A stretch of 64,000 bases of DNA from Anaerovibrio sp. JC8. Its GTDB lineage: Bacteria; Bacillota; Negativicutes; Selenomonadales; Selenomonadaceae. Position 1 is the stretch's first letter. Each line of letters opens with the position of its first letter. Shown piece after piece: positions 1 through 64,000 of the stretch. The notes under the pieces were generated by a model. That model had not been told where the DNA came from, ran no database searches, and was given only the letters and a program-made list of their open reading frames with translations. The DNA is taken from the NCBI RefSeq assembly GCF_002100115.1, contig NZ_ANBM01000002.1, positions 62,001 to 126,000 on the forward strand. Reading direction: 5' to 3'. The position numbers and the translations under genes were made by a program.

Positions 1-526
1 TTACCACAGCAGTCTGTCCCACATCAAGACGGCCAATCTCCCGGGCCATCTCCATGCCGAACTTCATATCCTTTATTTCTTCATCAGTCGGCTGCCGCTT
101 AGTGAGAACACCCACCTCAGGCATTAGGGATTTAATCAGTGCTGTCTGGTCAAAAGCCACCAGATCATCCTTGGCCAACTCCTTAATAAAGGCCAGCATC
201 AAGGTATCATCCTTACGGTCCGGCAAAGTAAATATCAGGGAAAGCATACGAAGATCCGGCTGCACATGCTGACCACTATAGAGAATCTCCTTGGTAACCT
301 TGCCAATCATGGTTACCTGCTGAACCCTATTTTCCTTCAAGTAGTCGATGATAGCCTGCAACTGGGCCACATTTATATCCTTGTAGCCAGCGGTGCATTC
401 CTTTAACTCCTCATCGACTCCAGGAACCAAGCCCACACAATATACCTCATAGCCCATAGCCTTAGCCGCCATTGCACATTCCACAGGCAAACGGCCCACA
501 CCAGCCAAAAGACCAATTTTTTCCAT
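1..526 (-). CDS. lpxI: UDP-2,3-diacylglucosamine diphosphatase LpxI (partial)
   Basis: Catalyses hydrolysis of UDP-2,3-diacylglucosamine to lipid X and UMP in lipid A synthesis, as the alternative to LpxH. The gene runs off the left edge, so only the first 175 codons are visible of a family usually near 270 residues. It opens with MEKIGLLAGVGRLPVE, the glycine-rich start typical of LpxI (DUF1009), and includes the segment MIGKVTKEILY. The catalytic C-terminal domain lies outside the window. ATG at 526 has AGGCT-type SD spacing and sits 15 bases after lpxA, so the two are co-transcribed. Identification rests on the N-terminal half plus the lpxA/fabZ/lpxC context. Confidence 0.9.
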   Translation of the reverse strand, partial: MEKIGLLAGVGRLPVECAMAAKAMGYEVYCVGLVPGVDEELKECTAGYKDINVAQLQAIIDYLKENRVQQVTMIGKVTKEILYSGQHVQPDLRMLSLIFTLPDRKDDTLMLAFIKELAKDDLVAFDQTALIKSLMPEVGVLTKRQPTDEEIKDMKFGMEMAREIGRLDVGQTAVV

Positions 527-541
527 ACCTAGCCTCCGATA

Positions 542-1381
542 TTACTCCTCAGATTCCTCGCCGGATTTGGAAGTATGCTTCACATTTGGACGGCATATCC
601 CCCGATCGGCATTTCTGAGGAAATTAAGTAAGTGCTCTACTTCCTCGCAGGAATCCACCTGCTCCTCAATGGCCTCAATGGCCTCCGGCAAACGAAGGCC
701 GGAACGGTACAGGAATTTATACGCCTGCTTTATCTTGCTGCGATTCTCCGCTGTAATACCAGCCCGGGACATACCAACACTGTTAAGGCCACATGCTCTG
801 GCCGGAGAACCATCCACAATGGTAAACGGAACAATATCATGAATATTGCGGGACATGCCACTGACCATGGCGTTGCGGCCAATGCGAACAAACTGATGCA
901 CCCCGGCCATCCCGCCGATAACCGCTCTGTCCTCTACCACCACATGACCAGCCACCATGGCAGCGTTGGCCATGACAATGTTATTGCCCAAAACACAATT
1001 GTGAGCCACATGAACATAGGCCATTAGCAGACAGTCATCACCAATCCGTGTAACCTCGTCCTCTCCACAGGCGCGATGTATAGTGCAAAACTCATGAATC
1101 TTGGTACGGTTGCCAATCTCCACAAAGCTGCGTTCACCCTTGAACTTCAAATCCTGAGGTTCCTCACCAATGGAAGCCCCCTGGAAAATATGGCAATCCT
1201 GCCCAATCTTTGTATAGCCGGTAATTACCACGTTAGGGCCAATTTCCGTACCATCACCGATTTCAACATTTTCCCCGATAACAGTGAATGGACCAATTTT
1301 AACATTTTTGCCCAATTTGGCATTGGGATGGACCACGGAAAACTTATGTATATCAGCAACAGAATTATTGTTATCTGTCAT
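542..1381 (-). CDS. lpxA: acyl-ACP--UDP-N-acetylglucosamine O-acyltransferase LpxA
   Basis: First step of lipid A synthesis: transfers a 3-hydroxyacyl chain from ACP to UDP-GlcNAc in the cytoplasm. The 279-residue protein shows left-handed beta-helix hexapeptide repeats over about residues 15-190 and the catalytic segment AYVHVAHNC, with H127 matching the family's active-site histidine. The alpha-helical C-terminus follows with an extended acidic tail ending SGEESEE. Its length is slightly above the usual 255-270. ATG has an AAGGAG ribosome site 11 bases upstream. It sits between fabZ and lpxI, the normal order in Negativicutes and many Proteobacteria. Confidence 0.95.
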   Translation of the reverse strand: MTDNNNSVADIHKFSVVHPNAKLGKNVKIGPFTVIGENVEIGDGTEIGPNVVITGYTKIGQDCHIFQGASIGEEPQDLKFKGERSFVEIGNRTKIHEFCTIHRACGEDEVTRIGDDCLLMAYVHVAHNCVLGNNIVMANAAMVAGHVVVEDRAVIGGMAGVHQFVRIGRNAMVSGMSRNIHDIVPFTIVDGSPARACGLNSVGMSRAGITAENRSKIKQAYKFLYRSGLRLPEAIEAIEEQVDSCEEVEHLLNFLRNADRGICRPNVKHTSKSGEESEE

Positions 1382-1428
1382 ATAAAACTACACTCCTTTA
1401 GTACGCCCGAAAAAAGCCAAACAGCATT

Positions 1429-1500
1429 CAGCATACAACCATAGCCACAATCAATGACATATCTTTACTATGGTATAAGTCATGAAATAGTTGTATGCTG
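1429..1500. repeat. 72-bp imperfect palindrome between fabZ and lpxA
   Basis: An 11-base arm at 1429-1439 is perfectly repeated inverted at 1490-1500, and a smaller nested pair lies at 1454-1458 and 1479-1483. It fills most of the 200-base gap between fabZ and lpxA. No T-run follows it on the minus strand, so it does not look like a simple terminator. It could be an mRNA processing or attenuation hairpin, or a small palindromic repeat. Confidence 0.6.
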
Positions 1501-1582
1501 CTACACGCCATTTTGGCCTATTTTCCATCATTTTTAGGCAAATACTAAATATTTCTCTGCTTTTCTTTATTTTATGTCTATT

Positions 1583-2023
1583 TTACTCTCCGGCTGGACG
1601 TTGCAATGCAAAGGTGAAGTCACCCTGTGCGGCAAAAACACCATCTACAAAGGATTCAGCGTGTAATCTGCCATAATCGCCGTGAACCTTTACCAGCTCT
1701 GCCTTCATTATCAGCTGATCCCCTGGTACTACCGGCTTCTTGAACTTAATATTATCCATGCCACCAAAGAGGGCAATTTTACCACGGTTTTCCTCAGGAT
1801 AAAGCATAGCAATGCCACCCACCTGGGCCATGGCCTCCAAAATCAGCACACCTGGCATAATAGCCTGATGTGGAAAATGACCATGGAACTGTGGCTCATT
1901 ATAAGTTACATTCTTGATGCCGGTGGCAGATTTGAATGGGTCAATCTCAATAATACGGTCAACCAACAGGAATGGTGCCCGGTGAGGCAAAATCTTCTTG
2001 ATTTCATCTACTTCCAATATCAT
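1583..2023 (-). CDS. fabZ: 3-hydroxyacyl-ACP dehydratase FabZ
   Basis: Dehydrates 3-hydroxyacyl-ACP in type II fatty acid synthesis, competing with LpxA/LpxD for the same acyl-ACP pool. The protein has 146 residues, the usual length, with a single hot-dog fold. The catalytic pair is visible: H49 in FHGHFP and E63 in PGVLILEAMAQ. ATG at 2023 has GAAGG seven bases upstream. It lies 48 bases after lpxC and before lpxA, so hydroxyacyl supply for lipid A and for membrane lipids is set by one transcript. Confidence 0.96.
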   Translation of the reverse strand: MILEVDEIKKILPHRAPFLLVDRIIEIDPFKSATGIKNVTYNEPQFHGHFPHQAIMPGVLILEAMAQVGGIAMLYPEENRGKIALFGGMDNIKFKKPVVPGDQLIMKAELVKVHGDYGRLHAESFVDGVFAAQGDFTFALQRPAGE

Positions 2024-2071
2024 ATTAATACCTTCTTCCTTTTTAGATGTTTACAGATATTTAAAAATAAC

Positions 2072-2899
2072 TTACTTGGCAAATGCTTCAGCCAAATGCT
2101 TGGCCATGGTGGTATTCAGGGCATGGCCGGATTTAACGGCAATAATATGCCCCTTGATAAAGCCGGCCAACCGCAAATCGCCCACAATATCCAGAATCTT
2201 ATGGCGGACCAATTCATCCGGATAACGGAGCTCATTCATCCAGCCCTGGTCATTGTACACTATAACATTCTCCATAGTGCCGCCCAAGCCCAGGCCCATT
2301 TTACGCAGAGCCTCCACCTCTGCCTCATAGGCAATAGTTCTTGCGGCTCCCACTTCTTTGATATATTCTGACTTAGTTATTTCATAATCACCATATTGAA
2401 TCCCAATAAGCGGATGCGGATTGATGGATGTGAAGCTTACCCTGAATCCATCATACGGAATAGCCAGGATAAACTTGTCCCCATCGTCTACCCGGTACAG
2501 CTTATCAATGACAATTTCCTGACGCTGAGCATCCAACTCCCTGATTCCAGCCTGTTCAATCAGCTCACAAAAAACCTTGGAGCTGCCATCCGCCACCGGT
2601 GGCTCCTCCGAGTCAATAAGTACACGGCAATTATCTATCTGCATGGCATTAAACGCCGACATAAGATGCTCAATGGTGAACATCTTGATTCCATTATCTT
2701 CAATTGTAGTAGCTCTGAGAGTAGAGGTAACATTTTCGGCCTTGGCTTCCACCTGAGGGGCCCCCTCCAAATCGTTTCTTACAAAAACGATTCCCGTATC
2801 CACCTCAGCCGGCTGCAGAGTCAAATGAACATCCACACCAGAGTGCAACCCTACTCCCACATAGCTTACTTCTGAGTTTAGGGTGGTCTGTTTACTCAA
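2072..2899 (-). CDS. lpxC: UDP-3-O-acyl-N-acetylglucosamine deacetylase LpxC
   Basis: Zinc deacetylase, the committed step of lipid A synthesis. The 275-residue protein has both duplicated domains. Zinc ligands are visible as H78 in TIEHLMSA and H233/D237 in VRHKILDIVGDL, and the catalytic histidine is in KSGHALN. The start is TTG at 2899, chosen because AAGGAGG lies eight bases upstream and the reading begins SKQTTL, as in relatives. It has its own promoter (2934-2962) although it lies directly behind lpxL, so lipid A commitment can be controlled separately. Confidence 0.95.
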   Translation of the reverse strand: MSKQTTLNSEVSYVGVGLHSGVDVHLTLQPAEVDTGIVFVRNDLEGAPQVEAKAENVTSTLRATTIEDNGIKMFTIEHLMSAFNAMQIDNCRVLIDSEEPPVADGSSKVFCELIEQAGIRELDAQRQEIVIDKLYRVDDGDKFILAIPYDGFRVSFTSINPHPLIGIQYGDYEITKSEYIKEVGAARTIAYEAEVEALRKMGLGLGGTMENVIVYNDQGWMNELRYPDELVRHKILDIVGDLRLAGFIKGHIIAVKSGHALNTTMAKHLAEAFAK

Positions 2900-2933
2900 A
2901 TTCAGCCCTCCTTGACATAGTTTTGTATTTTTT

Positions 2934-2962
2934 ATTATACATATTTTCCATCAATAGTGCAA
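2934..2962 (-). promoter_or_regulatory. sigma-70 type promoter of lpxC
   Basis: On the minus strand, TTGCAC and TATAAT are separated by exactly 17 bases. The -10 lies about 35 bases upstream of the TTG start. It overlaps the intergenic space right after the lpxL stop codon. Confidence 0.7.
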
Positions 2963-2967
2963 AATTC

Positions 2968-3846
2968 CTACTCCAGACCTGCCTCACGCGCTGATTTCCA
3001 ACGGTCATGGAGCCAAAACCAATCCTCGGGATACTCTCTTATATGAGCCTCCAAAAGGTCCATAACCTGCTGGGTTGCCTTTTCAATATCTGCTTTTTTA
3101 TTATTAGTCTTATCCACATAAATTGGCGGATATATAGTAATATGGTGTCCCCCATCAGGACGGTGCACTATCTGTCCATGAAAAATAGGTGCGTTCTGAA
3201 AACGGGCCAACTGGGCTGGCCCCGTAAAGCAGTTGGTAGGTCGATTGAAAAAATTTAGGATTATACCATCATTGATGGCCGGGTCCTGATCGGTAATAAG
3301 GCCGATCATCCACCCCTCCTTTATCATCTTGAACATTTCCCGAATGCCTTTAGTATATGTAATATGCATTCCCACCATGGTACGGTATTCATTAATAAAC
3401 CGGTCCATGGCACCATCCTTCTGCTTGCGGGCAACACCTACCAGCGGCACGCCATATTGGGCTAAAGCCGCTCCCATCAGCTCCCAGCTATCACTGTGTG
3501 AGGTAGCAATAACCGCCCCCTGTTTCTTGTCAATGGCCTCCTGAAGGTATTCCAAACCATCAATGGTGACATATTCCTTCATGCGGTCATTTTTCAACAA
3601 TTCAGGGTAACGCAGTACCTCCATAAGCATTGGTCCAAACTGCACCCAAGAAGCCTTGGCAATACTCTTTGCCTCAGCATCATCTACACCCAGGCAACGC
3701 TTGATGTTATCCACTGCCATCACCTTGCGGCGTTTCGGTACTGCCCCCCAGGTCAGCTTACCCAAAATCTTACCAAATCTATTACAGCCAGCCATGGAAA
3801 ACCGACAGGCCAGCCAACTAAACATTTTCATCAAATAGTAGCCCAA
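2968..3846 (-). CDS. lipid A biosynthesis acyltransferase (LpxL/HtrB family)
   Basis: Adds a secondary (lauroyl-type) chain to lipid A precursors at the inner membrane. The 292-residue protein has an N-terminal membrane anchor (residues about 3-20) and the HX4D/E acyltransferase motif as HSDSWE (H117, E122). The chosen start is TTG at 3846, with AGAAGGTG five bases upstream. The open frame continues to an ATG at 3903, but that adds a polar stretch unlike the family. Its place between lpxC and glpQ fits late lipid A steps. The exact acyl specificity cannot be told. Confidence 0.88.
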   Translation of the reverse strand: MGYYLMKMFSWLACRFSMAGCNRFGKILGKLTWGAVPKRRKVMAVDNIKRCLGVDDAEAKSIAKASWVQFGPMLMEVLRYPELLKNDRMKEYVTIDGLEYLQEAIDKKQGAVIATSHSDSWELMGAALAQYGVPLVGVARKQKDGAMDRFINEYRTMVGMHITYTKGIREMFKMIKEGWMIGLITDQDPAINDGIILNFFNRPTNCFTGPAQLARFQNAPIFHGQIVHRPDGGHHITIYPPIYVDKTNNKKADIEKATQQVMDLLEAHIREYPEDWFWLHDRWKSAREAGLE

Positions 3847-3919
3847 AATTACACCTTCTGTCAGATTTAAATTTGCCTGTACTATTCTATCACATTTATG
3901 CAAACTTTGTAATATAAAA

Positions 3920-3951
3920 GGACCAGGGGGTATTCACATACTCCCTGGTCC
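3920..3951 (-). terminator. terminator of glpQ
   Basis: A 14-base-pair stem with one mismatch and a four-base loop is followed on the minus strand by TTTTATATT. It lies 19 bases after the glpQ stop. Confidence 0.85.
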
Positions 3952-3969
3952 AGGTTAAACTATATTTTT

Positions 3970-5112
3970 TTAGTAGGATGCATCAGCACCGCCAGTAACC
4001 TTGTCGGTCTGAACCTCAATATGATCTGGCTCCAGATGATACTTGGACTGGAACGGATGCTTAGGATAGAGCTTCGCACCCTTCTTCTCCAGGAAGGAAC
4101 GGAGAATCCATGGCTTATCGGAGATAAGGCCATCTACACCCATGTCGTACATCATTTCCATGTCCTTAACATCATTTACGGTCCAAGGAACTACCTTCAT
4201 GCCTAAGGAATGAGCCTCATCCACCATGTTCTTGCTGATTTCACCGTAATATGGAGAAACAATATCAGCACCAAAGGAATGAGCAGCCGCAATTGCATCG
4301 CCCTTGAAGTCCTTAATATCCAGACCACCTAACCAAGGAGATTTTTCCTTGTCAAAAGGTCTCAGGGACTCAGCAGACTTGCCCCAGGATGGCTCCTCCT
4401 CAATCAATGCAGAAAGAGTGATGTTTGGATTCATCTTCTTTTCCATCATGAGGGTCTCCCAGTCGAAGGACTGAAGGACTACGCGGTCTTCCATGCCATA
4501 TTTCTGCACCAGCTCATTGAAGCGGGTAAGGAATGCCTTCTTGTCAGCATTGCCGGCATGCTCAGCCACATTCAGTGGATCAGGATAAGACTTGGTCTCA
4601 ATGTTTAACTTAACATTCTCATTGCCTGATTCCTTTACCAGCTGGAACAGCTGCTCCAGGGTTGGAATCTGAGCGAACTCAGGGTTTACTCTGGTCAAGC
4701 CATGAAGCTTGTAATACTCAATATCAGGATTGATGTCAGAAACATTGAACTTCTGAATCTCAGCCACGGTCATCTTGCGAATATCGTATTTGCCGGCTTC
4801 AACCCTCTTACCGTTCGCATCACGGGTGATGTCAGGATTCAGGAACGGATTGTGACTCATTACAATATCACCATCCGCGGTGAACTGCATGTCACACTCG
4901 ATGCAGGTTGCGCCATTTTCAATGGCATATGCGTAGGAATACAAAGTATTCTCTGGGCGGGCATCACGGCCGCCGCGATGTGGCTCAAAGTCGAAAACCC
5001 CTGCAAAATCAACCTTTGCCTCAGCCTGTGGCAAATCAGCAACACCGGCTACCCCAGTTGCCATTACTGCTGCCAAAATACCCATAGCAATTTTTTTACG
5101 ATTCAATTTCAT
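3970..5112 (-). CDS. glpQ: exported glycerophosphodiester phosphodiesterase
   Basis: Hydrolyses glycerophosphodiesters to glycerol 3-phosphate and an alcohol, here in the periplasm. The 380-residue protein has a signal peptide (residues 1 to about 32, with a lysine-rich start and AEA cleavage region). The GDPD active-site set follows: H45-R46, E54 in PENT, E72 and D74 in IECDMQF, and H87 in MSHNP. It is flanked by terminators and has its own promoter, so it is a single-gene unit inserted in the lipid A cluster. It may recycle phospholipid head groups of the outer envelope (inference). Confidence 0.9.
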   Translation of the reverse strand: MKLNRKKIAMGILAAVMATGVAGVADLPQAEAKVDFAGVFDFEPHRGGRDARPENTLYSYAYAIENGATCIECDMQFTADGDIVMSHNPFLNPDITRDANGKRVEAGKYDIRKMTVAEIQKFNVSDINPDIEYYKLHGLTRVNPEFAQIPTLEQLFQLVKESGNENVKLNIETKSYPDPLNVAEHAGNADKKAFLTRFNELVQKYGMEDRVVLQSFDWETLMMEKKMNPNITLSALIEEEPSWGKSAESLRPFDKEKSPWLGGLDIKDFKGDAIAAAHSFGADIVSPYYGEISKNMVDEAHSLGMKVVPWTVNDVKDMEMMYDMGVDGLISDKPWILRSFLEKKGAKLYPKHPFQSKYHLEPDHIEVQTDKVTGGADASY

Positions 5113-5146
5113 TTTATTTCCCCCTTAAAATAATGAATCTATAATC

Positions 5147-5175
5147 AGTATAGCAGAAAATTGAAAGAATGTTTA
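5147..5175 (-). promoter_or_regulatory. probable promoter of glpQ
   Basis: The minus strand has TAAACA and TATACT with a 17-base spacer; the -10 lies 35 bases before the ATG. The -10 is good and the -35 matches four of six bases. Confidence 0.5.
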
Positions 5176-5232
5176 TACAATTTTGGTCCTTTTTGCATGG
5201 GTATTATGTCTTAAATTCCTTATAAATAATAA

Positions 5233-5272
5233 AAGACCTCTGAACAAAGCCTGCGCTAAGTTCAGAGGTCTT
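5233..5272 (-). terminator. terminator at the end of the bamA-lpxD operon
   Basis: A perfect 13-base-pair stem with a 14-base loop is followed on the minus strand by TTTTATTATT. It starts four bases after the lpxD stop codon. Confidence 0.88.
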
Positions 5273-5276
5273 ATAC

Positions 5277-6296
5277 TTACTTGGACAGCTCCTCTACTTT
5301 CTTTTCCAGAGCCTTTATCTGCTTGCCCATATCCGCAAGCTTTTTCATATGAGCCTGCATGCGCAACCATTCCTGATGTGGTCTCGCAGGAAATCCGGCA
5401 TAGAATACTCCCTCAGGAGTATTGCCAATAATACCGCTACGGGCCGCAAATACTGAGTTGCCTCCAATATCAATGTGCCCTACAGTACCGGTCTGGCCGC
5501 CGAAGGTAACATTTGTCCCCGTATTGGTGGAACCGGAAATGCCAGTCTGAGCCACAATCAGATTATTAGGACCAATATGGCAATTATGACCGATATGTAC
5601 CAGATTATCAATCTTGGTTCCCTTGCCGATTATGGTGGAGCCGATGGTAGCCCGGTCAATACCCGCATGGGCACCAATCTCCGTATCGTCCTCCAGCACC
5701 ACGTTGCCCACCTGAGGTACCTTGGTATGCACTCCATCCTTGGTGGTAAAGCCAAAGCCGTCAGCACCAATAACAGCAGAGCTATGGACAATAACCCGCT
5801 TACCCACCTTGCAGTGTTCCCGTATGGTCACGCTGGAATAAAGGGTAGCATCATCATCCACAGTGGCATACTGACCAACATAAACATGAGGGTAAATTAC
5901 TACCCGATCCCCGATAACCGCATGGTCATCCACATAGGCAAAAGGCAAAATAGTAACATCCTTGCCAATTGTAACATCCTTGCCAATATGTGCCTCCGGA
6001 TTTACGCCCTTTTCATGCTGAATTGGAGGTGTAAATGTTGTCAGCAGCACCGCAAAGGCTGCCCGCGGATTCTCCACGTAAATGGCAGGTAGCGGAAAAT
6101 CCACATCCACAGTGTTCGGCAGCAGAACCGCCCCTGCCTTGGACTTTGCTGCCTCCTCCACATGGGCCTCGTCAGCAAAGGTAACAGCCTCGCCATCAGC
6201 CCCTTCAATATTGTTTACTCCAGTAATGACAATAGAAGGTTCCCCGGCCAAACGGCCTCCCACCAGTGTTGCGATCTCCTGTAATGTCATTTTCAT
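5277..6296 (-). CDS. lpxD: UDP-3-O-acylglucosamine N-acyltransferase LpxD
   Basis: Third lipid A step: N-acylation of UDP-3-O-acyl-glucosamine. In the 339 residues the N-terminal uridine-binding domain (1 to about 100) is followed by hexapeptide repeats. The catalytic histidine is in NLVHIGHNCHIG (H237). The C-terminus (about 315-339) is a charged helix that can form the trimer coiled coil. ATG at 6296 has GGGGAG ten bases upstream; a second ATG two codons later is possible. It is the last gene of the operon starting with tamB or upstream, directly behind the ompH genes as in many diderms. Confidence 0.95.
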   Translation of the reverse strand: MKMTLQEIATLVGGRLAGEPSIVITGVNNIEGADGEAVTFADEAHVEEAAKSKAGAVLLPNTVDVDFPLPAIYVENPRAAFAVLLTTFTPPIQHEKGVNPEAHIGKDVTIGKDVTILPFAYVDDHAVIGDRVVIYPHVYVGQYATVDDDATLYSSVTIREHCKVGKRVIVHSSAVIGADGFGFTTKDGVHTKVPQVGNVVLEDDTEIGAHAGIDRATIGSTIIGKGTKIDNLVHIGHNCHIGPNNLIVAQTGISGSTNTGTNVTFGGQTGTVGHIDIGGNSVFAARSGIIGNTPEGVFYAGFPARPHQEWLRMQAHMKKLADMGKQIKALEKKVEELSK

Positions 6297-6323
6297 ATTC
6301 CCAAATCTCCCCTAATCAGCGGC

Positions 6324-6773
6324 TTACTGCAGCTTGGCAATAACGTCATCCGTGACGTCCACTCCGCCGGTAACCATACCATCCTTGCCATTGCTCTTTA
6401 CCACAGTATCCAGCTTCTTTTCCTTGGCGATACTGTCCATGGCGGCATAAATCTTGGATTGAACCTGAGTAGCGTACTGCTGCTGGATGCCAGCTGCCTG
6501 CATTCTCAACTGCTGCTGCAGCTCCTGAAATTTCTGGGCATCCTCCTCAGAATTAATATTGGCACTCTGCTCCTTTAACTGCTTTTCTGCATCCTTTTGG
6601 AAATCCTCCATACGCTTCTGCATTTCTTCCAGAGAGCTCTTTATCTGAGGAGCCTCGGTCTGAACACGCTCATAATCCACATAACCAACATTTACCTTGC
6701 CGCATCCGGCAGTGATAAACAATGCACACAGTGCAGCCAGAGCCAGCACCAGGGCTTTCTTCTTAAAAATCAT
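6324..6773 (-). CDS. OmpH/Skp-like periplasmic chaperone, lipoprotein
   Basis: Likely chaperone for outer-membrane proteins. The 149-residue protein has a lipoprotein signal with the lipobox ITAGC (C24), then GYVDYERVQTEAP, the usual OmpH start strand. A long coiled-coil region rich in Q, E and K (about 40-115) and a closing beta segment with VTGGVDVTDDVIAKL follow. Soluble Skp is not normally lipidated, so this copy would be anchored to a membrane. It is the third of three OmpH-type genes in a row before lpxD. Confidence 0.85.
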   Translation of the reverse strand: MIFKKKALVLALAALCALFITAGCGKVNVGYVDYERVQTEAPQIKSSLEEMQKRMEDFQKDAEKQLKEQSANINSEEDAQKFQELQQQLRMQAAGIQQQYATQVQSKIYAAMDSIAKEKKLDTVVKSNGKDGMVTGGVDVTDDVIAKLQ

Positions 6774-6807
6774 TGCATTTGGCCTCTTTTCATATAAAAA
6801 TTAAACA

Positions 6808-7866
6808 TTATTGTATATTTTTCATCTCCTGCAACATTTCATCCGTCAAGTCCAGAGTATTGATGCCAATAACCGGTGACCTAAGTTCATGCCATGTCAC
6901 AAACCCCAGGCGGTCAAACTCCAGGCCCAGAATATTATCTACAGGATCTGTAATTATCAAATTTAGATGATGAACCATGGCCAGCTTGGCAGCCCGACTG
7001 GAAATATCCTCAAAAATTTTCTTTTCCAGCAGGTCAATTTCCCTCAGCTTCAGCTCCAAAGTCGTCTTTTTCCTGGCAAGATCCATTTTAAGCTGGATAG
7101 GCTTCATGGCTTCATCAATAGCCTGGGCATTTCGCCCCTGCACCTCTGCAAAATGCTGCATTGCATCGGTCTGGGCCTGCCCCCTTATGCTGTTTTCCTC
7201 AGCCAGCATATTGCGCCGGGCTTCCCCAGTTGCGGCCTCCACCGCAACCTCGTAGCGGTGTTGCTGATCCTTCAGCAACTGATTATGGCGTTCATTCCGC
7301 TCATCCTTCAGACGATTCCACTCAGCCTGCAGGCTGGCCCGTTCCGCCTCACTTAGTTCCAAGGTAGCTGCATTATCCGCCTTTATTTGAATATTTAAAA
7401 TACGATTTTCATACTCCCGGTCAATGGCAGCCCGTTCCTGGTCAAACTGGGATTTCATGCGGTCATAAATGGCATCAGCCTGAGCCTTCAGCTCATCCAT
7501 CGTTTCTGAATGGCTGGTTATAATCTCCAAATTGGCTTTTTGCTTGGCCGCATCCTCAAACAGCTTTTTATCAGCCGTAACAGCCTGAGCGGTTAATTCA
7601 AAGCTCTTCAGCTTTAATTCTGCCTCCATGGACGCAGCCTCCCGCAGCAATGTCTGAAGCTGGCCATAATCCTTGTGAACCCTGATAACCTGTGCCATAT
7701 CCATAATCCCGATTTCCGGCTCCTGGATTGCGGTTGGGGTATTCTGACGGTTAAACAGAAAAAAAAGCGCTAAAACAAGTATAGTAATAGCCGCTGCACC
7801 CATCCATATCCGCCTGTTTCTTAAGCTGTTATTCCTGTCTGTATCCTGTTGCGCCTTAACAGCCAT
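6808..7866 (-). CDS. membrane-anchored coiled-coil protein with OmpH-like features
   Basis: No assigned function. The 352-residue protein has an N-terminal cytoplasmic stretch, one transmembrane segment (about 22-39) and the strand IGIMDMAQVIRVHKDYGQL, which resembles the opening of OmpH. A very long predicted coiled coil (about 75-300) follows. The end, IITDPVDNILGLEFDRLGF with a final DLTDEMLQEMKNIQ, mirrors the OmpH close ('DLTDDV..L'). It sits between two clear ompH genes. I read it as an enlarged, inner-membrane-anchored Skp relative; an adaptor spanning the periplasm is an alternative. Confidence 0.75.
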   Translation of the reverse strand: MAVKAQQDTDRNNSLRNRRIWMGAAAITILVLALFFLFNRQNTPTAIQEPEIGIMDMAQVIRVHKDYGQLQTLLREAASMEAELKLKSFELTAQAVTADKKLFEDAAKQKANLEIITSHSETMDELKAQADAIYDRMKSQFDQERAAIDREYENRILNIQIKADNAATLELSEAERASLQAEWNRLKDERNERHNQLLKDQQHRYEVAVEAATGEARRNMLAEENSIRGQAQTDAMQHFAEVQGRNAQAIDEAMKPIQLKMDLARKKTTLELKLREIDLLEKKIFEDISSRAAKLAMVHHLNLIITDPVDNILGLEFDRLGFVTWHELRSPVIGINTLDLTDEMLQEMKNIQ

Positions 7867-7890
7867 AAGAATCCCCCTTGTTGTAATAAA

Positions 7891-7916
7891 GTACCGAGCA
7901 CAAAAGTGCTCGGCAC
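7891..7916 (-). terminator. hairpin between two ompH-type genes
   Basis: An 11-base-pair stem with one mismatch and an AAAA loop is followed on the minus strand by a modest T-rich stretch, TACTTTATTA. It lies inside the operon, so partial termination or mRNA processing is more likely than a full stop. Confidence 0.65.
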
Positions 7917-7941
7917 CGTTATTATCTCATTTCAGCTTATC

Positions 7942-8406
7942 TTACTTGTTGAGCTTCTTAAGAACATCCTGAGTAAGGTCAGTTCCGCCGTATACTACAG
8001 CTTCCTTGTTGAGAACTACAGTAATGCCCTTGGCATCAGCAACTTCCTTTACAGCTGCTTCAATCTTGTTGCGGACAGGCTCCATCATGTCCATCTGCTG
8101 CTGCTGGAGACGCTGCATGGTCTGCTGATAATACTCGGCCTTCTGCTGGTCGTTCATGCCGGCAGACTTCTCTTCAAAGTCCTTCTGGGCATCATTGGTC
8201 AACTGCTGCATCTGAGCCTGCATATCGGTTACATCCTTAATGGAACCAAACTGGGAATAATCAACCACACCTACATTGGAGGATGCAGCTGCATTGGCAA
8301 TGCTGCTATTGGACTGGGACAATGCCAGGGCCACAACAGAGCCAACAAATACCAGAGCAATGAGAACACTGATAATCTTTACCTGAGTTTTCTTTAACTG
8401 TACCAT
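7942..8406 (-). CDS. ompH: OmpH family outer membrane protein chaperone
   Basis: Skp/OmpH-type periplasmic chaperone for unfolded barrel proteins. The 154-residue protein has an N-terminal hydrophobic signal or anchor (about 10-30), then GVVDYSQFGSIKDVTDMQ, a glutamine-rich coiled coil (about 55-115) and the family end VYGGTDLTQDVLKKLNK. The first OmpH-type gene after the barrel genes, it begins with ATG at 8406 and AAGGAG ten bases upstream. Its context downstream of bamA supports the role. Confidence 0.88.
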   Translation of the reverse strand: MVQLKKTQVKIISVLIALVFVGSVVALALSQSNSSIANAAASSNVGVVDYSQFGSIKDVTDMQAQMQQLTNDAQKDFEEKSAGMNDQQKAEYYQQTMQRLQQQQMDMMEPVRNKIEAAVKEVADAKGITVVLNKEAVVYGGTDLTQDVLKKLNK

Positions 8407-8525
8407 AATTTCTTCTCCTTTTTGTGAGTAAAATTAATATAATTATTGCTCGCCAAGGCCACAAACTCGCCCTATGACTGCACATATTATAACAAAGTAT
8501 CAGATTTCATTCAATAAAATATAAA

Positions 8526-9881
8526 TTAAAAATATCCTATAAAACGAAGCCATTTATCATCATTATCCATGACTGCCTCCACCGACAGGAAATCATGTAG
8601 CTTATACCTTACGGCAAACTCATTGATACTATCCTGACCACGGTATTCATACAGGAGAGACCAGCGTTTGTGGAAATTGTATTCCAACCCAGCCTTCCAG
8701 TAGCTGTCACTAAGGGAATAACGGACATTGCCACGAATTTTCGGCACCAGCTCCCGATAAACTCCCAGATCGAAATTCCAGCGGGTATCCTTTGGATAGA
8801 AATCTATCAAAGTAAATATACCATCGCGGGCTGACAGCTGCTTACCAAAGAGCCCCCGGAACATAATTTCACCATCCTGATTGCGGCTCTTGTGCCCCAA
8901 CTCCCCCCGGCCCTCAAAACGGACCAGTACCGTGCTGGAATCTGACCGGCTCATTACCTCCATGCGCTCCGCCGGAGTAATTGTCACTTTGGTATGAACA
9001 CCCCAGAACTTGGCTTCCTCCAAATCATCAATGCGATGGGACAACAAATCCTGTATGGTGTCCTGATGGCGCTTCACAAAAGCCACTGGTACTCCCACGA
9101 ACATATCCGCACCATCCTGCATGGTCTGGCGCTCCATTAACAGGGCCGCATTGGGTAACGTATCAGAACGCATACAGAGATCAATGGTTCGGACCACTGG
9201 AAGCAGAGGATAAATATCAACTGTAACTTTGGTGCTTTCGCCAACCTCCACATCAAAGTCCGCCCGAAATTCCGGTGCCCGTTCCTGCATAAAAGCCCTT
9301 ACGCGATGCTTCATGACTCCGTTGGTCCAATCCACCGCCGCCACCGGCAGCTCCTGCAGCATCTCCTTGAAAAGCTGGTCTATGCCGGCAATATCATCCA
9401 ACAGTAGCTTTTCCACCACCGCTGGCATGCCTATCACCTGTGTTTCCACGGTGATGGACTCTATCCTGTCGTTCCAGCCCAGCAACTCAACAAATATTTG
9501 CAGATTATCCCCTGGTGCAATTGTCACTGACTTAACAGTATAACCAACCAGCACCTTGTCAAATACCTGCTGTATAATACCTTCATAATAGCTCCTACGT
9601 GATGCTACTTCATCGATATTCTTGCCCTCCAGCAGCTGATTCCCAATGGCTTGGACACTCTTTTCCATCCTCTGGCATACATCCACGGGAATATGACCAT
9701 CACCCAAAACAGAAGCCCTAACGTCTTCCACCTGTCCATGAACTTTGGAAGAAATCACAGCCTCAGCACTGGCAATATCAGTAGAAGAAAAACTGATACC
9801 GGCCACGGAAACCATGGCCAGCATCAAAAAAATTGCACATCTCTTTATTAAGTTAGCTTTACAAAACTCCAGCCACTCCAT
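8526..9881 (-). CDS. exported outer-membrane beta-barrel protein of unknown function, coupled to bamA
   Basis: A 451-residue protein with a signal peptide (cleavage near residue 40) and a soluble N-terminal part of about 290 residues containing several alternating strands such as VRTIDLCMRSDTLP. A C-terminal stretch of amphipathic strands ends in LRFIGYF. The aromatic last residue and strand pattern fit an outer-membrane barrel. The start codon overlaps the bamA stop as TAATG, implying translational coupling. I do not recognise a named family. A TamA-like or BamA partner role is suggested only by position. Confidence 0.75.
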   Translation of the reverse strand: MEWLEFCKANLIKRCAIFLMLAMVSVAGISFSSTDIASAEAVISSKVHGQVEDVRASVLGDGHIPVDVCQRMEKSVQAIGNQLLEGKNIDEVASRRSYYEGIIQQVFDKVLVGYTVKSVTIAPGDNLQIFVELLGWNDRIESITVETQVIGMPAVVEKLLLDDIAGIDQLFKEMLQELPVAAVDWTNGVMKHRVRAFMQERAPEFRADFDVEVGESTKVTVDIYPLLPVVRTIDLCMRSDTLPNAALLMERQTMQDGADMFVGVPVAFVKRHQDTIQDLLSHRIDDLEEAKFWGVHTKVTITPAERMEVMSRSDSSTVLVRFEGRGELGHKSRNQDGEIMFRGLFGKQLSARDGIFTLIDFYPKDTRWNFDLGVYRELVPKIRGNVRYSLSDSYWKAGLEYNFHKRWSLLYEYRGQDSINEFAVRYKLHDFLSVEAVMDNDDKWLRFIGYF

Positions 9882-11860
9882 TAGAAGGATGCACCAACAT
9901 TAAAGTGTACCCTATTGCCCTGGGAACCATGACCAACATCTATACGGATTGGTCCCACCGGTGTATCCACCATGACTCCAAAGCCCACGGAAGCATGGAA
10001 GTCTTTTGGTACCCAACCAGAATTCCAGGCAGCACCCCAGTCAGTAAACAGGGCTCCCTTTATCTTATTTGCCAATGGGAAGCGGAATTCCAGGCTGCCA
10101 ACATACATGCTGTTGCCCCGGAACTGGTCATCACGATAACCACGGAGAGTTCCCTGACCACCGATTCTGAACTTATTGAAATAGCTTAAGTCACTGGTGG
10201 AATGACCATAACAATTACGCAGGGCTACAATCTGATTTCGGCCCACCTTCCGATATACGGAATCATCAATGGTATACTTCTGATACTTAAAGTCACCACC
10301 CAAGCCGGCAAACTCCGCTGCTAAAATTACATTATGACCATCTGTTGGATACATAATGTTATCACGGGTATCGGTTGTATGGGACAATGTAATGGACCTG
10401 GTCAGTCCAAAGTTTTTGCTGTTCCAATCAGCCCATCCTGGCTTACTGCGATCAATCGGTCCGGATTTATGAGCATCATAGGTATCATCACTGTTTTTAA
10501 AATAAATACTATTGGAAGAATACTCACTTACCGGACGGCTAAAGCCAAATTCAAAGCCCTTGGCTCTACGCAACATTTCCTCCAGCAGATCTCCATTTTC
10601 ATTATAATCGTTATATCTATATGTACGATTATAAATCTTGATTACTCCAGCCGTTTCCTTTTTATCCAGCCACGGTTTGCGATAGGAGAATGTCCAGCCC
10701 CGGGCATCGGTACTGGAACCACTCATGGCATAGCTAAGGCCAATAGAATCTCCAACGCCACGGAAATTGGTATCACCTACGCTGATCATACCAATGATAC
10801 CATCGGCTGTACTGTAGCCGGCACCTACACCAAAGGTGCCGGTATTCTTCTCTGTTAAATCAATCTCCAGCAGGCAGGCATTAGGCTCTACACCAGGAAT
10901 CGGCTTAATATCAATGGATTCAAAATAATTCAGTTTTGACAAGCGCTGATAGCTGCGGACTACATCCTTTTTGTTAAGGGGTTCTCCTACCTTGGTACGA
11001 AGCTCACGGACAACCACCTTTTCCTTGGTTTTCTTCAGGCCCTTGACCCTGTAGCCCTCCAAAATTCCTTCATTAACCTGAATGGAAATCTTGCCATACT
11101 CATCAATACCCATATCATGGACCTTGGCCATAATATAACCGTCATTGGTGTAGACCTTCTTGATATTGGCCAGATCCTCCTGCAGGGAAACACGGTTAAG
11201 GCGATCACCAGGCTTTAACTGCATGGCATTAATCAGCTTGTCCGTGGATTCACGGCTACTGTTGCCGGTAATCTCAATATCAGAAATAATTGGGGTCGTA
11301 AACACGTGGTAAGTAACGATTACTCCCTCAGGAATTTCCTCAAAGCTTGGATAAAGGTCGTAGAAATATCCAGTTTCATAAATATTGTTGGCATCCTTGG
11401 ACAGTCCATCAATAGTCAGCGTATCCCCCACCTTGGAGTAAAGGGACAGCTTGGCAGTATTGTACACATCCTCTGTGGCCCCCTCAACCTTAATATCCAT
11501 AATGGTCTTGCCCACCAGAGCCTGGGCTGCTGTTGTAACCTCTGCATCAGTAGGTCTTTCCCCATTCCATTTCGCAGCTGCCTCCTTGGCTGCTGCAGCT
11601 GTGTCCGGAGTATTGGTAACATTTTCTGCTGCACCGGCCCTGTCCTCATTAGTGGCACCAGTCTGCTTATCCCTGATATCTGCCATGGCACCGTTCTCCG
11701 CAACGGCTGCCATTTTGCCATCCTTCATATTGAATACTACAGCGGAATCAACCGGCTCCTCGGCAGAAACCACCTGGGCTGCAGAAAGGCTTGTTGTCAT
11801 TGCCACGGCAAAAGCCAAAGCCTTAATATTTCTTTTGGAATTCTTTGAAGTAAATCTCAA
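9881..11860 (-). CDS. bamA: outer membrane assembly factor BamA (Omp85 family)
   Basis: Core of the machinery that inserts barrel proteins into the outer membrane. The 659-residue protein has a signal peptide ending near VVSAEE, an Ala-rich linker (about 35-115) and three visible POTRA repeats (starting near IMDIKVEGA, ISDIEITGNSS and YRVKGLKK). The 16-strand barrel domain includes the conserved loop motif LRGYRDDQFRG and a C-terminal phenylalanine (GASF). Five POTRAs are usual in Proteobacteria, so this is a short form. The start is TTG at 11860 with AGGAGG eight bases upstream. Confidence 0.95.
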   Translation of the reverse strand: MRFTSKNSKRNIKALAFAVAMTTSLSAAQVVSAEEPVDSAVVFNMKDGKMAAVAENGAMADIRDKQTGATNEDRAGAAENVTNTPDTAAAAKEAAAKWNGERPTDAEVTTAAQALVGKTIMDIKVEGATEDVYNTAKLSLYSKVGDTLTIDGLSKDANNIYETGYFYDLYPSFEEIPEGVIVTYHVFTTPIISDIEITGNSSRESTDKLINAMQLKPGDRLNRVSLQEDLANIKKVYTNDGYIMAKVHDMGIDEYGKISIQVNEGILEGYRVKGLKKTKEKVVVRELRTKVGEPLNKKDVVRSYQRLSKLNYFESIDIKPIPGVEPNACLLEIDLTEKNTGTFGVGAGYSTADGIIGMISVGDTNFRGVGDSIGLSYAMSGSSTDARGWTFSYRKPWLDKKETAGVIKIYNRTYRYNDYNENGDLLEEMLRRAKGFEFGFSRPVSEYSSNSIYFKNSDDTYDAHKSGPIDRSKPGWADWNSKNFGLTRSITLSHTTDTRDNIMYPTDGHNVILAAEFAGLGGDFKYQKYTIDDSVYRKVGRNQIVALRNCYGHSTSDLSYFNKFRIGGQGTLRGYRDDQFRGNSMYVGSLEFRFPLANKIKGALFTDWGAAWNSGWVPKDFHASVGFGVMVDTPVGPIRIDVGHGSQGNRVHFNVGASF

Positions 11861-11908
11861 AGGAAAAACCTCCTGTAATATATTTCTTTTTTATATTAAT
11901 TTAATTTT

Positions 11909-12472
11909 TTATTCCCTTAATGTCTTGCCCGCAGCCTGCATCAGCTGCTGCATCTCAGCATCAGGCACCTCACCCGGCGGCTTGTAAGCTTCTCTGGCAG
12001 GTTGCTGTACCCTTTGTACATTCTCAACTGCCGGAATCTCCTGCCGCACGAAGCCTGATTCAGTACTGTCTGCACTCTTTGGTGCAACAGATTCATGTGC
12101 CTCCAAGGATGGTGGTACCTCCACCATCTGGGCTTTCTCCAAACCTTTAGAGGAAGTATCCTGCTCATTCACTTTAGGTACATTGGCGGGAACCTCTGCC
12201 GGCCTGCTGCTATGAAGAAACGCCAAATAGCCTATTCCGACCAGCACCGCAACAACAAGTGGTGCCAGCCGCAGCAGCCATTTCCGCCATCCATGGCCAA
12301 ACTTGGTTTCCTGGGCCCGCTGAAGCTCAGCCTGAGCCAGCATGACATCCAGGTCCCCCCGCAGATTGTTTTCCTTGTCCATGGAGCTTTCAGCCCTGCC
12401 CAGCCAATCCCTGGCTGCCGATATATGTTTTTTTATTGCCTTATTGTCCTTTATTTTGCGTTCTTTATCCAT
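11909..12472 (-). CDS. single-pass membrane protein next to the sigma factor (candidate anti-sigma)
   Basis: Unrecognised 187-residue protein. The N-terminal 65 residues are highly charged and helical and would be cytoplasmic, because WRKW precedes the single transmembrane segment (about 66-87). The remaining 100 residues are extracytoplasmic, low in order and rich in P, E and V. ATG at 12472 follows GTGGAGG closely and is preferred over an in-frame TTG at 12490. This topology beside a sigma factor gene is what a membrane anti-sigma would have. No anti-sigma motif can be recognised, so the role is inference only. Confidence 0.65.
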   Translation of the reverse strand: MDKERKIKDNKAIKKHISAARDWLGRAESSMDKENNLRGDLDVMLAQAELQRAQETKFGHGWRKWLLRLAPLVVAVLVGIGYLAFLHSSRPAEVPANVPKVNEQDTSSKGLEKAQMVEVPPSLEAHESVAPKSADSTESGFVRQEIPAVENVQRVQQPAREAYKPPGEVPDAEMQQLMQAAGKTLRE

Positions 12473-12608
12473 AAAAGCCTCCACAAGCAAACGCTCCCAT
12501 GGAATATAATCACAAGCTTAATCCTAAACACAAAACATGAAATTAAGGTGAAAAACGGCGAATTTGGGCAAAATCTCCCAATATGTCCGTTTCCCTGCCT
12601 TATACCAC

Positions 12609-13241
12609 CTACTTCCAGTTATGCATAAAACGGGACAACATCCCCCGAATCCGGCGGACTCCGCTTTTTTGCAGGCGATATATGTGGGCAGTGCTGACAT
12701 TTAGCATATCAGCCACATCCTTTATCTCCTGACTGTTTACAAGAACCTGATTTAATACCAGCTGCTCCTTATGGGGAAGCCGGTCTATGGCCTCCATAAC
12801 CATGTCGGATGCCACCCGGATTTCCGCCAGCTCCGGTATGGGAGTCCCCATATCCGCCAACATATCCAATCTGGACAATCCGGATTCCATTTCCGCTTCC
12901 AGACAGGCAATATCTGCATTGCCCTCTTCCTTTAAATAGCGGTACATACGGCCCCTTATGCGATAGACGCCATAAAGGCTGAAGGCCACACCCCTATCAG
13001 GATCAAAGCTCTCTACAGCCTCAATAAGCCCAACTGTTCCCTCCTGGATGACATCCATAATGTTATCCATATCCTTAAATGGCATGGCTGTCTTAAACAC
13101 CAGTGGCTGATAAGCCTCAATGATGTAGCGGCGGGCCTCAGCACTGTGATGATGCTTAAAATCATACCACAGCTCCCGTTCCCTCTCTGGTTCTAGCACC
13201 TGCACCTTATTAAGTTCCTGCATGTACTCAGACAGCTTCAT
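12609..13241 (-). CDS. sigma-70 family RNA polymerase sigma factor
   Basis: Alternative sigma factor of 210 residues. Region 2 is clear: YIIEAYQPLVFKTA, then DVIQEGTVGLIEAVESFD and the -10 recognition part FSLYGVYRIRGRMYRYL. A shortened linker follows, and region 4 has a helix-turn-helix around IKDVADMLNVSTAHIYRLQ. It lacks region 1. Size and region 2 resemble SigD/FliA or SigF types more than ECF factors. It is 13 bases downstream of tamB and upstream of bamA, so it is co-transcribed with envelope genes. Its regulon is unknown. Confidence 0.88.
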   Translation of the reverse strand: MKLSEYMQELNKVQVLEPERERELWYDFKHHHSAEARRYIIEAYQPLVFKTAMPFKDMDNIMDVIQEGTVGLIEAVESFDPDRGVAFSLYGVYRIRGRMYRYLKEEGNADIACLEAEMESGLSRLDMLADMGTPIPELAEIRVASDMVMEAIDRLPHKEQLVLNQVLVNSQEIKDVADMLNVSTAHIYRLQKSGVRRIRGMLSRFMHNWK

Positions 13242-13254
13242 AACATACCTTCTT

Positions 13255-16200
13255 TTAGCGGGTTATTCTTGCGTAGCCCATATCATCATAAATGAATTTT
13301 TCCTCCACCACGTCATTTCCTGGAGAAGCCGTGGAAAATCTAAACCGTGCCCCTATACCAAAAATATTGGCATTATCCTCATCACGATAATATATAAGCT
13401 CCGTATTATCTGTCAGCTCATATTCAATTCCTGCCCTATAATCGTTGGTGTTAACACTCTTGGTATAGGTCAGCAAAAATCTGTCAGATATATATTTACC
13501 CAATTTGATATTATACACTTCCGCATAATTTTTGTCGCCTGTTTTTTTATTAAGATATTCCGAGGTATCCCGTTCTATGGAGAACAGGTCCAGTGCAAGG
13601 GCATTACGAAGGGCTGTTTCCACCTCGGAAAGAACCGTCATTTGCAGTCCCACATTGAACATAGCTGCAAATTTGGCTGAATCACTCATATTTGCATTGA
13701 AATCACTTCTAAGTGTCAGAAGCTGAATGATATTCTGCTCCGACATAGGCGGTGATGACATCAGCTTAAATCTCATGTGCTCTACCGGCCCCTCAAGACT
13801 TACATACACATGGGTACTTGCCACCTTGGTACCTGCCTTCAACGTAATTGAAGGATAAAGGCTGTCATTTCTATTGAAGTTTATAGCCCCCTCATACACC
13901 ATGAAATTGGTTTTCAGATAGTTGACAGTACCCTTCTTCACAGTAATGGCCCCACTGGTGTGGGGGGCAAGGGTTGTACCCTTAAAATGAGCCTCCCCTA
14001 CAAGCAACAGATTCCCCAGATTTGCACTGACAAAACGGACTCCCTTGCCCAGCTCCACATCAAAATCCAGCCCCACCTCCGGCATTTCCGTACTATCAGT
14101 AGGAATTGGCGGTGTGGAAATAACATCATTTTCCAGGAACAAGCGTCCCGATAATTTAGGAATTGTTCCATCAGGTGTCTCCAGGCTGTCAAGATTAATA
14201 GTTGTGGTCAGTGGCCCCCTGAAGAAATCACATTTCACATCCAATTTATCAGCATCAAAACCAAGATGATAGCTTACAGGTGTCAGGCCATCAACTTCTG
14301 CATAGCCTGTCAGTTTATATGTGCCCTCACCCATCCTGCCGGTGCAGTTCTCCAGCATAAAAGTGCTACCCAACATGGAAAGACGCAGCCCCACATCGGT
14401 TACTGGCTTGGTCACGCCCTTTATCTTATATGCACCGTCAGATACCACGATATTCCCCTCAAAGGATGGATGATTTGCAGTACCGGTTATATTGACTGTA
14501 CCATCTGTAGGTCCCACTGCCCACTCAATATATTTTGACAAGGTTGGCAATAGGCTGAGATCCGCATCCTCCAGGGATACCTTTAGATTCATCTGCTCAT
14601 TGCTATCAGAAGCATCAGACCGGAAAGCCCCCAAGGGTGCATAACCGCTCACCACAACTCTGTTGGCATTATTCCCCACCATTTTCTTGGCAATAAAAGG
14701 CTCAGTAATATGAACAGTCTTGTCCTGAAGCTTGAATTTTCCAGAAATACTATCCAGGGCAGCCCCCTGAACTCCAAGGTTTTCACCAGTCAAAGTAATT
14801 TCCGCCATAGGGTTGACAGTTTCTCCTGCAGCCTCTACATGGCAGTTAACCTTACCAGTAATATCACCAACATATCCGGCAGCTCCGGCCAGCGCCCCCG
14901 CATCAATATTTGAAGCATCTGCCGTCAAGGACAGTTCTCCATCCAAATCCACAGTACCCATGACAGTGAATCTACCGTGTTCTCCCTCTGTGCCTGTAAG
15001 ACTCTTTATGGTAATAACCCTATTATCAAGGGTTGCGCTGCAATAAACATCATTGATTGGATATTTGCCAAAACGGCCATCCGTAACATAGGCGCCAAAT
15101 ACCAGACTCGGATTCTGGACAGTACCCGCAATATTACAGTTGCCGTTAAGCCGTCCGGTAATATTGTTATTCTCCCAGCCAGCAACGACCCCCAAAGACT
15201 TGATATCTACATTTTCCAAAGTAATGCTGCCACCAATAGCCTCTGTTGCAGAATTATATCTGGCATTAAGGGTATACTTGCCCTCTCCCTGCTTTACGTA
15301 CATATTTTTGAAGAAAATACGGTGGTTGCGGTAATCAATGTCTCCCGCCACCTCATCGAATTCCTCACCACGAACAACAATACCCTTGGAAGCCACAGTG
15401 CCGTGGAAGATTGGTGCCTCCACATTTCCCGTCAGGGTACCTGTAAAGTCGATATAGCCATCCAAAGGAATAGGTGACCGCTTATCAAAATCATCCAAAT
15501 TTATATCTTTGGCTTCCACCGTAATATTCATGTCTCCTTTGGAGGTTATGGTACCGTTGCCAATATAGGCCCGAATTCCAGGAGAAAGGATATGTATGTC
15601 CTTTAGTGTCAGTAAATTATTTTCATAGGAATAATTACCAGTAATGCTCTGAATGACAATTTCGTCGTTAAACTTACCCAAACGGTAAGTAAAATGACCA
15701 TTCACCAGTGGATTATCCAAGGTGCCGGTTATTTCTATTTCATTATCCACGCTTCCTGTAAGAGGCAAATCCACATCTACGGCCTTCAACATATTTTCCA
15801 TGCGGGCATTTTTAGTGGAAATGTTCAGTTTTACCTTCCTTTCTCCCATAAAGCCCACAATACCATCTACTTCCCAGCGGTTGCCATTGTCACCTTCAAT
15901 AACAAAATCCTTCACCCCCACACCCCGCAGGCCGCCGATGGCCTTGCCGTGAAGTCTTTTAAATGGCTGGCTGAACAATAAACCATCACGGGCCGCAAAA
16001 GAGGCACCTATTACCGGATTATCCAAAGTACCCTTCAGCTTGCCCCGGAAGTCCCAAAAACCGGTAATATCATCCGCTTCCGGTTCAATATCCTGCAACA
16101 GGGACAAATCAACCTCGGCACCATAGAAGCTTATGTCCAACTCCTCACCCAAAAGAATGTCTCCCTGAAGCCCCACTTCACCACCACGGGCCAACATGAC

Positions 16201-17673
16201 ACTGAGATAATCCACATGAAGGCTGCGGTTTTGATAAATCAGAGAACCATCCAGACGGGAGGCGCCAACCCCCATATAGCTGGCTCCGTTAGAGCTGACA
16301 GTAGACGTTACCTTTGTATTGGTCAAATCATTGACATTACCCGTCAACAGAGCATCAGCAGATACAACCCCTCCGGCCTCTGCCAAAGCCGGAATATGGG
16401 CTGCTGCCTGACTGAGGTTGATTCCCTCCGCCTTAACCTTGGCCGCAAAATCAAAGCTTTTGGCATCAAAATCGCCCTCGGCAGCTATATGCCCACCGAA
16501 GATGTCACCATTGAGCCCGGTAACCGTAACAGCCTGCTCAGCATACCTTACCCTGGCAGTGCAATTGGTAAAATCATAGCCGCTGACACTGCCCCGGTCA
16601 ATTTTCACATCAGCATCCACCACTGGATTGGTGGCATCCCCCATAACTCTGGCATTGAAGGCCACCGGACCACTATAAGGAATATCATCTGTAAGAACTC
16701 CCGGTTCAAAACCGTCGGAGGTCACCGTCAAATCAAGAATTGGCCGTCCCTCTACCAGCTTCACCTTTCCCTTGGCTGCAGCTCTCTGTCCACTGGTTTC
16801 AGCACTCATAAACACCTGAACGTCCTTCTCCGTAAAGGAGAAGAGTCCCTTTATATTTTCTACCTTTTTATCGAGGATAATAGCCTCACCGTTCTGCAGC
16901 TCCAGCTCGCCGCTGTAATAAAGCTCCGATCCTGTCCTTTCTCCAGCTGCCACAACCCTGGTTACCCTGCCCCGAATACTGCCGGCCTGCAATATATCCT
17001 CAGGAATAGTACCTCCCGGAACATAAGGAATATAATTGGCCAGCTCCAGGTCGTAAATTTCCACATTAAAGGTATCCTTAAGACCACCATAGCTGGCAGC
17101 CACCTTTACCTCGGCTCCCTGGTGTTTGGCGGTTCCCTCTATACGCACTGCCGGATAATTGTCAAAATCCAGCTCGGCCTGCAGATCCTCCACCAGAATA
17201 TCCTGACCATTATAGACTGTTCTCAGCGTACCACCAACAATGTGTACCATGCCGGTAAACTTGTTATCGGAAGGCTCTTCAGAAACAAGATCTGAAAAAT
17301 TCCAGGAGCCGTCGCTGCGCTGATGGATATCTGCCTCTACATCTGTAAGATACACATCCCTGATTCCCTCAGAAACAGAATTTTTAAACATACTAAAGTA
17401 GCTGAAGCCCACCCTAGCATCAGCGACCCTGGCAATAATCTTATCCTGCTTATCGTAAACAGCAATGTCCTTTATATCCACAGAGTTAAAGGATTCCACC
17501 TTCACCAGGCCGATTTCGACTTTGGTATCCAGCACCTCACCGGCAATGGAAGCTGCGTTTTCCGCTGCTTTCGCCATAAAGACAGAAGATGAAATATAAC
17601 CGTAAATGCAGGCCATTACTATAAAGACCACGGCCAGAAGGCCAAGGCCCTTCCCCATTACCTTACGGTCCAT
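13255..17673 (-). CDS. tamB: translocation and assembly module protein TamB (DUF490)
   Basis: Giant AsmA-like protein of 1472 residues that bridges inner and outer membranes; the family is implicated in phospholipid flow to the outer membrane. It has an N-terminal transmembrane anchor (about 8-28). The long periplasmic region of repeating beta strands has recurring 'GTLDNPxxxG' type units (for example GTLDNPVIGASF, GTLDNPLVNGHF). The C-terminal TamB domain includes SLEGPVEHMRFKLMSSPPMS followed by IIQLLTLRSDF. The start is ATG at 17673, with AGGGGG six bases upstream; the open frame extends ten codons further without a ribosome site. Confidence 0.93.
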   Translation of the reverse strand: MDRKVMGKGLGLLAVVFIVMACIYGYISSSVFMAKAAENAASIAGEVLDTKVEIGLVKVESFNSVDIKDIAVYDKQDKIIARVADARVGFSYFSMFKNSVSEGIRDVYLTDVEADIHQRSDGSWNFSDLVSEEPSDNKFTGMVHIVGGTLRTVYNGQDILVEDLQAELDFDNYPAVRIEGTAKHQGAEVKVAASYGGLKDTFNVEIYDLELANYIPYVPGGTIPEDILQAGSIRGRVTRVVAAGERTGSELYYSGELELQNGEAIILDKKVENIKGLFSFTEKDVQVFMSAETSGQRAAAKGKVKLVEGRPILDLTVTSDGFEPGVLTDDIPYSGPVAFNARVMGDATNPVVDADVKIDRGSVSGYDFTNCTARVRYAEQAVTVTGLNGDIFGGHIAAEGDFDAKSFDFAAKVKAEGINLSQAAAHIPALAEAGGVVSADALLTGNVNDLTNTKVTSTVSSNGASYMGVGASRLDGSLIYQNRSLHVDYLSVMLARGGEVGLQGDILLGEELDISFYGAEVDLSLLQDIEPEADDITGFWDFRGKLKGTLDNPVIGASFAARDGLLFSQPFKRLHGKAIGGLRGVGVKDFVIEGDNGNRWEVDGIVGFMGERKVKLNISTKNARMENMLKAVDVDLPLTGSVDNEIEITGTLDNPLVNGHFTYRLGKFNDEIVIQSITGNYSYENNLLTLKDIHILSPGIRAYIGNGTITSKGDMNITVEAKDINLDDFDKRSPIPLDGYIDFTGTLTGNVEAPIFHGTVASKGIVVRGEEFDEVAGDIDYRNHRIFFKNMYVKQGEGKYTLNARYNSATEAIGGSITLENVDIKSLGVVAGWENNNITGRLNGNCNIAGTVQNPSLVFGAYVTDGRFGKYPINDVYCSATLDNRVITIKSLTGTEGEHGRFTVMGTVDLDGELSLTADASNIDAGALAGAAGYVGDITGKVNCHVEAAGETVNPMAEITLTGENLGVQGAALDSISGKFKLQDKTVHITEPFIAKKMVGNNANRVVVSGYAPLGAFRSDASDSNEQMNLKVSLEDADLSLLPTLSKYIEWAVGPTDGTVNITGTANHPSFEGNIVVSDGAYKIKGVTKPVTDVGLRLSMLGSTFMLENCTGRMGEGTYKLTGYAEVDGLTPVSYHLGFDADKLDVKCDFFRGPLTTTINLDSLETPDGTIPKLSGRLFLENDVISTPPIPTDSTEMPEVGLDFDVELGKGVRFVSANLGNLLLVGEAHFKGTTLAPHTSGAITVKKGTVNYLKTNFMVYEGAINFNRNDSLYPSITLKAGTKVASTHVYVSLEGPVEHMRFKLMSSPPMSEQNIIQLLTLRSDFNANMSDSAKFAAMFNVGLQMTVLSEVETALRNALALDLFSIERDTSEYLNKKTGDKNYAEVYNIKLGKYISDRFLLTYTKSVNTNDYRAGIEYELTDNTELIYYRDEDNANIFGIGARFRFSTASPGNDVVEEKFIYDDMGYARITR

Positions 17674-17694
17674 CCAACATCCCCCTAAAAAGAA

Positions 17695-17720
17695 AACTGC
17701 CACGCAATAACGCGGCAGTT
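17695..17720 (-). terminator. terminator after tolC
   Basis: A ten-base-pair stem with one mismatch and a six-base loop is followed on the minus strand by TTTTCTTTTT. It sits in the 113-base gap between tolC and tamB and may separate mla-tolC from tamB, or work as an attenuator. Confidence 0.82.
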
Positions 17721-17786
17721 ATTATCACTAATGCATATTGCAATTAAAGTATAACATAATAAACTGTAAACTATTTGAAAATTATA

Positions 17787-19142
17787 TTAATTTTTTGCCA
17801 ATTTATCCTGAAATTTGCTTACATCCAAGTCCACCATGATACCCATGGCACGGTCCAGGGCAGCCTTGCTGGAATTGTACTGATAGAGGGTGTTGTAATA
17901 TTTGCTTTGGGCAGCCACCAGCTTCTCCTCTGCATCCATTACATCCAAATTGGTACCCACGCCGGCAGAATAGCGGACCTGGGCAATCTTGTAATCATCC
18001 CGCGCCTTTTCCACAGCCACCTTGGCGGTGTCGATACTCTTTTCTGCGGAAGTAAGGTTGAGATAAGCAGTCCGTACCTCAAGATCACCGGTATCACGGG
18101 CCTCCAGAGCAGCCTCCTTGGCCTTTTCGATGGCAGCCTTTGCCTGCTTGACCTTTGCCTGGGTTACATTGTTGTCAAAAATATCCCAGCTGATACCAAT
18201 GCCGGCATACCAAGTATTTTGGGAAGAAAAAGCCTCTGCCGGACCGTCATCCTCGCTAAATGGTGTCTCACCGGTAATTGTCTTGGAAACAGTGGCATTA
18301 ACCTTTGGCAAATTACCGGAGGCAGCCACATCCCGCTGAGCTTCGGCAATCTTCACCTTGTACTCAGCAGCCAAAATATCAGGCCGGTTCTGCTGAGCGT
18401 ACTCAGAACACTGTTCCAAAGAAATTTCATAAGGCACATATCCCAGCTCATCCTTAAGATTCAGTTCCGTACCGCTGGAAAGTCCCACCACATTGTTTAG
18501 TGTGGCAATAGCCACATCATAATTGTTCTGGGCAGAAAGAAGTGACAGTTGGGCATTGGAAAGCTGAACCTGAGAAGCCAGCACGTCCGACTTGGCCACA
18601 GTTCCGGCATCAAACTGGGCATTTACATTTTTGAGATGCTCTGTCAAATTCTTTACAGCATCTTGATTTACCTTTATCTGATTGCGGCAGTTAAGGGCAT
18701 TATAATAAGCCGACTGGGTTTTGGCCTTAATATTCTGTTTTGTGGCCTCTACACTCAGCTCACTGGCATCCAGGGACAAATCTGCCGCTTTGATGGAGCC
18801 CTCCAACTGACCGCCGGAATAAATCGGCATACTGACAGCCACTGTATTGGAATACAAGGCGTTCACATGAATCTTGTCATAGCCCCTGCCCCCAACACGC
18901 TGGGCTGCACTGGTCCAGTTAAGCTTGGGACCATGCTGCCGACGGGCTGCATGACGGGCCCACAGGGCAGCATCATAGTCATCAATGGAGCTTTTGACAG
19001 TATGATTGTTTTCCATTGCCATTTTAATACAATCATCAATATTTACATCCATGGTTTCAGCAAAAGCAATACCGGCCACAGACATGGTCATAATACCGCC
19101 GACCACCATGGCAGTTAATTTATTAAATCTATTATTTTTCAT
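17787..19142 (-). CDS. tolC: TolC family outer membrane efflux protein
   Basis: Outer-membrane and periplasmic tunnel protein for type I export or efflux. The 451-residue protein has a signal peptide (cleaved near GIAFAETMDV). Two repeated coiled-coil/strand units follow; each contains an 'A...Y...' helix pattern, seen in AKTQSAYYNALN and EVRTAYLNLTSAEKS, and ends in VGTNLDVMDAEEKLVAAQ. Length is standard. No inner-membrane pump genes are adjacent; it lies between mlaD and tamB, an order known from other Negativicutes such as Veillonella. Confidence 0.92.
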   Translation of the reverse strand: MKNNRFNKLTAMVVGGIMTMSVAGIAFAETMDVNIDDCIKMAMENNHTVKSSIDDYDAALWARHAARRQHGPKLNWTSAAQRVGGRGYDKIHVNALYSNTVAVSMPIYSGGQLEGSIKAADLSLDASELSVEATKQNIKAKTQSAYYNALNCRNQIKVNQDAVKNLTEHLKNVNAQFDAGTVAKSDVLASQVQLSNAQLSLLSAQNNYDVAIATLNNVVGLSSGTELNLKDELGYVPYEISLEQCSEYAQQNRPDILAAEYKVKIAEAQRDVAASGNLPKVNATVSKTITGETPFSEDDGPAEAFSSQNTWYAGIGISWDIFDNNVTQAKVKQAKAAIEKAKEAALEARDTGDLEVRTAYLNLTSAEKSIDTAKVAVEKARDDYKIAQVRYSAGVGTNLDVMDAEEKLVAAQSKYYNTLYQYNSSKAALDRAMGIMVDLDVSKFQDKLAKN

Positions 19143-19218
19143 TAATACATACCTCCACTAGGGTAATATTACTACCAATTGTTGAAAAAAACATGAGAAT
19201 CAGATTAAAAATCCTTAC

Positions 19219-20496
19219 TTAAAAGCTTCTCCGTATGCCAAAATAGGTTGCCCTGGTACGGCTACGGTTAATGTCATTTACCTGGGTGAAAAGATATGTA
19301 TCCGGTGCCACCTCAAACTGCAGCCGGGAGCGAAGCTTAAAATCATTTGGGTCGTAAGCATCCACAGACAGCTGTACCTTGTTTCCCCCGAAAAGGTCTA
19401 TGCCAAGGCCCGCCTTGCTGTCAATAATTCCACCATGGGCTCCAAACATGCCGGAGCGGGTACCCCCCTGGAGATTAAAGTAATTCTCCCGGCCAATATC
19501 GGAGACACCAATCTTGCCGTAGCTGTTGCCACTATAAAGCCCCAAATCAAGATTGCTGGACCAGTCATGCTTATTGCCACTGTACATGGTCTCCAGACCA
19601 CCACCAACCTTGATGCTGGAAATCTTGGACATCATATTGTCCGCCCTTTCCGTGAGATTTCTGGTATTGTGAATAGTTGTCTTCAAATCGTCTGCCACCT
19701 GAGGATCAGTTACCACACCCTCCAGGGATTTGGCCATATTATTGAGCCGCACACTGGCCTCAGACAGATTATTCACTGCCACCTTCAGATTTTCCGCAGT
19801 GGCGCCGTCACCACTGAAGGTATTTACCATGGCCTCCACACTGTTGGCACTTCTGGTGAGGCTGGCTGTCATAAGATTGAGGTTACGGGCCATATTGCGG
19901 ATATCATCCTGGGAGCTTACCGCCACATTGGCCAAGGTTGCCGTCATAACATTCATGTTTTCCGTAACCTGGCGCATATTCATGGAAATATCCTTTAAAG
20001 CTGTCTTGGTCTCATTATCGCCAATAATATCATTCAAATTGGCCAGAAGCTCATGAACCTGGTCCAGAGCCGCACTGACACCCTCCATTACGTTATCAAT
20101 GCCTGTTTCACCCTGCCCCTCCACATAATCATCGGGCTGGTAGCAGTCTGACAGGTCACTGTCCTGGGCTGGCTGAATATTGACAAACTTTGCCCCCATT
20201 ACACCGTTTGAAGTAATGGTAAAGGCAGATTTTCTAGGTATCTTAACCTCATCCTTGATCTTTACCTTCACCAGAACCCCGGGGCCATTGGGGCTGATTG
20301 CTTCCACGCTGCCCACAGTAACGCCGGCATAAGCCACCGCATTTCCCGGAGTCAGACCTATGGCCTGCCCAAAATTCACATAAAGATTATAGCTTTTGTC
20401 CCCACCAAAACTGAAGTTTGTGAGAAATACAAATACTGCCATTACCAGGGCCAAGCCCCCTACCGTAAAGGCACCAACCTTAACCTCTGTATTCAC
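19219..20496 (-). CDS. mlaD: MlaD-type MCE protein with C-terminal barrel-like domain
   Basis: Lipid-binding MCE subunit of the Mla phospholipid transporter. The 425 residues comprise a transmembrane anchor (about 8-30), an MCE domain (about 37-112) with the GVTVGSVEAI segment, a long helical stretch (about 133-296) and a strand-rich domain (297-425) ending in phenylalanine (ATYFGIRRSF). E. coli MlaD has only about 183 residues. In Veillonella parvula an equivalent fused MlaD is reported to span the periplasm with its own barrel. The start is GTG, two bases after the mlaF stop. Confidence 0.9.
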   Translation of the reverse strand: MNTEVKVGAFTVGGLALVMAVFVFLTNFSFGGDKSYNLYVNFGQAIGLTPGNAVAYAGVTVGSVEAISPNGPGVLVKVKIKDEVKIPRKSAFTITSNGVMGAKFVNIQPAQDSDLSDCYQPDDYVEGQGETGIDNVMEGVSAALDQVHELLANLNDIIGDNETKTALKDISMNMRQVTENMNVMTATLANVAVSSQDDIRNMARNLNLMTASLTRSANSVEAMVNTFSGDGATAENLKVAVNNLSEASVRLNNMAKSLEGVVTDPQVADDLKTTIHNTRNLTERADNMMSKISSIKVGGGLETMYSGNKHDWSSNLDLGLYSGNSYGKIGVSDIGRENYFNLQGGTRSGMFGAHGGIIDSKAGLGIDLFGGNKVQLSVDAYDPNDFKLRSRLQFEVAPDTYLFTQVNDINRSRTRATYFGIRRSF

Positions 20497-20498
20497 CC

Positions 20499-21239
20499 CT
20501 ATGCCTCCTTGCCAATATACAGGCCCCTTAGGAAGGCCCTTACCCGCGGATCCTCTATCCTGCGGAATTTATCTACTGCATCAACTGCTATGAGCCTTCC
20601 CTCATATATCATGGCTATTCTGTCTGCAATGTGAATTGCACTGTCCATGTCGTGAGTTACCACCACCGAGGTTACCCCCAGCTTTTTCTGTGTGGAAATA
20701 ATCAGCTCATCTATTTTGTCCGTCATAATCGGATCAAGACCAGAGCTGGGCTCGTCATAAAATATAATCTCCGGCCCAAAGGCAATGGCCCTGGCCAGGC
20801 TTACACGCTTTTTCATACCGCCGGAAAGCTCCCCGGGCATCATGTCCTCGGTCCCCGGCAGCCCCACTACCTCCAGCTTTTCCCGGACGATTTCTGCTAT
20901 TTTTTCATCGCTGTAGTCCGTGTGCTCCCTAAGACCAAAAGCTACATTGTCTCCTACGGTCATGGAGTCAAACAGGGCGGAATACTGGAAAACCATACCC
21001 ATGTGCAGGCGGATTTTATCCAGCTCCTTTTCCGACATATGGGCAATATCCTTGTCCCCCAGCCATATTTTTCCCGCAGTGGGACGGCTAAGCCCTATCA
21101 TCAGCCTCAGCAGGGTGCTCTTTCCGGAGCCCGAGCCACCAATGATGGCCAGGGTCTCCCCGTCCTTTATTTCCAGATTTATGTTGTCCAATACCTTTTT
21201 ATCCCCAAAGGACATGGATACATTCTCAATTTTAATCAT
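20499..21239 (-). CDS. mlaF: phospholipid ABC transporter ATP-binding protein MlaF
   Basis: Cytoplasmic ATPase of the Mla lipid transporter. The 246-residue protein has Walker A GGSGSGKST (34-42), a Q-loop in VFQYSALFDSMTVGDNV, signature LSGGMKKR, Walker B IIFYDEPSSGLDP and H-loop VVTHDMDS. The segment FQYSALFDSMTV is characteristic of the MlaF/Mkl subfamily. It lies between mlaE and mlaD with minimal spacing, so the three form one unit. No mlaA, mlaB or mlaC gene is seen nearby. Confidence 0.94.
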   Translation of the reverse strand: MIKIENVSMSFGDKKVLDNINLEIKDGETLAIIGGSGSGKSTLLRLMIGLSRPTAGKIWLGDKDIAHMSEKELDKIRLHMGMVFQYSALFDSMTVGDNVAFGLREHTDYSDEKIAEIVREKLEVVGLPGTEDMMPGELSGGMKKRVSLARAIAFGPEIIFYDEPSSGLDPIMTDKIDELIISTQKKLGVTSVVVTHDMDSAIHIADRIAMIYEGRLIAVDAVDKFRRIEDPRVRAFLRGLYIGKEA

Positions 21240-21257
21240 AAACCGTCTCCAACACCA

Positions 21258-22028
21258 TCAATACAGTACCATAGACAGCAATACATTCAACATAAAAATA
21301 ACTATAATGGCACTTACTACGGAACGGGTGGTAGCCTTGCCAACGCCCTCGGCCCCCTCCGGAGCCTTCATGCCGTAATAGCAGCCCAATACCGCTATAA
21401 CCACTCCGAATACCACTGCCTTCACCAGGCCCCCGGTCATGTCGTTCAACACCGCATATTCCGGAATGGAGTTCACATATACATGGGAGGAAATGCCAGC
21501 ATACATCTTGGCTACACACCAGCCTCCAAAAACGCCGATTACATCGCCGTAAACCGTCAGCAGGGGAACCATAATCATGCAGGCCAGCATCCGAGGTACC
21601 ACAAGATAGCCCAAAGGATTTGTGCCCATAACCCGCAGGGCATCAATCTGCTCCGTCACCTTCATGGTACTGATTTCCGCCGTCATGGCAGAGCCTACGC
21701 GGCCGGCGGCCACAACTCCCACCAGTACAGGCCCCAGCTCACGGCCAATGGCAATGGCAATAATACCGCCAACGGTGGATTCTGCCCCCATCTTGACGAA
21801 CTCATTGGCCACCTGAAGGGTCATAACCATTCCCGTAAACATCATGGTCAGGGATACAATAGGCAGGGTATCCACTCCCAGATGGGACATCTGGCGGATT
21901 ACATGCCCGGGCCGAATCTTCACCGGCATCTGCTTTACCGCGCCGATAAACAGCAGCATTACATCGCCGATAAAATATAACAGCTCCAAAACTGAAGCAC
22001 CGATTATCTCCAGAAACCTAACAAACAT
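21258..22028 (-). CDS. mlaE: phospholipid ABC transporter permease MlaE
   Basis: Integral membrane permease of the Mla system. The 256-residue protein has five to six hydrophobic segments and family motifs such as SLTMMFTGMVMTLQ, GRELGPVLVGVVAAGRVGSAMTAE (quoted here in two parts: GRELGPVLVG and VGSAMTAE) and the MKVTEQIDALRVMGTNP coupling segment. It is the first gene of mlaEFD and starts with ATG at 2 bases from a TTTATTATT leader. A terminator-like repeat lies just upstream, closing the preceding gene. Confidence 0.94.
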   Translation of the reverse strand: MFVRFLEIIGASVLELLYFIGDVMLLFIGAVKQMPVKIRPGHVIRQMSHLGVDTLPIVSLTMMFTGMVMTLQVANEFVKMGAESTVGGIIAIAIGRELGPVLVGVVAAGRVGSAMTAEISTMKVTEQIDALRVMGTNPLGYLVVPRMLACMIMVPLLTVYGDVIGVFGGWCVAKMYAGISSHVYVNSIPEYAVLNDMTGGLVKAVVFGVVIAVLGCYYGMKAPEGAEGVGKATTRSVVSAIIVIFMLNVLLSMVLY

Positions 22029-22065
22029 AATTTATTATTAAGCCTCCATAAAACATAAAAATAAA

Positions 22066-22117
22066 TATGGCAGGTACAGTTTCCTTTCACTTGTTCAAGT
22101 CAACTTTCCCTGCCATA
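22066..22117 (-). terminator. repeat-derived hairpin after the S55 peptidase gene (copy A)
   Basis: Outer arms TATGGCAGG and its near complement enclose a smaller ACTTG/CAAGT hairpin, and TTTATTTTTATG follows on the minus strand. The same sequence, with an extra internal segment, recurs after the neighbouring gene at 24235-24334. It acts plausibly as the terminator before mlaE. Confidence 0.7.
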
Positions 22118-22123
22118 ATATTA

Positions 22124-24178
22124 TCAGTTTTTCTCCTTTTTTTCCACGATTTTTAAAGTTGTATGTATTACATTCTCTATAACGTAGTCTGTAGGGGTGC
22201 TCTGTACTGCCTCTACCGGCTTTCCATTGTCTGCCGCGGCCTTTTTGCCCTTTTCTGCCAGCTTCTTGGAGAGCTTGATGGCCTCCTTGACAGCAGCCTT
22301 CTGCTGTTCATCAGTCAAGATAGGTGCCGCTGCCGGCTCCACCACAATATCATTGTTTTTGGCAGTCTTCAGCATTTCCTTGATTTTGGTCTCGGTCTTA
22401 ACATTCTGGTCCTCCTCCAGGGATTCATCACCAGCCTGCTGAGCCAACAAAAGCTTGGCCACATTTATAAGGCCGCCACCATGAAGGTCAAGATTCAGTG
22501 TCCCCGGAAGCTGGGTCTTTGGAATAGTATAAGGAACATCCACTGTTATCTTTTCCTGACGATAAGGCTTCAGGGTAGTCTTAAAGGTTACAGTATCACC
22601 GGCACATGCCTCTGTCTTATCAGGGGTAGCTGACAAAATAGAAGCCGTCATGCGCTGTTCACCAATGAATACATTCACCTTGACATCATAGATGTTAGCC
22701 TCCCGCTCTTTGTTGTTGCATATGGTGTTCATTATCTCATTAAGCTCGGCCACCGCCTGCTTGCCCACGTCATTGGCGTTGTAGAACATGTTGGTACGCT
22801 CAATTTTCCCATTTTCTCCCATATCGGTACGAATGGTAAAATTCACCTTGGCCGTACCATTCATGCCCCGGTCTATCGTCCTGTACATGGAATCATAAAC
22901 CATGGCCGTTGTCAAAAGAGGTACCACTTCCTCATCATAAGCCACCAGAGAGTGATAGGTCTGGGAATTGGAAAGATCAATGTCATTAACGGAAAGAATC
23001 ACTGGTATATTCTGGGGATATTCCCCCAGGATGCCGGCCACACCATCAATGCGGTCCTGATTAACCCGGCCAATTATGGAGGTCATATGACCGATTTTCA
23101 TACCATCCAACGGGCCATGGGCCGTTGAAAAAACATCCGCACCAGTCATAAAGTAATTTACATTGCCCCGGTTGGTATGGCCATGTCCAAAGGCCAGTAC
23201 CCTTCTGCCATCCACGGCTGTTACTGTACCCATGGCACCCATGTAGTAGTCTCCCACCACTTCTGCCACACCTACAGCTCCTCCAGGCTCCAGTGATGCG
23301 TTGTAATCAATGGTAGCCGGACCTGCATTGGAATTCCAGTTGGCCACATCCCGCAGCTTTATGCCGGGAATCTTGTCCGAAAGGAAGTCCACACCCTTAT
23401 CCGTAAAGCCGGAAACCATTTTCCAGGCCTTTTCCTTGTCCTGAATATCGTTTTTCTCAGGAGCCTCCACCTTCTCCTCAGGCTCTGACTCCTTCTTTTT
23501 ATTTTCCAGCTCCTCCTTGGTCACATAATCCTTATCGGCTATGCTGTCCTCAGATGCTTTTTCACCGCTGACATTTTCCTTTGTTGCTGCGTCCTTGCTG
23601 TCAGCCTCTTCCTTGGTTGTTTTATCGTTCTCATCCTTGGTTGCTTTTTCTTCCTTGGCCTTGGCTTCTTCCTCTGCTTTCTTGGCTGCCTCCTCACGGA
23701 TTTTCTTCAAATCCACCTGTGGCAGCTCCGACTTATTCTTTGTATCCGGCAGCTCCCATAATTTAAGCATATATTCAATTGGAGTTACCATAACCCGCTT
23801 ATCAAGATACACATTGCTGAAGGAAGCAGAGGCGGCTCCGATAAGCTTGCCATCCACATAAATGGGAGAACCGCTCATACCGGAAACAATACCACCTGTG
23901 GTTTTGATCATATCTCCGGACAAATCCACCAGAATCCGCGGTGAGGCCAGCTTGCTGCTGCTGCCATTTACACCAACTACTGACACATCAAAGGAACGGA
24001 TTTCCCCGCTCTGATCGATGATGGTATACCCCTTGCCAGTCATGCCCGGTGTCACCTCAGTGAGAGGCATAATCTCCGGCATGGCAAAGCAGACGGAGCT
24101 TACAGACACGCTAAGGGCAATGCAAGTAGCTAATGTATTTCTTTTCAATCTATGTAAAAATCTGTTTATTTTAATCAC
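22124..24178 (-). CDS. exported SpoIVB-type (S55) serine peptidase domain protein
   Basis: A 684-residue protein with a signal peptide (cleavage near VCFAMPE). The block TTGGIVSGMSGSPIYVDGKL holds the S55 serine near residue 102-104. A highly charged insert rich in K and E follows (about 155-250). A second block, VLAFGHGHTNRGNVNYF, holds the candidate catalytic histidine (about 332). In SpoIVB the histidine block comes before the serine block, so the order here is permuted. It lacks a visible PDZ domain. The start is uncertain: GTG at 24178 overlaps its own ribosome-site-like GAGGTG. Substrate unknown. Confidence 0.78.
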   Translation of the reverse strand: MIKINRFLHRLKRNTLATCIALSVSVSSVCFAMPEIMPLTEVTPGMTGKGYTIIDQSGEIRSFDVSVVGVNGSSSKLASPRILVDLSGDMIKTTGGIVSGMSGSPIYVDGKLIGAASASFSNVYLDKRVMVTPIEYMLKLWELPDTKNKSELPQVDLKKIREEAAKKAEEEAKAKEEKATKDENDKTTKEEADSKDAATKENVSGEKASEDSIADKDYVTKEELENKKKESEPEEKVEAPEKNDIQDKEKAWKMVSGFTDKGVDFLSDKIPGIKLRDVANWNSNAGPATIDYNASLEPGGAVGVAEVVGDYYMGAMGTVTAVDGRRVLAFGHGHTNRGNVNYFMTGADVFSTAHGPLDGMKIGHMTSIIGRVNQDRIDGVAGILGEYPQNIPVILSVNDIDLSNSQTYHSLVAYDEEVVPLLTTAMVYDSMYRTIDRGMNGTAKVNFTIRTDMGENGKIERTNMFYNANDVGKQAVAELNEIMNTICNNKEREANIYDVKVNVFIGEQRMTASILSATPDKTEACAGDTVTFKTTLKPYRQEKITVDVPYTIPKTQLPGTLNLDLHGGGLINVAKLLLAQQAGDESLEEDQNVKTETKIKEMLKTAKNNDIVVEPAAAPILTDEQQKAAVKEAIKLSKKLAEKGKKAAADNGKPVEAVQSTPTDYVIENVIHTTLKIVEKKEKN

Positions 24179-24234
24179 CTCACAGAAACAATTATAACTT
24201 ATCTATCTGAAAAACGACAGTAACAATTTAAAAC

Positions 24235-24334
24235 GGCAGTAACAGTTTTCTTTCACTCAGCTGTGGCACTAAAAATATTATTTTCTGACGCACCACAGCT
24301 TAATGTTCAAGTTAACTGCCCCTGCCATTATATT
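24235..24334. repeat. second copy of the intergenic repeat (copy B)
   Basis: This copy shares the ends of copy A (22066-22123): a GGCAG-N-AACAGTTT-CTTTCACT start and a TGTTCAAGTTAACT to CCTGCCAT-ATATTA end. It differs by about 45 extra internal bases, which themselves form an AGCTGTGG/CCACAGCT hairpin. Both copies lie immediately after the stop codon of a minus-strand gene for an exported enzyme. Confidence 0.65.
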
Positions 24335-25826
24335 AGTTCTTTCGCATTACAAGCATAGCATTACCTATACGACGTTCTACTCCTTCAGAAGGAGAATTCA
24401 CAATGCGATTGTTCAGTATCATTTCTGAAGAGCCGCCACCATCCAGGTTAAATCCCTTCACAGCACCATATTTGACCAGTAACTGGCCCATTTCTGTAAG
24501 GGATGCACCGATACTATGGCTCTGGCGTCCATCCACCACCATCAGCAGCAGATGGCCGTTATCCTTCAGCCCCACTGCTGTTCTTGGGGCACGGCCTGCA
24601 GCCACATCATTGCCAAACTGCTCCGCAGAGGAAGCCACACTGACACGGCCATTGGCCACCAGCTGAGGGCCTGCACCATAAAAGTCAGGAGCATCTCCCA
24701 CCTCAGGGCCGAAGCCTTCCTCCACGGTCAATTTGTCACCAATTTTAATACCGGCAAAATATGCCTGGGACTGGCCATGAACAGATACCACCACTCCATT
24801 GGCTGGAATGACGCTGTTACCCTTGTTAATTGCCTGCACCCTGCCGTTAACAATTACATACTCCGTACCAAACTCATTGGTACCGGTGGAATATCCATAA
24901 AGGGAGTTATACATAATAATAGCATCAGTACCCCGTGGGCAGTTTACACCCCAGAAGGAAATACTGCGGCCATTGACATTCACGCCACCGGAGTAGCTTC
25001 CCCGACCAATATCATAGGAACCGTCCTTGCGCTTAATCAGCCCGGTGCGGTTCTGGGTTCCGATTCCTGCGGTCTTGCCGTTAATGCGGATATCACCAAT
25101 GAGGAAATCACCGCTCCAATCGAAGTAACCGCCATTTACCCCGGCCACAGCCCCATTGCTGCTGGCAATAGTAGACAGCTTTCGAAGTCCTGAGGACACC
25201 TTTCCGGCTCCCAAGGCCATGGTCACATCAAACTTGGATGGGTCAATATCAAGCATATATGCCGTCAGCATGCCCCTGCCGTCCACCCGGACATACTTGC
25301 CCGACATGAGACCATCCTCCACCTTATCTAAAGACTCTTCTTCATATTCCTTGTTGATGTCAATAACGATGCGGTTAGGATATTGCAGAGTATACACTTT
25401 ATTGGGCATAGCAGCCTGCATATCCACTATAACCTGCAGAGTATCCCCATATTTTCCCAAAATAAGGTTCTTAACGGCACCTCTTCCAGCCGGAGCTGCT
25501 GCCAAAGGGGTAGAAATACCATCGATAGTAATAACGAGACGTGTGTTGTTGTTCTCATACGCTGTTTTATATTTCTTGGCATTGGTCAAGTCAAGCACAA
25601 CACGGGTGTATTTGGCATTATCCCCCACCCGGATATTGTTCAGCAGGGATTGTCTGCCGTTCTGGACCGCCTGTCCCGGCTTAACCGACTGAGTAGTCTG
25701 TACTCCCGGTCTGTTGTTGTTTTTCTTGGCTGCTCCATAGGCAGAACTGTCTGCAAAGCCTGCCAAATTTAAAGTAAAAGCTGCCGCCAAAAAGGCAGCT
25801 GCAATTTTTTTCCTGTTAAAATTCAT
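24333..25826 (-). CDS. exported AMIN plus phosphodiester glycosidase (NAGPA family) protein
   Basis: Probable cell-envelope enzyme of 497 residues. A signal peptide (first about 32) is followed by an AMIN-like domain (about 45-150; ARVVLDLTNAKK-type strands and YPNRIVIDINKEY). The C-terminal phosphodiester glycosidase domain has VAGVNGGYFDWSGD and FNLDGGGSSEMILN. This family cleaves sugar phosphodiester bonds in animals and is poorly characterised in bacteria. AMIN domains usually bind peptidoglycan or envelope polymers. The start is ATG at 25826 with AGGAG ten bases upstream; the open frame extends upstream but crosses a terminator. Confidence 0.85.
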   Translation of the reverse strand: MNFNRKKIAAAFLAAAFTLNLAGFADSSAYGAAKKNNNRPGVQTTQSVKPGQAVQNGRQSLLNNIRVGDNAKYTRVVLDLTNAKKYKTAYENNNTRLVITIDGISTPLAAAPAGRGAVKNLILGKYGDTLQVIVDMQAAMPNKVYTLQYPNRIVIDINKEYEEESLDKVEDGLMSGKYVRVDGRGMLTAYMLDIDPSKFDVTMALGAGKVSSGLRKLSTIASSNGAVAGVNGGYFDWSGDFLIGDIRINGKTAGIGTQNRTGLIKRKDGSYDIGRGSYSGGVNVNGRSISFWGVNCPRGTDAIIMYNSLYGYSTGTNEFGTEYVIVNGRVQAINKGNSVIPANGVVVSVHGQSQAYFAGIKIGDKLTVEEGFGPEVGDAPDFYGAGPQLVANGRVSVASSAEQFGNDVAAGRAPRTAVGLKDNGHLLLMVVDGRQSHSIGASLTEMGQLLVKYGAVKGFNLDGGGSSEMILNNRIVNSPSEGVERRIGNAMLVMRKN

Positions 25827-25858
25827 AAATAATAAACTCCTATAATGGTATAGCAAGA

Positions 25859-25885
25859 GGGCTATTGCGTTACCTGCAATAGCCC
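25859..25885 (-). terminator. hairpin after the flagellar rod-binding gene
   Basis: A perfect ten-base-pair GC-rich stem with a seven-base loop lies 24 bases after the flgJ-like stop. The following minus-strand sequence, TCTTGCTATACC, is only weakly T-rich. Confidence 0.6.
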
Positions 25886-25908
25886 CCATTAATTCATCTC
25901 CCACTGAA

Positions 25909-26385
25909 TCAAGTCCTGACGACCTTGTCCTTCGGACTCATATTCTCTATCCGCTGAGTCCAATCTGCCCTGGCCTTGTCTTCAAGGGTCAGCTGCTTAT
26001 AAAGCACATCAGCCAATCCCACGCCTCCGGCCTTGGACATCTGATTGACCATTTCAGTATCCCGCATATCCATCAAAATCTTGTCTGCGTTGGATTCTCC
26101 AAAGAGGCTGTCCTCAGGTACGGTATTACGCATTTCCCTGTACATTATGTTAAGGAACATGGCTTCAAAGCCCTGACAGGCCTCCCGCAGCTTCTTGTCA
26201 TAAGCCAGTTGCTCAGGCGTTTTCTCCCCTGTCGGGTCCGTTGCCTTAACCCGTGGTCTTGCCACATATTCACTGGCACGCTTCAACTCATCGGCGAAGC
26301 CCTGAGCCTCCTCCACAGCCCTGGCCCCCTTGTCAGTGGCCTGCTGGGCCATTATCCAGTTGCTGCTTACGTTATCTATATTCAT
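25909..26385 (-). CDS. flgJ: flagellar rod-binding protein FlgJ N-terminal type
   Basis: Assembly scaffold of the flagellar rod. The 158-residue protein has a rod-binding domain at about 65-135: KLREACQGFEAMFLNIMYREMR followed by DKILMDMRDTEMVNQMSKAGGVG (each family-typical). The C-terminal muramidase domain of E. coli FlgJ is absent, so peptidoglycan opening must come from another protein. It is the last gene of the flg operon, 12 bases after flgI. Confidence 0.88.
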   Translation of the reverse strand: MNIDNVSSNWIMAQQATDKGARAVEEAQGFADELKRASEYVARPRVKATDPTGEKTPEQLAYDKKLREACQGFEAMFLNIMYREMRNTVPEDSLFGESNADKILMDMRDTEMVNQMSKAGGVGLADVLYKQLTLEDKARADWTQRIENMSPKDKVVRT

Positions 26386-26397
26386 AACATCACCTGC

Positions 26398-27513
26398 TTA
26401 GATAATCTCCAAATCTGCATGAAGGGCTCCAGAGGCCTTAATGGCCTGCAATATGGAAATAATATCCCTTGGAGTTGCCCCTACGGCATTGAGAGCCCCC
26501 ACAATATCATTAATATTGGCAGTGGCTGGAAGAACGATGGAATTTGCCGTCTGCTCATCCACCTCTGCGGTTTCATCTTCAGTAACCACAGTACGTCCCA
26601 TGCTGAACGGCTCCGGCTGATCAACCTCAGTATCCTTCTTTATTCTTACGCTGAGGCCCCCCTGAGTAATGGCAATGCTGTCAACGGAAACATTACCACC
26701 CATAACAATAGTACCGGTACGTTCATTCAATACCACCTTGGCCACGTTATCAGGAGTAACATAAAGGTCCTCCAGACTGGCCACAAAATCCACCACACCG
26801 TTGCGATAATATGCCGGGATGGTTACATCTACACGTCCAGGGTTGGCTGCCTTGGCAATACCGCCGTAATTACGGTTAATGGCAGCCGCTATACGGCTGG
26901 CAGTGGTAAAGTCAGGATGGGTAAGGGAAAGGGACAGCTTCCCCCCCAGCTCGGTCAAGTCATCCTCCACAGTGCGCTCCACTATGGCACCATTTGGAGT
27001 AGTGCCTACAGTTGGAAAATTCTTCTGGGCGGAACCGCCGCCACGGCCTGCCACGAAACCGCCTGTAGACACCGCACCCTGGGCCACAGCATATACATTG
27101 CCATTGGCGGCCTTCAACGGTGTCTGTACCAGAGTACCTCCCTGAATACTGGTGGCATCACCAATGGAGGAAACAGTAATATCAATATTATCTCCTTCTC
27201 TTACGAAAGGAGGCAGAGTAGCAGTTACAATAACCGCTGCCACGTTCTTCGGCTTTAGGCCGGCAACCTCGATGCCCATTCCAAAGGAAGACATCATATT
27301 GCCGATGGACTGAATGGTAGGGGTCATCTTGTTGGAATCACCGGTACCATTTAAACCAACCACCAGACCGTAGCCCACCAGCTGGTTTGAGCGAACCCCC
27401 TGAACCTTGGCAATATCCTTTATTCTGGTAGTTGCGCTGTCCGCAAACACCACACTGGTGGCCATCACACACAGGCACATCACCAGTGATAATATCTTCA
27501 CAATGCGTTTCAT
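26398..27513 (-). CDS. flgI: flagellar P-ring protein FlgI
   Basis: Forms the ring in the peptidoglycan layer around the flagellar rod; its presence, with FlgH, fits a diderm envelope. The 371-residue protein has a signal peptide ending near VVFADSATTRIKDIA. Family motifs include QLVGYGLVVGLNGTGD, KNVAAVIVTATLPPF and a closing INDIVGALNAVGATPRDIISIL. ATG at 27513 with GGAGG eight bases upstream is chosen over an upstream in-frame start. Confidence 0.95.
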   Translation of the reverse strand: MKRIVKILSLVMCLCVMATSVVFADSATTRIKDIAKVQGVRSNQLVGYGLVVGLNGTGDSNKMTPTIQSIGNMMSSFGMGIEVAGLKPKNVAAVIVTATLPPFVREGDNIDITVSSIGDATSIQGGTLVQTPLKAANGNVYAVAQGAVSTGGFVAGRGGGSAQKNFPTVGTTPNGAIVERTVEDDLTELGGKLSLSLTHPDFTTASRIAAAINRNYGGIAKAANPGRVDVTIPAYYRNGVVDFVASLEDLYVTPDNVAKVVLNERTGTIVMGGNVSVDSIAITQGGLSVRIKKDTEVDQPEPFSMGRTVVTEDETAEVDEQTANSIVLPATANINDIVGALNAVGATPRDIISILQAIKASGALHADLEII

Positions 27514-27541
27514 TCTGAATCCTCCGTAGTGCTCCGTATAA

Positions 27542-28132
27542 TTAGAACAGGAAGTTGAAAATCTGAGTGAGAATACCCTGTCTCTGCTTAGCATTCAATG
27601 GGCCCTTGCCATCAAACCTCAGGGTTGCCTCCGCCACCTTATTGGAAGGAATGGTATTACGATAGGTAATATCTTCAGGACGGATAATTCCCTGAAGGGT
27701 AATCTTGTGTTCATTTTTGTTATTCCAGATAGACTGGCTGCCCTCAATTATCAAATTGCCATTTGGTGCCACATCCACAACCGTCACTGTTATAGTGCCT
27801 TTGGCCGTATTGGTATTGGTGGCACTGCCCTTGGCATCAAAGCTGTCCTTCTGGCTGGCACTTGCCGCAGTCAAAAAGTCAAAAATACCAATACCGGCAC
27901 CAAGGTCCTGGCTGCCGGATTTGGAATTACTGGAATTCTTGGAAGTTGAGGCACTGGCGGTCTCACTTATAATAATGGTTACAATATCTCCCACCTGGGA
28001 AGCCCTGTGATCCATAAAAATATTACGGCTGTCCTCACTCCACAGGCTTACAGCCCCGGCGGTGGACGGAATCATTATTCCCATCTGAAAAAACATCATT
28101 GTCCCCATAATAACGGACAAAATATATTTCAT
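27542..28132 (-). CDS. flgH: flagellar L-ring protein FlgH
   Basis: Outer-membrane ring around the flagellar rod. The 196-residue protein has a hydrophobic export signal (first about 27 residues), then SLWSEDSRNIFMDHRASQVGD, shown here in part, and NSKSGSQDLG. The family segments LIIEGSQSIWNNKNEHKI and GIIRPEDITYRNTIPS follow. E. coli FlgH is a lipoprotein, but no clear lipobox cysteine is visible here. The start is ATG at 28132 with AGGTG six bases upstream; an in-frame GTG three codons earlier overlaps that site. Confidence 0.93.
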   Translation of the reverse strand: MKYILSVIMGTMMFFQMGIMIPSTAGAVSLWSEDSRNIFMDHRASQVGDIVTIIISETASASTSKNSSNSKSGSQDLGAGIGIFDFLTAASASQKDSFDAKGSATNTNTAKGTITVTVVDVAPNGNLIIEGSQSIWNNKNEHKITLQGIIRPEDITYRNTIPSNKVAEATLRFDGKGPLNAKQRQGILTQIFNFLF

Positions 28133-28175
28133 AAAGGTCACCTGCCCCCAACTTTAACAATCAAATCATACAATA

Positions 28176-28922
28176 TCAACGCGAAATCTCCACGTTGTTC
28201 TTATCAATAACCTTGCCTCTGACCACCTTGCCGGAGGTCATGTTCTTCACGTTAATATAGTCCCCCTCACGGCCATTTTCCATGGCCCTGCCCTGGGTAG
28301 TCACTCTAATGCCATTAATCACCGCAGAAAGATCTATCAAATCACCGGAATGGATAATCACAGGATTCTGGATATTCCTTGAAGTGATAATCTCTCCCTG
28401 AGAGATTCCGCGGCTGGCCACCTTGCCGATGACCTGGCTCATGTCCGTGAAATATTTCCAGTTTTCGCCCTTGTACTCACGCTCATCTATCCGCAGGTCC
28501 TGTGCTGTAATCACATTGCCCTGTATCAGCTGCTTGCTGGCCGTCACCATCTGGTCAAAGACACGTACCCGCATCATACACCGCATAGTAACATATTTAC
28601 TGCCATCCAAAAGCACATCCACATTTACCTGGGTTCCCTTGCTGAGTCTAACTCCATTGGGAAGAGTCGCTCTATAGGTTACACGTCCTTCCGGCAACCT
28701 TAGCCCCGCCGGGGCATTTATTGCCTCGATGGTATAACGCCGAAGTTCCCCACCTTTTTGGAGATAATCCTCAATGCCAATAACAGCCTGCTGAATCAAG
28801 TGCTCCCGCAAAATCACCTGGGGTAACTGAGCTGTGGGGGCAACCACCACCTTGGCTCCTTCGGAAGCCGATAAAGGCAGCAGTAAAAAAACTGCCAGTA
28901 ATAAGCCAAGGACTTTATTCAT
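28176..28922 (-). CDS. flgA: flagellar P-ring assembly chaperone FlgA
   Basis: Periplasmic chaperone needed for FlgI polymerisation. The 248-residue protein has a signal peptide (about 1-21) and a SAF domain in the C-terminal half: QVIGKVASRGISQGEIITSR, IQNPVIIHSGDLIDLS and a closing KNMTSGKVVRGKVIDKNNVE. The start ATG overlaps the flgG stop by one base (TGATG), giving translational coupling. FlgA next to flgH and flgI is the usual assembly module. Confidence 0.92.
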   Translation of the reverse strand: MNKVLGLLLAVFLLLPLSASEGAKVVVAPTAQLPQVILREHLIQQAVIGIEDYLQKGGELRRYTIEAINAPAGLRLPEGRVTYRATLPNGVRLSKGTQVNVDVLLDGSKYVTMRCMMRVRVFDQMVTASKQLIQGNVITAQDLRIDEREYKGENWKYFTDMSQVIGKVASRGISQGEIITSRNIQNPVIIHSGDLIDLSAVINGIRVTTQGRAMENGREGDYINVKNMTSGKVVRGKVIDKNNVEISR

Positions 28923-29713
28923 CAGCGCTTCAACCCGTTGGCAATCTCCAGCATGGAGTCGGAAGTAGTAATAGCCTTGGAGTTGGACTCATAGGCACGC
29001 TGAGCTACAATCATATTAACCATTTCATCAACAATCTGAACAGCAGACATTTCCAATGCACTCTGAATAAGAGTACCAGTGCCGTCTGTGCCAGGATTAT
29101 TTTCAAGAGGCTGGCCGGATGCAGCGGACTCAATAAACAAATTCTTGCCGATAGAAGTCAGACCGGAAGGATTCAGGAATCTGGCCAAGGTAATCTGACC
29201 GATAACAGTAGGAGTACCACCAGCCGGAGTATCAGAAACCGCACCAGTGGACGAAATGGTAATACTGTCCGCAGGAGCATTGGCATCAAACTGAATATTT
29301 TGGGTCAGCGGATAGCCGTCCGTGGTAACCAGATTGCGGTCAGCATCCACCTTGAAGGAACCATCTCTGGTATAGGCAGTAGTTCCGTCCGGCAGGAGAA
29401 TCTGGAAAAAGCCCTCACCCTCAATGGCTATATCTGTAACATTATCAGTAACCTGAATATTACCCTGGGTAAAAACTCTGGTAGTTGCAGAGAACTTGGA
29501 ACCAAGACCAATCTGTACAGGGGTTGGGAACATAGTACCGTCACCGCTCTCCGCACCGCCGGCCCGCAATGTCTGATATATCAGATCCTGAAATTCTGCA
29601 CGCTGAGGCTTGGCACCATAGGTATTAACATTGGCAATATTGTGTGAAAGCACATCCATCTGTTTCTGCTCGCCCTTCATGCCGGAAGCAGCAGACCATA
29701 ATGATCTCATCAT
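28922..29713 (-). CDS. flgG: flagellar distal rod protein FlgG
   Basis: Distal rod subunit. In its 263 residues the N-terminal flagellar basal-body rod motif is SAASGMKGEQKQMDVLSHNI. It contains the FlgG/FlgF hypervariable region and the segment IAIEGEGFFQILLPDGTTAY. The conserved C-terminal helix includes MVNMIVAQRAYESNSKAITT. Two ATG codons stand together at 29713 and 29710, with GGAGG ten bases ahead. It is preceded by a hairpin-containing gap after flgF. Confidence 0.95.
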   Translation of the reverse strand: MMRSLWSAASGMKGEQKQMDVLSHNIANVNTYGAKPQRAEFQDLIYQTLRAGGAESGDGTMFPTPVQIGLGSKFSATTRVFTQGNIQVTDNVTDIAIEGEGFFQILLPDGTTAYTRDGSFKVDADRNLVTTDGYPLTQNIQFDANAPADSITISSTGAVSDTPAGGTPTVIGQITLARFLNPSGLTSIGKNLFIESAASGQPLENNPGTDGTGTLIQSALEMSAVQIVDEMVNMIVAQRAYESNSKAITTSDSMLEIANGLKR

Positions 29714-29788
29714 AAGGCAAAAACCTCCATTTTATATAACACGACCAAAACAAAACACGATTTCATCTTATCCTACTATATCGTCAAA

Positions 29789-29835
29789 ACATTGGATTTC
29801 CTTAATGGTTACATTAGAAAACCATTAAACTCAAT
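29789..29835 (-). promoter_or_regulatory. long hairpin between flgF and flgG
   Basis: A nine-base stem (TTAATGGTT and its complement) is extended by an outer ACATTG/CAATGT pair. On the minus strand it is followed by TTTTGACG only, so it is a weak terminator or an mRNA-stability element between the two rod genes. Confidence 0.5.
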
Positions 29836-29843
29836 GTCCGAAT

Positions 29844-30653
29844 TTACATATTACGTCCCACTTCATTGACGGACTTTTCGAGCATGGTGTCCTGGGTAGT
29901 TACAGCCCTGGAATTGGCCTCATAGGCACGATAATTGGCAATCATGTTTACCATTTCCGAAACCACATTGGTATTGGAACGCTCCAGCATACCCTGCTGA
30001 ATCTCCCCGGTGGCATTCATGCGGCGCGGGTTGCCATTGGTACGATAAAGATTATCTCCCTGCTTTATCATCACCTGATCGCCCCCATCAAACTGGAACA
30101 AACCAATCTGGGCCACAGGCACATTATCATCCATGGTTATATTGCCATTGGGTCCCACAATGATGGTAGTGGCTTCATCCGGAATATCAATAGGGCGGCC
30201 ACGGTTATCCAACACATTATGCCCACTGACGTTTACCAGCCGTCCGGTGGCAGTACGATAGAAATTACCATCTCTGGTATATCGCTGCCCCTGAGGGGTA
30301 TCCACCATAAAATAGCCCTCTCCGGAAATAGCCAAATCAAAAGGATTGCCCGTAGACTGGAAAGCCCCCTGGGAGTGGTCGGTAACTATTTCATCCACCT
30401 CGGAGCCCATGCCCAGCTGGCCGATAACAGGTGCATTGTTGTTCAGTGAGAATCCCTTGAAGGTGGTAACATCCCGCTGAACCTTGGACAAATCATCTAT
30501 TCTATGAATCAGCATTGGCTCGAATTCCTTGCTGACAGCATCATCACGTTTAAAGCCGGTGGTATTGGCATTTGCCAGATTATTGGCAATAGTGTCTGTA
30601 CGGTATGACTCCGTAATCATGCCCGTAGCAGCTGTATAAAGTCCTCGCCACAT
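29844..30653 (-). CDS. flgF: flagellar proximal rod/hook-basal body protein FlgF type
   Basis: Rod protein of 269 residues with the basal-body motif TAATGMITESYRTDTIANNL at the N-terminus, ISGEGYFMVDTPQGQRYTRD in the middle and the C-terminal MVNMIANYRAYEANSRAVTT. It is a paralogue of the following flgG. In Bacillus the equivalent pair is named flhO/flhP and also follows mbl, so flhO is an equally fair name. ATG has AGGATT close upstream, 22 bases after mreB. Confidence 0.9.
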   Translation of the reverse strand: MWRGLYTAATGMITESYRTDTIANNLANANTTGFKRDDAVSKEFEPMLIHRIDDLSKVQRDVTTFKGFSLNNNAPVIGQLGMGSEVDEIVTDHSQGAFQSTGNPFDLAISGEGYFMVDTPQGQRYTRDGNFYRTATGRLVNVSGHNVLDNRGRPIDIPDEATTIIVGPNGNITMDDNVPVAQIGLFQFDGGDQVMIKQGDNLYRTNGNPRRMNATGEIQQGMLERSNTNVVSEMVNMIANYRAYEANSRAVTTQDTMLEKSVNEVGRNM

Positions 30654-30675
30654 ACTTAATCCTCCCTTTTACACG

Positions 30676-31698
30676 TTACTTTCTCCAGAAAGACATGGAT
30701 TTCTTGTCGTCCAATTTATCAATATGTTCCAGCGCCTTGCCAGTGCCCAGTGCCACACAGGACAGGGCATCATCAGCCAGACCTACCGGAATCTGGGTTT
30801 CACGGTGAATCAAATCATCCAGACCATAAAGCATAGCACCGCCGCCTGTCAGGACAATACCTCTGTCCATAATATCCGCTGCCAGCTCCGGAGGGCACTC
30901 CTCCAGCACCTTCTTGACGCATTCCACTATCTTGGTAACCGGCTCATTAAGTGCTTCTGCCACCTGGTCAGTGGTCATTTCCACCAGCTTTGGGAGACCA
31001 CTGAGCATATCACGGCCCTTAACCTCCAGCTTGCCATTTCTGGCCCCGGTGAAGGCCGCGCCAATGGTAACCTTTATATCCTCGGCAGTGCGTTCACCAA
31101 TCATCAGGTTAAAGCTGCGCTTAACATAGTCAATAATTGCCTCATCAAAGGCATCCCCGGCAGTACGCAGGCTGTCACTGGCCACAATGCCGCCAAGGCT
31201 GATAACAGCCACATCAGTGGTACCACCGCCAATATCCACCACCATGGAGCCGTAGGCCTCGGAAATATCAAGTCCGGCACCCAAGGCCGCTGCCAAAGGC
31301 TCCTCAATAAGGAAGGTCTTTCTGGCCCCAGCCTGCTCTGCAGCCTCCTGAACCGCCCGCTGCTCCACCATGGTAACACCGGAAGGAACACAAATCATAA
31401 TGCGGGGACGGAAAACAAAGCTATGTCCTGTAACCTTCTCGATAAAGTAACGAAGCATGGCCTCAGTAATATCGTAGTCGCTGATAACGCCATCACGGAG
31501 AGGACGAATAGCCACAATATTTCCCGGAGTACGGCCAATCATACGACGGGCGTCCTCACCAACGGCCAAAACCTTATTGGTATCCCGGTCCACCGCCACC
31601 ACAGATGGCTCCCGCAGCACCACTCCCTTGCCCTTTATGTATATCAAAACATTTGCTGTACCCAAATCAACGCCAATATCCATTGACATACCAAACAT
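30676..31698 (-). CDS. mreB: rod shape-determining protein, MreB/Mbl family
   Basis: Bacterial actin guiding lateral wall synthesis. The 340-residue protein starts MFGMSMDIGVDLGTANVLIY. Phosphate loops are visible as DLGTANVL and DIGGGTTDVAVISLGG, and the adenosine motif as IVLTGGGAMLYGLD. Placement directly before flgF/flgG equals the mbl-flhO-flhP operon of Bacillus, so it is probably the Mbl-type copy, with mreB-mreC-mreD elsewhere. ATG at 31698 with AAGGAAG eight bases upstream is preferred over an upstream frame extension. Confidence 0.93.
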   Translation of the reverse strand: MFGMSMDIGVDLGTANVLIYIKGKGVVLREPSVVAVDRDTNKVLAVGEDARRMIGRTPGNIVAIRPLRDGVISDYDITEAMLRYFIEKVTGHSFVFRPRIMICVPSGVTMVEQRAVQEAAEQAGARKTFLIEEPLAAALGAGLDISEAYGSMVVDIGGGTTDVAVISLGGIVASDSLRTAGDAFDEAIIDYVKRSFNLMIGERTAEDIKVTIGAAFTGARNGKLEVKGRDMLSGLPKLVEMTTDQVAEALNEPVTKIVECVKKVLEECPPELAADIMDRGIVLTGGGAMLYGLDDLIHRETQIPVGLADDALSCVALGTGKALEHIDKLDDKKSMSFWRK

Positions 31699-31769
31699 TA
31701 AAACATCTTCCTTCCATCTATATACAGGCGCACTAAACACACCTCGCCTATTTTTATCGATATATACTA

Positions 31770-31798
31770 AATATAATATAAAAGGGCAAAGTTTTCAA
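31770..31798 (-). promoter_or_regulatory. promoter of mreB-flg operon
   Basis: The minus strand has TTGAAA and TATATT with a 17-base spacer, about 70 bases before the mreB ATG and immediately after the T-run of the preceding hairpin. Confidence 0.65.
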
Positions 31799-31818
31799 TA
31801 AAAAAAAGAAAGAGCCGA

Positions 31819-32014
31819 GGAACTGCTATACTCAGCTCGGGTCTCAGGTCTAAAACTGTTTTGCTTTATTAAATAGCTAAAAAAATTATAACTCGCTTCG
31901 CCCTTACAGGACTAGCTTCGCGTCGCTCAAACAAATAATTTTTTCAGCTAATGCAGGAATGCAAAAAGCAGTTTATTAACGACCTTCGCCCTAATGCTTT
32001 CGTATAGCAGTCCC
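31819..32014. repeat. about 196-bp nested palindromic element between sucD and mreB
   Basis: Outer arms at 31819-31831 and 32002-32014 match in 12 of 13 positions. Inner arms at about 31851-31891 and 31934-31973 match with a few gaps (for example TAGCT-N-AAAAAATTAT against its complement). The centre is rich in TTCGC words. The smaller hairpin at 31813-31841 before T8 (31801-31808 region on the minus strand) could terminate sucCD. There is no open reading frame of note. It may be a decayed miniature mobile element or a structured RNA. Confidence 0.65.
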
Positions 32015-32050
32015 CCGACTCCTAAGATTTATTCAATTGTGACGTCTTAC

Positions 32051-32953
32051 TTAGCAAGTATGGCACTCGTCGTAAATGCCGGCTTCCTTCAGCTTCTTAA
32101 CCACAGTCTCACCCATGGTTGCCACAGTCTCGGCAACCGGAATACCTACAGCGTTCAAAGCCTTGATTTTGTCAGCTGCAGTACCCTTGCCGCCGGCGAT
32201 AATAGCACCGGCATGGCCCATGCGCTTGCCCGGAGGCGCCTGTACACCAGAGATGAAGGCAATAACCGGCTTCTTCATGTTCTCCTTGATCCACTGGGCA
32301 GCCTCTTCCTCAGCAGTACCGCCGATTTCACCAATCATCATGATAGCCTTGGTTTCATCATCCTCATTAAAGAGCTTCAAAGCATCGATGAAATCAGTAC
32401 CCTTGATAGGGTCACCACCGATACCAATGGCTGTGGTCTGACCGATACCGGCATTGGACAGCTGGAAGGTTGCCTCATAGGTCAGGGTACCGGAGCGGGA
32501 AATAACGCCTACATGGCCCTTCTTGTGGATGTAACCAGGAATAATACCCATCTTGGCCTCATCAACAGTGAGAATACCAGGGCAGTTAGGACCGATAAGG
32601 CGGGTCTTCTTGCCCTCCATGTAACGGCGAACCTTTATCATATCCTGAACAGGAACATGCTCAGTGATACATACTACCAAATCCAGCTCAGCCTCTACAC
32701 CTTCCATAATAGAATCAGCAGCAAAGCGGGCTGGAACGAAAATTACGGAAGCAGTTGCACCAGTAGCCTTTACTGCATCCTCTACAGTATCATAAACAGG
32801 TACACCCTCTACGGTCTGACCAGCCTTGCCCGGAGTAACACCAGCCACAATGTTGGTGCCATATTCCAGCATCTGCTTGGTATGGAAGGCTGCCGTCTTA
32901 CCAGTAATACCCTGTACAATTACCTTTGTATCCTTATTAATTAAAACACCCAT
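32051..32953 (-). CDS. sucD: succinyl-CoA synthetase alpha subunit
   Basis: Interconverts succinyl-CoA and succinate with nucleotide phosphorylation, together with SucC. The 300-residue protein has a CoA-binding fold starting with [20 protein letters not shown] and GPNCPGILT. The phosphohistidine site is in [18 protein letters not shown] (the histidine before AGAI). ATG is 14 bases after the sucC stop. In propionate- and succinate-forming Negativicutes this enzyme fits the randomising pathway (inference from lineage). Confidence 0.96.
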
Positions 32954-32967
32954 GTCAGCAGACCTCC

Positions 32968-34167
32968 TTAGTTCTTCTTAGCTTCTTCGACCCGTTTAAC
33001 AATATCCTGGGCGCCGCCCTCCATGGTAGGAGCCATAAACACATTCTTCACCGGTTTCTCAGTGAGAATCTGACGGCCGCGCTCAACATTGGTACCTTCC
33101 AGGCGAACAACTACTGGAACTGGAATGCCATCCTGACCGGTCTTATCAGCAATAATCTGAGCTGCCTTCTGGATACCCTCGGCAATAACATCGCACTTGT
33201 TGATACCACCAAAGATATTAACGAAAATACCCTTTGACTGGCCACCATCAAGCATAATCTCAAAAGCAGTGGCAATCTTCTCAGGAGTGGAGCTGCCGCC
33301 TACATCCAGGAAGTTTGCTGGCTCACCGCCATAATATTTCAAAATATCCACAGTAGCCATGGCAAGTCCGGCACCGTTAACCATGCAGGCAACATCGCCA
33401 CCCAGGTTAACGTAGTTCAGACCCTCATTGGAAGCCCACAGCTCCTTTGGATCCTCCTCGGTCTCATCACGCAGCTCAACAATATCAGGATGACGGAAAA
33501 GTCCGCTGTCATCAAAATTCAGCTTGGCATCGAGACAAATTACATCGTCCTCTGCAGTAACAACCAATGGGTTAATCTCAACCTGGCTGCAGTCCTTGCC
33601 AATGAATGCATTATAAAGCTTAATCATGGTAGCAGTAGCCTTCTTGATGGCCTCAGGCTTAAAGTTCATCTTGTAAGCCATGCGGGTTGCCTGGAACGGA
33701 GCAAGGCCAATAGCAGGGTCAATGTACTCCTTGATAATCTTATCAGGGGACTCAGCAGCCACCTTCTCGATTTCCATACCACCCTCTTCGGAGCCAATCA
33801 TAACAATCTTGGCAGTGGAACGGTCGTTTACAAAGCTCAGGTAATACTCTTTTGCTATATTGGAACCTTCCTCAATGAGGAGACGGTTAACCTTCTTGCC
33901 ATCAGGGCCGGTCTGGTGGGTTACCAGAATCTTGCCCAAAAGCTCAGTTGCATAAGCCTTTACCTCGTCCAGATTCTTGGCGATCTTGACACCGCCGGCC
34001 TTTCCACGGCCACCGGCATGAATCTGGGCCTTAACAACAGTTACCTTAGAGCCAAGCGCCTTGGCAGCTTCCACTGCTTCCTCGACAGTGAAGGCTGGCT
34101 TGCCATTTGGCACATTAACACCAAATTGTCTCAGGACCTCTTTGCTCTGATACTCATGAATGTTCAT
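32968..34167 (-). CDS. sucC: succinyl-CoA synthetase beta subunit (ADP-forming)
   Basis: Nucleotide-binding subunit of succinyl-CoA synthetase, 399 residues. An ATP-grasp domain at the N-terminus begins [17 protein letters not shown], with [12 protein letters not shown], and [10 protein letters not shown]-type metal binding appears as [12 protein letters not shown]. The C-terminal ligase domain contains [21 protein letters not shown] is preceded by GGAGGA. It is the first gene of the two-gene sucCD operon with its own promoter. Confidence 0.96.
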
Positions 34168-34225
34168 ACTTTCTGTCCTCCTCTATTTTACCCCGTAAAG
34201 TATAACTTCCCTTGCTAACAAATAC

Positions 34226-34254
34226 ATCATATAACTTTTTAGGGAAAATGTCTA
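34226..34254 (-). promoter_or_regulatory. promoter of sucCD
   Basis: The minus strand has TAGACA and TATGAT with a 17-base spacer, about 60 bases before the sucC ATG. Confidence 0.6.
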
Positions 34255-34279
34255 CTTTTATCTGTTTTTCTTCCAAAAA

Positions 34280-34330
34280 TAGGAAAAAGTTGGGTAATTC
34301 GTTTGACAAACTCCTACCCAACTTTTCCTA
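34280..34330 (-). terminator. terminator after the EAL response regulator gene
   Basis: A stem of about 16 base pairs (TAGGAAAA-GTTGGGTA arms) with a central loop is followed on the minus strand by TTTTTGG. It starts five bases after the stop codon. Confidence 0.8.
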
Positions 34331-34334
34331 TAAT

Positions 34335-36029
34335 TTATTCTGCTATCAGCTTATTCATAAACTCATCTGTACTCATTGGTCTGGCGTAGTAATAGCCCTG
34401 TATCAGCTTGCAGCCAATGTCCTTAAGGTACTTCACCTGGGGCTCAGTCTCCACACCCTCGGCGATAACCTCCATTCCCAGGTCATGGGTCATGTTCACA
34501 ATGCTCTTCATTATGGTGGCTGCCCGCTGGGAGGTCTCTATATCCTGAATAAACTTCATGTCCAGCTTCAAAATATCCATGGTGAGATTTTTCAGCATGT
34601 TAAGGGATGAATAGCCGCTGCCAAAGTCATCCATCAGCACCGTAAAGCCGGCATTTTTCAGCCGCCGAAGAATTTTCAGCATCTGGGACGGATTATCCAC
34701 ATAGGCGGATTCTGTCATCTCAATCCTCAGCATCCACGGTTCCAGGTCGTATTTGGCCAGCAGTGAGGTCATATAGTCCACAAAATTATGGTCGTACATG
34801 TTGACCCGGGACACGTTTACCGATACCGGCACCACATCAAGGCCATTGTCACGCTGACGACTGAGAAAACGGCAGGCAGATTCCCAGGCAAACCGATCCA
34901 GCCTGGTCACAAAGCCATTCTTTTCAAATACAGGGATAAACACACTTGGACTTATCATGCCCCGCTGGGGGTGGTTCCAGCGGATAAGGGCCTCCGCGGA
35001 CTTTATCTTGCCGGTGGTGGCATCATAGATTGGCTGGAGATAAATGCAGAAATTATTGTTATCCAGGGCACCTTCCATATCCCGCACCAGCATCTGCTCC
35101 TCCATTAGAGCCGTCCGCAGCTGCTCATCATAATAGGCAAAACGTCGGTTATAATTCCCCTTTACCGTATTCATGGCCATATGAGCCCGATCCAGCATCT
35201 TGTTCACCGTAAGATAAACATTATCCACCGTAAACACGCCGGCGTAAAACATAATGCTGCGGTACACTGCCAGAGAACGCATAACAGCATCCAGCCCCTG
35301 AATAATCAGTTCCATGTCCAGGGCATTCTCCGGCATGCACAGGGCAAAGTGGTCCGCCGAAAGCCTTGCAGCCAATCCCCTAGTACCCACCACCGTCTTG
35401 AAGTAGGCTGCCGCTGTCTTTAATATCATGTCCCCCGTTTCCATATTAAAGAGCTCATTTATAACCTTGAAGCAGCTGATATCAAGATACACTATGCAGT
35501 ACTGGGTAGCCCGGTTCTCCTGTATCATCTCTGCGGTTTTTACCAGCATTGTATGGTGGTTGTAAAGGCCTGTAAGCTGGTCCGTTTCAATAATGGTCTG
35601 CATGGCGCTGATTTTTTCCGCCTGGGCCTTCTGATTTTCCTTACGCCATTCATTCTCCTGCCGCGCCATAACGTTCCGCACCCGGCACTGAACCACTATG
35701 GGATTATATGGCTTTGTGATGTAGTCCGCCGCTCCGTTTTCCAGGGCCTGAATTTCACTGTTAAGCAACCCTTGGGAGGTAGTCACCACCACAGGAATAT
35801 GCTGAAAACGGGGATGCTTATGGAGTACCGCCAACAGCTCCATGCCCCCCATAACCGGCATTATTAAATCCAGAAGTATAATATCCACATTACGGGACTC
35901 CAGAATATCAAGTGCCTCTTTTCCGTTGGGGGCCTCCAAAATCTCATATTCACTTTGAAAAAACTGGGAAAGTATGGCCCGGTTTATTTCCACATCATCC
36001 ACTATAAGCATTACGGTTCGGTCTTTCAT
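34335..36029 (-). CDS. response regulator with degenerate GGDEF and intact EAL domain
   Basis: Likely cyclic-di-GMP phosphodiesterase controlled by phosphorylation. In the 564 residues a receiver domain (1 to about 120) carries acidic pair D11/D12, phosphoacceptor D54 in ILLDLIMPVMGG, and YITKPYN. A GGDEF-like domain (about 150-290) has the signature replaced by LSADHF, so cyclase activity is unlikely. The EAL domain (about 315-560) retains EALIRW, RIEMTESA, MDDFGSGYSSL, LKLDMKFI and VIAEGVET. It is a single-gene unit; the cognate kinase is not in the window. It may link signalling to motility (inference). Confidence 0.9.
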   Translation of the reverse strand: MKDRTVMLIVDDVEINRAILSQFFQSEYEILEAPNGKEALDILESRNVDIILLDLIMPVMGGMELLAVLHKHPRFQHIPVVVTTSQGLLNSEIQALENGAADYITKPYNPIVVQCRVRNVMARQENEWRKENQKAQAEKISAMQTIIETDQLTGLYNHHTMLVKTAEMIQENRATQYCIVYLDISCFKVINELFNMETGDMILKTAAAYFKTVVGTRGLAARLSADHFALCMPENALDMELIIQGLDAVMRSLAVYRSIMFYAGVFTVDNVYLTVNKMLDRAHMAMNTVKGNYNRRFAYYDEQLRTALMEEQMLVRDMEGALDNNNFCIYLQPIYDATTGKIKSAEALIRWNHPQRGMISPSVFIPVFEKNGFVTRLDRFAWESACRFLSRQRDNGLDVVPVSVNVSRVNMYDHNFVDYMTSLLAKYDLEPWMLRIEMTESAYVDNPSQMLKILRRLKNAGFTVLMDDFGSGYSSLNMLKNLTMDILKLDMKFIQDIETSQRAATIMKSIVNMTHDLGMEVIAEGVETEPQVKYLKDIGCKLIQGYYYARPMSTDEFMNKLIAE

Positions 36030-36115
36030 ATTTCCACCCCACTTCTCTTGTAGTTATTCCACAAATATATCCATATTCCTTTTTACCAAATAAAAAAGCT
36101 GGGGCAAACAAAAAA

Positions 36116-36145
36116 ACCTGCCACCAGTTTTACCTGGTAGCAGGT
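36116..36145 (-). terminator. terminator of ompM
   Basis: A 12-base-pair stem with one mismatch and a six-base loop is followed by seven T residues on the minus strand. Confidence 0.9.
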
Positions 36146-36184
36146 CTGTTTGTTTAGTTAGTAACTATTTCTTTCTAATTCAGA

Positions 36185-37465
36185 TTAGAAGGAGAAGGTT
36201 ACCTGAGTGAAGATCTTCTTAGCCTTGTCGTTGCCGCCACGGTTTACAACCTTGCCATCGAAGTACTGGATGGAACCAACGATGTTCTTCATGAAGGCAT
36301 AATCAACACCGATCTTCCAGCCCTTGGTACCCAATACAGTGCTGTCATTCATGTAAACGGTATCATAGGTTGCAAATGGAGAAGCAGTAGGGCTCAGCTT
36401 CTGATAGCCTACATAAGCGCCCCAAGACTTAGGCTGAGAAGCCTTTGCACCCTTGTAGTTAACCTGAATGTTGTAAGCGTCCTTGCCCATGTTGTTCAAT
36501 TCCTTATTGGAATGAGCATAGTCACCAGTGATGTAGAAGTCGCCAGCCTTGTAGCCGAGGCCAACACCCCAAACGCCAACAGAATTGCTGTTATCAACCT
36601 GACGAAGGCCGTTGCTGAAGTTGTAGTAACCGAGGTTAGCATCAAACTTGCCGTTAGCGTAATTTACGTTAGTACCGAGGATACGAGCCTGAGCATCCAT
36701 AGCGTTACGGAGACCCTTTTCAGTCTTACCAGCATCGAGAGTCCAAGATACCTTGCCATCCTTGCCCATAGCCTTGTTGAAGGTTACCTGAGCACCAGTA
36801 ATTTCGGTATCGAATACGAGACCATGAACGAAGGAAGCATGGTCATTAGGGTTCTCACGACCAGCATAGATATCAGTAGTACCTACCTTGCCATGTACCC
36901 ACAACTGCTGTACACGAGCGCCACGATCATCATTAAATAAGGTATTTACATTGTGGTTCCACTCAACGCGTGCAAAACCATCAACCTTCTCATTGATCTT
37001 CATAGCGGAGTTCAAACGGAAACGGATGAACTGCTCATCGAGCTGGCCATCTCTGTTGTTGCCGCCGCTTCTGTCCCAACGATAACGGATGAAACCGCTG
37101 TGCTTTACGTTGTCCATGCGAGCCTCGAGGTCGTCCATGCGAACGCCCAGGTTAGCCAGCTCATCACGGAACTCAGCAGCAAGCTTGTCTACCATAGCCT
37201 TGGTAGCAGCATCGCCAGTCTCAACCTTAGCCATAGCCTTAGCTACGATCTGAGCCATCTCATAACGGGTCATGTTCTGGTTGCCACGGAAAGTGTTGTC
37301 AACAGCATAGCCATTTACTACACCCTTAGCCTGCAGCTCGGAAACTGCGTCATAAGCCCAGTGGTCAGCAGGAACATCAGCGAAAGGATTAGCAGCTGCA
37401 AAAGTAGTGGAAGCAGCGCCTACTACCAGAGCGGTAGTCAATGCGGATACGAGAGTCTTCTTCAT
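36185..37465 (-). CDS. ompM: OmpM-type outer membrane porin with SLH tether
   Basis: Main outer-membrane tether and porin of Negativicutes. The 426 residues have a signal peptide (1-23) and one SLH domain (about 25-80: NPFADVPADHWAYDAVSELQ and MTRYEMAQIVAKAM). A short coiled coil (about 95-118) is followed by a barrel of alternating strands ending in FTQVTFSF. The family's SLH domain binds polyamine-modified peptidoglycan, as shown for Selenomonas Mep45 and Veillonella OmpM. Codon choice is highly uniform, as expected for an abundant protein. It is transcribed alone with a strong SD (AGGAGG) and a long leader. Confidence 0.95.
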   Translation of the reverse strand: MKKTLVSALTTALVVGAASTTFAAANPFADVPADHWAYDAVSELQAKGVVNGYAVDNTFRGNQNMTRYEMAQIVAKAMAKVETGDAATKAMVDKLAAEFRDELANLGVRMDDLEARMDNVKHSGFIRYRWDRSGGNNRDGQLDEQFIRFRLNSAMKINEKVDGFARVEWNHNVNTLFNDDRGARVQQLWVHGKVGTTDIYAGRENPNDHASFVHGLVFDTEITGAQVTFNKAMGKDGKVSWTLDAGKTEKGLRNAMDAQARILGTNVNYANGKFDANLGYYNFSNGLRQVDNSNSVGVWGVGLGYKAGDFYITGDYAHSNKELNNMGKDAYNIQVNYKGAKASQPKSWGAYVGYQKLSPTASPFATYDTVYMNDSTVLGTKGWKIGVDYAFMKNIVGSIQYFDGKVVNRGGNDKAKKIFTQVTFSF

Positions 37466-37617
37466 TTAGAAACTCCTCCTTTGAAATAAAATAAATTATT
37501 ATTCGACATCAGAGTTTTTCAGAAGCTCTTTCCGCGAGTATCCATGTTCCCTCAACGTTCAAGCATCTTTCAACCCTGATACATCCGTATAGTAACATAG
37601 TCAAACTAATAATGCAA
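37466..37617 (-). promoter_or_regulatory. ompM promoter and long 5' leader
   Basis: The minus strand has TTGCAT (37612-37617) and TACTAT (37589-37594) with a 17-base spacer. Transcription would begin near 37582, giving a leader of roughly 115 bases before the ATG. The leader contains short complementary runs (AGAGCTTCT / CAGAAGCTC neighbourhood), but no known riboswitch was recognised. Confidence 0.6.
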
Positions 37618-37689
37618 GTATTTTCACAAAACTAATTTATTATTTAGGCAAATTTAATCTTGTTTTAATCCAATTACAACAACTGAAAT

Positions 37690-38202
37690 TTAGTCCAAAT
37701 ATTCCCCTACATCTGTGTTGTTGCTGGAGTCCTGATGCCCCTGAGACCATTCGTAACAGAACCGCAGCACCTCTGCCATAATCATATTGTTTCCCGCCGC
37801 CACATTGGTATAGCCATAGGCCATGGAAGGCACTTCACTGTAGGATGTAAGTTTTTTTGTTTCATATTGGTATATCTTGGTGTAGGTGTACTGATATGAC
37901 TGTGCTGGCAGATTGAAGACTGTCCCATAGCAATACATGGTGTTGTACAGGGCCTTTACCATATACACATCAACGGTAACCATGTTTTCCTGAACATTGA
38001 TGGTATTCACGTCCACATAGTAACCGGTGCCGTCCAGGCTGTCCACAAAATGGCGGTCCACCTTATGGGATGCTTCAGCGATATTTCCTTCAGCAAATAT
38101 GCCCATAAGGCACACAGTCAAAGTGAGAGCCGCGGCCACCAGGGTCACAGCTCTTTTATGGGAGTTAATCATATTTTTTAATATCCAATTAAGTCTTGTC
38201 AT
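37690..38202 (-). CDS. small exported protein of unknown function
   Basis: Unrecognised 170-residue protein. A hydrophobic signal (about 17-37) is followed by a folded domain with HFVDSLDGTGYYVDVNTINV and strands such as VTVDVYMVKAL. The pattern recalls small surface-adhesin E-like domains, but this is weak. It starts at ATG 38202, which overlaps the end of the preceding gene by 14 bases, so the two are translationally coupled. ATG at 38172 is an alternative. No catalytic motif is visible. Confidence 0.6.
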   Translation of the reverse strand: MTRLNWILKNMINSHKRAVTLVAAALTLTVCLMGIFAEGNIAEASHKVDRHFVDSLDGTGYYVDVNTINVQENMVTVDVYMVKALYNTMYCYGTVFNLPAQSYQYTYTKIYQYETKKLTSYSEVPSMAYGYTNVAAGNNMIMAEVLRFCYEWSQGHQDSSNNTDVGEYLD

Positions 38203-39373
38203 TATTTCCATTTTTTTCACCATTGTCTTTATTGTCATTACTGGTTTCATCAGCTTCTTTATTTTCCAGGCTTTCAATATCCTGCCCACTGTCCTGATTA
38301 TCCTGTTCTTCCTGATTTTCAGCCTGGAGACTTGGCAATTCGTATTCCACAACAGCCCCCTCTTCATTGGACTGCCTGAACTGCTGATGGAACCGACGGC
38401 GCTGCAAAAGAGCCCTTTCCATATCATCCAGCTCTTCCTCCGGAATATCCTCTATAGATATTTCCTCAGGCAGCGTATCACTGTCCAACTCCCGATTCGC
38501 ATGAGACGGCACCAGCTTCTTTGGTTCTCTCCCCTTAAGGGTCAGGAAGGTAAGGGCTGCCAGCAGCAGGCCCATAACCACGCCCACTCCCAGGCTAAGA
38601 TAGCTGCCCTGCTGGGTCCAGCTGTCCTGAGGAGCCAGCTTGATTTGCCAGTAGCCTCCCGGCACCCTTGCTGATGACGAGGCAAAGCTGTCGCCTATAT
38701 CCCCCTCGGAGCGGCCTATAAGGCCATCATGCTCCATGTCCTTGTTGTTGCCATAAAGGGCGTAGTCATAGCCAGAATTCATCAACGCCTTATAGGAGTC
38801 ATCCTCAATGGCATCCGGCATTTTAAGAATTTCCGCCACATTGCCTATATAATCAAATTTTGCAGTGCGGTTATTGTAGGCCAAAACCGGGGACATGGCA
38901 ATAACCACCATGCTGCCGTCCTGCCTGGTGACAGGACCCACAGCCAGGGACTCCCCATCCCCGGACATGACCATATCCTGCATTTTGGCATATACTGCTG
39001 CCAGCTTCTGGTCGCTGGCAAAGCTAAAGCCGGCAGGATACGACATAGGCGGCCGCCCTGCCGGAGTGTACTGAACTCCCGCCACATGGCCGTCACTCTG
39101 GATGGCCGACTGGGCTGCCGGCACGAACCAGGCATCATTGGCCCGCTGCCTTTCTGCCACTCCCGCCAAATAAATTGTATTGGCTGCAAAGTCCCTGGTG
39201 AGATACTGCAGGCTGGCACCATACTGGTCCGCCGCCCTCTGGGTATCCTCCATATTACTCTTGTGAATATAGTGGTACATACCCATGAGGCCAACATAAA
39301 CGCCCCCTGCTGCCACCAGGAACACCACTATGGAAACCAGCCATTTATTTAGAATTATTTTTTTCACATTCAT
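38189..39373 (-). CDS. membrane protein with CHASE-like extracytoplasmic sensor and no output domain
   Basis: A 394-residue protein with transmembrane segments near 13-32 and 253-275. They bracket an extracytoplasmic domain whose segment AAQSAIQSDGHVAGVQYTPA and later WQIKLAPQD fit a CHASE-type sensor. After the second membrane segment only a long acidic, Q/N/D/E-rich tail (about 285-394) follows, with no kinase, GGDEF or HAMP domain. It is coupled to the small exported protein downstream. Function unknown; it may sense a ligand and signal through a partner. Confidence 0.65.
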   Translation of the reverse strand: MNVKKIILNKWLVSIVVFLVAAGGVYVGLMGMYHYIHKSNMEDTQRAADQYGASLQYLTRDFAANTIYLAGVAERQRANDAWFVPAAQSAIQSDGHVAGVQYTPAGRPPMSYPAGFSFASDQKLAAVYAKMQDMVMSGDGESLAVGPVTRQDGSMVVIAMSPVLAYNNRTAKFDYIGNVAEILKMPDAIEDDSYKALMNSGYDYALYGNNKDMEHDGLIGRSEGDIGDSFASSSARVPGGYWQIKLAPQDSWTQQGSYLSLGVGVVMGLLLAALTFLTLKGREPKKLVPSHANRELDSDTLPEEISIEDIPEEELDDMERALLQRRRFHQQFRQSNEEGAVVEYELPSLQAENQEEQDNQDSGQDIESLENKEADETSNDNKDNGEKNGNNDKT

Positions 39374-39445
39374 AAACTGGGTCCCCTCACTCCAATAGAA
39401 AAATCAGAACGATTGTATTATGCTAATCACGGTGCAGGAAGGAAG

Positions 39446-39637
39446 CTATTGCTTATGTTCAACGCTTTTCACCATACGGTTGAACTTCACCCTGGGCATC
39501 ATTACAAAATGGCCGCACCCCTGACAAATAAGACCAATATCCATGCCAACTCTGGTTATTTCCCACTCATGGCTGCCACAGGGATGAGGCTTCTTCATAC
39601 GCACCACATCACCGATTTCAATTTGAATTTTTTCCAT
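39446..39637 (-). CDS. DUF951 family small protein
   Basis: A 63-residue protein beginning MEKIQIEIGDVVRMKKPHPC, with HPCGSHEWEI and a second cysteine pair in GLICQGCGHFVMM, matching the DUF951 family of Firmicutes. The CxxC-like positions suggest metal binding. Neighbours of DUF951 genes are often mechanosensitive channel or GTPase genes; here it precedes the rfb genes and follows nothing related. Function unknown. Confidence 0.85.
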   Translation of the reverse strand: MEKIQIEIGDVVRMKKPHPCGSHEWEITRVGMDIGLICQGCGHFVMMPRVKFNRMVKSVEHKQ

Positions 39638-39734
39638 AGAATCACCTATTACAATTTTACTTTAATTATCCCGAAGGAGCAAGTGAGATTTATCCCATGT
39701 CAACAGGTGCCAGGATGAATTAAGGCGATAAAAA

Positions 39735-39759
39735 ACGTTGCACAAAATTTGTGCAACGT
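39735..39759 (-). terminator. terminator of the rfbABDC cluster
   Basis: A near-perfect 11-base-pair stem (ACGTTGCACAA arms) is followed on the minus strand by TTTTTTATCG, six bases after the rfbC stop. Confidence 0.9.
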
Positions 39760-39764
39760 CTTTT

Positions 39765-40370
39765 TCATGTGAATATAAACGAATCCTTCAATCCGCCCCA
39801 TTTTTTGTCCTTGTCACTGAGATTCAACGGAGTACCGTCTGCCAGCTTGTAGCCAACACCATCAGCACTGCCCTGGTAGACTCCAGTCAATTCCGGCCAC
39901 TCAATGCCAATTTCCGGGTCGTTCCAGGCCAAGCCGCCCTCGTCACCGGGATGGTAGAAATCTGTACACTTGTAGCAAAATCTGGCAACATCAGACAACA
40001 CCAAGAAACCGTGGGCAAAGCCAGGCGAAATGTAGAACTGTTTCTTGTTGTCCGCGCTTAACACTGTGCCAAACCACTTACCAAAGGTAGGGCTGTTCTG
40101 CCGCAGGTCCACAGCCACATCAAAAACTGTGCCATCAATAACCCGCACCAGCTTGCCCTGAGGATACTGCTTCTGATAGTGCAGCCCCCGGAGTACGCCT
40201 TTTTTGCTCATGCTTTCGTTGTCCTGCACAAAGACCATGTCGAGCCCTGCTTCCTTCATATCCTGCAGGTTGTAGGTTTCACAAAAATATCCACGGTCAT
40301 CACCATGCACCGTTGGTTCTATCACATATAAGCCCTCAATAGGTGCTTTTGTAACCTTTATCTGTCCCAT
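39765..40370 (-). CDS. rfbC: dTDP-4-dehydrorhamnose 3,5-epimerase
   Basis: Third step of dTDP-L-rhamnose synthesis. The 201-residue cupin protein has VLRGLHYQKQYPQGKLVRV with the catalytic histidine in LHYQ, and YISPGFAHGFLVLSD. The C-terminus is slightly longer than the 180-190 usual. ATG follows the rfbD stop codon directly (TAAATG), with the ribosome site inside the end of rfbD. It is the last gene of the four-gene rhamnose set. Confidence 0.95.
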   Translation of the reverse strand: MGQIKVTKAPIEGLYVIEPTVHGDDRGYFCETYNLQDMKEAGLDMVFVQDNESMSKKGVLRGLHYQKQYPQGKLVRVIDGTVFDVAVDLRQNSPTFGKWFGTVLSADNKKQFYISPGFAHGFLVLSDVARFCYKCTDFYHPGDEGGLAWNDPEIGIEWPELTGVYQGSADGVGYKLADGTPLNLSDKDKKWGGLKDSFIFT

Positions 40371-41243
40371 TTATTCTATCTCCTTAAGATATCTGGCAAG
40401 GGCGTCCTGCCAGGTTGGCAATGGCTCAAAGCCGGCCTCAATCAGCTTGCTCTTGTCCAGGCGGCTGTTAAATGGCCGCTTTGCCTTGCTGAGTCCATAC
40501 TCAGCAGTGGTCACCGGCATGACCTTCACATCCAGTCCAGCCTGTCGGAAAATCTCACAGGCAAAGTCATACCAGCTGATAAAGCCCCCTTCATTGGTAG
40601 CATGGTAATAACCATATTTCTCACTTTCACACATATCCACCAGCAATCGGGCCAAATCATAGGTATATGTTGGTGTCCCGATCTGGTCGCTTACCACCCG
40701 CAGCTCCGGATGAGTCTTGCCCAGCTTCAGCATGGTCTTGATAAAATTATTGCCATTTTTGCCAAATACCCAGGCAATACGCACAATAAAATACTTGTCA
40801 AGGAGCTTGCTTACCGCCTTTTCTCCCTCCAGCTTGGTTTCACCATACACATTAAGAGGCCTGTACTCCTTGCAATCCGGCTGCCATGGCTCAGTGCCTT
40901 CACCATTGAAAACATAATCGGTGCTGAGATAAACCATTTTACAATCTATATTATTGCAGGCCCGGGCAATATTTTCCGTGCCTGTAACATTTACCGCCCA
41001 CACCTTGTCCTTTTTGTCCTCATCCTCTGCGGCATCCACAGCCGTCCAGGCAGCACAATGTACCACTGCATCGGGCTTTACATCAGCTATAACACGGGCT
41101 ACCGCCTCAGAGTCAGTAATATCCAGCTGGACATATTCTCCCATTGCAACATCAGAACCAATGGCCTCATGTCCACGCTTATTCAGTTCATTGACAACAT
41201 CGTGGCCCAACTGTCCTGCCACGCCGGTAACAAATACCTTCAT
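40371..41243 (-). CDS. rfbD: dTDP-4-dehydrorhamnose reductase
   Basis: Final reduction to dTDP-L-rhamnose. The 290-residue short-chain dehydrogenase-type protein has nucleotide motif GVAGQLGHDV, catalytic YGETKLEGEK (YxxxK) and STDYVFNGE. The C-terminal substrate-binding region ends RPFNSRLDKSKLIEAGFEPL. ATG lies nine bases after rfbB. The surface polysaccharide or O-antigen made here probably contains rhamnose. Confidence 0.95.
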   Translation of the reverse strand: MKVFVTGVAGQLGHDVVNELNKRGHEAIGSDVAMGEYVQLDITDSEAVARVIADVKPDAVVHCAAWTAVDAAEDEDKKDKVWAVNVTGTENIARACNNIDCKMVYLSTDYVFNGEGTEPWQPDCKEYRPLNVYGETKLEGEKAVSKLLDKYFIVRIAWVFGKNGNNFIKTMLKLGKTHPELRVVSDQIGTPTYTYDLARLLVDMCESEKYGYYHATNEGGFISWYDFACEIFRQAGLDVKVMPVTTAEYGLSKAKRPFNSRLDKSKLIEAGFEPLPTWQDALARYLKEIE

Positions 41244-41251
41244 TTTTTATC

Positions 41252-42232
41252 TCAGTCCTTCAGCAATGGCCGCCACCATTTTTCATTATCCAAATACCAC
41301 TGAATAGTCTTCTTTATACCGTCAGCAAATCTGGTTTCCGGCAGCCAGCCCAGCTCATTATGAATCTTGGTAGGGTCAATGGCATAGCGCATATCATGAC
41401 CCTTGCGGTCAGTTACGTAAGTGATAAGGCTTTCCGGCTTTCCCAGTTCCTTGCAGATAAGCTTAACAATATCAATATTGCGCATCTCATTATGTCCGCC
41501 AATATTATAGACCTCGCCTACAGTGCCCTTGTGAATAATCAAATCAATGGCCTTGCAGTGGTCCTCCACATAAAGCCAGTCCCTTACATTAATGCCCTCG
41601 CCATAAACAGGCAGTGGCTTGTCAGCCAAAGCATTGGTAATCATAAGTGGTATAAGCTTCTCAGGAAAATGATACGGACCATAGTTGTTGGAGCAACGGC
41701 TGATGGTTACCGGCAATCCATAGGTGCGATGATAAGCCAGTACCAAAAGGTCAGCCCCGGCCTTGGAGCTGCTGTACGGTGAGCTGGTATGAAGAGGGGT
41801 TTCCTCTGTAAAGAACAGATCTGGTCTGTCCAAAGGCAGATCGCCATATACCTCATCGGTGGACACCTGATGATACCGCTTAATGCCATACTTGCGGCAG
41901 GCATCCATCAGCACAGCTGTCCCCTTGATGTTTGTCTCCAAAAATACATCCGGATTGGCAATGGAACGGTCCACATGGCTTTCAGCGGCAAAATTAACCA
42001 CCACATCCGGCTTTTCCACCCGAAAAATTTCCTCAACAGCCTTGCGGTCGCAAATATCCACCTTGGCAAAGACAAAATTATTATCATTCATGACAGGCTC
42101 CAGGGTGGAAAGATTGCCTGCATAAGTCAGCTTGTCCAGACAGATAATTCTGTAATCCGGATGAGCCTTCAGCATATGAAAAATAAAATTACTGCCAATA
42201 AATCCGGCACCGCCGGTAACAATAATGGTCAT
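41252..42232 (-). CDS. rfbB: dTDP-glucose 4,6-dehydratase
   Basis: Second step of dTDP-rhamnose synthesis. The 326 residues include the NAD motif TGGAGFIGSNF, the catalytic triad region STDEVYGD with YSSSKAGAD (YxxxK), and NNYGPYHFPEKLIPLMI typical of RmlB. It starts two bases after rfbA. Length is normal. Confidence 0.96.
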   Translation of the reverse strand: MTIIVTGGAGFIGSNFIFHMLKAHPDYRIICLDKLTYAGNLSTLEPVMNDNNFVFAKVDICDRKAVEEIFRVEKPDVVVNFAAESHVDRSIANPDVFLETNIKGTAVLMDACRKYGIKRYHQVSTDEVYGDLPLDRPDLFFTEETPLHTSSPYSSSKAGADLLVLAYHRTYGLPVTISRCSNNYGPYHFPEKLIPLMITNALADKPLPVYGEGINVRDWLYVEDHCKAIDLIIHKGTVGEVYNIGGHNEMRNIDIVKLICKELGKPESLITYVTDRKGHDMRYAIDPTKIHNELGWLPETRFADGIKKTIQWYLDNEKWWRPLLKD

Positions 42233-42234
42233 TT

Positions 42235-43134
42235 TTATACTCCCGTAACATCAATGTATTTTCCATCCAGTACGTCCTTCAAATACTGGCCATACTGATT
42301 CTTTTTCAGCACCTCATAAACCTTCAGCACGTCTTCCTTGGAAATCCAGCCATTCAGATAAGCGATTTCCTCCAGACAGGCAATCTTGCGGTGCTGGTGT
42401 GTTTCAATGGTCTTTACGAAATTTGTGGCATCCACCAAGGACTCATGGGTTCCTGTATCCAGCCAGGTAAAGCCCTGCCCGAGAAGCTCCACACTGAGCT
42501 CTCCCTGCTCCAGATAAATCCGGTTCAGGTCAGTAATCTCAAGCTCCCCACGGGCACTTGGCTTCAGCCCCTTGGCATACTCAATAACTCTGTTATCATA
42601 GAAATAGAGTCCAGTAACACAGTAGTTACTCTTAGGCTGGGCCGGCTTTTCCTCTATGGAAATGGCCTTGCCCTTTTGGTCAAATTCCACAATACCAAAC
42701 CGCTCCGGGTCATCCACATAGTAACCAAAAACTGTGGCCCCATTGCCTGTTTCTGCATGCTTTACAGCGGCCTTGAGACGCTTGGTCATGCCGTGCCCCG
42801 CAAAGATATTGTCCCCTAGGATCATGGCCACACTGTCCTTGCCAATGAATTCCTCGCCAATAATAAAGGCCTGGGCCAACCCGTCAGGACTTGGCTGTAC
42901 CGCGTAGGAAAGATGAACCCCGAACTGCTTTCCATCCCCCAACAGCTCCTGGAAGCGAGGAGTATCCTGAGGGGTAGAAATAATCAAAATATCCCGAATC
43001 CCCGCCCGCATCAGAACGGACATAGGGTAGTAAATCATTGGCTTGTCATAAACTGGTAACAACTGCTTGGAGGTTACCATGGTAAGGGGGTACAGACGAG
43101 TACCGGAACCCCCTGCTAAAATTATACCCTTCAT
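42235..43134 (-). CDS. rfbA: glucose-1-phosphate thymidylyltransferase
   Basis: First step of dTDP-rhamnose synthesis. The 299 residues include the nucleotidyltransferase signature [31 protein letters not shown], and the metal and substrate segment [18 protein letters not shown] has AAAGGAGAT upstream. It is the first gene of rfbABDC and is preceded by a palindromic repeat unit rather than a clear promoter. Confidence 0.96.
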
Positions 43135-43154
43135 TCTTTATCTCCTTTTTATGG

Positions 43155-43204
43155 ACACCTCATCCGTCTGCCAAAGGCAGCCACCTTCCCCTAAAGGGGA
43201 AGGC
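43155..43204. repeat. dispersed intergenic palindromic repeat, copy 1
   Basis: A CTCATCCG start, a short TGCCAAAGGCA hairpin and a CCTTCCCC-TAAA-GGGGAAGG stem fill the gap between the rfbA start and the ychF stop. A related unit occurs at 50757-50797. Similar sequences are widespread between genes in Firmicutes, as I know them from general experience. The second stem may also terminate ychF. Confidence 0.7.
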
Positions 43205-44311
43205 TTACACGTTAAAGCGGAAGTAGGTTACGTCCCCGTCCTGCATGATGTAATCCTTGCCCTCAAGGCGCACCTGTCCCTTTTCACGGGCAGCTGCAGT
43301 GGAGCCGGCAGCTACCAAATCGTCATAATTTACAATTTCTGCACGAATAAAACCACGCTCAATATCAGAGTGAATCTTGCCCGCAGCCTTAGGGGCAGTA
43401 GTACCCTTCACAATAGTCCATGCACGGCACTCATCAGGACCGGCAGTCAGGAAGGTCATAAGGCCAAGCAAATCAAAGGCTGCCTTAATCAGCTTCTGCA
43501 GGCCGGACTCCTTTAAGCCCATATCAGCCAAAAATTCCTTGGCCTCCTCATCATCCAGCTCCGCAATTTCAGACTCCACACGGGCAGAAATAGTTACTAC
43601 CTCCGCCCCCTCAGTCTTGGCATATCCCTTTACCCGCTGTACATGTGGGTTGTCAGTATCAGCTGTTGCTACCTCATCCTCGCTGACATTGGCCACAAAG
43701 AGGGTCGGCTTCAGGGTAAGGAAATTCATCTCCTTGATCATTTCCTTTTCGTCATCGGACAGGTCCACACTGCGGACAGTTCTGCCCTCATCCAGAGCTG
43801 CCTTGATTTTCTCCAGCACCTCAGCCTCTGCCTTGGCTTCCTTGGCCCCGGATTTGGCCAGCTTGGTGAGCTTTAAGAGACGACGCTCCAAAACTTCCAT
43901 ATCTGCCAGACACAGCTCAGTATTAATAATTTCAATATCACGTATAGGGTCAATGGAGCCCTCCACATGAGTAATGTTGCCATCATCAAAGCAGCGTACC
44001 ACCTGAGCCACTGCATCCACCTGACGGATATGCTCCAAAAACTTGTTGCCCAGGCCCTCACCCTTGGAGGCCCCCTTTACCAAACCGGCAATATCCACGA
44101 AACGGAAGGCTGCCGGGGTGGTCTTCTTGGAATCATACATTTCATGAAGGACCTTAAGACGCTCGTCAGGAACATCTACGATGCCCACATTTGGTTCAAT
44201 GGTGCAGAAGGGATAATTCGCCGCCTCCGCACCGGCCTTGGTTATAGCATTAAACAATGTACTCTTGCCCACATTTGGCAAGCCTACAATACCTACTTCT
44301 AAGTTACTCAA
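43205..44311 (-). CDS. ychF: redox-regulated ATPase/GTPase YchF
   Basis: Universal Obg-family P-loop protein that binds ribosomes and prefers ATP. The 368 residues include Walker [41 protein letters not shown] and a TGS domain at the C-terminus (about 285-365), ending [20 protein letters not shown]-like (here [14 protein letters not shown]). The start is TTG at 44311 with AGGAG nine bases upstream. It sits between the two sugar-nucleotide groups without functional link. Confidence 0.95.
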
Positions 44312-44330
44312 TTTCCAAATCTCCTATCTA

Positions 44331-45347
44331 TTATCCTTCATACCCGTTAGGGTTATTTTTCTGCCAATTCCAGCTGTCACGGCACATATCCGCCAAATTC
44401 CGCTTGGCTGTCCAGCCCAGTACCCTTTCCGCCTTGTGGGCATCAGAATACACCACCGGCAAATCGCCGCTGCGGCGCGGACCGATTTCATAGGCCACCT
44501 TCACATCATTAACCTTTTGGAAGGTGTTCACAATATCCAGCACACTGTACGGCTGGCCAGTACCCAGATTAATTATTTCCGTACCATGATGATGGGCACA
44601 GAATTCCACTGCCTTAACATGGCCCTCAGCCAAATCCATAACATGAATATAGTCCCTCAAACAGGTGCCATCCGGAGTATCATAGTCATCGCCAAAAATT
44701 GTGAGCTTTTCCCGCTTGCCCACTGCCACCTGGGATACATAAGGCATGAGATTGTTAGGAATTCCCCTAGGGTCTTCACCAATGCGGCCGGACTCATGGG
44801 CTCCAATTGGGTTGAAATAACGCAGGAGCACCACGCTAAGATGTTCATCCGCCACAGAAGCATCCTGCAAAATCTGTTCCATCATGGACTTGGTCCAGCC
44901 ATAAGGATTGGAGCAGGTTCCCTTAGGCATACCCTCATGGCATGGAGCCGCATTTTCCTCACCATAAACTGTGGCCGATGAAGAAAATACTATTTCCTTG
45001 CACCCGGTGAGGCTCATGCACTCCAACAGCGTCAAGGTAGTATCAATGTTATTCCGATAATAGCGGATAGGCTGCTGAACCGATTCTCCCACAGCCTTTA
45101 AGCCGGCAAAATGAATAATGCAGTCCGGCTGTTCCTTCTGCATTATCTTAAGAACCCGATTCTTATCCTTCACATCGTCTTCATAGAGGGTAACAGACTT
45201 GCCAGTCAGTTTCTCCACCCGCTTGATGGATTCCGGGCTGCTGTTCTCAAAATTATCAACAACCACTACCTCATGATCATGCTCCAGCAGTGCTACAGCT
45301 GTATGGGAGCCAATATATCCAGCGCCCCCTGCTAACAATATTTTCAT
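44331..45347 (-). CDS. galE: UDP-glucose 4-epimerase
   Basis: Interconverts UDP-glucose and UDP-galactose. The 338 residues begin MKILLAGGAGYIGSHT (NAD site), with SSSATVYGE and YGWTKSMMEQ (catalytic YxxxK), and PIGAHESGRIGEDP. ATG at 45347 with GAGG six bases upstream is preferred over an upstream TTG. Together with galU it supplies precursors for surface polysaccharide. Confidence 0.95.
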   Translation of the reverse strand: MKILLAGGAGYIGSHTAVALLEHDHEVVVVDNFENSSPESIKRVEKLTGKSVTLYEDDVKDKNRVLKIMQKEQPDCIIHFAGLKAVGESVQQPIRYYRNNIDTTLTLLECMSLTGCKEIVFSSSATVYGEENAAPCHEGMPKGTCSNPYGWTKSMMEQILQDASVADEHLSVVLLRYFNPIGAHESGRIGEDPRGIPNNLMPYVSQVAVGKREKLTIFGDDYDTPDGTCLRDYIHVMDLAEGHVKAVEFCAHHHGTEIINLGTGQPYSVLDIVNTFQKVNDVKVAYEIGPRRSGDLPVVYSDAHKAERVLGWTAKRNLADMCRDSWNWQKNNPNGYEG

Positions 45348-45358
45348 AGGCAACCTCT

Positions 45359-46229
45359 TTACTTCAATATTTCATTCAAATAGGCCTTAAAGTCCGCCCC
45401 CAGGTCCTCACGGCGCAGGGCAAACTCAACTGTAGCCTTCAAAAAGCCCAGCTTATCCCCCACATCATACCGCAAACCTTCAAAATTGTATGCCCATACC
45501 GGCTCATTCTTTGCCAGCACCTTCAAGGCATCAGTAAGCTGAATCTCGCCGCCCTTGCCCGGCGGAGTTTTTTTCCAATATATCAAAGATGGATGAAGAA
45601 ATAATGTAACGGCCCAGTACCGCCATATTGCTTGGGGCTTCCCCAACCTCAGGCTTTTCCACCATATCCGTTACCTTCAGCAGATTGGCACCGGCGATTT
45701 CCTCCCCGGCCACCACACCATAGGAGCTGACCTTGTCCTCGGGCACAAGCTGGCAGCCCAAAACGCTGCCGCCATAGGACTCATGAATGTCTATGAGCTG
45801 CTTTAAAGCCGGCTTTCCCTGGTTATAAACCACATCATCGCCCAACAGCACGGCAAAAGGCTCGCCCCCCATAAAGGAGCGGGCACAATAAATGGCATCC
45901 CCCAGCCCCCTCATGCTCTTCTGGCGGATGTAATGCACATTAATATCAGCAGTTTCCCGCACCATGGCCAGCAAATCATCCTTGTGCTTTTCCTCCAGCA
46001 TGGCCTCCAAAACCGGTGCAGAGTCAAAATGGTCCTCAATGGCTCTCTTGGCATGGCCGCTGATTATCAAAATTTCCTCAATACCACTGTCCAGTGCCTC
46101 TTCCACAATATACTGGATAGTAGGCTTATCAACTATTGGCAGCATCTCCTTTGGAGTTGCCTTGGTAGCCGGCAAAAAACGGGTACCAAACCCCGCTGCC
46201 GGGATAACTGCCTTCTTTATTTTCTGCAT
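45359..46229 (-). pseudogene. galU: UTP--glucose-1-phosphate uridylyltransferase, frameshifted
   Basis: Makes UDP-glucose. The first frame (46229 down) reads through VIPAAGFGTRFLPATKATPK, GLGDAIYCAR and LGRYIISSSIFDILEK, then leaves the family sequence at a run of seven A on the minus strand (45568-45574). Removing one A restores TPPGKGGEIQLTDAL and a normal end near 45359, giving 289 residues. So it is a single-base insertion in a homopolymer: a sequencing error, a real mutation or a slippage site. Everything else, including the lysine and metal motifs, looks intact. Confidence 0.88.
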
Positions 46230-46278
46230 AAAACTATCTCCATATCTTATTTTTTCAGTGCGTTATATTATATCATGT

Positions 46279-47289
46279 TTAACCATGTATATCCAAGAAC
46301 TGTATTTTCCCATGAATTTTGACCGTTTCAGAATTGGCCGGGAAGAAGATACAATCTCCTCTAAAAACCTTGATATATTCGTTCTCATTGATAAATAGAG
46401 TACCACACCCATTGGTACACAAAAGCACCCTAAAGGATGTCTCATCGGCACCATATTCCACCAGCTGCCGCACCCGCTCAGTATTTACCAGCATGCGATG
46501 AACCTCAAAATATTTGCAACGGCACAAAAGCTCCTTGGCACACCCCTGCCGGTATTTCATGGAACGAACAGGCTGCTTTGGTTTGCCGGAGCCCTTCAAA
46601 TTGGCTACGGCCAGGCCCTTTTCAATATGAAGCTCCCGTTTGTTGCCAAACTTATCAGTACGGTTATAGTCATATAGACGATAAGTGAGATTGGAGCTTT
46701 CCTGAATTTCTGCCACCAGCGCCCCAGCACCAATGGCATGTATAGTACCAGCCTCAATAAAAAAGACATCGTCCGGTTTAATTGATACCTTCTGTAAGTG
46801 CTTTTCCACCGTGCCATTTTCAATACTATGACGCATGGTATCTGCATCGACATCGTGATTTAACCCATAAACCAGTTGGGCATCCTGCTTGGCGTCCAAC
46901 ACATACCACATCTCTGATTTACCCAGCTGCCCATTTTCATACTTCTGGGCATATTCATCATCCGGATGCACCTGCACCGACAAATCCTTTTTGGCATCAA
47001 TAAATTTTATGAGAATAGGCAGCTCTCCCCTGGTTTGAGGGTGGTCTCCCAAAAATTCCGGATGCTCACTAAGCACATCACTAAGTGGCCTGCCATCAAA
47101 CTGTCCCCCGACAACGAAAGAAGGTCCATCAGGGTGAGTGGAGCATTCCCAGGTCTCTGCCAGAGGGCTCATATCTATATTTTTTGAAAAATCATCATTA
47201 AGCCGCCGACCGCCCCAGATATAATCCTTGCCGGTAGGCCGCAATAAAAAAGGCTTATTCAAGCCTGTACCTTTACTTGTTCCAATCAT
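46279..47289 (-). CDS. manA: mannose-6-phosphate isomerase class I
   Basis: Interconverts mannose 6-phosphate and fructose 6-phosphate. The 336-residue cupin protein has PTGKDYIWGGRRL near the start, then the zinc-binding QVHPDDEYAQ and the FIEAGTIHAIGAGALVAEIQ block. ATG at 47289 with AGGAG eight bases upstream is chosen; the open frame extends 13 codons further. The C-terminal cupin segment is short and ends IHGKIQFLDIHG. It stands next to galU and can feed GDP-mannose or GDP-fucose synthesis. Confidence 0.9.
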   Translation of the reverse strand: MIGTSKGTGLNKPFLLRPTGKDYIWGGRRLNDDFSKNIDMSPLAETWECSTHPDGPSFVVGGQFDGRPLSDVLSEHPEFLGDHPQTRGELPILIKFIDAKKDLSVQVHPDDEYAQKYENGQLGKSEMWYVLDAKQDAQLVYGLNHDVDADTMRHSIENGTVEKHLQKVSIKPDDVFFIEAGTIHAIGAGALVAEIQESSNLTYRLYDYNRTDKFGNKRELHIEKGLAVANLKGSGKPKQPVRSMKYRQGCAKELLCRCKYFEVHRMLVNTERVRQLVEYGADETSFRVLLCTNGCGTLFINENEYIKVFRGDCIFFPANSETVKIHGKIQFLDIHG

Positions 47290-47457
47290 GTTTATTTCTC
47301 CTGTTATCAACGATAAATACCGTACCATTATATCACTATATTATTATAACGCCATTGTTCAAATTTTTCTTCCAAAAGAAGAAAAAACTTCCAATTAGCG
47401 TTTCAACGAGTTTTAAGTGTCTCCCATCCAAACATCTTAAACCTCGTTATAAAAGAA

Positions 47458-47479
47458 AGGACCGGCTTTCGCCAGTCCT
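47458..47479 (-). terminator. terminator of the superoxide reductase gene
   Basis: A nine-base-pair stem with one mismatch and a TTTC loop (GAAA on the minus strand) is followed by TTTCTTTTAT, 38 bases after the stop. Confidence 0.82.
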
Positions 47480-47516
47480 CTGTAAATTCTCTTAACTTTT
47501 TAATAAAACTGCCCCA

Positions 47517-47885
47517 TCAAGCCTTCCAAAGACCATGGAGATTGCAGTACTCATAGGTTGCCACCAGGCTCTCGCCATCTGCCAGCAGGAAGCTTGATTC
47601 CGGCTTATCCTGTGGAGTCAGCTTCTTCATCTGGCAGCCATTGCTGGTCTCAATAACAATCCACTGAATGTAATGGGCATCGGTCATAGGATGCTCAACA
47701 CTGCCCACCTTAACGGTCACCTTGTTGCCATCTACAGTTACAGCCGGAACATGTTTTTCCTGGGCAGCATCGGTGGTACCAGGAATAAGCTCGGTCATTC
47801 CCTGGCCGCAGCAGGACAATGGGCCCTTAACATCGCTCAAGGCAGTAGTAATATTACCACACAAATCGCACTTGAAAAATCTCAT
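47517..47885 (-). CDS. desulfoferrodoxin / superoxide reductase
   Basis: Reduces superoxide in strict anaerobes without releasing oxygen. The 122-residue protein has an N-terminal desulforedoxin-type iron site (KCDLC and the adjacent CC pair in LSCCGQGM). The neelaredoxin domain has iron ligands: histidines in EKHVP, VEHPMTDAHYIQWI and the C-terminal CNLHGLW (Cys plus His). Both iron centres are complete. It is a single-gene unit, fitting an anaerobe that meets oxygen occasionally. Confidence 0.93.
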   Translation of the reverse strand: MRFFKCDLCGNITTALSDVKGPLSCCGQGMTELIPGTTDAAQEKHVPAVTVDGNKVTVKVGSVEHPMTDAHYIQWIVIETSNGCQMKKLTPQDKPESSFLLADGESLVATYEYCNLHGLWKA

Positions 47886-47987
47886 TTCGATTCACTCCCA
47901 TCAATACACACAATATTAACAAAATTACTCAAAACGGATATCTAGGCTAATTATATAACAGTAATATGAAAAATATAAGGAAAACTT

Positions 47988-49691
47988 TTAGAACTTAAAC
48001 TTCCTCAGTACAGTCTGTACATCCTGGGCGAGTTTAGCCAATGCGTCGGAGGCAGAGGCGATTTCCTCGGCGGAAGCGGACTGCTCTTCGGTGGCAGCGG
48101 ATACTGACTGCATTTCATCAGCTACACGGCGGGCACCGGTATCAATCTGGTGCATTTCATCGGTAATTCCTTCTGCCTGACGGGCAACAGTCTGAACTGT
48201 GTCAGCCATCTGGTTAACATTTTCACTAACCTGATTAACGATGCCGGCAATTTCATCAAATACCTGGCTCAGGCCCTCTACGGACTTGGTACCCTCGATT
48301 ACTGCATCATTGCCCTTGGCCATGGCATCCACAGCCTTGCTAGTATCATTCTGGATACCACTGATAAGCTGTGCTATCTGCTGGGCTGCCTCACCGGACT
48401 GCTCAGCCAGCTTTCTTACTTCCTCTGCTACAACGGCGAAGCCACGGCCCTGCTCACCGGCACGGGCTGCCTCGATGGCGGCATTAAGTGCCAGCAGGTT
48501 GGTCTGGCCAGCCAAATCGGAGATGGTGTCTACGATGGCACCAATTTCCTGGGAACGCTCGCCCAGCTTGTCTACCAGCTGAGAAGCATACTCGGAGCTC
48601 TGTCTAACACTATGAATCTGCTTAACGGAGCTGCCAACCTCCACAGTACCGGCAGAAGCCTTGTCTGCGGCCTGTCTGGACTTGTCAGCAACGCTTTCAG
48701 CTTCCTTGCTTATGTTTTCTACTGATTCGCTGATCTTAATAACCTCGGAGCTGCCCTTATCTACAGCCACCTGCTGCTTTTCAACTATTTCGGCAGCACC
48801 GGTTACGGACTGGGCTACGGATACAGCTGCATCCGCAGACTGCATTGAGCTTGCAGTAAGCTCCTCAGAAGCGGAAGCTATCTGCTCAGCACTCTTTGAT
48901 ACTTCACTGAGGAAGTAATTTACAGACTTGGACATTTCAAAGAGGGCACGCTCCACATCACCAAATTCATCCCCACGAGTTGAGGCACGGCCTTCAATAA
49001 CAAAGTTACCACTCTTAAGACGATCACAGGTATCAATCATGTCATTAAGAGGTGACTTGATTGCCCTGATAATAACCATGCTAACAAGGAGAAGCAAAAC
49101 AAAGCAGATAACAATACAAACCACCATGGTACGGGTTGCACTCTTGCTGGCTTCCTGATTGGCCTCATTTACGGCTGCTGCTTCTTCAACAGCTTCCTTG
49201 GTCAACGCCTTCAACTGATCGCGCAGCTTGGTGGTATCATCCTTGGCCGCTCTGTTGTACTCAGCAGTACCAGCTTCTGATCCACCGGCTTTTACAGCAT
49301 CAATAACAGCTGGCAGAGATACTTTAAATTTATTCCAGGTTCCCAATACTTCCTTAACCTTGGCATCCTTGGCAGGATCATCCTTTACCAAAGCAGCATA
49401 TGCATTGATTTCTTCATCAAAGGAAGCGATATCCTTGGCCTGGGATTTCTTTACTTCATCACAACGAACCGGATCAGCAATAGCCTGCATGGAACGAACC
49501 TGGATGGTTCTCATTTTCTCTGTGGCACTGCCCAGCATATCTACGCTCTGAAGCTCACGGGCATAAAGATAATCCAGCTCCACTGCTGCCTGGTCAATGG
49601 ATGAATACCCTTTATAACCCACGAACAGCATACCAATAATACTGATAGCCACCAAAATTAAAATTTTTGCCGTAACCTTTAAATCATTCAT
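47988..49691 (-). CDS. methyl-accepting chemotaxis protein
   Basis: Chemoreceptor of 567 residues. Transmembrane segments near 8-28 and 188-210 frame a four-helix-bundle sensor domain ([19 protein letters not shown] start). HAMP follows (about 210-262). The cytoplasmic helical domain has the conserved tip [20 protein letters not shown]. There is no C-terminal NWETF pentapeptide, so adaptation enzymes would bind elsewhere. It is a single gene; the ligand is unknown. Confidence 0.93.
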
Positions 49692-49745
49692 CCTTCATAC
49701 CTCCCTTTTGGAGAATACCACAACTTGCCTGCACCCACCAAAATA

Positions 49746-49772
49746 TTATCTCTTTTATTGGACTTAGTTTTA
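49746..49772 (-). promoter_or_regulatory. possible sigma-28 type promoter for the chemoreceptor
   Basis: The minus strand has TAAA, a 15-base gap and AGAGATAA, which resembles the flagellar sigma consensus (TAAA, 15 bases, GCCGATAA) only in its second half. It overlaps the end of the phosphofructokinase gene. Weak evidence. Confidence 0.3.
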
Positions 49773-50747
49773 TGCCAAAACCTTGGACAGTCTGATAAAC
49801 TCCGTATCCAGAGTCTTGCGGTTATTCGTGGCCTCATCAATAGGAATCTCTACTACAACCCCTGTATCGAATCCTACCACCACGTCCTTCTTGCCCTCTA
49901 TCATAGCCAGCACAGCCTTTTCCCCCAGCATGCTGGAATTAATACGGTCCTCAACTGTTGGTGAGCCGCCCCGCTGAATATGACCAAGCACCGTAACCCT
50001 GGTGTCTATCTCGGTCTTCTCCTGAATCTGCTTGCCCAGCTCTGTGGTGGTAACTCCCATGCCCTTCAGGGCACCGTCTGCCACTACCAGCAGGCTGTAC
50101 TTCTTGCCCTTGGCATAATCTGCCCGAATTTCCTCGCAAATCTGGTCAATGTTGGACTTGGTCTCAGGCACCAGCACATACTCGGCCCCGCCGGCAATAC
50201 CGGCTGTCATGGCCAACCACCCGGAGGTCTTGCCCATAACCTCTATCAGAACTATACGGCGATGGGCACAGGCCGTATCACGGAGCTTGTTGATGGCATC
50301 CACCACCGTATTGGCTGCCGTATCGGAGCCAATGGTATAATCTGTACCCCACACGTCATTTTCAATGGTTCCCGGAATACCGATAACCGGCATGCCGAAT
50401 TCCTTGCTCATGGTAGCCGCACCCTTGATGCTGCCACTTCCACCTATGACTATGAGTCCCTCAATACCATGCTTTTTCAGATTCTCATAACCCTGACGGC
50501 GGCCATCCTCCTCAAAGAACTCACCGCTACGGGCAATTCCAAGGAAGGTGCCTCCCCGCTGAATCATGTCCCCTACGCTGCGGGTGGTGAGCTCCTCAAT
50601 TTCATCATTAATAAGTCCCCTGTAGCCGTTGTGAACGCCCCAGATATGGACGCCCTGGTGTACTGCGGTCCGGACTACGGCCCTGATGCAGGCATTCATG
50701 CCCGGGCAGTCGTTGCCGCTGGTTAGTACAGCAATATTTTTTACCAT
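49770..50747 (-). CDS. pfkA: 6-phosphofructokinase family protein with altered active site
   Basis: Aligns along its whole 325 residues with ATP-dependent PfkA (IAVLTSG, RGGTFLGIAR, GTDYTIG, LGHIQRGGSP). Several key positions differ, however. GGDGS is GGSGS (S104 in place of the Mg-ATP aspartate), TIDND is TIEND (E129 in place of the catalytic aspartate, D127 in E. coli numbering), SGGD is SGND and EVMGR is EVMGK. Activity may be lowered or different. ATG at 50747 uses AGGGGG, supplied by the repeat unit upstream. Another Pfk elsewhere in the genome is possible. Confidence 0.85.
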   Translation of the reverse strand: MVKNIAVLTSGNDCPGMNACIRAVVRTAVHQGVHIWGVHNGYRGLINDEIEELTTRSVGDMIQRGGTFLGIARSGEFFEEDGRRQGYENLKKHGIEGLIVIGGSGSIKGAATMSKEFGMPVIGIPGTIENDVWGTDYTIGSDTAANTVVDAINKLRDTACAHRRIVLIEVMGKTSGWLAMTAGIAGGAEYVLVPETKSNIDQICEEIRADYAKGKKYSLLVVADGALKGMGVTTTELGKQIQEKTEIDTRVTVLGHIQRGGSPTVEDRINSSMLGEKAVLAMIEGKKDVVVGFDTGVVVEIPIDEATNNRKTLDTEFIRLSKVLA

Positions 50748-50756
50748 CAATATTAC

Positions 50757-50797
50757 CCCCTCATCCGCCCTTCGGGTATCCTTCCCCCAGGGGAAGC
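50757..50797. repeat. dispersed intergenic palindromic repeat, copy 2
   Basis: A CTCATCCG start, CCCTTCGGG hairpin and CTTCCCC-CAGGGGAAG stem have the same layout as the unit at 43155-43204. It lies exactly between the smpB stop codon and the pfkA start and provides the purine-rich ribosome site of pfkA. Confidence 0.65.
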
Positions 50798-51267
50798 TAT
50801 CTTTGGCGGTCTCTTAAATCACGTTCCACATCCCTGCGGACAGCTTTATCTTTGAGATCCTGACGCTTATCATAGTTGTGCTTGCCACTGGCCAACGCAA
50901 TTTCTATTTTTGCACGACCCTTAACAAAGTATATTTTCAACGGAACTATGGTAAAACCCTTCTCCCGGGTCTTACTAAATAATTTTATTATTTCCTGTTT
51001 ATGCATCAAAAGCTTGCGGGGCCTGCGTTCGTCGTGATTAAAAATATTTCCGTGGTCATACGGACTGATGTGCATATTTACAATAAATATCTCACCATTT
51101 TTAATTTCGGCGTAGCTGTCCTTAAGATTTGCCTTGCCCTCCCGCAGGGATTTTACTTCAGTTCCCTGAAGGACCAGCCCTGCTTCGAAGGTGTCGTGAA
51201 TAAAATAGTCGTGGCGGGCCTTGCGGTTTTCGCAGACTATTTTGGTTCCTGTATTCTTTCTTCCCAT
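50797..51267 (-). CDS. smpB: SsrA-binding protein SmpB
   Basis: Partner of tmRNA in ribosome rescue. The 156 residues contain [41 protein letters not shown], split here as [14 protein letters not shown] and KDSYAEI. The C-terminal basic tail [20 protein letters not shown] enters the decoding site. It lies downstream of rnr, the common pairing. No tmRNA gene was found in the window. Confidence 0.96.
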
Positions 51268-51288
51268 AAAAAATTTAAATCTCCATAT

Positions 51289-51427
51289 ATTGCTCAGTAT
51301 TGGTCCATATGCGGAACGCTCGCGCTCTCTAGTTTACCTAGTGGTACTAAGCTCATTCTGCGCTTTCAGCTTGAATTCACTAAGTACCAAGGTAAAATAT
51401 GTCCTCATATAGACCATACTGAGCAAT
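51289..51427. repeat. 139-bp palindromic element between rnr and smpB
   Basis: Arms at 51289-51314 and 51403-51427 match over about 25 bases with one gap and two mismatches. Inner arms at 51333-51352 and 51378-51396 continue the foldback. It begins four bases after the rnr stop codon on the minus strand and ends before the smpB ribosome site. No T-run follows, so it is not a standard terminator. It may be a decayed miniature element or an RNase-processing hairpin. Confidence 0.7.
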
Positions 51428-51431
51428 CATA

Positions 51432-53795
51432 CTATATTTCAACAATTATATTATCTTTATTCTTTCTTTTCTTTACCGACTTGTGGTCGTGCTTATTGCG
51501 TTTGGAAGCCTTGGTCTTCTTTTTAGGCCTTTCAGAAGCAACCTTTTCAACTTTTTTCTTCTTATCCTTAGACGGCTTTTTGCGGTCAAATTTCTTGGCG
51601 GATTTTTTGTCTGACTTGCCAGTTTTCTTCTCCGCTTTAGTTGATTTTTTGCCGGCCTTTGTAGCCTTGCTGATTTTCTCCTTGGACTTTTTGCCAGAGG
51701 ATTTTTCTTTTGGCTTGCGGTCAGAAGAATTTTCCATCAGCAGGGCCCGTGAATCACAGTTGTCCTTAACCACGAAATCCAGCGATTTTTCCTCTACGCT
51801 GGCCCTTACCAGAATTACCTCCACCGTATCACCCAGCTGGTAGCTGCGGTGATGATGATTGCCAACCAAAGCATAGCGGGACTCTACGTAATCATAGTAG
51901 TCGTCCTTCAGGGTGGTCATGTGAACCAGACCCTCGACGCCATTATCCAGCTCCACAAAGAAGCCAAAGCCCGTAACGCTGCTGATAACCCCTTCAAAGG
52001 TATCACCAACGAACTGCTCCATGTATTCAACCTTCTTCAGATCCGTGGTATCCCGCTCGGCAGATACGGCTATGCGCTCCCGCTTGGAGGCGTGGTCAGC
52101 CATTTCCGGCAGATTGGTAATAAGCTGCTCCCGGCGTGCCTTAGGAATACTGCCTGTTGGGAAGCTCTCCCGAAGCAGGCGGTGTACTATCAAATCCGGA
52201 TAGCGGCGGATTGGTGAAGTGAAGTGAGTATAATATTCGGCAGCCAACCCGAAATGTCCTTCATTTTCTGCTGCATATCTTGCCTGCTGCATGGAACGAA
52301 GTGACACGGTGCTGAGTATCTTTTCCTCCGGCCTCCCGGCGATTTTCTCCAGGGCAATCTGCAGCTCCTTTGGACGCACGTTCCCCTCTGGAGAGGTCTT
52401 TATATGCAAGCCGAAGGTTCCCATAAGACGGTTCAGGGCCTCTATCTTGCTTGGCTCCGGTGTCTCATGGATACGGTACATAAACGGCTGCTTACGGCGG
52501 CACATGTGCTCTGCCACGGTTTCATTAGCAGCCAGCATACACTGCTCCACAATGGACTCGCCCAGATTGCTGACCCGCTTCTTTAAGCCCACAGCCCGGC
52601 CATTTTCATCAAGCTTAACCTTGATTTCCGGCACCTCAAAATTAATGGATCCCCGGCTATGGCGATGCTTGTACATGGCATTGCGGACTTCCTCCAAATT
52701 ATACAGCAGTGGCAATATATCCTCATTATCCCGGCAGAAATCCACATCCCGGTCCACCAGAATCTTATTCACCAGAGTATAGGTCAGACGGCGGTATACA
52801 TGAACCACCACCGGCAAAATCTTGTACTTGGTCACCATGCCCTCAGGACTGATTTCCATCTCACAGGCCATGGACAGGCGGTCTACTCCCGCATTAAGGC
52901 TGCAGATACCATTGGAAAGCTCCTTGGGCAGCATCGGAACTACCCTATCCACCAGATACACACTGGTGCCTCTGGCCTGGGCCTCAATATCCAATGGCTG
53001 ATTTTCCCGCACATACCAGCTGACATCGGCGATATATACACCAAGGAAGAAGCTGCCGTCATCGTGCTTTTCCACATAGACGCCATCGTCCAAGTCCTTG
53101 GCATCTTCACCATCAATGGTGACGATCTTAAGATGTCGGCGGTCCTCCCGGCCATCTTTGCCAATATGCTCCTCTGCCTTAATGGACTGCTCCACGGCAT
53201 TGGCGGCCTGCTGAACAACCTGAGGGAATTCCTCTGCCAGATCGTACTGACGCATAATGGAGAGAATATCCACCCCTGGAGCACCGGATTTTCCCAGCAC
53301 CTCCACAATATGGCCCTCGGCCTTGCGGCCCTCCTCAGGCCACTGGGTAACCTCCACCACTACCTTGTCCCCGGTCTTGGCACCCAAAAATTGTCCTGCG
53401 GGAATATAAATATCCTCCCTTATACGGGTATCATCAGGAGATACAAAGCCGAAATTGCGGCTGGCGGAAAAAATGCCAACAATCTTGCTGTTGGCCCGCT
53501 CTATGACCTTATATACCTCCCCCTCCTTGGAACGTCCCGGAGTGACAGCGTACTGAGGAAACAGGCGCACCTGCACCTTGTCGCCGTTCATGGCAGTATT
53601 AAGGCCGGATTTTAAAATGAATATGTCATCCTCATTCTTTTGCATCCCCTCAGGGGTCACAAAACCAAAACCACGGCTGGACAGGGCCAATGTTCCTGTT
53701 ACCAGATCCTCAGCCGCAGGCTCCTTATGAATTATTTTATTTTTTACTTGTTTTATTTTCTTGTTTATTTTTTTATGTTGTAATTTTCTCTTCAT
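51432..53795 (-). CDS. rnr: ribonuclease R
   Basis: 3'-5' exoribonuclease that degrades structured RNA and assists tmRNA-mediated decay. The 787 residues comprise a lysine-rich start, cold-shock domains (about 30-200) and an RNB domain with the metal-binding aspartates in VTIDGEDAKDLDDGV. HFTSPIRRYPDLIVHR and an S1 domain (about 615-695) follow. A very basic tail (about 700-787), made of repeated K-rich segments, probably contacts RNA or ribosomes. Confidence 0.95.
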   Translation of the reverse strand: MKRKLQHKKINKKIKQVKNKIIHKEPAAEDLVTGTLALSSRGFGFVTPEGMQKNEDDIFILKSGLNTAMNGDKVQVRLFPQYAVTPGRSKEGEVYKVIERANSKIVGIFSASRNFGFVSPDDTRIREDIYIPAGQFLGAKTGDKVVVEVTQWPEEGRKAEGHIVEVLGKSGAPGVDILSIMRQYDLAEEFPQVVQQAANAVEQSIKAEEHIGKDGREDRRHLKIVTIDGEDAKDLDDGVYVEKHDDGSFFLGVYIADVSWYVRENQPLDIEAQARGTSVYLVDRVVPMLPKELSNGICSLNAGVDRLSMACEMEISPEGMVTKYKILPVVVHVYRRLTYTLVNKILVDRDVDFCRDNEDILPLLYNLEEVRNAMYKHRHSRGSINFEVPEIKVKLDENGRAVGLKKRVSNLGESIVEQCMLAANETVAEHMCRRKQPFMYRIHETPEPSKIEALNRLMGTFGLHIKTSPEGNVRPKELQIALEKIAGRPEEKILSTVSLRSMQQARYAAENEGHFGLAAEYYTHFTSPIRRYPDLIVHRLLRESFPTGSIPKARREQLITNLPEMADHASKRERIAVSAERDTTDLKKVEYMEQFVGDTFEGVISSVTGFGFFVELDNGVEGLVHMTTLKDDYYDYVESRYALVGNHHHRSYQLGDTVEVILVRASVEEKSLDFVVKDNCDSRALLMENSSDRKPKEKSSGKKSKEKISKATKAGKKSTKAEKKTGKSDKKSAKKFDRKKPSKDKKKKVEKVASERPKKKTKASKRNKHDHKSVKKRKNKDNIIVEI

Positions 53796-53829
53796 GTTTA
53801 TCTCTCAAAAATATGCAATACATTATATG

Positions 53830-53871
53830 TAGTCATGGGGTTGCTGAGTTAAACATTTAGTCCCATGACTA
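53830..53871 (-). terminator. hairpin after the esterase gene
   Basis: A perfect ten-base-pair stem (TAGTCATGGG arms) with a 22-base loop lies nine bases after the stop codon. The downstream minus strand lacks a clear T-run. Confidence 0.5.
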
Positions 53872-53879
53872 TTATCATT

Positions 53880-54623
53880 TTATGAGTGCTCACGAATAAA
53901 TTCGTCAATAAGGGCAAAGGCCTTATCCCGCTCGCAGCCTATTGTTATCAAATGGCCAGACTCCTCCAGCCATACCAGTTCCTTTTCATAGCTTCCGGAC
54001 AAATCGTATATTTTGTTGGCACTGCGGTCCCGGGCAGTGTGATCGTTGTGGCTATGTATTACCAGCATAGGGCACTTCACCCGTGGCAGCTCCCGCTTAG
54101 TTCTGTCAATGAGGTCAAGGAGCTCATGAACGGACATCATTGGATATTCCCCATAAGAGGCATTGCACACCTGGGGCACATCAAAATGCATCCGCTTCTT
54201 TTTAGGCCAGTATTTGTTACAGCAAAATTCCTTGGCCGGCAGCCTGTAAAGCTGTTTGTCCTCATGAATATAAATAGGGGCAGCCAAGGAACAGCAGCAT
54301 ACCACATGAGCATTGGCGGACAATATAATGCTAAGCAGACCTCCCATGGACTGGCCCACTACAGAAATTTTGTCGCACATAGAGGCCAATATGGAATAAC
54401 CATCACACACGGAATCATACCAGTCCTCCGCCGTCATATGAGCCATATCCTCGGTGGTGGTTCCATGACCGGCCAGACGTACCCCCAACACAGTATAACC
54501 CCTGTCGTTGAGATAACGTCCCAATAAAGACATTTCTGCCGGAACTCCGGTGAATCCGTGAATTAAAAGAATGCCGTGTGGGCCTCCCTTCATGAAGAAA
54601 GGCTCGCCGCCGTTAATAATCAT
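53880..54623 (-). CDS. alpha/beta hydrolase (carboxylesterase/lipase type)
   Basis: Cytoplasmic serine hydrolase of 247 residues. The oxyanion segment is GILLIHGFTGVPAEM, the nucleophile elbow VVGQSMGGLLSI, and the acid and histidine appear in HSHNDHTARDRSANK and LEESGHLITIGCERD. It resembles the Est30-type carboxylesterases that often lie between secG and rnr in Firmicutes. ATG at 54623 with AAAGGA nine bases upstream is chosen over the longer open frame. Natural substrate unknown. Confidence 0.88.
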   Translation of the reverse strand: MIINGGEPFFMKGGPHGILLIHGFTGVPAEMSLLGRYLNDRGYTVLGVRLAGHGTTTEDMAHMTAEDWYDSVCDGYSILASMCDKISVVGQSMGGLLSIILSANAHVVCCCSLAAPIYIHEDKQLYRLPAKEFCCNKYWPKKKRMHFDVPQVCNASYGEYPMMSVHELLDLIDRTKRELPRVKCPMLVIHSHNDHTARDRSANKIYDLSGSYEKELVWLEESGHLITIGCERDKAFALIDEFIREHS

Positions 54624-54650
54624 GGTGATTATTCCTTTCATAAATAAAAA

Positions 54651-54692
54651 ACGCCTACTATCTACCATAAAGCTATGATGGATAGTAAGCGT
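54651..54692 (-). terminator. terminator of secG
   Basis: A 12-base-pair stem with one mismatch is followed by TTTTTTATTT on the minus strand, 12 bases after the secG stop. Confidence 0.85.
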
Positions 54693-54703
54693 CTGGTGTC
54701 TAA

Positions 54704-54928
54704 TCACATAGTCATCTTTGCGATAACCAGGGTGACTACTGCAAAAAGAATTGCAAAGACTACAGTTACTCTTGCCAGCAATGCATCCATACCACGGGCA
54801 CTGCTGCTGAATACTGTGTCACTGCCGCCGCCCAGGCCCATGCCTGCAGACTTTGGAGACTGAGCCAGCACTGAACCGATCAGTACAATAGCTACCAATG
54901 CATCTATTACCATTAAAACCGTAAGCAT
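54704..54928 (-). CDS. secG: preprotein translocase subunit SecG
   Basis: Accessory subunit of the SecYEG channel. The 74-residue protein has two transmembrane helices (about 2-20 and 51-72) joined by the glycine- and serine-rich loop SAGMGLGGGSDTVFSSSARG, which is diagnostic. The second helix follows ALLARVT. ATG has GGAGG eight bases upstream and its own promoter. The secG, esterase, rnr, smpB order is widespread in Firmicutes. Confidence 0.95.
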   Translation of the reverse strand: MLTVLMVIDALVAIVLIGSVLAQSPKSAGMGLGGGSDTVFSSSARGMDALLARVTVVFAILFAVVTLVIAKMTM

Positions 54929-54963
54929 CTACGGACCTCCTATTCCATCTCAAAGTATAGTAT

Positions 54964-54992
54964 ATCATAACACAATATATTAGGAAATACAA
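54964..54992 (-). promoter_or_regulatory. promoter of secG
   Basis: The minus strand has TTGTAT and TATGAT with a 17-base spacer, about 35 bases before the ATG, right after the pyruvate kinase stop codon. Confidence 0.65.
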
Positions 54993-55000
54993 GAGATGGA

Positions 55001-56419
55001 TTAGTCGATGGTTCTGATCTGAATCTTATTGGTGTTGTTGCCCTTACTCATGTTGATGCCGGAGGTTACCACAGCAATGTCGCCCTGCTTTACGAAACCG
55101 GATCTGAGAGCGGCACTGATGGCTGCCCCGGTGCGGTCCGGCTCATCATCCCAGATACGGCCGTTAACCAGCTGTACACCCCAGCGCAGGTTCAGCTGAC
55201 GGGCCACCTTGGAGGTGGTGGCATAGGCAATGATGGTTGCCTGCGGACGGTACTTGGACACCATCTGAGTGGTAAAGCCGGTCTCAGTTGGAGTAATAAT
55301 GGCAGTGGCATCCAGCTCATAGGCCAGCTGCACAGTGGAATGGGCCACAGCGTCGGTAATGCTCTTCTTATGCTCCATCCCCTTGGTGATGAAGCGGTTT
55401 TCGTAATGAATGGACTCCTCAATGCGCTTGGCAATGGTGCTCATGGTCTGCACTGCCTCCACCGGATAATCACCGCTGGCAGTTTCACCACTGAGCATAA
55501 TGGCATCGGTACCATCAAATACGGCATTACCTACATCAGAAACCTCGGCTCTGGTTGGACGAGGATTATTGGTCATGGACTCCAGCATCTGGGTGGCTAC
55601 AATTACCAGCTTGCCCGCCTTGTTGCACTTGGCAATAACTTCCTTCTGGATAACAGGAACATCCTCTGCCGGAATTTCCACGCCCAGGTCGCCACGGGCT
55701 ACCATGATACCGTCAGCCGCATCGATAATGGCATCAATATTCTTTACGCCCTCAAGATTTTCTATCTTGGCAATGATTTCCATATTGCCGTTGTTGTCCT
55801 TAATGAGCTTGCGGATAGCCTCCACATCGCTGGCACGCTGAATAAAGGAAGCGGCCACAAAATCCATGTCATGCTCAATACCGAAGAGAATATCCTTTTC
55901 ATCCTGCTCGGAAATTGGCGGAAGACCAATGGCTACGCCCGGAACAGCTACACGCTTGCGGGTGCTCATCGGACCGTTATTCAAAATGGTGGTCACGATA
56001 TCCTGACCCTGAATTTCCTTTACCTCCAGACCCACAAGACCATCGGAAAGAAGAATGGTATCCCCTGGCTTTACCTCGTTATAAAGGTTCTTGTAGCTGA
56101 TAGGAGCCCCGGTTTCATCTCCCGGCTCATCGGACTGGGTAAGACGGAAGGTGTTGCCCTTGGTAAGCTGTACCTTGCCCTCCTTAAAGGAGCCCAAACG
56201 CATCTCAGGGCCCTTGGTATCCAGCAGCAGCGGAATAATGGTATCAGTGTGACGAGCCGCCTCACGCACCTTTTCGATTCTTCCCAGCTGTTCTGCGTGG
56301 TCACCGTGGGAGAAATTAAAACGGGCACAGTTCATGCCGTTCTTCATCAGCTCTTCAATAATCCCCGGCTTATCAGTGGTAGGACCCATGGTACATACGA
56401 TTTTTGTCTTCTTAAACAT
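55001..56419 (-). CDS. pyk: pyruvate kinase
   Basis: Last step of glycolysis. The 472 residues start FKKTKIVCTMGPTTDKPGII. The active-site lysine region is IIAKIENLEGVKNIDAI, the ADP/PEP domain segment MVARGDLGVEIPAEDVP, and MLSGETASGDYPVEAVQ. The C-terminal domain is the regular allosteric one; the extra PEP-utiliser domain of Bacillus is absent. It is divergent from nrdD, sharing a 200-base control region with a palindrome. Confidence 0.96.
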   Translation of the reverse strand: MFKKTKIVCTMGPTTDKPGIIEELMKNGMNCARFNFSHGDHAEQLGRIEKVREAARHTDTIIPLLLDTKGPEMRLGSFKEGKVQLTKGNTFRLTQSDEPGDETGAPISYKNLYNEVKPGDTILLSDGLVGLEVKEIQGQDIVTTILNNGPMSTRKRVAVPGVAIGLPPISEQDEKDILFGIEHDMDFVAASFIQRASDVEAIRKLIKDNNGNMEIIAKIENLEGVKNIDAIIDAADGIMVARGDLGVEIPAEDVPVIQKEVIAKCNKAGKLVIVATQMLESMTNNPRPTRAEVSDVGNAVFDGTDAIMLSGETASGDYPVEAVQTMSTIAKRIEESIHYENRFITKGMEHKKSITDAVAHSTVQLAYELDATAIITPTETGFTTQMVSKYRPQATIIAYATTSKVARQLNLRWGVQLVNGRIWDDEPDRTGAAISAALRSGFVKQGDIAVVTSGINMSKGNNTNKIQIRTID

Positions 56420-56515
56420 TTGCTCAGCACACTCCTTACATTATTGCTATTTATATATCTTAAATTGGTTTATTAAAAAATGTTATACTTAGCCTATTCA
56501 TTCTATTCTATTGTA

Positions 56516-56540
56516 CCACGATTGTCTAGCACAAACGTGG
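56516..56540. promoter_or_regulatory. operator-like palindrome in the pyk-nrdD divergent region
   Basis: Ten-base arms CCACGATTGT and ACAAACGTGG are inverted copies with one mismatch around a five-base centre. The site lies 15 bases upstream of the nrdD -35 and next to a possible pyk promoter (minus-strand TAGAAT near 56500). It does not match the NrdR, Rex or Fnr consensus that I know. Confidence 0.5.
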
Positions 56541-56554
56541 TAAAAAATCAAGAA

Positions 56555-56583
56555 TTGTTATTCATTGTGGTTTGGTATATTCT
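56555..56583 (+). promoter_or_regulatory. promoter of nrdD
   Basis: TTGTTA and TATTCT are separated by 17 bases; the -10 ends 37 bases before the ATG. Confidence 0.6.
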
Positions 56584-56620
56584 ATAAAGGACAGTTTTTG
56601 AAATTAAGGAAGTGTACATA

Positions 56621-58888
56621 ATGAAATTAAAGCACGTTATTAAGCGGTCCGGCACGGTGGTGGATTATGATTCCTCCAAGATTTTTAACGCTATTGCCGG
56701 TGCCAGCAAGGCTGTAAATGATTCCCTGTCCACAAGGGATATTCAGAAGGTTGTGGACCAGGTGGAATCCGCCATTGAGAACTGGGAAAATATCAACGTT
56801 GAGGATATTCAGGATATTGTAGAGAAAACCCTCATGGAGCAGGATTACTATGAAATAGCCAAGCGCTATATCATGTACCGCCAGCGTCATGCCAACCGTC
56901 GTGAGGCCCAGAAGCATCTCATGAACAGCTATCGGGATATCTTCTTTGCTGACGCTGTGGACTCCGACATGAAGCGTGACAACGCCAACATCAATACCGA
57001 TGCTTCCATGGGCATTATGCTGAAGCTGGGTGCCGAGGGTGCCAAGCACTTCGTGGACAACTACATGCTTCCGGAGGAATTTGCCAAGGCAGATAGGGAA
57101 AATTATATCCATATTCACGACAAGGACTTCTCCCTGATTACCCTTAACTGCTGCCAGATAGATCTGCTGAAGCTGTTCCATGGTGGCTTCTCCACCGGCC
57201 ACGGCTTCCTGAGAGAGCCTAATTCCATAAGAGCCTATGCGTCTTTGGCCTGCATTGCCATTCAGTCCAATCAGAATGACATGTTTGGCGGCCAGTCCAT
57301 CAATGCCTTTGACTATGCCATGGCAGAGGGTGTCCGTAAGACCTTCAGAAAGGCTATGGCTGATGAGGCCTACAAGGCATGTCTCTACCGCTTTGGTGGC
57401 AATAAACTGCCGGAAGCAAGGGATTTCCGCAAGAGCTTTATGACAGCCATGGACTATGATAACTGCGTTTTCACCGATGGCGAGCCAGTAGCCGATGACA
57501 ATGCTCTTAATACCATTATTGATGCTCTGAGTAAGGTACTGCCTGCTGACATTATAGACAGCAAGCCGGAGTTAAAGGAAGATGCAGCCAATATTTACAG
57601 ACTGGCCTGTGACGATACCACCGAGGAAACCCATCAAGCCATGGAGGCTTTGATTCATAATTTCAACACCCTCCATTCCCGGGCCGGTGCCCAGGTTCCA
57701 TTCAGCTCCATCAACTATGGCATGGATACCTCGCCTGAGGGCCGTCTGGCCATGCGGGAGGTAATGAATGCCATCTGGAACGGTCTTGGCAATGGTGAAA
57801 CCGCCATTTTCCCAATTTCCGTATTCCAGCTGAAGGAAGGAGTTAACTATAATCCTGGGGACCCTAACTACGATCTGTTCCAGCAGGCCTGCAAGACCAG
57901 TGCCAAGAGACTGTTCCCTAACTTCGTTAATGTGGACGCCCCATATAACCTGCAGTACTACAAGCCTGGCAACTACAATACAGTAATTGCCACCATGGGC
58001 TGCCGTACCCGTACCATCGGCAACGTAAACGGTCCTAGCGAAGTTGGTAGCCGAGGTAACTTCTCCTTTACTACCATCAATCTGCCAATGCTGGCCCTGG
58101 AGGCTGACGGCAACATGGATAAATTCTGGTGCCTGCTGGATAAGTACATTCAGATAAGCCATGACTATCTGCTTTTCAGACTTCAAACCATCAAGCACAA
58201 GCATGTATATAACTACCCATTCCTTATGGGACAGGGTATCTGGATGGACAGCGACAAACTGAAGGCTACCGACTCCATTGAGGAGGTCCTGAAGCACGCT
58301 TCCTATTCCATTGGCTTCTGCGGTCTGGCTGAGTGTCTTGTAGCCCTCGTTGGCAAGCACCACGGTGAAAGCGAAGAAGCCCAGAAGCTGGGTCTGGAAA
58401 TCGTGGGGCATATCCGTGAAAAAACCGATGCCTACTCCAAGGCCGAGAGCATGAACTGGACCTGCTTCGGAACTCCGGCGGAGTCCACTGCCGGCCAGTT
58501 CCAGCGGGCCAACCGCAAGAAGTTCGGCAAAATCAAGGGCGTAACCGACAGGGCTTATATGACCAACAGCTCCCATGTGCCTGTTTACTACGATATCAAG
58601 GCTCTTGATAAAATCCGTATTGAGGCTCCATACCATGAGCTGGAAAATGCCGGTCATATCGCCTATGTGGAGATGAACGGTGACCCTTCCAAGAATGTAA
58701 AGGCCTTTGAGGCCCTGGTTCGGGCCATGCATGATGCCAATATGGGTTACTTCTCCATTAACCACCCTGTAGACCGGGACCCTGTTTGCGGTTACACTGG
58801 CATTATTGAAAATGAATGCCCACATTGCAAACGGAAGGAAATCATCACCGGCCGGAAGATTGTGAAGAGACCTGTGTTTGATAAATAA
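56621..58888 (+). CDS. nrdD: anaerobic ribonucleoside-triphosphate reductase (class III)
   Basis: Makes deoxynucleotides without oxygen. In the 755 residues the ATP-cone (about 1-95, LKHVIKRSGTVVDYDSSKIF) comes first. The catalytic barrel follows with NCCQIDLLKLFHGGFSTGHG, ATMGCRTRTIG and SRGNFSFTTINLP, then a zinc site with DPVCGYTGIIENECPHC. The protein ends 20 residues later in a lysine-rich tail, and the usual RV/I-x-GY glycyl-radical motif after the zinc site is not seen. ATG at 56621 follows AAGGAAG. The activase gene nrdG is not adjacent. Confidence 0.9.
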   Translation: MKLKHVIKRSGTVVDYDSSKIFNAIAGASKAVNDSLSTRDIQKVVDQVESAIENWENINVEDIQDIVEKTLMEQDYYEIAKRYIMYRQRHANRREAQKHLMNSYRDIFFADAVDSDMKRDNANINTDASMGIMLKLGAEGAKHFVDNYMLPEEFAKADRENYIHIHDKDFSLITLNCCQIDLLKLFHGGFSTGHGFLREPNSIRAYASLACIAIQSNQNDMFGGQSINAFDYAMAEGVRKTFRKAMADEAYKACLYRFGGNKLPEARDFRKSFMTAMDYDNCVFTDGEPVADDNALNTIIDALSKVLPADIIDSKPELKEDAANIYRLACDDTTEETHQAMEALIHNFNTLHSRAGAQVPFSSINYGMDTSPEGRLAMREVMNAIWNGLGNGETAIFPISVFQLKEGVNYNPGDPNYDLFQQACKTSAKRLFPNFVNVDAPYNLQYYKPGNYNTVIATMGCRTRTIGNVNGPSEVGSRGNFSFTTINLPMLALEADGNMDKFWCLLDKYIQISHDYLLFRLQTIKHKHVYNYPFLMGQGIWMDSDKLKATDSIEEVLKHASYSIGFCGLAECLVALVGKHHGESEEAQKLGLEIVGHIREKTDAYSKAESMNWTCFGTPAESTAGQFQRANRKKFGKIKGVTDRAYMTNSSHVPVYYDIKALDKIRIEAPYHELENAGHIAYVEMNGDPSKNVKAFEALVRAMHDANMGYFSINHPVDRDPVCGYTGIIENECPHCKRKEIITGRKIVKRPVFDK

Positions 58889-58905
58889 TAAAATATAAGC
58901 ATCAA

Positions 58906-58956
58906 AAAAAGCTATCGCTATGAAGTCTAGAAATAGATTTCATGCGATAGCTTTTT
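58906..58956. terminator. bidirectional terminator between nrdD and the nuclease gene
   Basis: A long foldback has AAAAAGCTATCGC arms and an inner ATGAA-TCTA hairpin with a GAAA loop, with T-runs on both sides. It ends nrdD on the plus strand and the ATPase-nuclease operon on the minus strand. A diverged copy is at 61967-62018. Confidence 0.9.
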
Positions 58957-58990
58957 ATTCCCTTCGGTCACTTCATATAACAATCACTAC

Positions 58991-59560
58991 CTATAAGCTA
59001 GACACAAACCGCTCCTCAAACTCACGCTCCGAATATGTATAGACATTTCTAAACAGATAACCTTTAAAATATGCCAACCCAAACCGCGGATTCTTAGCCT
59101 TGTCATTTAATTTTTCCAATATACATTCTTTATTATTCTTACTAGGTAGATTCTTTGATTCATTATAGACAAGAATATAATCGACATTATTCCTGAAATA
59201 GCTAGCATTACCCTGAAAATTCGATAACACCTTATCTGCCTCTGTGAGCGGATCACACAAAATAACAAAACTGTCATATATTTTTTGCTTTATATCTTTT
59301 TTAGGCTTAGAATGGTGTACATCACCATTCTTAAATTCTATAAACGTAAATTGTCCGTCTTTACATGAAAGAGCATCATTTGATTTAAGACTAAGGTTTC
59401 TGTCTAATCCACCCACAGTTTCAGCATACCAGTCTTTTATCATATCGAAATCAATTACTTCTGCTTCACATTGAGTCATATATGTCTTATTATCCTCATC
59501 ATACGATGTTTCCTTTAATGTAGATAACGCGACCTGAAAATGTTTAGGAATATTATTCAT
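58991..59560 (-). CDS. putative PD-(D/E)XK nuclease partner of the ATPase
   Basis: Unnamed 189-residue protein. The segment SNDALSCKDGQFTFIEFKNG places D62, E75 and K77 as in the PD-(D/E)XK nuclease core (D, then E-x-K in a strand), and KQKIYDS (91-97) could supply the motif IV lysine or glutamine. E33 may be the helix acid. The start ATG overlaps the ATPase stop as ATGA, so translation is coupled. This suggests a nuclease effector regulated by the ATPase. I cannot match it to a named defence family; catalysis is inferred only from motif spacing. Confidence 0.65.
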   Translation of the reverse strand: MNNIPKHFQVALSTLKETSYDEDNKTYMTQCEAEVIDFDMIKDWYAETVGGLDRNLSLKSNDALSCKDGQFTFIEFKNGDVHHSKPKKDIKQKIYDSFVILCDPLTEADKVLSNFQGNASYFRNNVDYILVYNESKNLPSKNNKECILEKLNDKAKNPRFGLAYFKGYLFRNVYTYSEREFEERFVSSL

Positions 59561-60840
59561 GATTCCATCCCCAATTCCTGTTCCATTTCATTCAAACGAT
59601 TGAATGGAGCTGCCATACTACCATATATTTCATCTATACTATCAGTAACATCCACCAAAGTAACCATATTATCATCTTCTACTTTAGTCTTATAATAATT
59701 AACTTTATCCAACCTATCATACTTTCTAGAAAATACCTCAATAGCATTCAGAAAATATGGGCTATGAGTAGTAAGCAGGATAGTCAAATCAAAAACTTTT
59801 TGGAATAGAACTAAGAACTCCGCATAAAGTATCTGCCATTCAGGATGGAGATGAATTTCTGGCTCATCCAAAATCAAAACATCTTTCTCTCTTAACTGAT
59901 GATTCTGAATCAAAATCTTAAGAATAGCAAACGCCTTAACACCAGCTGATAAATTTGTCGCATTTAGAGGTTCCTTCCAAGCCCCCCGTCTTAAAACCAA
60001 CTTATTGTCCTCTTTGTCAAACTCACCAGGAACGGCCTGATTTATAATCGCAAACACCTTACTAAGATCCTTTTCGTTTACTATACTGGTTACAACATCG
60101 ATATCAATCTGATCACTTAGGCGAGTTGCTAAATCTCGTGACAATACGAAATCGCCACCCAAAAAACCCGAAGATACATTGTCTATAACGAATGGATTGT
60201 CAACACAAACTGCATTATGACTAATATTGAAATCGTATTCCACGCTTTTACAGATATTTTCGCTTATCACAGTACTAACCATATTAGATTTTATTTGCAT
60301 TTTTACACTGGCATCATTCTTAGTCTGTAACGAATTTATTTGATACTGAAAAACCCTAGAAAACATGTTACTAACTCTTTGACGAGAAATCTCTTCATTG
60401 GTAACCTGCAAAATTTTCCTTATACGGCGTTCAAGTTCAACAGACTTTTCATCATCTAAAATGTCATTCAGGTTGACATTATAGTTGGTTAAAACATATT
60501 CTTTTCCCCTTTCAACAATATTATCATATGTCAGTAATTGCTCATTCTGTAAGACTTTTGAGAATTCAATAATGTCACCAAAATTTCCACCCAATAAAGT
60601 TGAATTTTTATGTGGAAGAGGAACTATTTCCGCCACCGTATTAATAATGGCATTAGCTAGGCTATGGCAACGCTGATTGTGTATAATACGGTCCATGTTT
60701 ACAAAGCCATTAAACATAGCATACAATGCCTTCCCTACAGTACTCTTTCCAGTATCATTATCACCAGCAATAACCGTTATTCCATTCAATTCTATTTCCG
60801 CATTTTTTATTTTCGCCAAATTTTGTATTGATAATCTCAT
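59557..60840 (-). CDS. AAA/ABC-type ATPase (OLD-like, AAA_15 group) of a putative defence pair
   Basis: A 427-residue SMC/ABC-like ATPase. Walker A is GDNDTGKST (26-34), a coiled or helical insert runs at about 60-290, signature LSAGVKAF (297-304), Walker B VLILDEPEIHLHP (321-333) and switch histidine in TTHSPYFLNA (357-366). Such single-chain ATPases are paired with nucleases in many phage-defence systems (Septu, Gabija and PARIS are named relatives in principle). It lacks a C-terminal TOPRIM domain, the function of which may be taken by the next gene. ATG has AGAGG 11 bases upstream. Confidence 0.82.
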   Translation of the reverse strand: MRLSIQNLAKIKNAEIELNGITVIAGDNDTGKSTVGKALYAMFNGFVNMDRIIHNQRCHSLANAIINTVAEIVPLPHKNSTLLGGNFGDIIEFSKVLQNEQLLTYDNIVERGKEYVLTNYNVNLNDILDDEKSVELERRIRKILQVTNEEISRQRVSNMFSRVFQYQINSLQTKNDASVKMQIKSNMVSTVISENICKSVEYDFNISHNAVCVDNPFVIDNVSSGFLGGDFVLSRDLATRLSDQIDIDVVTSIVNEKDLSKVFAIINQAVPGEFDKEDNKLVLRRGAWKEPLNATNLSAGVKAFAILKILIQNHQLREKDVLILDEPEIHLHPEWQILYAEFLVLFQKVFDLTILLTTHSPYFLNAIEVFSRKYDRLDKVNYYKTKVEDDNMVTLVDVTDSIDEIYGSMAAPFNRLNEMEQELGMES

Positions 60841-61171
60841 TTTGTATTAATACCTCTTCACATTACATTGCAAACACTGTCTTCGTTAACACGAAGTACG
60901 CCACTATCATTTTATAAACTATCTACAATTATTGCAACAAATATCAAACGTGATTCGTCATTCTACACTATAACATCCACCACTTTATTCGATGAAAATA
61001 TATGTTTTATCATACATATCAGCAATCATCTTCAATTATGCAGATATAAAGTAATATCACTCTATGACATATATTTATTTTGTTATTTAAAATAGTGTTA
61101 TAATAGTATAGAAAACGTTTTAACTTCGATATATATCGACGATATACTTATTAAAGGTGAGGTAATGGATT
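60841..61171. promoter_or_regulatory. divergent control region with several perfect palindromes
   Basis: The 331 bases between the ATPase and the membrane protein contain no gene. Three palindromes stand out: CTTCGTTAACACGAAG (60881-60896, 6-base arms) just before the ATPase start, AAAACGTTTT (61112-61121) and TCGATATATATCGA (61126-61139). A TATAAT lies at 61099-61104 for the plus-strand gene. On the minus strand, TTGTTG and TATAAA with an 18-base spacer may serve the ATPase, placing the first palindrome at its transcription start. The palindromes could be binding sites for a repressor. Confidence 0.5.
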
Positions 61172-61831
61172 GTGATGTTGGTTAGCATATGGCTTATAGT
61201 TTTTTGGATATCTATATTAATACTACTTATAACCTATTTTATTCACTTGCTTTCTGAAGATTACTTCAATCGAAATTTTATTATGGACGATAATCGTTGG
61301 GGACGGTGTTATCAAGCGATGATGGTGGCTACTACCATTATGATAGTACTGTTGGGTTCTTTAGATAAAAATTTATTATGCTTTGCACTTCTTTCATCGG
61401 CCTTATGGATATTTGTAGATTATTTTCAACTGTGTATAACTGACCATAGAAAATGCTTATTTGCAAAAAAACGGCGTCATAGTTGTAATAGATTACCAGA
61501 TGAGAGAATAATTAATGAATGGATATGGCTAACTGTAGATAATGGGTTTACGGCAATTTTTTGGAAAACCATGTTTATGTTATTCAAGTTTTTTGCAATT
61601 ATATTCGTGGCTCAGTACTGTTGGACTTTTGGTATAATAAGTTCTCCATTTGTCGAAATACATAGTCTGTCTTTTAATATTGGTGATGAAAATTCTGGTT
61701 CTATTGGCATAATTGTTTCTACTATTGCTTTGTCCTTTGCTTTTTTATGGAGAAACTATATAGAATTGCAGACTCGTAGAATTATTTTAGAGGCTTTAGT
61801 GGAAACCAAAGGTCTAAAACAGAAAGTATAG
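61172..61831 (+). CDS. multi-pass membrane protein of unknown function in the insert
   Basis: Unrecognised 219-residue protein with four to five hydrophobic segments (about 3-27, 48-66, 68-88, 130-155 and 178-196) and short charged loops such as KKRRHSCNRLPDERI. The start is GTG at 61172, with AGGTGAGG nine bases upstream; the following codon is ATG. It is transcribed away from the ATPase gene, strongly AT-rich, and ends 17 bases before the nrdD remnant. It could be a membrane effector or an unrelated cargo gene; nothing in the sequence decides. Confidence 0.7.
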   Translation: MMLVSIWLIVFWISILILLITYFIHLLSEDYFNRNFIMDDNRWGRCYQAMMVATTIMIVLLGSLDKNLLCFALLSSALWIFVDYFQLCITDHRKCLFAKKRRHSCNRLPDERIINEWIWLTVDNGFTAIFWKTMFMLFKFFAIIFVAQYCWTFGIISSPFVEIHSLSFNIGDENSGSIGIIVSTIALSFAFLWRNYIELQTRRIILEALVETKGLKQKV

Positions 61832-61847
61832 TTAACAATAAGGTATA

Positions 61848-61955
61848 CGTGATCCTGTCTGCGGCTATACCGGCATTATTGAAAATGAATGCCCACACTG
61901 TAAGCGGAAAGAAATTATTACAGGTCGTAAGATCGTAAAGCGAAATAAAATTTAA
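61848..61955 (+). pseudogene. remnant of a second nrdD 3' end
   Basis: The frame from 61851 encodes 34 residues, of which the first 31 are identical to the C-terminus of NrdD (DPVCGYTGII, ENECPHC, KRKEIITGRKIVKR), before ending in NKI and a stop. At DNA level many third positions differ from the full gene, so it is not a recent copy but comes from a related species' nrdD. It has no start and cannot be functional alone. Confidence 0.9.
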
Positions 61956-61966
61956 TATAGCAAGAA

Positions 61967-62018
61967 AAAAGCTATCGTTATGAAATCTTATTGAAGACAT
62001 CATTAAACGATAGCTTTT
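61967..62018. terminator. second copy of the nrdD terminator
   Basis: A 13-base-pair stem (AAAAGCTATCGTT arms) is followed by TTTTTTCTTGC on the minus strand. It is homologous to 58906-58956 but with a different loop. It now probably ends the fucosyltransferase transcript. Confidence 0.85.
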
Positions 62019-62042
62019 ATTTTTTATATGACATCCTTGCAA

Positions 62043-62936
62043 TCAAAGCCTGATCCATCCACTAGGCACAACATCGTCATAGCTGTATTGCTCACTAACC
62101 ATCCACCTTTTTGGGGCTACCACAATCTTATTCTCAGCCACTCCCAACCAGGCGCCCCACCAGCTAAAGGAACTGTTGGCGATAATGTGATGCCGGCAAA
62201 GGCTCATTAATCTCATATCCTCGTAGCCATTATCTTCACTGTTATTATCCACAAAATAAATTTCTTGGTTAGTTTTTATATTTTCCTTTGCCCAACCAAT
62301 ATCATTGGAAAACACAAACAGCTGTATATCACCGACCTTACCAGTTATATACTCAACGGCTCTTTGATAATAATCCAGGCCACAGACATCAAAATTCGTA
62401 GCCAGATAATCCCCCCGTCTGACATGGAGAGCCACCGGATTAGCACAAGACTTGATACGCTGGCTAACTGTAAGGTTTTTACCGACCAATTCAGGAAGAA
62501 ATTGAAAATCTGCTAATAACTCCTGACGAATGCTGCTGAAGTATTTCTCAGATTGCCAGTAACCAGTGAGACAAACATTTTTGTTTTTGGCCTGCTCCGG
62601 TACCGTATCATCATAGACAGGAGTTTTTTCTTTGATACTTATTCCACTTGGACCAAGCAGACTGCGAATTTTACTCTGAGACTTATGCCTAAATATATTG
62701 CGGGTAAAATGCAAATGTTTTAGTGCCCAGTCCCAATACTTGCCAGCCTCATTAATTTTTTTGCAGTTCAGCGGAAAAATATCCAGCTGATAAAGCCGTC
62801 TCCCGCGATACTTATTGATTTCGTACCAGCTCATATCAAAAATAATCTCTGTATTGTTTTTTAAGGCCAGCGCTTTGGCCAAGGCGTACTGAAACATTTG
62901 ATTTCCCAGCCCGTCCGTCAAATGTGCAATTATCAT
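62043..62936 (-). CDS. glycosyltransferase family 11 (alpha-1,2-fucosyltransferase type)
   Basis: Transfers fucose or a related sugar to a glycan acceptor. The 297 residues start MIIAHLTDGLGNQMFQYALA. The GDP-sugar binding motif is VALHVRRGDYL, and IIANSSFSWWGAWLG is near the end; these are the three conserved GT11 blocks. It is cytoplasmic. ATG follows GGAGG closely, 55 bases after the GT2 gene. A role in O-antigen or capsule synthesis is inferred from its neighbours; donor and linkage are not certain. Confidence 0.9.
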   Translation of the reverse strand: MIIAHLTDGLGNQMFQYALAKALALKNNTEIIFDMSWYEINKYRGRRLYQLDIFPLNCKKINEAGKYWDWALKHLHFTRNIFRHKSQSKIRSLLGPSGISIKEKTPVYDDTVPEQAKNKNVCLTGYWQSEKYFSSIRQELLADFQFLPELVGKNLTVSQRIKSCANPVALHVRRGDYLATNFDVCGLDYYQRAVEYITGKVGDIQLFVFSNDIGWAKENIKTNQEIYFVDNNSEDNGYEDMRLMSLCRHHIIANSSFSWWGAWLGVAENKIVVAPKRWMVSEQYSYDDVVPSGWIRL

Positions 62937-62991
62937 TTTTCCTCCACAAATGCCGTTTTAATGTAATATAACATTGCCAATCATGACCTGA

Positions 62992-63909
62992 TTACTTTAT
63001 ATCAATACCTCGCTTCAAGAGAATAAACATAAATATACATTTTCTTCTAAAATCTAAAAGATTAACTATTTTCTCCTTAGCTTCTTTAGAAATAGACGTA
63101 ATCGACTTATCATCGCGAATTAGATGGTATTGATGCTTGGCCCAGCCCTCTTCCAGTTTTCTGTATATGGTAGAGTTTCTTAACTGAGGCTGACCATCAG
63201 CATATTCTAATAGCCTTTCAAGAACCTCAACCATATCGTGGCGCCTCTTGGCCAGCTTTTCAGCAGATCCCATAATACCGGCCGCATTTTGCCAATAACA
63301 ATAAAGAGGCTCATTAACAATAATACAGCTGCGGCTATAGTAGAGATAAAAAAAAGACGCGTAATTATCTTCATGGTAAAGTCCAGAAGGAAACTCTACC
63401 CGCTTAGCCAAATCACTGCGATATATTGTATTCCATGCTATAACCCAGAGAGCACCTTGACCATAATACTTACAAAGATTATCCTTTTCAAGCAAATGCT
63501 GCCGGGAATTTCCTGAAAACAGTACTTCTTTTTCGTAGCCCTTTCCATCGGTTTCACAATAGCCACATTTAACCATATCTGCATCAGGATGTGAAAGAGC
63601 TTCCTTCATCATTTGGGAAAACATATCCGGTTTTACCCAATCGTCACTGTCCACGAAAGCAATATAGTCACCTTCAGCAGCTTTCACGCCAGTATTGCGG
63701 GCCGCACCCAGGCCGCCATTTAATTGATGAATAACCTTGACGTTATCATATTTTTCAGCGTAATCATCACAAAGCTTACCTGAAGAATCCTCTGAGCCAT
63801 CATCTACCAATATTATTTCTATATCTTTATATTCCTGTGCTAACAGAGAAGTCAGACACCTCTCCAGATATTGTTCTACATTGTATACTGGAACAATTAT
63901 TGAAAGCAT
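62992..63909 (-). CDS. glycosyltransferase family 2
   Basis: Inverting transferase for surface polysaccharide. The 305 residues start MLSIIVPVYNVEQYLERCL. The nucleotide-binding IILVDDGSEDSSGKLCDDYA, GGLGAARNTGVKAA and metal-binding FVDSDDWV give a complete GT-A fold. The C-terminal helical part (about 200-305) has no membrane segment. It is the first gene visible of a glycan cluster entering from the right. Acceptor and sugar unknown. Confidence 0.92.
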   Translation of the reverse strand: MLSIIVPVYNVEQYLERCLTSLLAQEYKDIEIILVDDGSEDSSGKLCDDYAEKYDNVKVIHQLNGGLGAARNTGVKAAEGDYIAFVDSDDWVKPDMFSQMMKEALSHPDADMVKCGYCETDGKGYEKEVLFSGNSRQHLLEKDNLCKYYGQGALWVIAWNTIYRSDLAKRVEFPSGLYHEDNYASFFYLYYSRSCIIVNEPLYCYWQNAAGIMGSAEKLAKRRHDMVEVLERLLEYADGQPQLRNSTIYRKLEEGWAKHQYHLIRDDKSITSISKEAKEKIVNLLDFRRKCIFMFILLKRGIDIK

Positions 63910-64000
63910 TATATACTTTTTCCTTTCGATTTTAATAACATAGAGTTACCACATCATAAAGTAATGTGAAATTTAAACTCAAAGGCATTTCTATCAATGA

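Follow-up and report, generated by a model that had tools for sequence, protein, structure and literature searches.

A sigma factor and a membrane protein, its candidate anti-sigma factor, are encoded as a unit between tamB and bamA in diderm Bacillota

The sigma factor RpoE of Proteobacteria and its membrane-bound partner RseA are functionally linked to BamA, Skp and Lpx genes. In Anaerovibrio sp. JC8 (Negativicutes), a gene for a sigma factor and a gene for a membrane protein lie next to each other among genes for outer-membrane biogenesis, which raises the question of whether diderm Bacillota possess an envelope-stress circuit of their own, as an original prediction from this DNA had proposed. 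We examined the question computationally, starting from the window, the whole stretch of 64,000 nucleotides (positions 62,001 to 126,000 of contig NZ_ANBM01000002.1) in which the two genes are found, and extending the analysis to genomes of the class and of the phylum.

The genes of the cluster are read from the minus strand in the order SpoIVB-type S55 protein, MlaE, ABC ATPase, MlaD, OEP/TolC-type protein, TamB, sigma factor, membrane protein and BamA, followed by a 451-aa protein, an OmpH/Skp protein, a third protein, a second OmpH/Skp protein and LpxD. The proposed placement of the pair inside an outer-membrane biogenesis cluster was confirmed by the Pfam matches of the genes on either side (Table 1). 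Only 13 nt separate the end of tamB from the start of the sigma gene; the gap between the sigma gene and the membrane-protein gene is 136 nt and that between the membrane-protein gene and bamA 48 nt. The 451-aa protein downstream of bamA matched no Pfam family above cut-off. A 352-aa protein encoded between two OmpH/Skp genes (6808-7866, minus strand) has no Pfam family and appears coiled-coil-like by eye, and the upstream end of the same-strand outer-membrane run as examined is occupied by a SpoIVB S55 peptidase-domain protein of 684 aa (22124-24178, minus strand), in a place where a sporulation role would be unexpected.

Table 1. Features of the tamB-bamA region, with coordinates as positions in the window.
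Feature	Position	Strand	Remarks
tamB	13255..17703	-	directly upstream of sigma gene; Pfam TamB E 1.7e-43
sigma-70 family factor, 210 aa	12609..13241	-	region 2 and region 4, short linker, no region 3
promoter-like GATTATA, instance of GANTNTA	12505..12511	-	39 nt before membrane-protein ATG
single-pass membrane protein (candidate anti-sigma factor), 187 aa	11909..12472	-	ATG at 12472
conserved cytoplasmic N-domain, residues about 11-56	12305..12442	-	predicted helical hairpin
transmembrane helix, residues about 68-86	12215..12271	-	hydropathy and charge flanks, 84 homologues; limits by eye
conserved C-terminal periplasmic motif, residues 171-187	11912..11962	-	homologue alignment
bamA	9881..11860	-	directly downstream of membrane protein; Pfam Omp85 E 1e-38, and POTRA

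The 210-residue product had been correctly described as a sigma-70 protein. Pfam identified Sigma70_r2 (E 8.9e-14) and Sigma70_r4 (E 1.6e-6), both above cut-off, and gave no match to Sigma70_r3, a domain make-up like that of ECF sigma factors. The protein scored 80.2 bits against NCBIfam TIGR02937 (cut-off 42.9) and reached no named equivalog cut-off among the best 25 of 65 NCBIfam families. The AlphaFold model of a homologue with 78% identity contains the sigma2 and sigma4 helices.

The open reading frame listed for the membrane protein (12490-11909) begins with TTG. We prefer the ATG further downstream, since GGAGG lies just upstream of it and near relatives use the same start. Searches of Pfam and NCBIfam placed the protein in no family, searches of the PDB returned no convincing relative, and none of the three revealed homology to known anti-sigma factors; near-matches to calnexin and FliL were dismissed as products of the composition of linker and transmembrane segment. 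All 84 non-redundant homologues have a single hydrophobic stretch, with none further above KD 1.6. The 15 residues that precede this helix carry a mean net charge of +3.2 and the 15 that follow it one of -0.5, and the side before the helix is the more positive in 79 of the 84, which argues for a topology with the N terminus inside. Ten N-domain columns (A20, W23, L24, A27, E28, L41, L45, A46, A48 and E49) are invariant among 26 sequences, as are L185 and R186 at the extreme C terminus. In between, beyond the membrane helix, runs a variable tether, composed largely of Pro, Ala and Glu, of about 60-140 residues (69-136 across the 84 homologues); judged by length, the longer tethers could cross a periplasm. 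The original prediction of a charged cytoplasmic half and one membrane helix stood, while its description of the outer half as merely disordered did not, since the tether ends in a conserved helix-like motif, commonly Q-x-L-[MVI]-x-x-A-G-x-x-L-R, a looser pattern of which was matched by 83 of the 84 homologues.

If the membrane protein is the partner of the sigma factor, the two should be conserved together, and absence of the first where the second is present had been named as grounds for abandoning the idea. Among 300 Negativicutes genomes, searched for the sigma factor at E 1e-15 and with a membrane-protein profile at E 0.01, the sigma factor was found in 233 and the profile in 241, and every one of the 233 sigma-positive genomes had both. 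Eight genomes gave a membrane-protein match without the sigma factor. Six of these matches were rejected as they covered only profile positions 43-162, the transmembrane and low-complexity part, in open reading frames without the N-domain motif; two of the six (G022 and G125) are presumably RNase Y. The remaining two matches (G050 and G228) are genuine, and their loci are truncated by the ends of contigs in drafts of about 75% completeness. Neither gene was present in 65 of the 300 genomes. In the smaller set made up of this genome and 40 relatives, a sigma ortholog of at least 170 bits occurred in 38 of 41, being absent from G022, G032 and G038.

The adjacency counts, which cover part of the 233 sigma-positive genomes, showed the membrane protein directly downstream of the sigma factor in all 30 first loci (26 + 4), and in 105 of 106 further listed pairs both genes shared a contig and a strand, their matches 42-605 nt apart; the exception is the draft of G297, in which the genes are split between two contigs. 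Of 105 partly redundant loci, window included, 104 had tamB on the upstream side and 100 had bamA on the downstream side. In four of the five loci without bamA (L008, L043, L017 and L018) the stretch ends at, or within 0.75 kb past, the membrane protein. In L025 the pair has relocated together and is flanked by an amidase gene and a GerMN-like gene upstream and by a wecA-like gene downstream (names assigned by eye).

The two genes also disappear together. BamA was found in each of 15 Negativicutes genomes examined that are without the pair, and TamB was directly upstream of bamA in 13 of them (phmmer E 1.2e-82 to 5.5e-94 at best, 5.5e-28 at worst), bamA having other neighbours in L120 and L122. 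In the accessible part of a published account of Veillonella parvula, TamB and BamA carry the consecutive locus tags Vpar_0526 and Vpar_0527 (PMC5491611), so that the pair is probably absent from this species too. Invariable co-occurrence in sigma-positive genomes, joint loss and the joint move in L025 support the conclusion that the sigma factor and the membrane protein form a unit.

To place this unit in the phylum, 299 genomes drawn from it were searched with the membrane-protein profile at E 1e-6. The protein was present in 19, eight of them Negativicutes and 11 from other classes (E 6e-18 to 7e-10), and in 10 of the 11 other-class loci the order tamB, sigma factor, membrane protein, bamA was found (tamB E 1e-15 or better, bamA E 1e-31 or better). 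Conservation across Negativicutes, as proposed, was therefore observed, and the proposed scope was too narrow, since classes of the phylum other than Negativicutes carry the unit as well. A C-terminal amphipathic helix was seen by eye in nine of the 11 other-class homologues, six of the 11 conforming to the strict pattern; by eye it was absent from L171 and L172. The eleventh locus, L179 (G459), has the membrane protein directly before bamA and the sigma factor about 3 kb upstream with other open reading frames between, tamB being outside the fetched stretch. This locus is a natural test of whether adjacency of the sigma factor and its partner matters.

The membrane protein was confined to genomes with Omp85, which was found in 76 of the 299: 19 of the 76 Omp85-positive genomes carried it compared to none of 223 Omp85-negative ones (Fisher p 7.6e-13), and outside Negativicutes the figures were 11 of 66 and 0 of 223 (p 4.4e-8), neither p value being corrected for relatedness. 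What is new here is the order tamB, sigma factor, membrane protein, bamA beyond Negativicutes, and only in Omp85 genomes. The profile found no membrane protein in the other 55 of the 66 Omp85-positive genomes outside Negativicutes, and the protein is thus dispensable for outer-membrane biogenesis as such. All 55 were fetched. We located bamA in 54, with TamB recognised upstream in 36, and no sigma factor or membrane protein was seen upstream of bamA in any of the 54, three of which (L241, L242 and L258) have under 1 kb of upstream sequence.

Carriers were scattered over a BamA tree (FastTree, 82 rows, midpoint root; the partial sequences L170, L258 and L264 dropped, L263 without bamA), on which the pair label requires at least 10 changes. 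The unit was probably ancestral in diderm Bacillota and then repeatedly and jointly lost. This is the simplest reading because nearly all carriers have the same insertion site; repeated transfer of the whole block is a possible alternative.

Do the two proteins touch? Both genes are in frame with a short gap at 22 loci, so that read-through gives a paired chain. We ran AlphaFold2 on the Anaerovibrio chain (L038, 100 rows) and on the sigma factor alone with the same 61 sigma sequences. The fusion reached pLDDT 75.8 and pTM 0.54 over 314 residues and the sigma factor alone pTM 0.51 over 210, where a free-floating hairpin would be expected to give a pTM of about 0.34 (0.51 x 210/314, a rough estimate of our own in which the length term is ignored). 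In the fusion model the N-domain is a two-helix hairpin (248-281 and 285-306), with pLDDT of 57, 82, 83, 81, 86 and 64 in successive ten-residue blocks from 251 to 310. Fusion raised the pLDDT of the sigma factor in residues 1-10 (62 to 79), 11-20 (76 to 87), 51-60 (81 to 89), 91-100 (88 to 93), 101-110 (68 to 80) and 111-120 (44 to 51) and lowered it by 5-6 in 141-150 and 191-210. These pTM and pLDDT values, from one fusion and the sigma factor alone, hint that the hairpin may dock on sigma region 2. Covariation was computed over 84 pairs (Neff 48) with 60 within-cluster permutations. The mean of the top 20 inter-protein MI values was 0.289, compared to a permuted mean of 0.242 and maximum of 0.267, and the top single pair (0.402) was below the permuted maximum (0.414), a signal that is weak overall. 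Modelling and covariation weakly suggest a contact between hairpin and sigma factor. A Foldseek search with the fusion model was uninformative on the complex, the 50 matches listed being ordinary sigma factors.

The partner has the architecture of a membrane anti-sigma factor, and this is its most likely function. On the reading that we favor, and consider probable, an alternative sigma factor is kept in check by this protein: the cytoplasmic helical hairpin would bind sigma region 2 and hold the sigma factor at the inner membrane, the tether would extend into or across the periplasm and display the conserved C-terminal helix, and this helix would sense a component of the outer membrane or of envelope assembly. 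Once that contact is lost or altered, the sigma factor would be freed, probably through subsequent proteolysis. We infer the inhibition, the signal, the proteolytic release and the target genes of such a circuit. A Peptidase_M50 gene is present in this genome, which says little on an RseP-like release because all 14 of 14 control genomes have one as well. Inherited and lost as a unit, the pair looks, for that reason, like an old, unstudied envelope-sensing switch. More tentatively, and as a version that could well prove wrong, the ancestor of diderm Bacillota may have had a switch without sequence relationship to RpoE/RseA inserted between tamB and bamA, with a partner that spans the periplasm on a disordered tether and a C-terminal helix that directly reads BAM/TAM, and its descendants may have repeatedly lost this switch and kept the outer membrane.

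The same observations can be read in other ways. The membrane protein could be an activator or membrane scaffold, a co-sigma factor whose hairpin delivers the sigma factor to RNA polymerase or to local promoters. This account would explain linkage, joint loss and the predicted contact just as well, but the known single-pass membrane partners encoded beside sigma genes are mostly inhibitors, and we regard a co-sigma factor as unlikely. It is likewise improbable that the membrane protein is a BAM/TAM accessory, with a C-terminal helix that binds BamA, TamB or Skp and with the sigma factor as an unrelated operon-mate: its position between tamB and bamA at nearly every locus, its restriction to Omp85 genomes in the phylum sample and its conserved periplasmic C terminus would suit such a role, but ten of its 12 invariant residues (26 sequences) are in the cytoplasmic part, the sigma factor occurs alone in none of the 300 Negativicutes genomes, the two real cases of a partner alone are at contig ends, and in L025 the partner has left tamB and bamA together with the sigma factor.

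That the sigma factor is of the FliA/WhiG flagellar or developmental kind and sits in the outer-membrane cluster by chance is very hard to believe: WhiG and FliA are among its best NCBIfam and PDB relatives (closest PDB sequences of FliA and WhiG types, then SigA and RpoS), but both models stay below their curated cut-offs (WhiG 78.8 vs 343, FliA_WhiG 68.1 vs 189.6), this genome (G000) encodes a separate sigma relative in a 253-aa open reading frame on contig C4, about 9 kb away from flhA, the placement between tamB and bamA is kept across classes, and FlhA is missing from 96 of the 233 sigma-positive genomes and present in 28 of the 67 sigma-negative ones. FlhA occurs in 165 of the 300 genomes (137 with the sigma factor), neither is found in 39, and the association is mild (odds ratio 2.0, p 0.018). 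A flagellar role for the sigma factor was rejected on this distribution, which speaks against the purely flagellar regulon that had been set down as another way for the original prediction to fail.

How does a candidate membrane anti-sigma factor of this kind compare to known systems? The pair resembles RpoE/RseA in that a single-pass membrane partner with a cytoplasmic N terminus is encoded directly after the sigma gene, and in the link to BamA, Skp and Lpx genes. It differs in the position of its genes inside tamB-bamA, in a long low-complexity tether with its own C-terminal motif and in the lack of RseA_N homology: the RseA N-terminal domain PF03872 had no match in the window protein and none in 150 Negativicutes, the E. 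coli control being positive. ZAS anti-sigma factors of ECF sigma factors share the operon with a two-domain sigma factor and often a membrane helix; their HxxxCxxC zinc motif, in contrast, was found in none of the 84 homologues. FlgM is similar as a small helical partner of a sigma factor with a related region 2, FliA, but FlgM is soluble and exported, whereas the partner described here is membrane-bound and shows no flagellar linkage by distribution. In WhiG/RsiG of Actinobacteria, according to the accessible portion of the source, an antiparallel helical anti-sigma factor contacts sigma2 and sigma4 and is armed by c-di-GMP, with E(X)3S(X)2R(X)3Q(X)3D motifs on its coiled-coil helices (PMC8325347). 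A sigma factor of the FliA/WhiG-like group and a helical partner are common to both, but the RsiG motif occurred in 0 of 84 N-domains and the protein studied here is membrane-anchored.

The word sigma does not appear in the available portion of the main text of one paper on the outer-membrane cluster (PMC5007114), and the available portion of another mentions a sigma factor once, E. coli rpoS (PMC5491611). A search of titles and abstract starts in the open-licence literature found no paper on the pair, and none was found in the open-licence literature on sensing or regulation of the outer membrane in diderm Bacillota. The two proteins are thus apparently an unnamed family of sigma factor and membrane partner in the core outer-membrane cluster of diderm Bacillota. 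A regulator fixed between tamB and bamA in several classes would provide a handle on envelope stress outside Proteobacteria and on the control exerted over an outer membrane prior to its loss. Consisting of two genes, with an interface predicted to be short and a periplasmic motif that is short as well, the system lends itself to direct testing.

The gap between the two genes offers a view of how the partner itself may be controlled. Among 86 distinct gaps, 76 were kept after one shorter than 80 nt and nine near-duplicates had been dropped, and GANTNTA was present 18-72 nt before the start in 67 of these 76 Negativicutes gaps. The expected number was 5.7, and none of 300 Markov resamplings gave more than 13. 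A longer element with the consensus CCATAATCTGGCCTCTTCCCAGGATTATA contains GANTNTA in 18 Sporomusaceae-type sequences. GANTNTA has stayed with the relocated pair in L025 and is therefore a property of the pair, not of bamA. It resembles a promoter from which the partner gene would be transcribed, in the manner of a feedback loop, and the sigma factor may be what recognises it; reading the element as -35 and -10 boxes is our own, and Gibbs motif runs without a spacing model gave no family-wide -35. The long element is single-copy in four of four genomes. The two-box pattern CCAWAA-N15-17-GAYTRTA occurred 51 times in seven genomes, native element included, compared to 42 times for the reversed pattern, and therefore no regulon emerges. 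In other classes GANTNTA was at chance, with one instance in 10 adjacent gaps (L171, 67 nt before the start), five of the 10 being too short to hold it.

An RNA hairpin was considered for the same gap. Some species have a Sporomusaceae-type inverted repeat, which by eye is broken without compensation in L101, L102 and L027; single-sequence folds disagree, and Rfam found nothing in the window, L073 or L085. As the evidence for an RNA hairpin fails, the intergenic element is read as a DNA element. At L109, L095 and L020 the gap between sigma factor and partner is short and has, by eye, a TATAAT-like sequence instead of GANTNTA. In the gap of L060, the ribosome-binding site could pair by eye with an upstream CCTCC in a strong hairpin, possibly a form of translational control.
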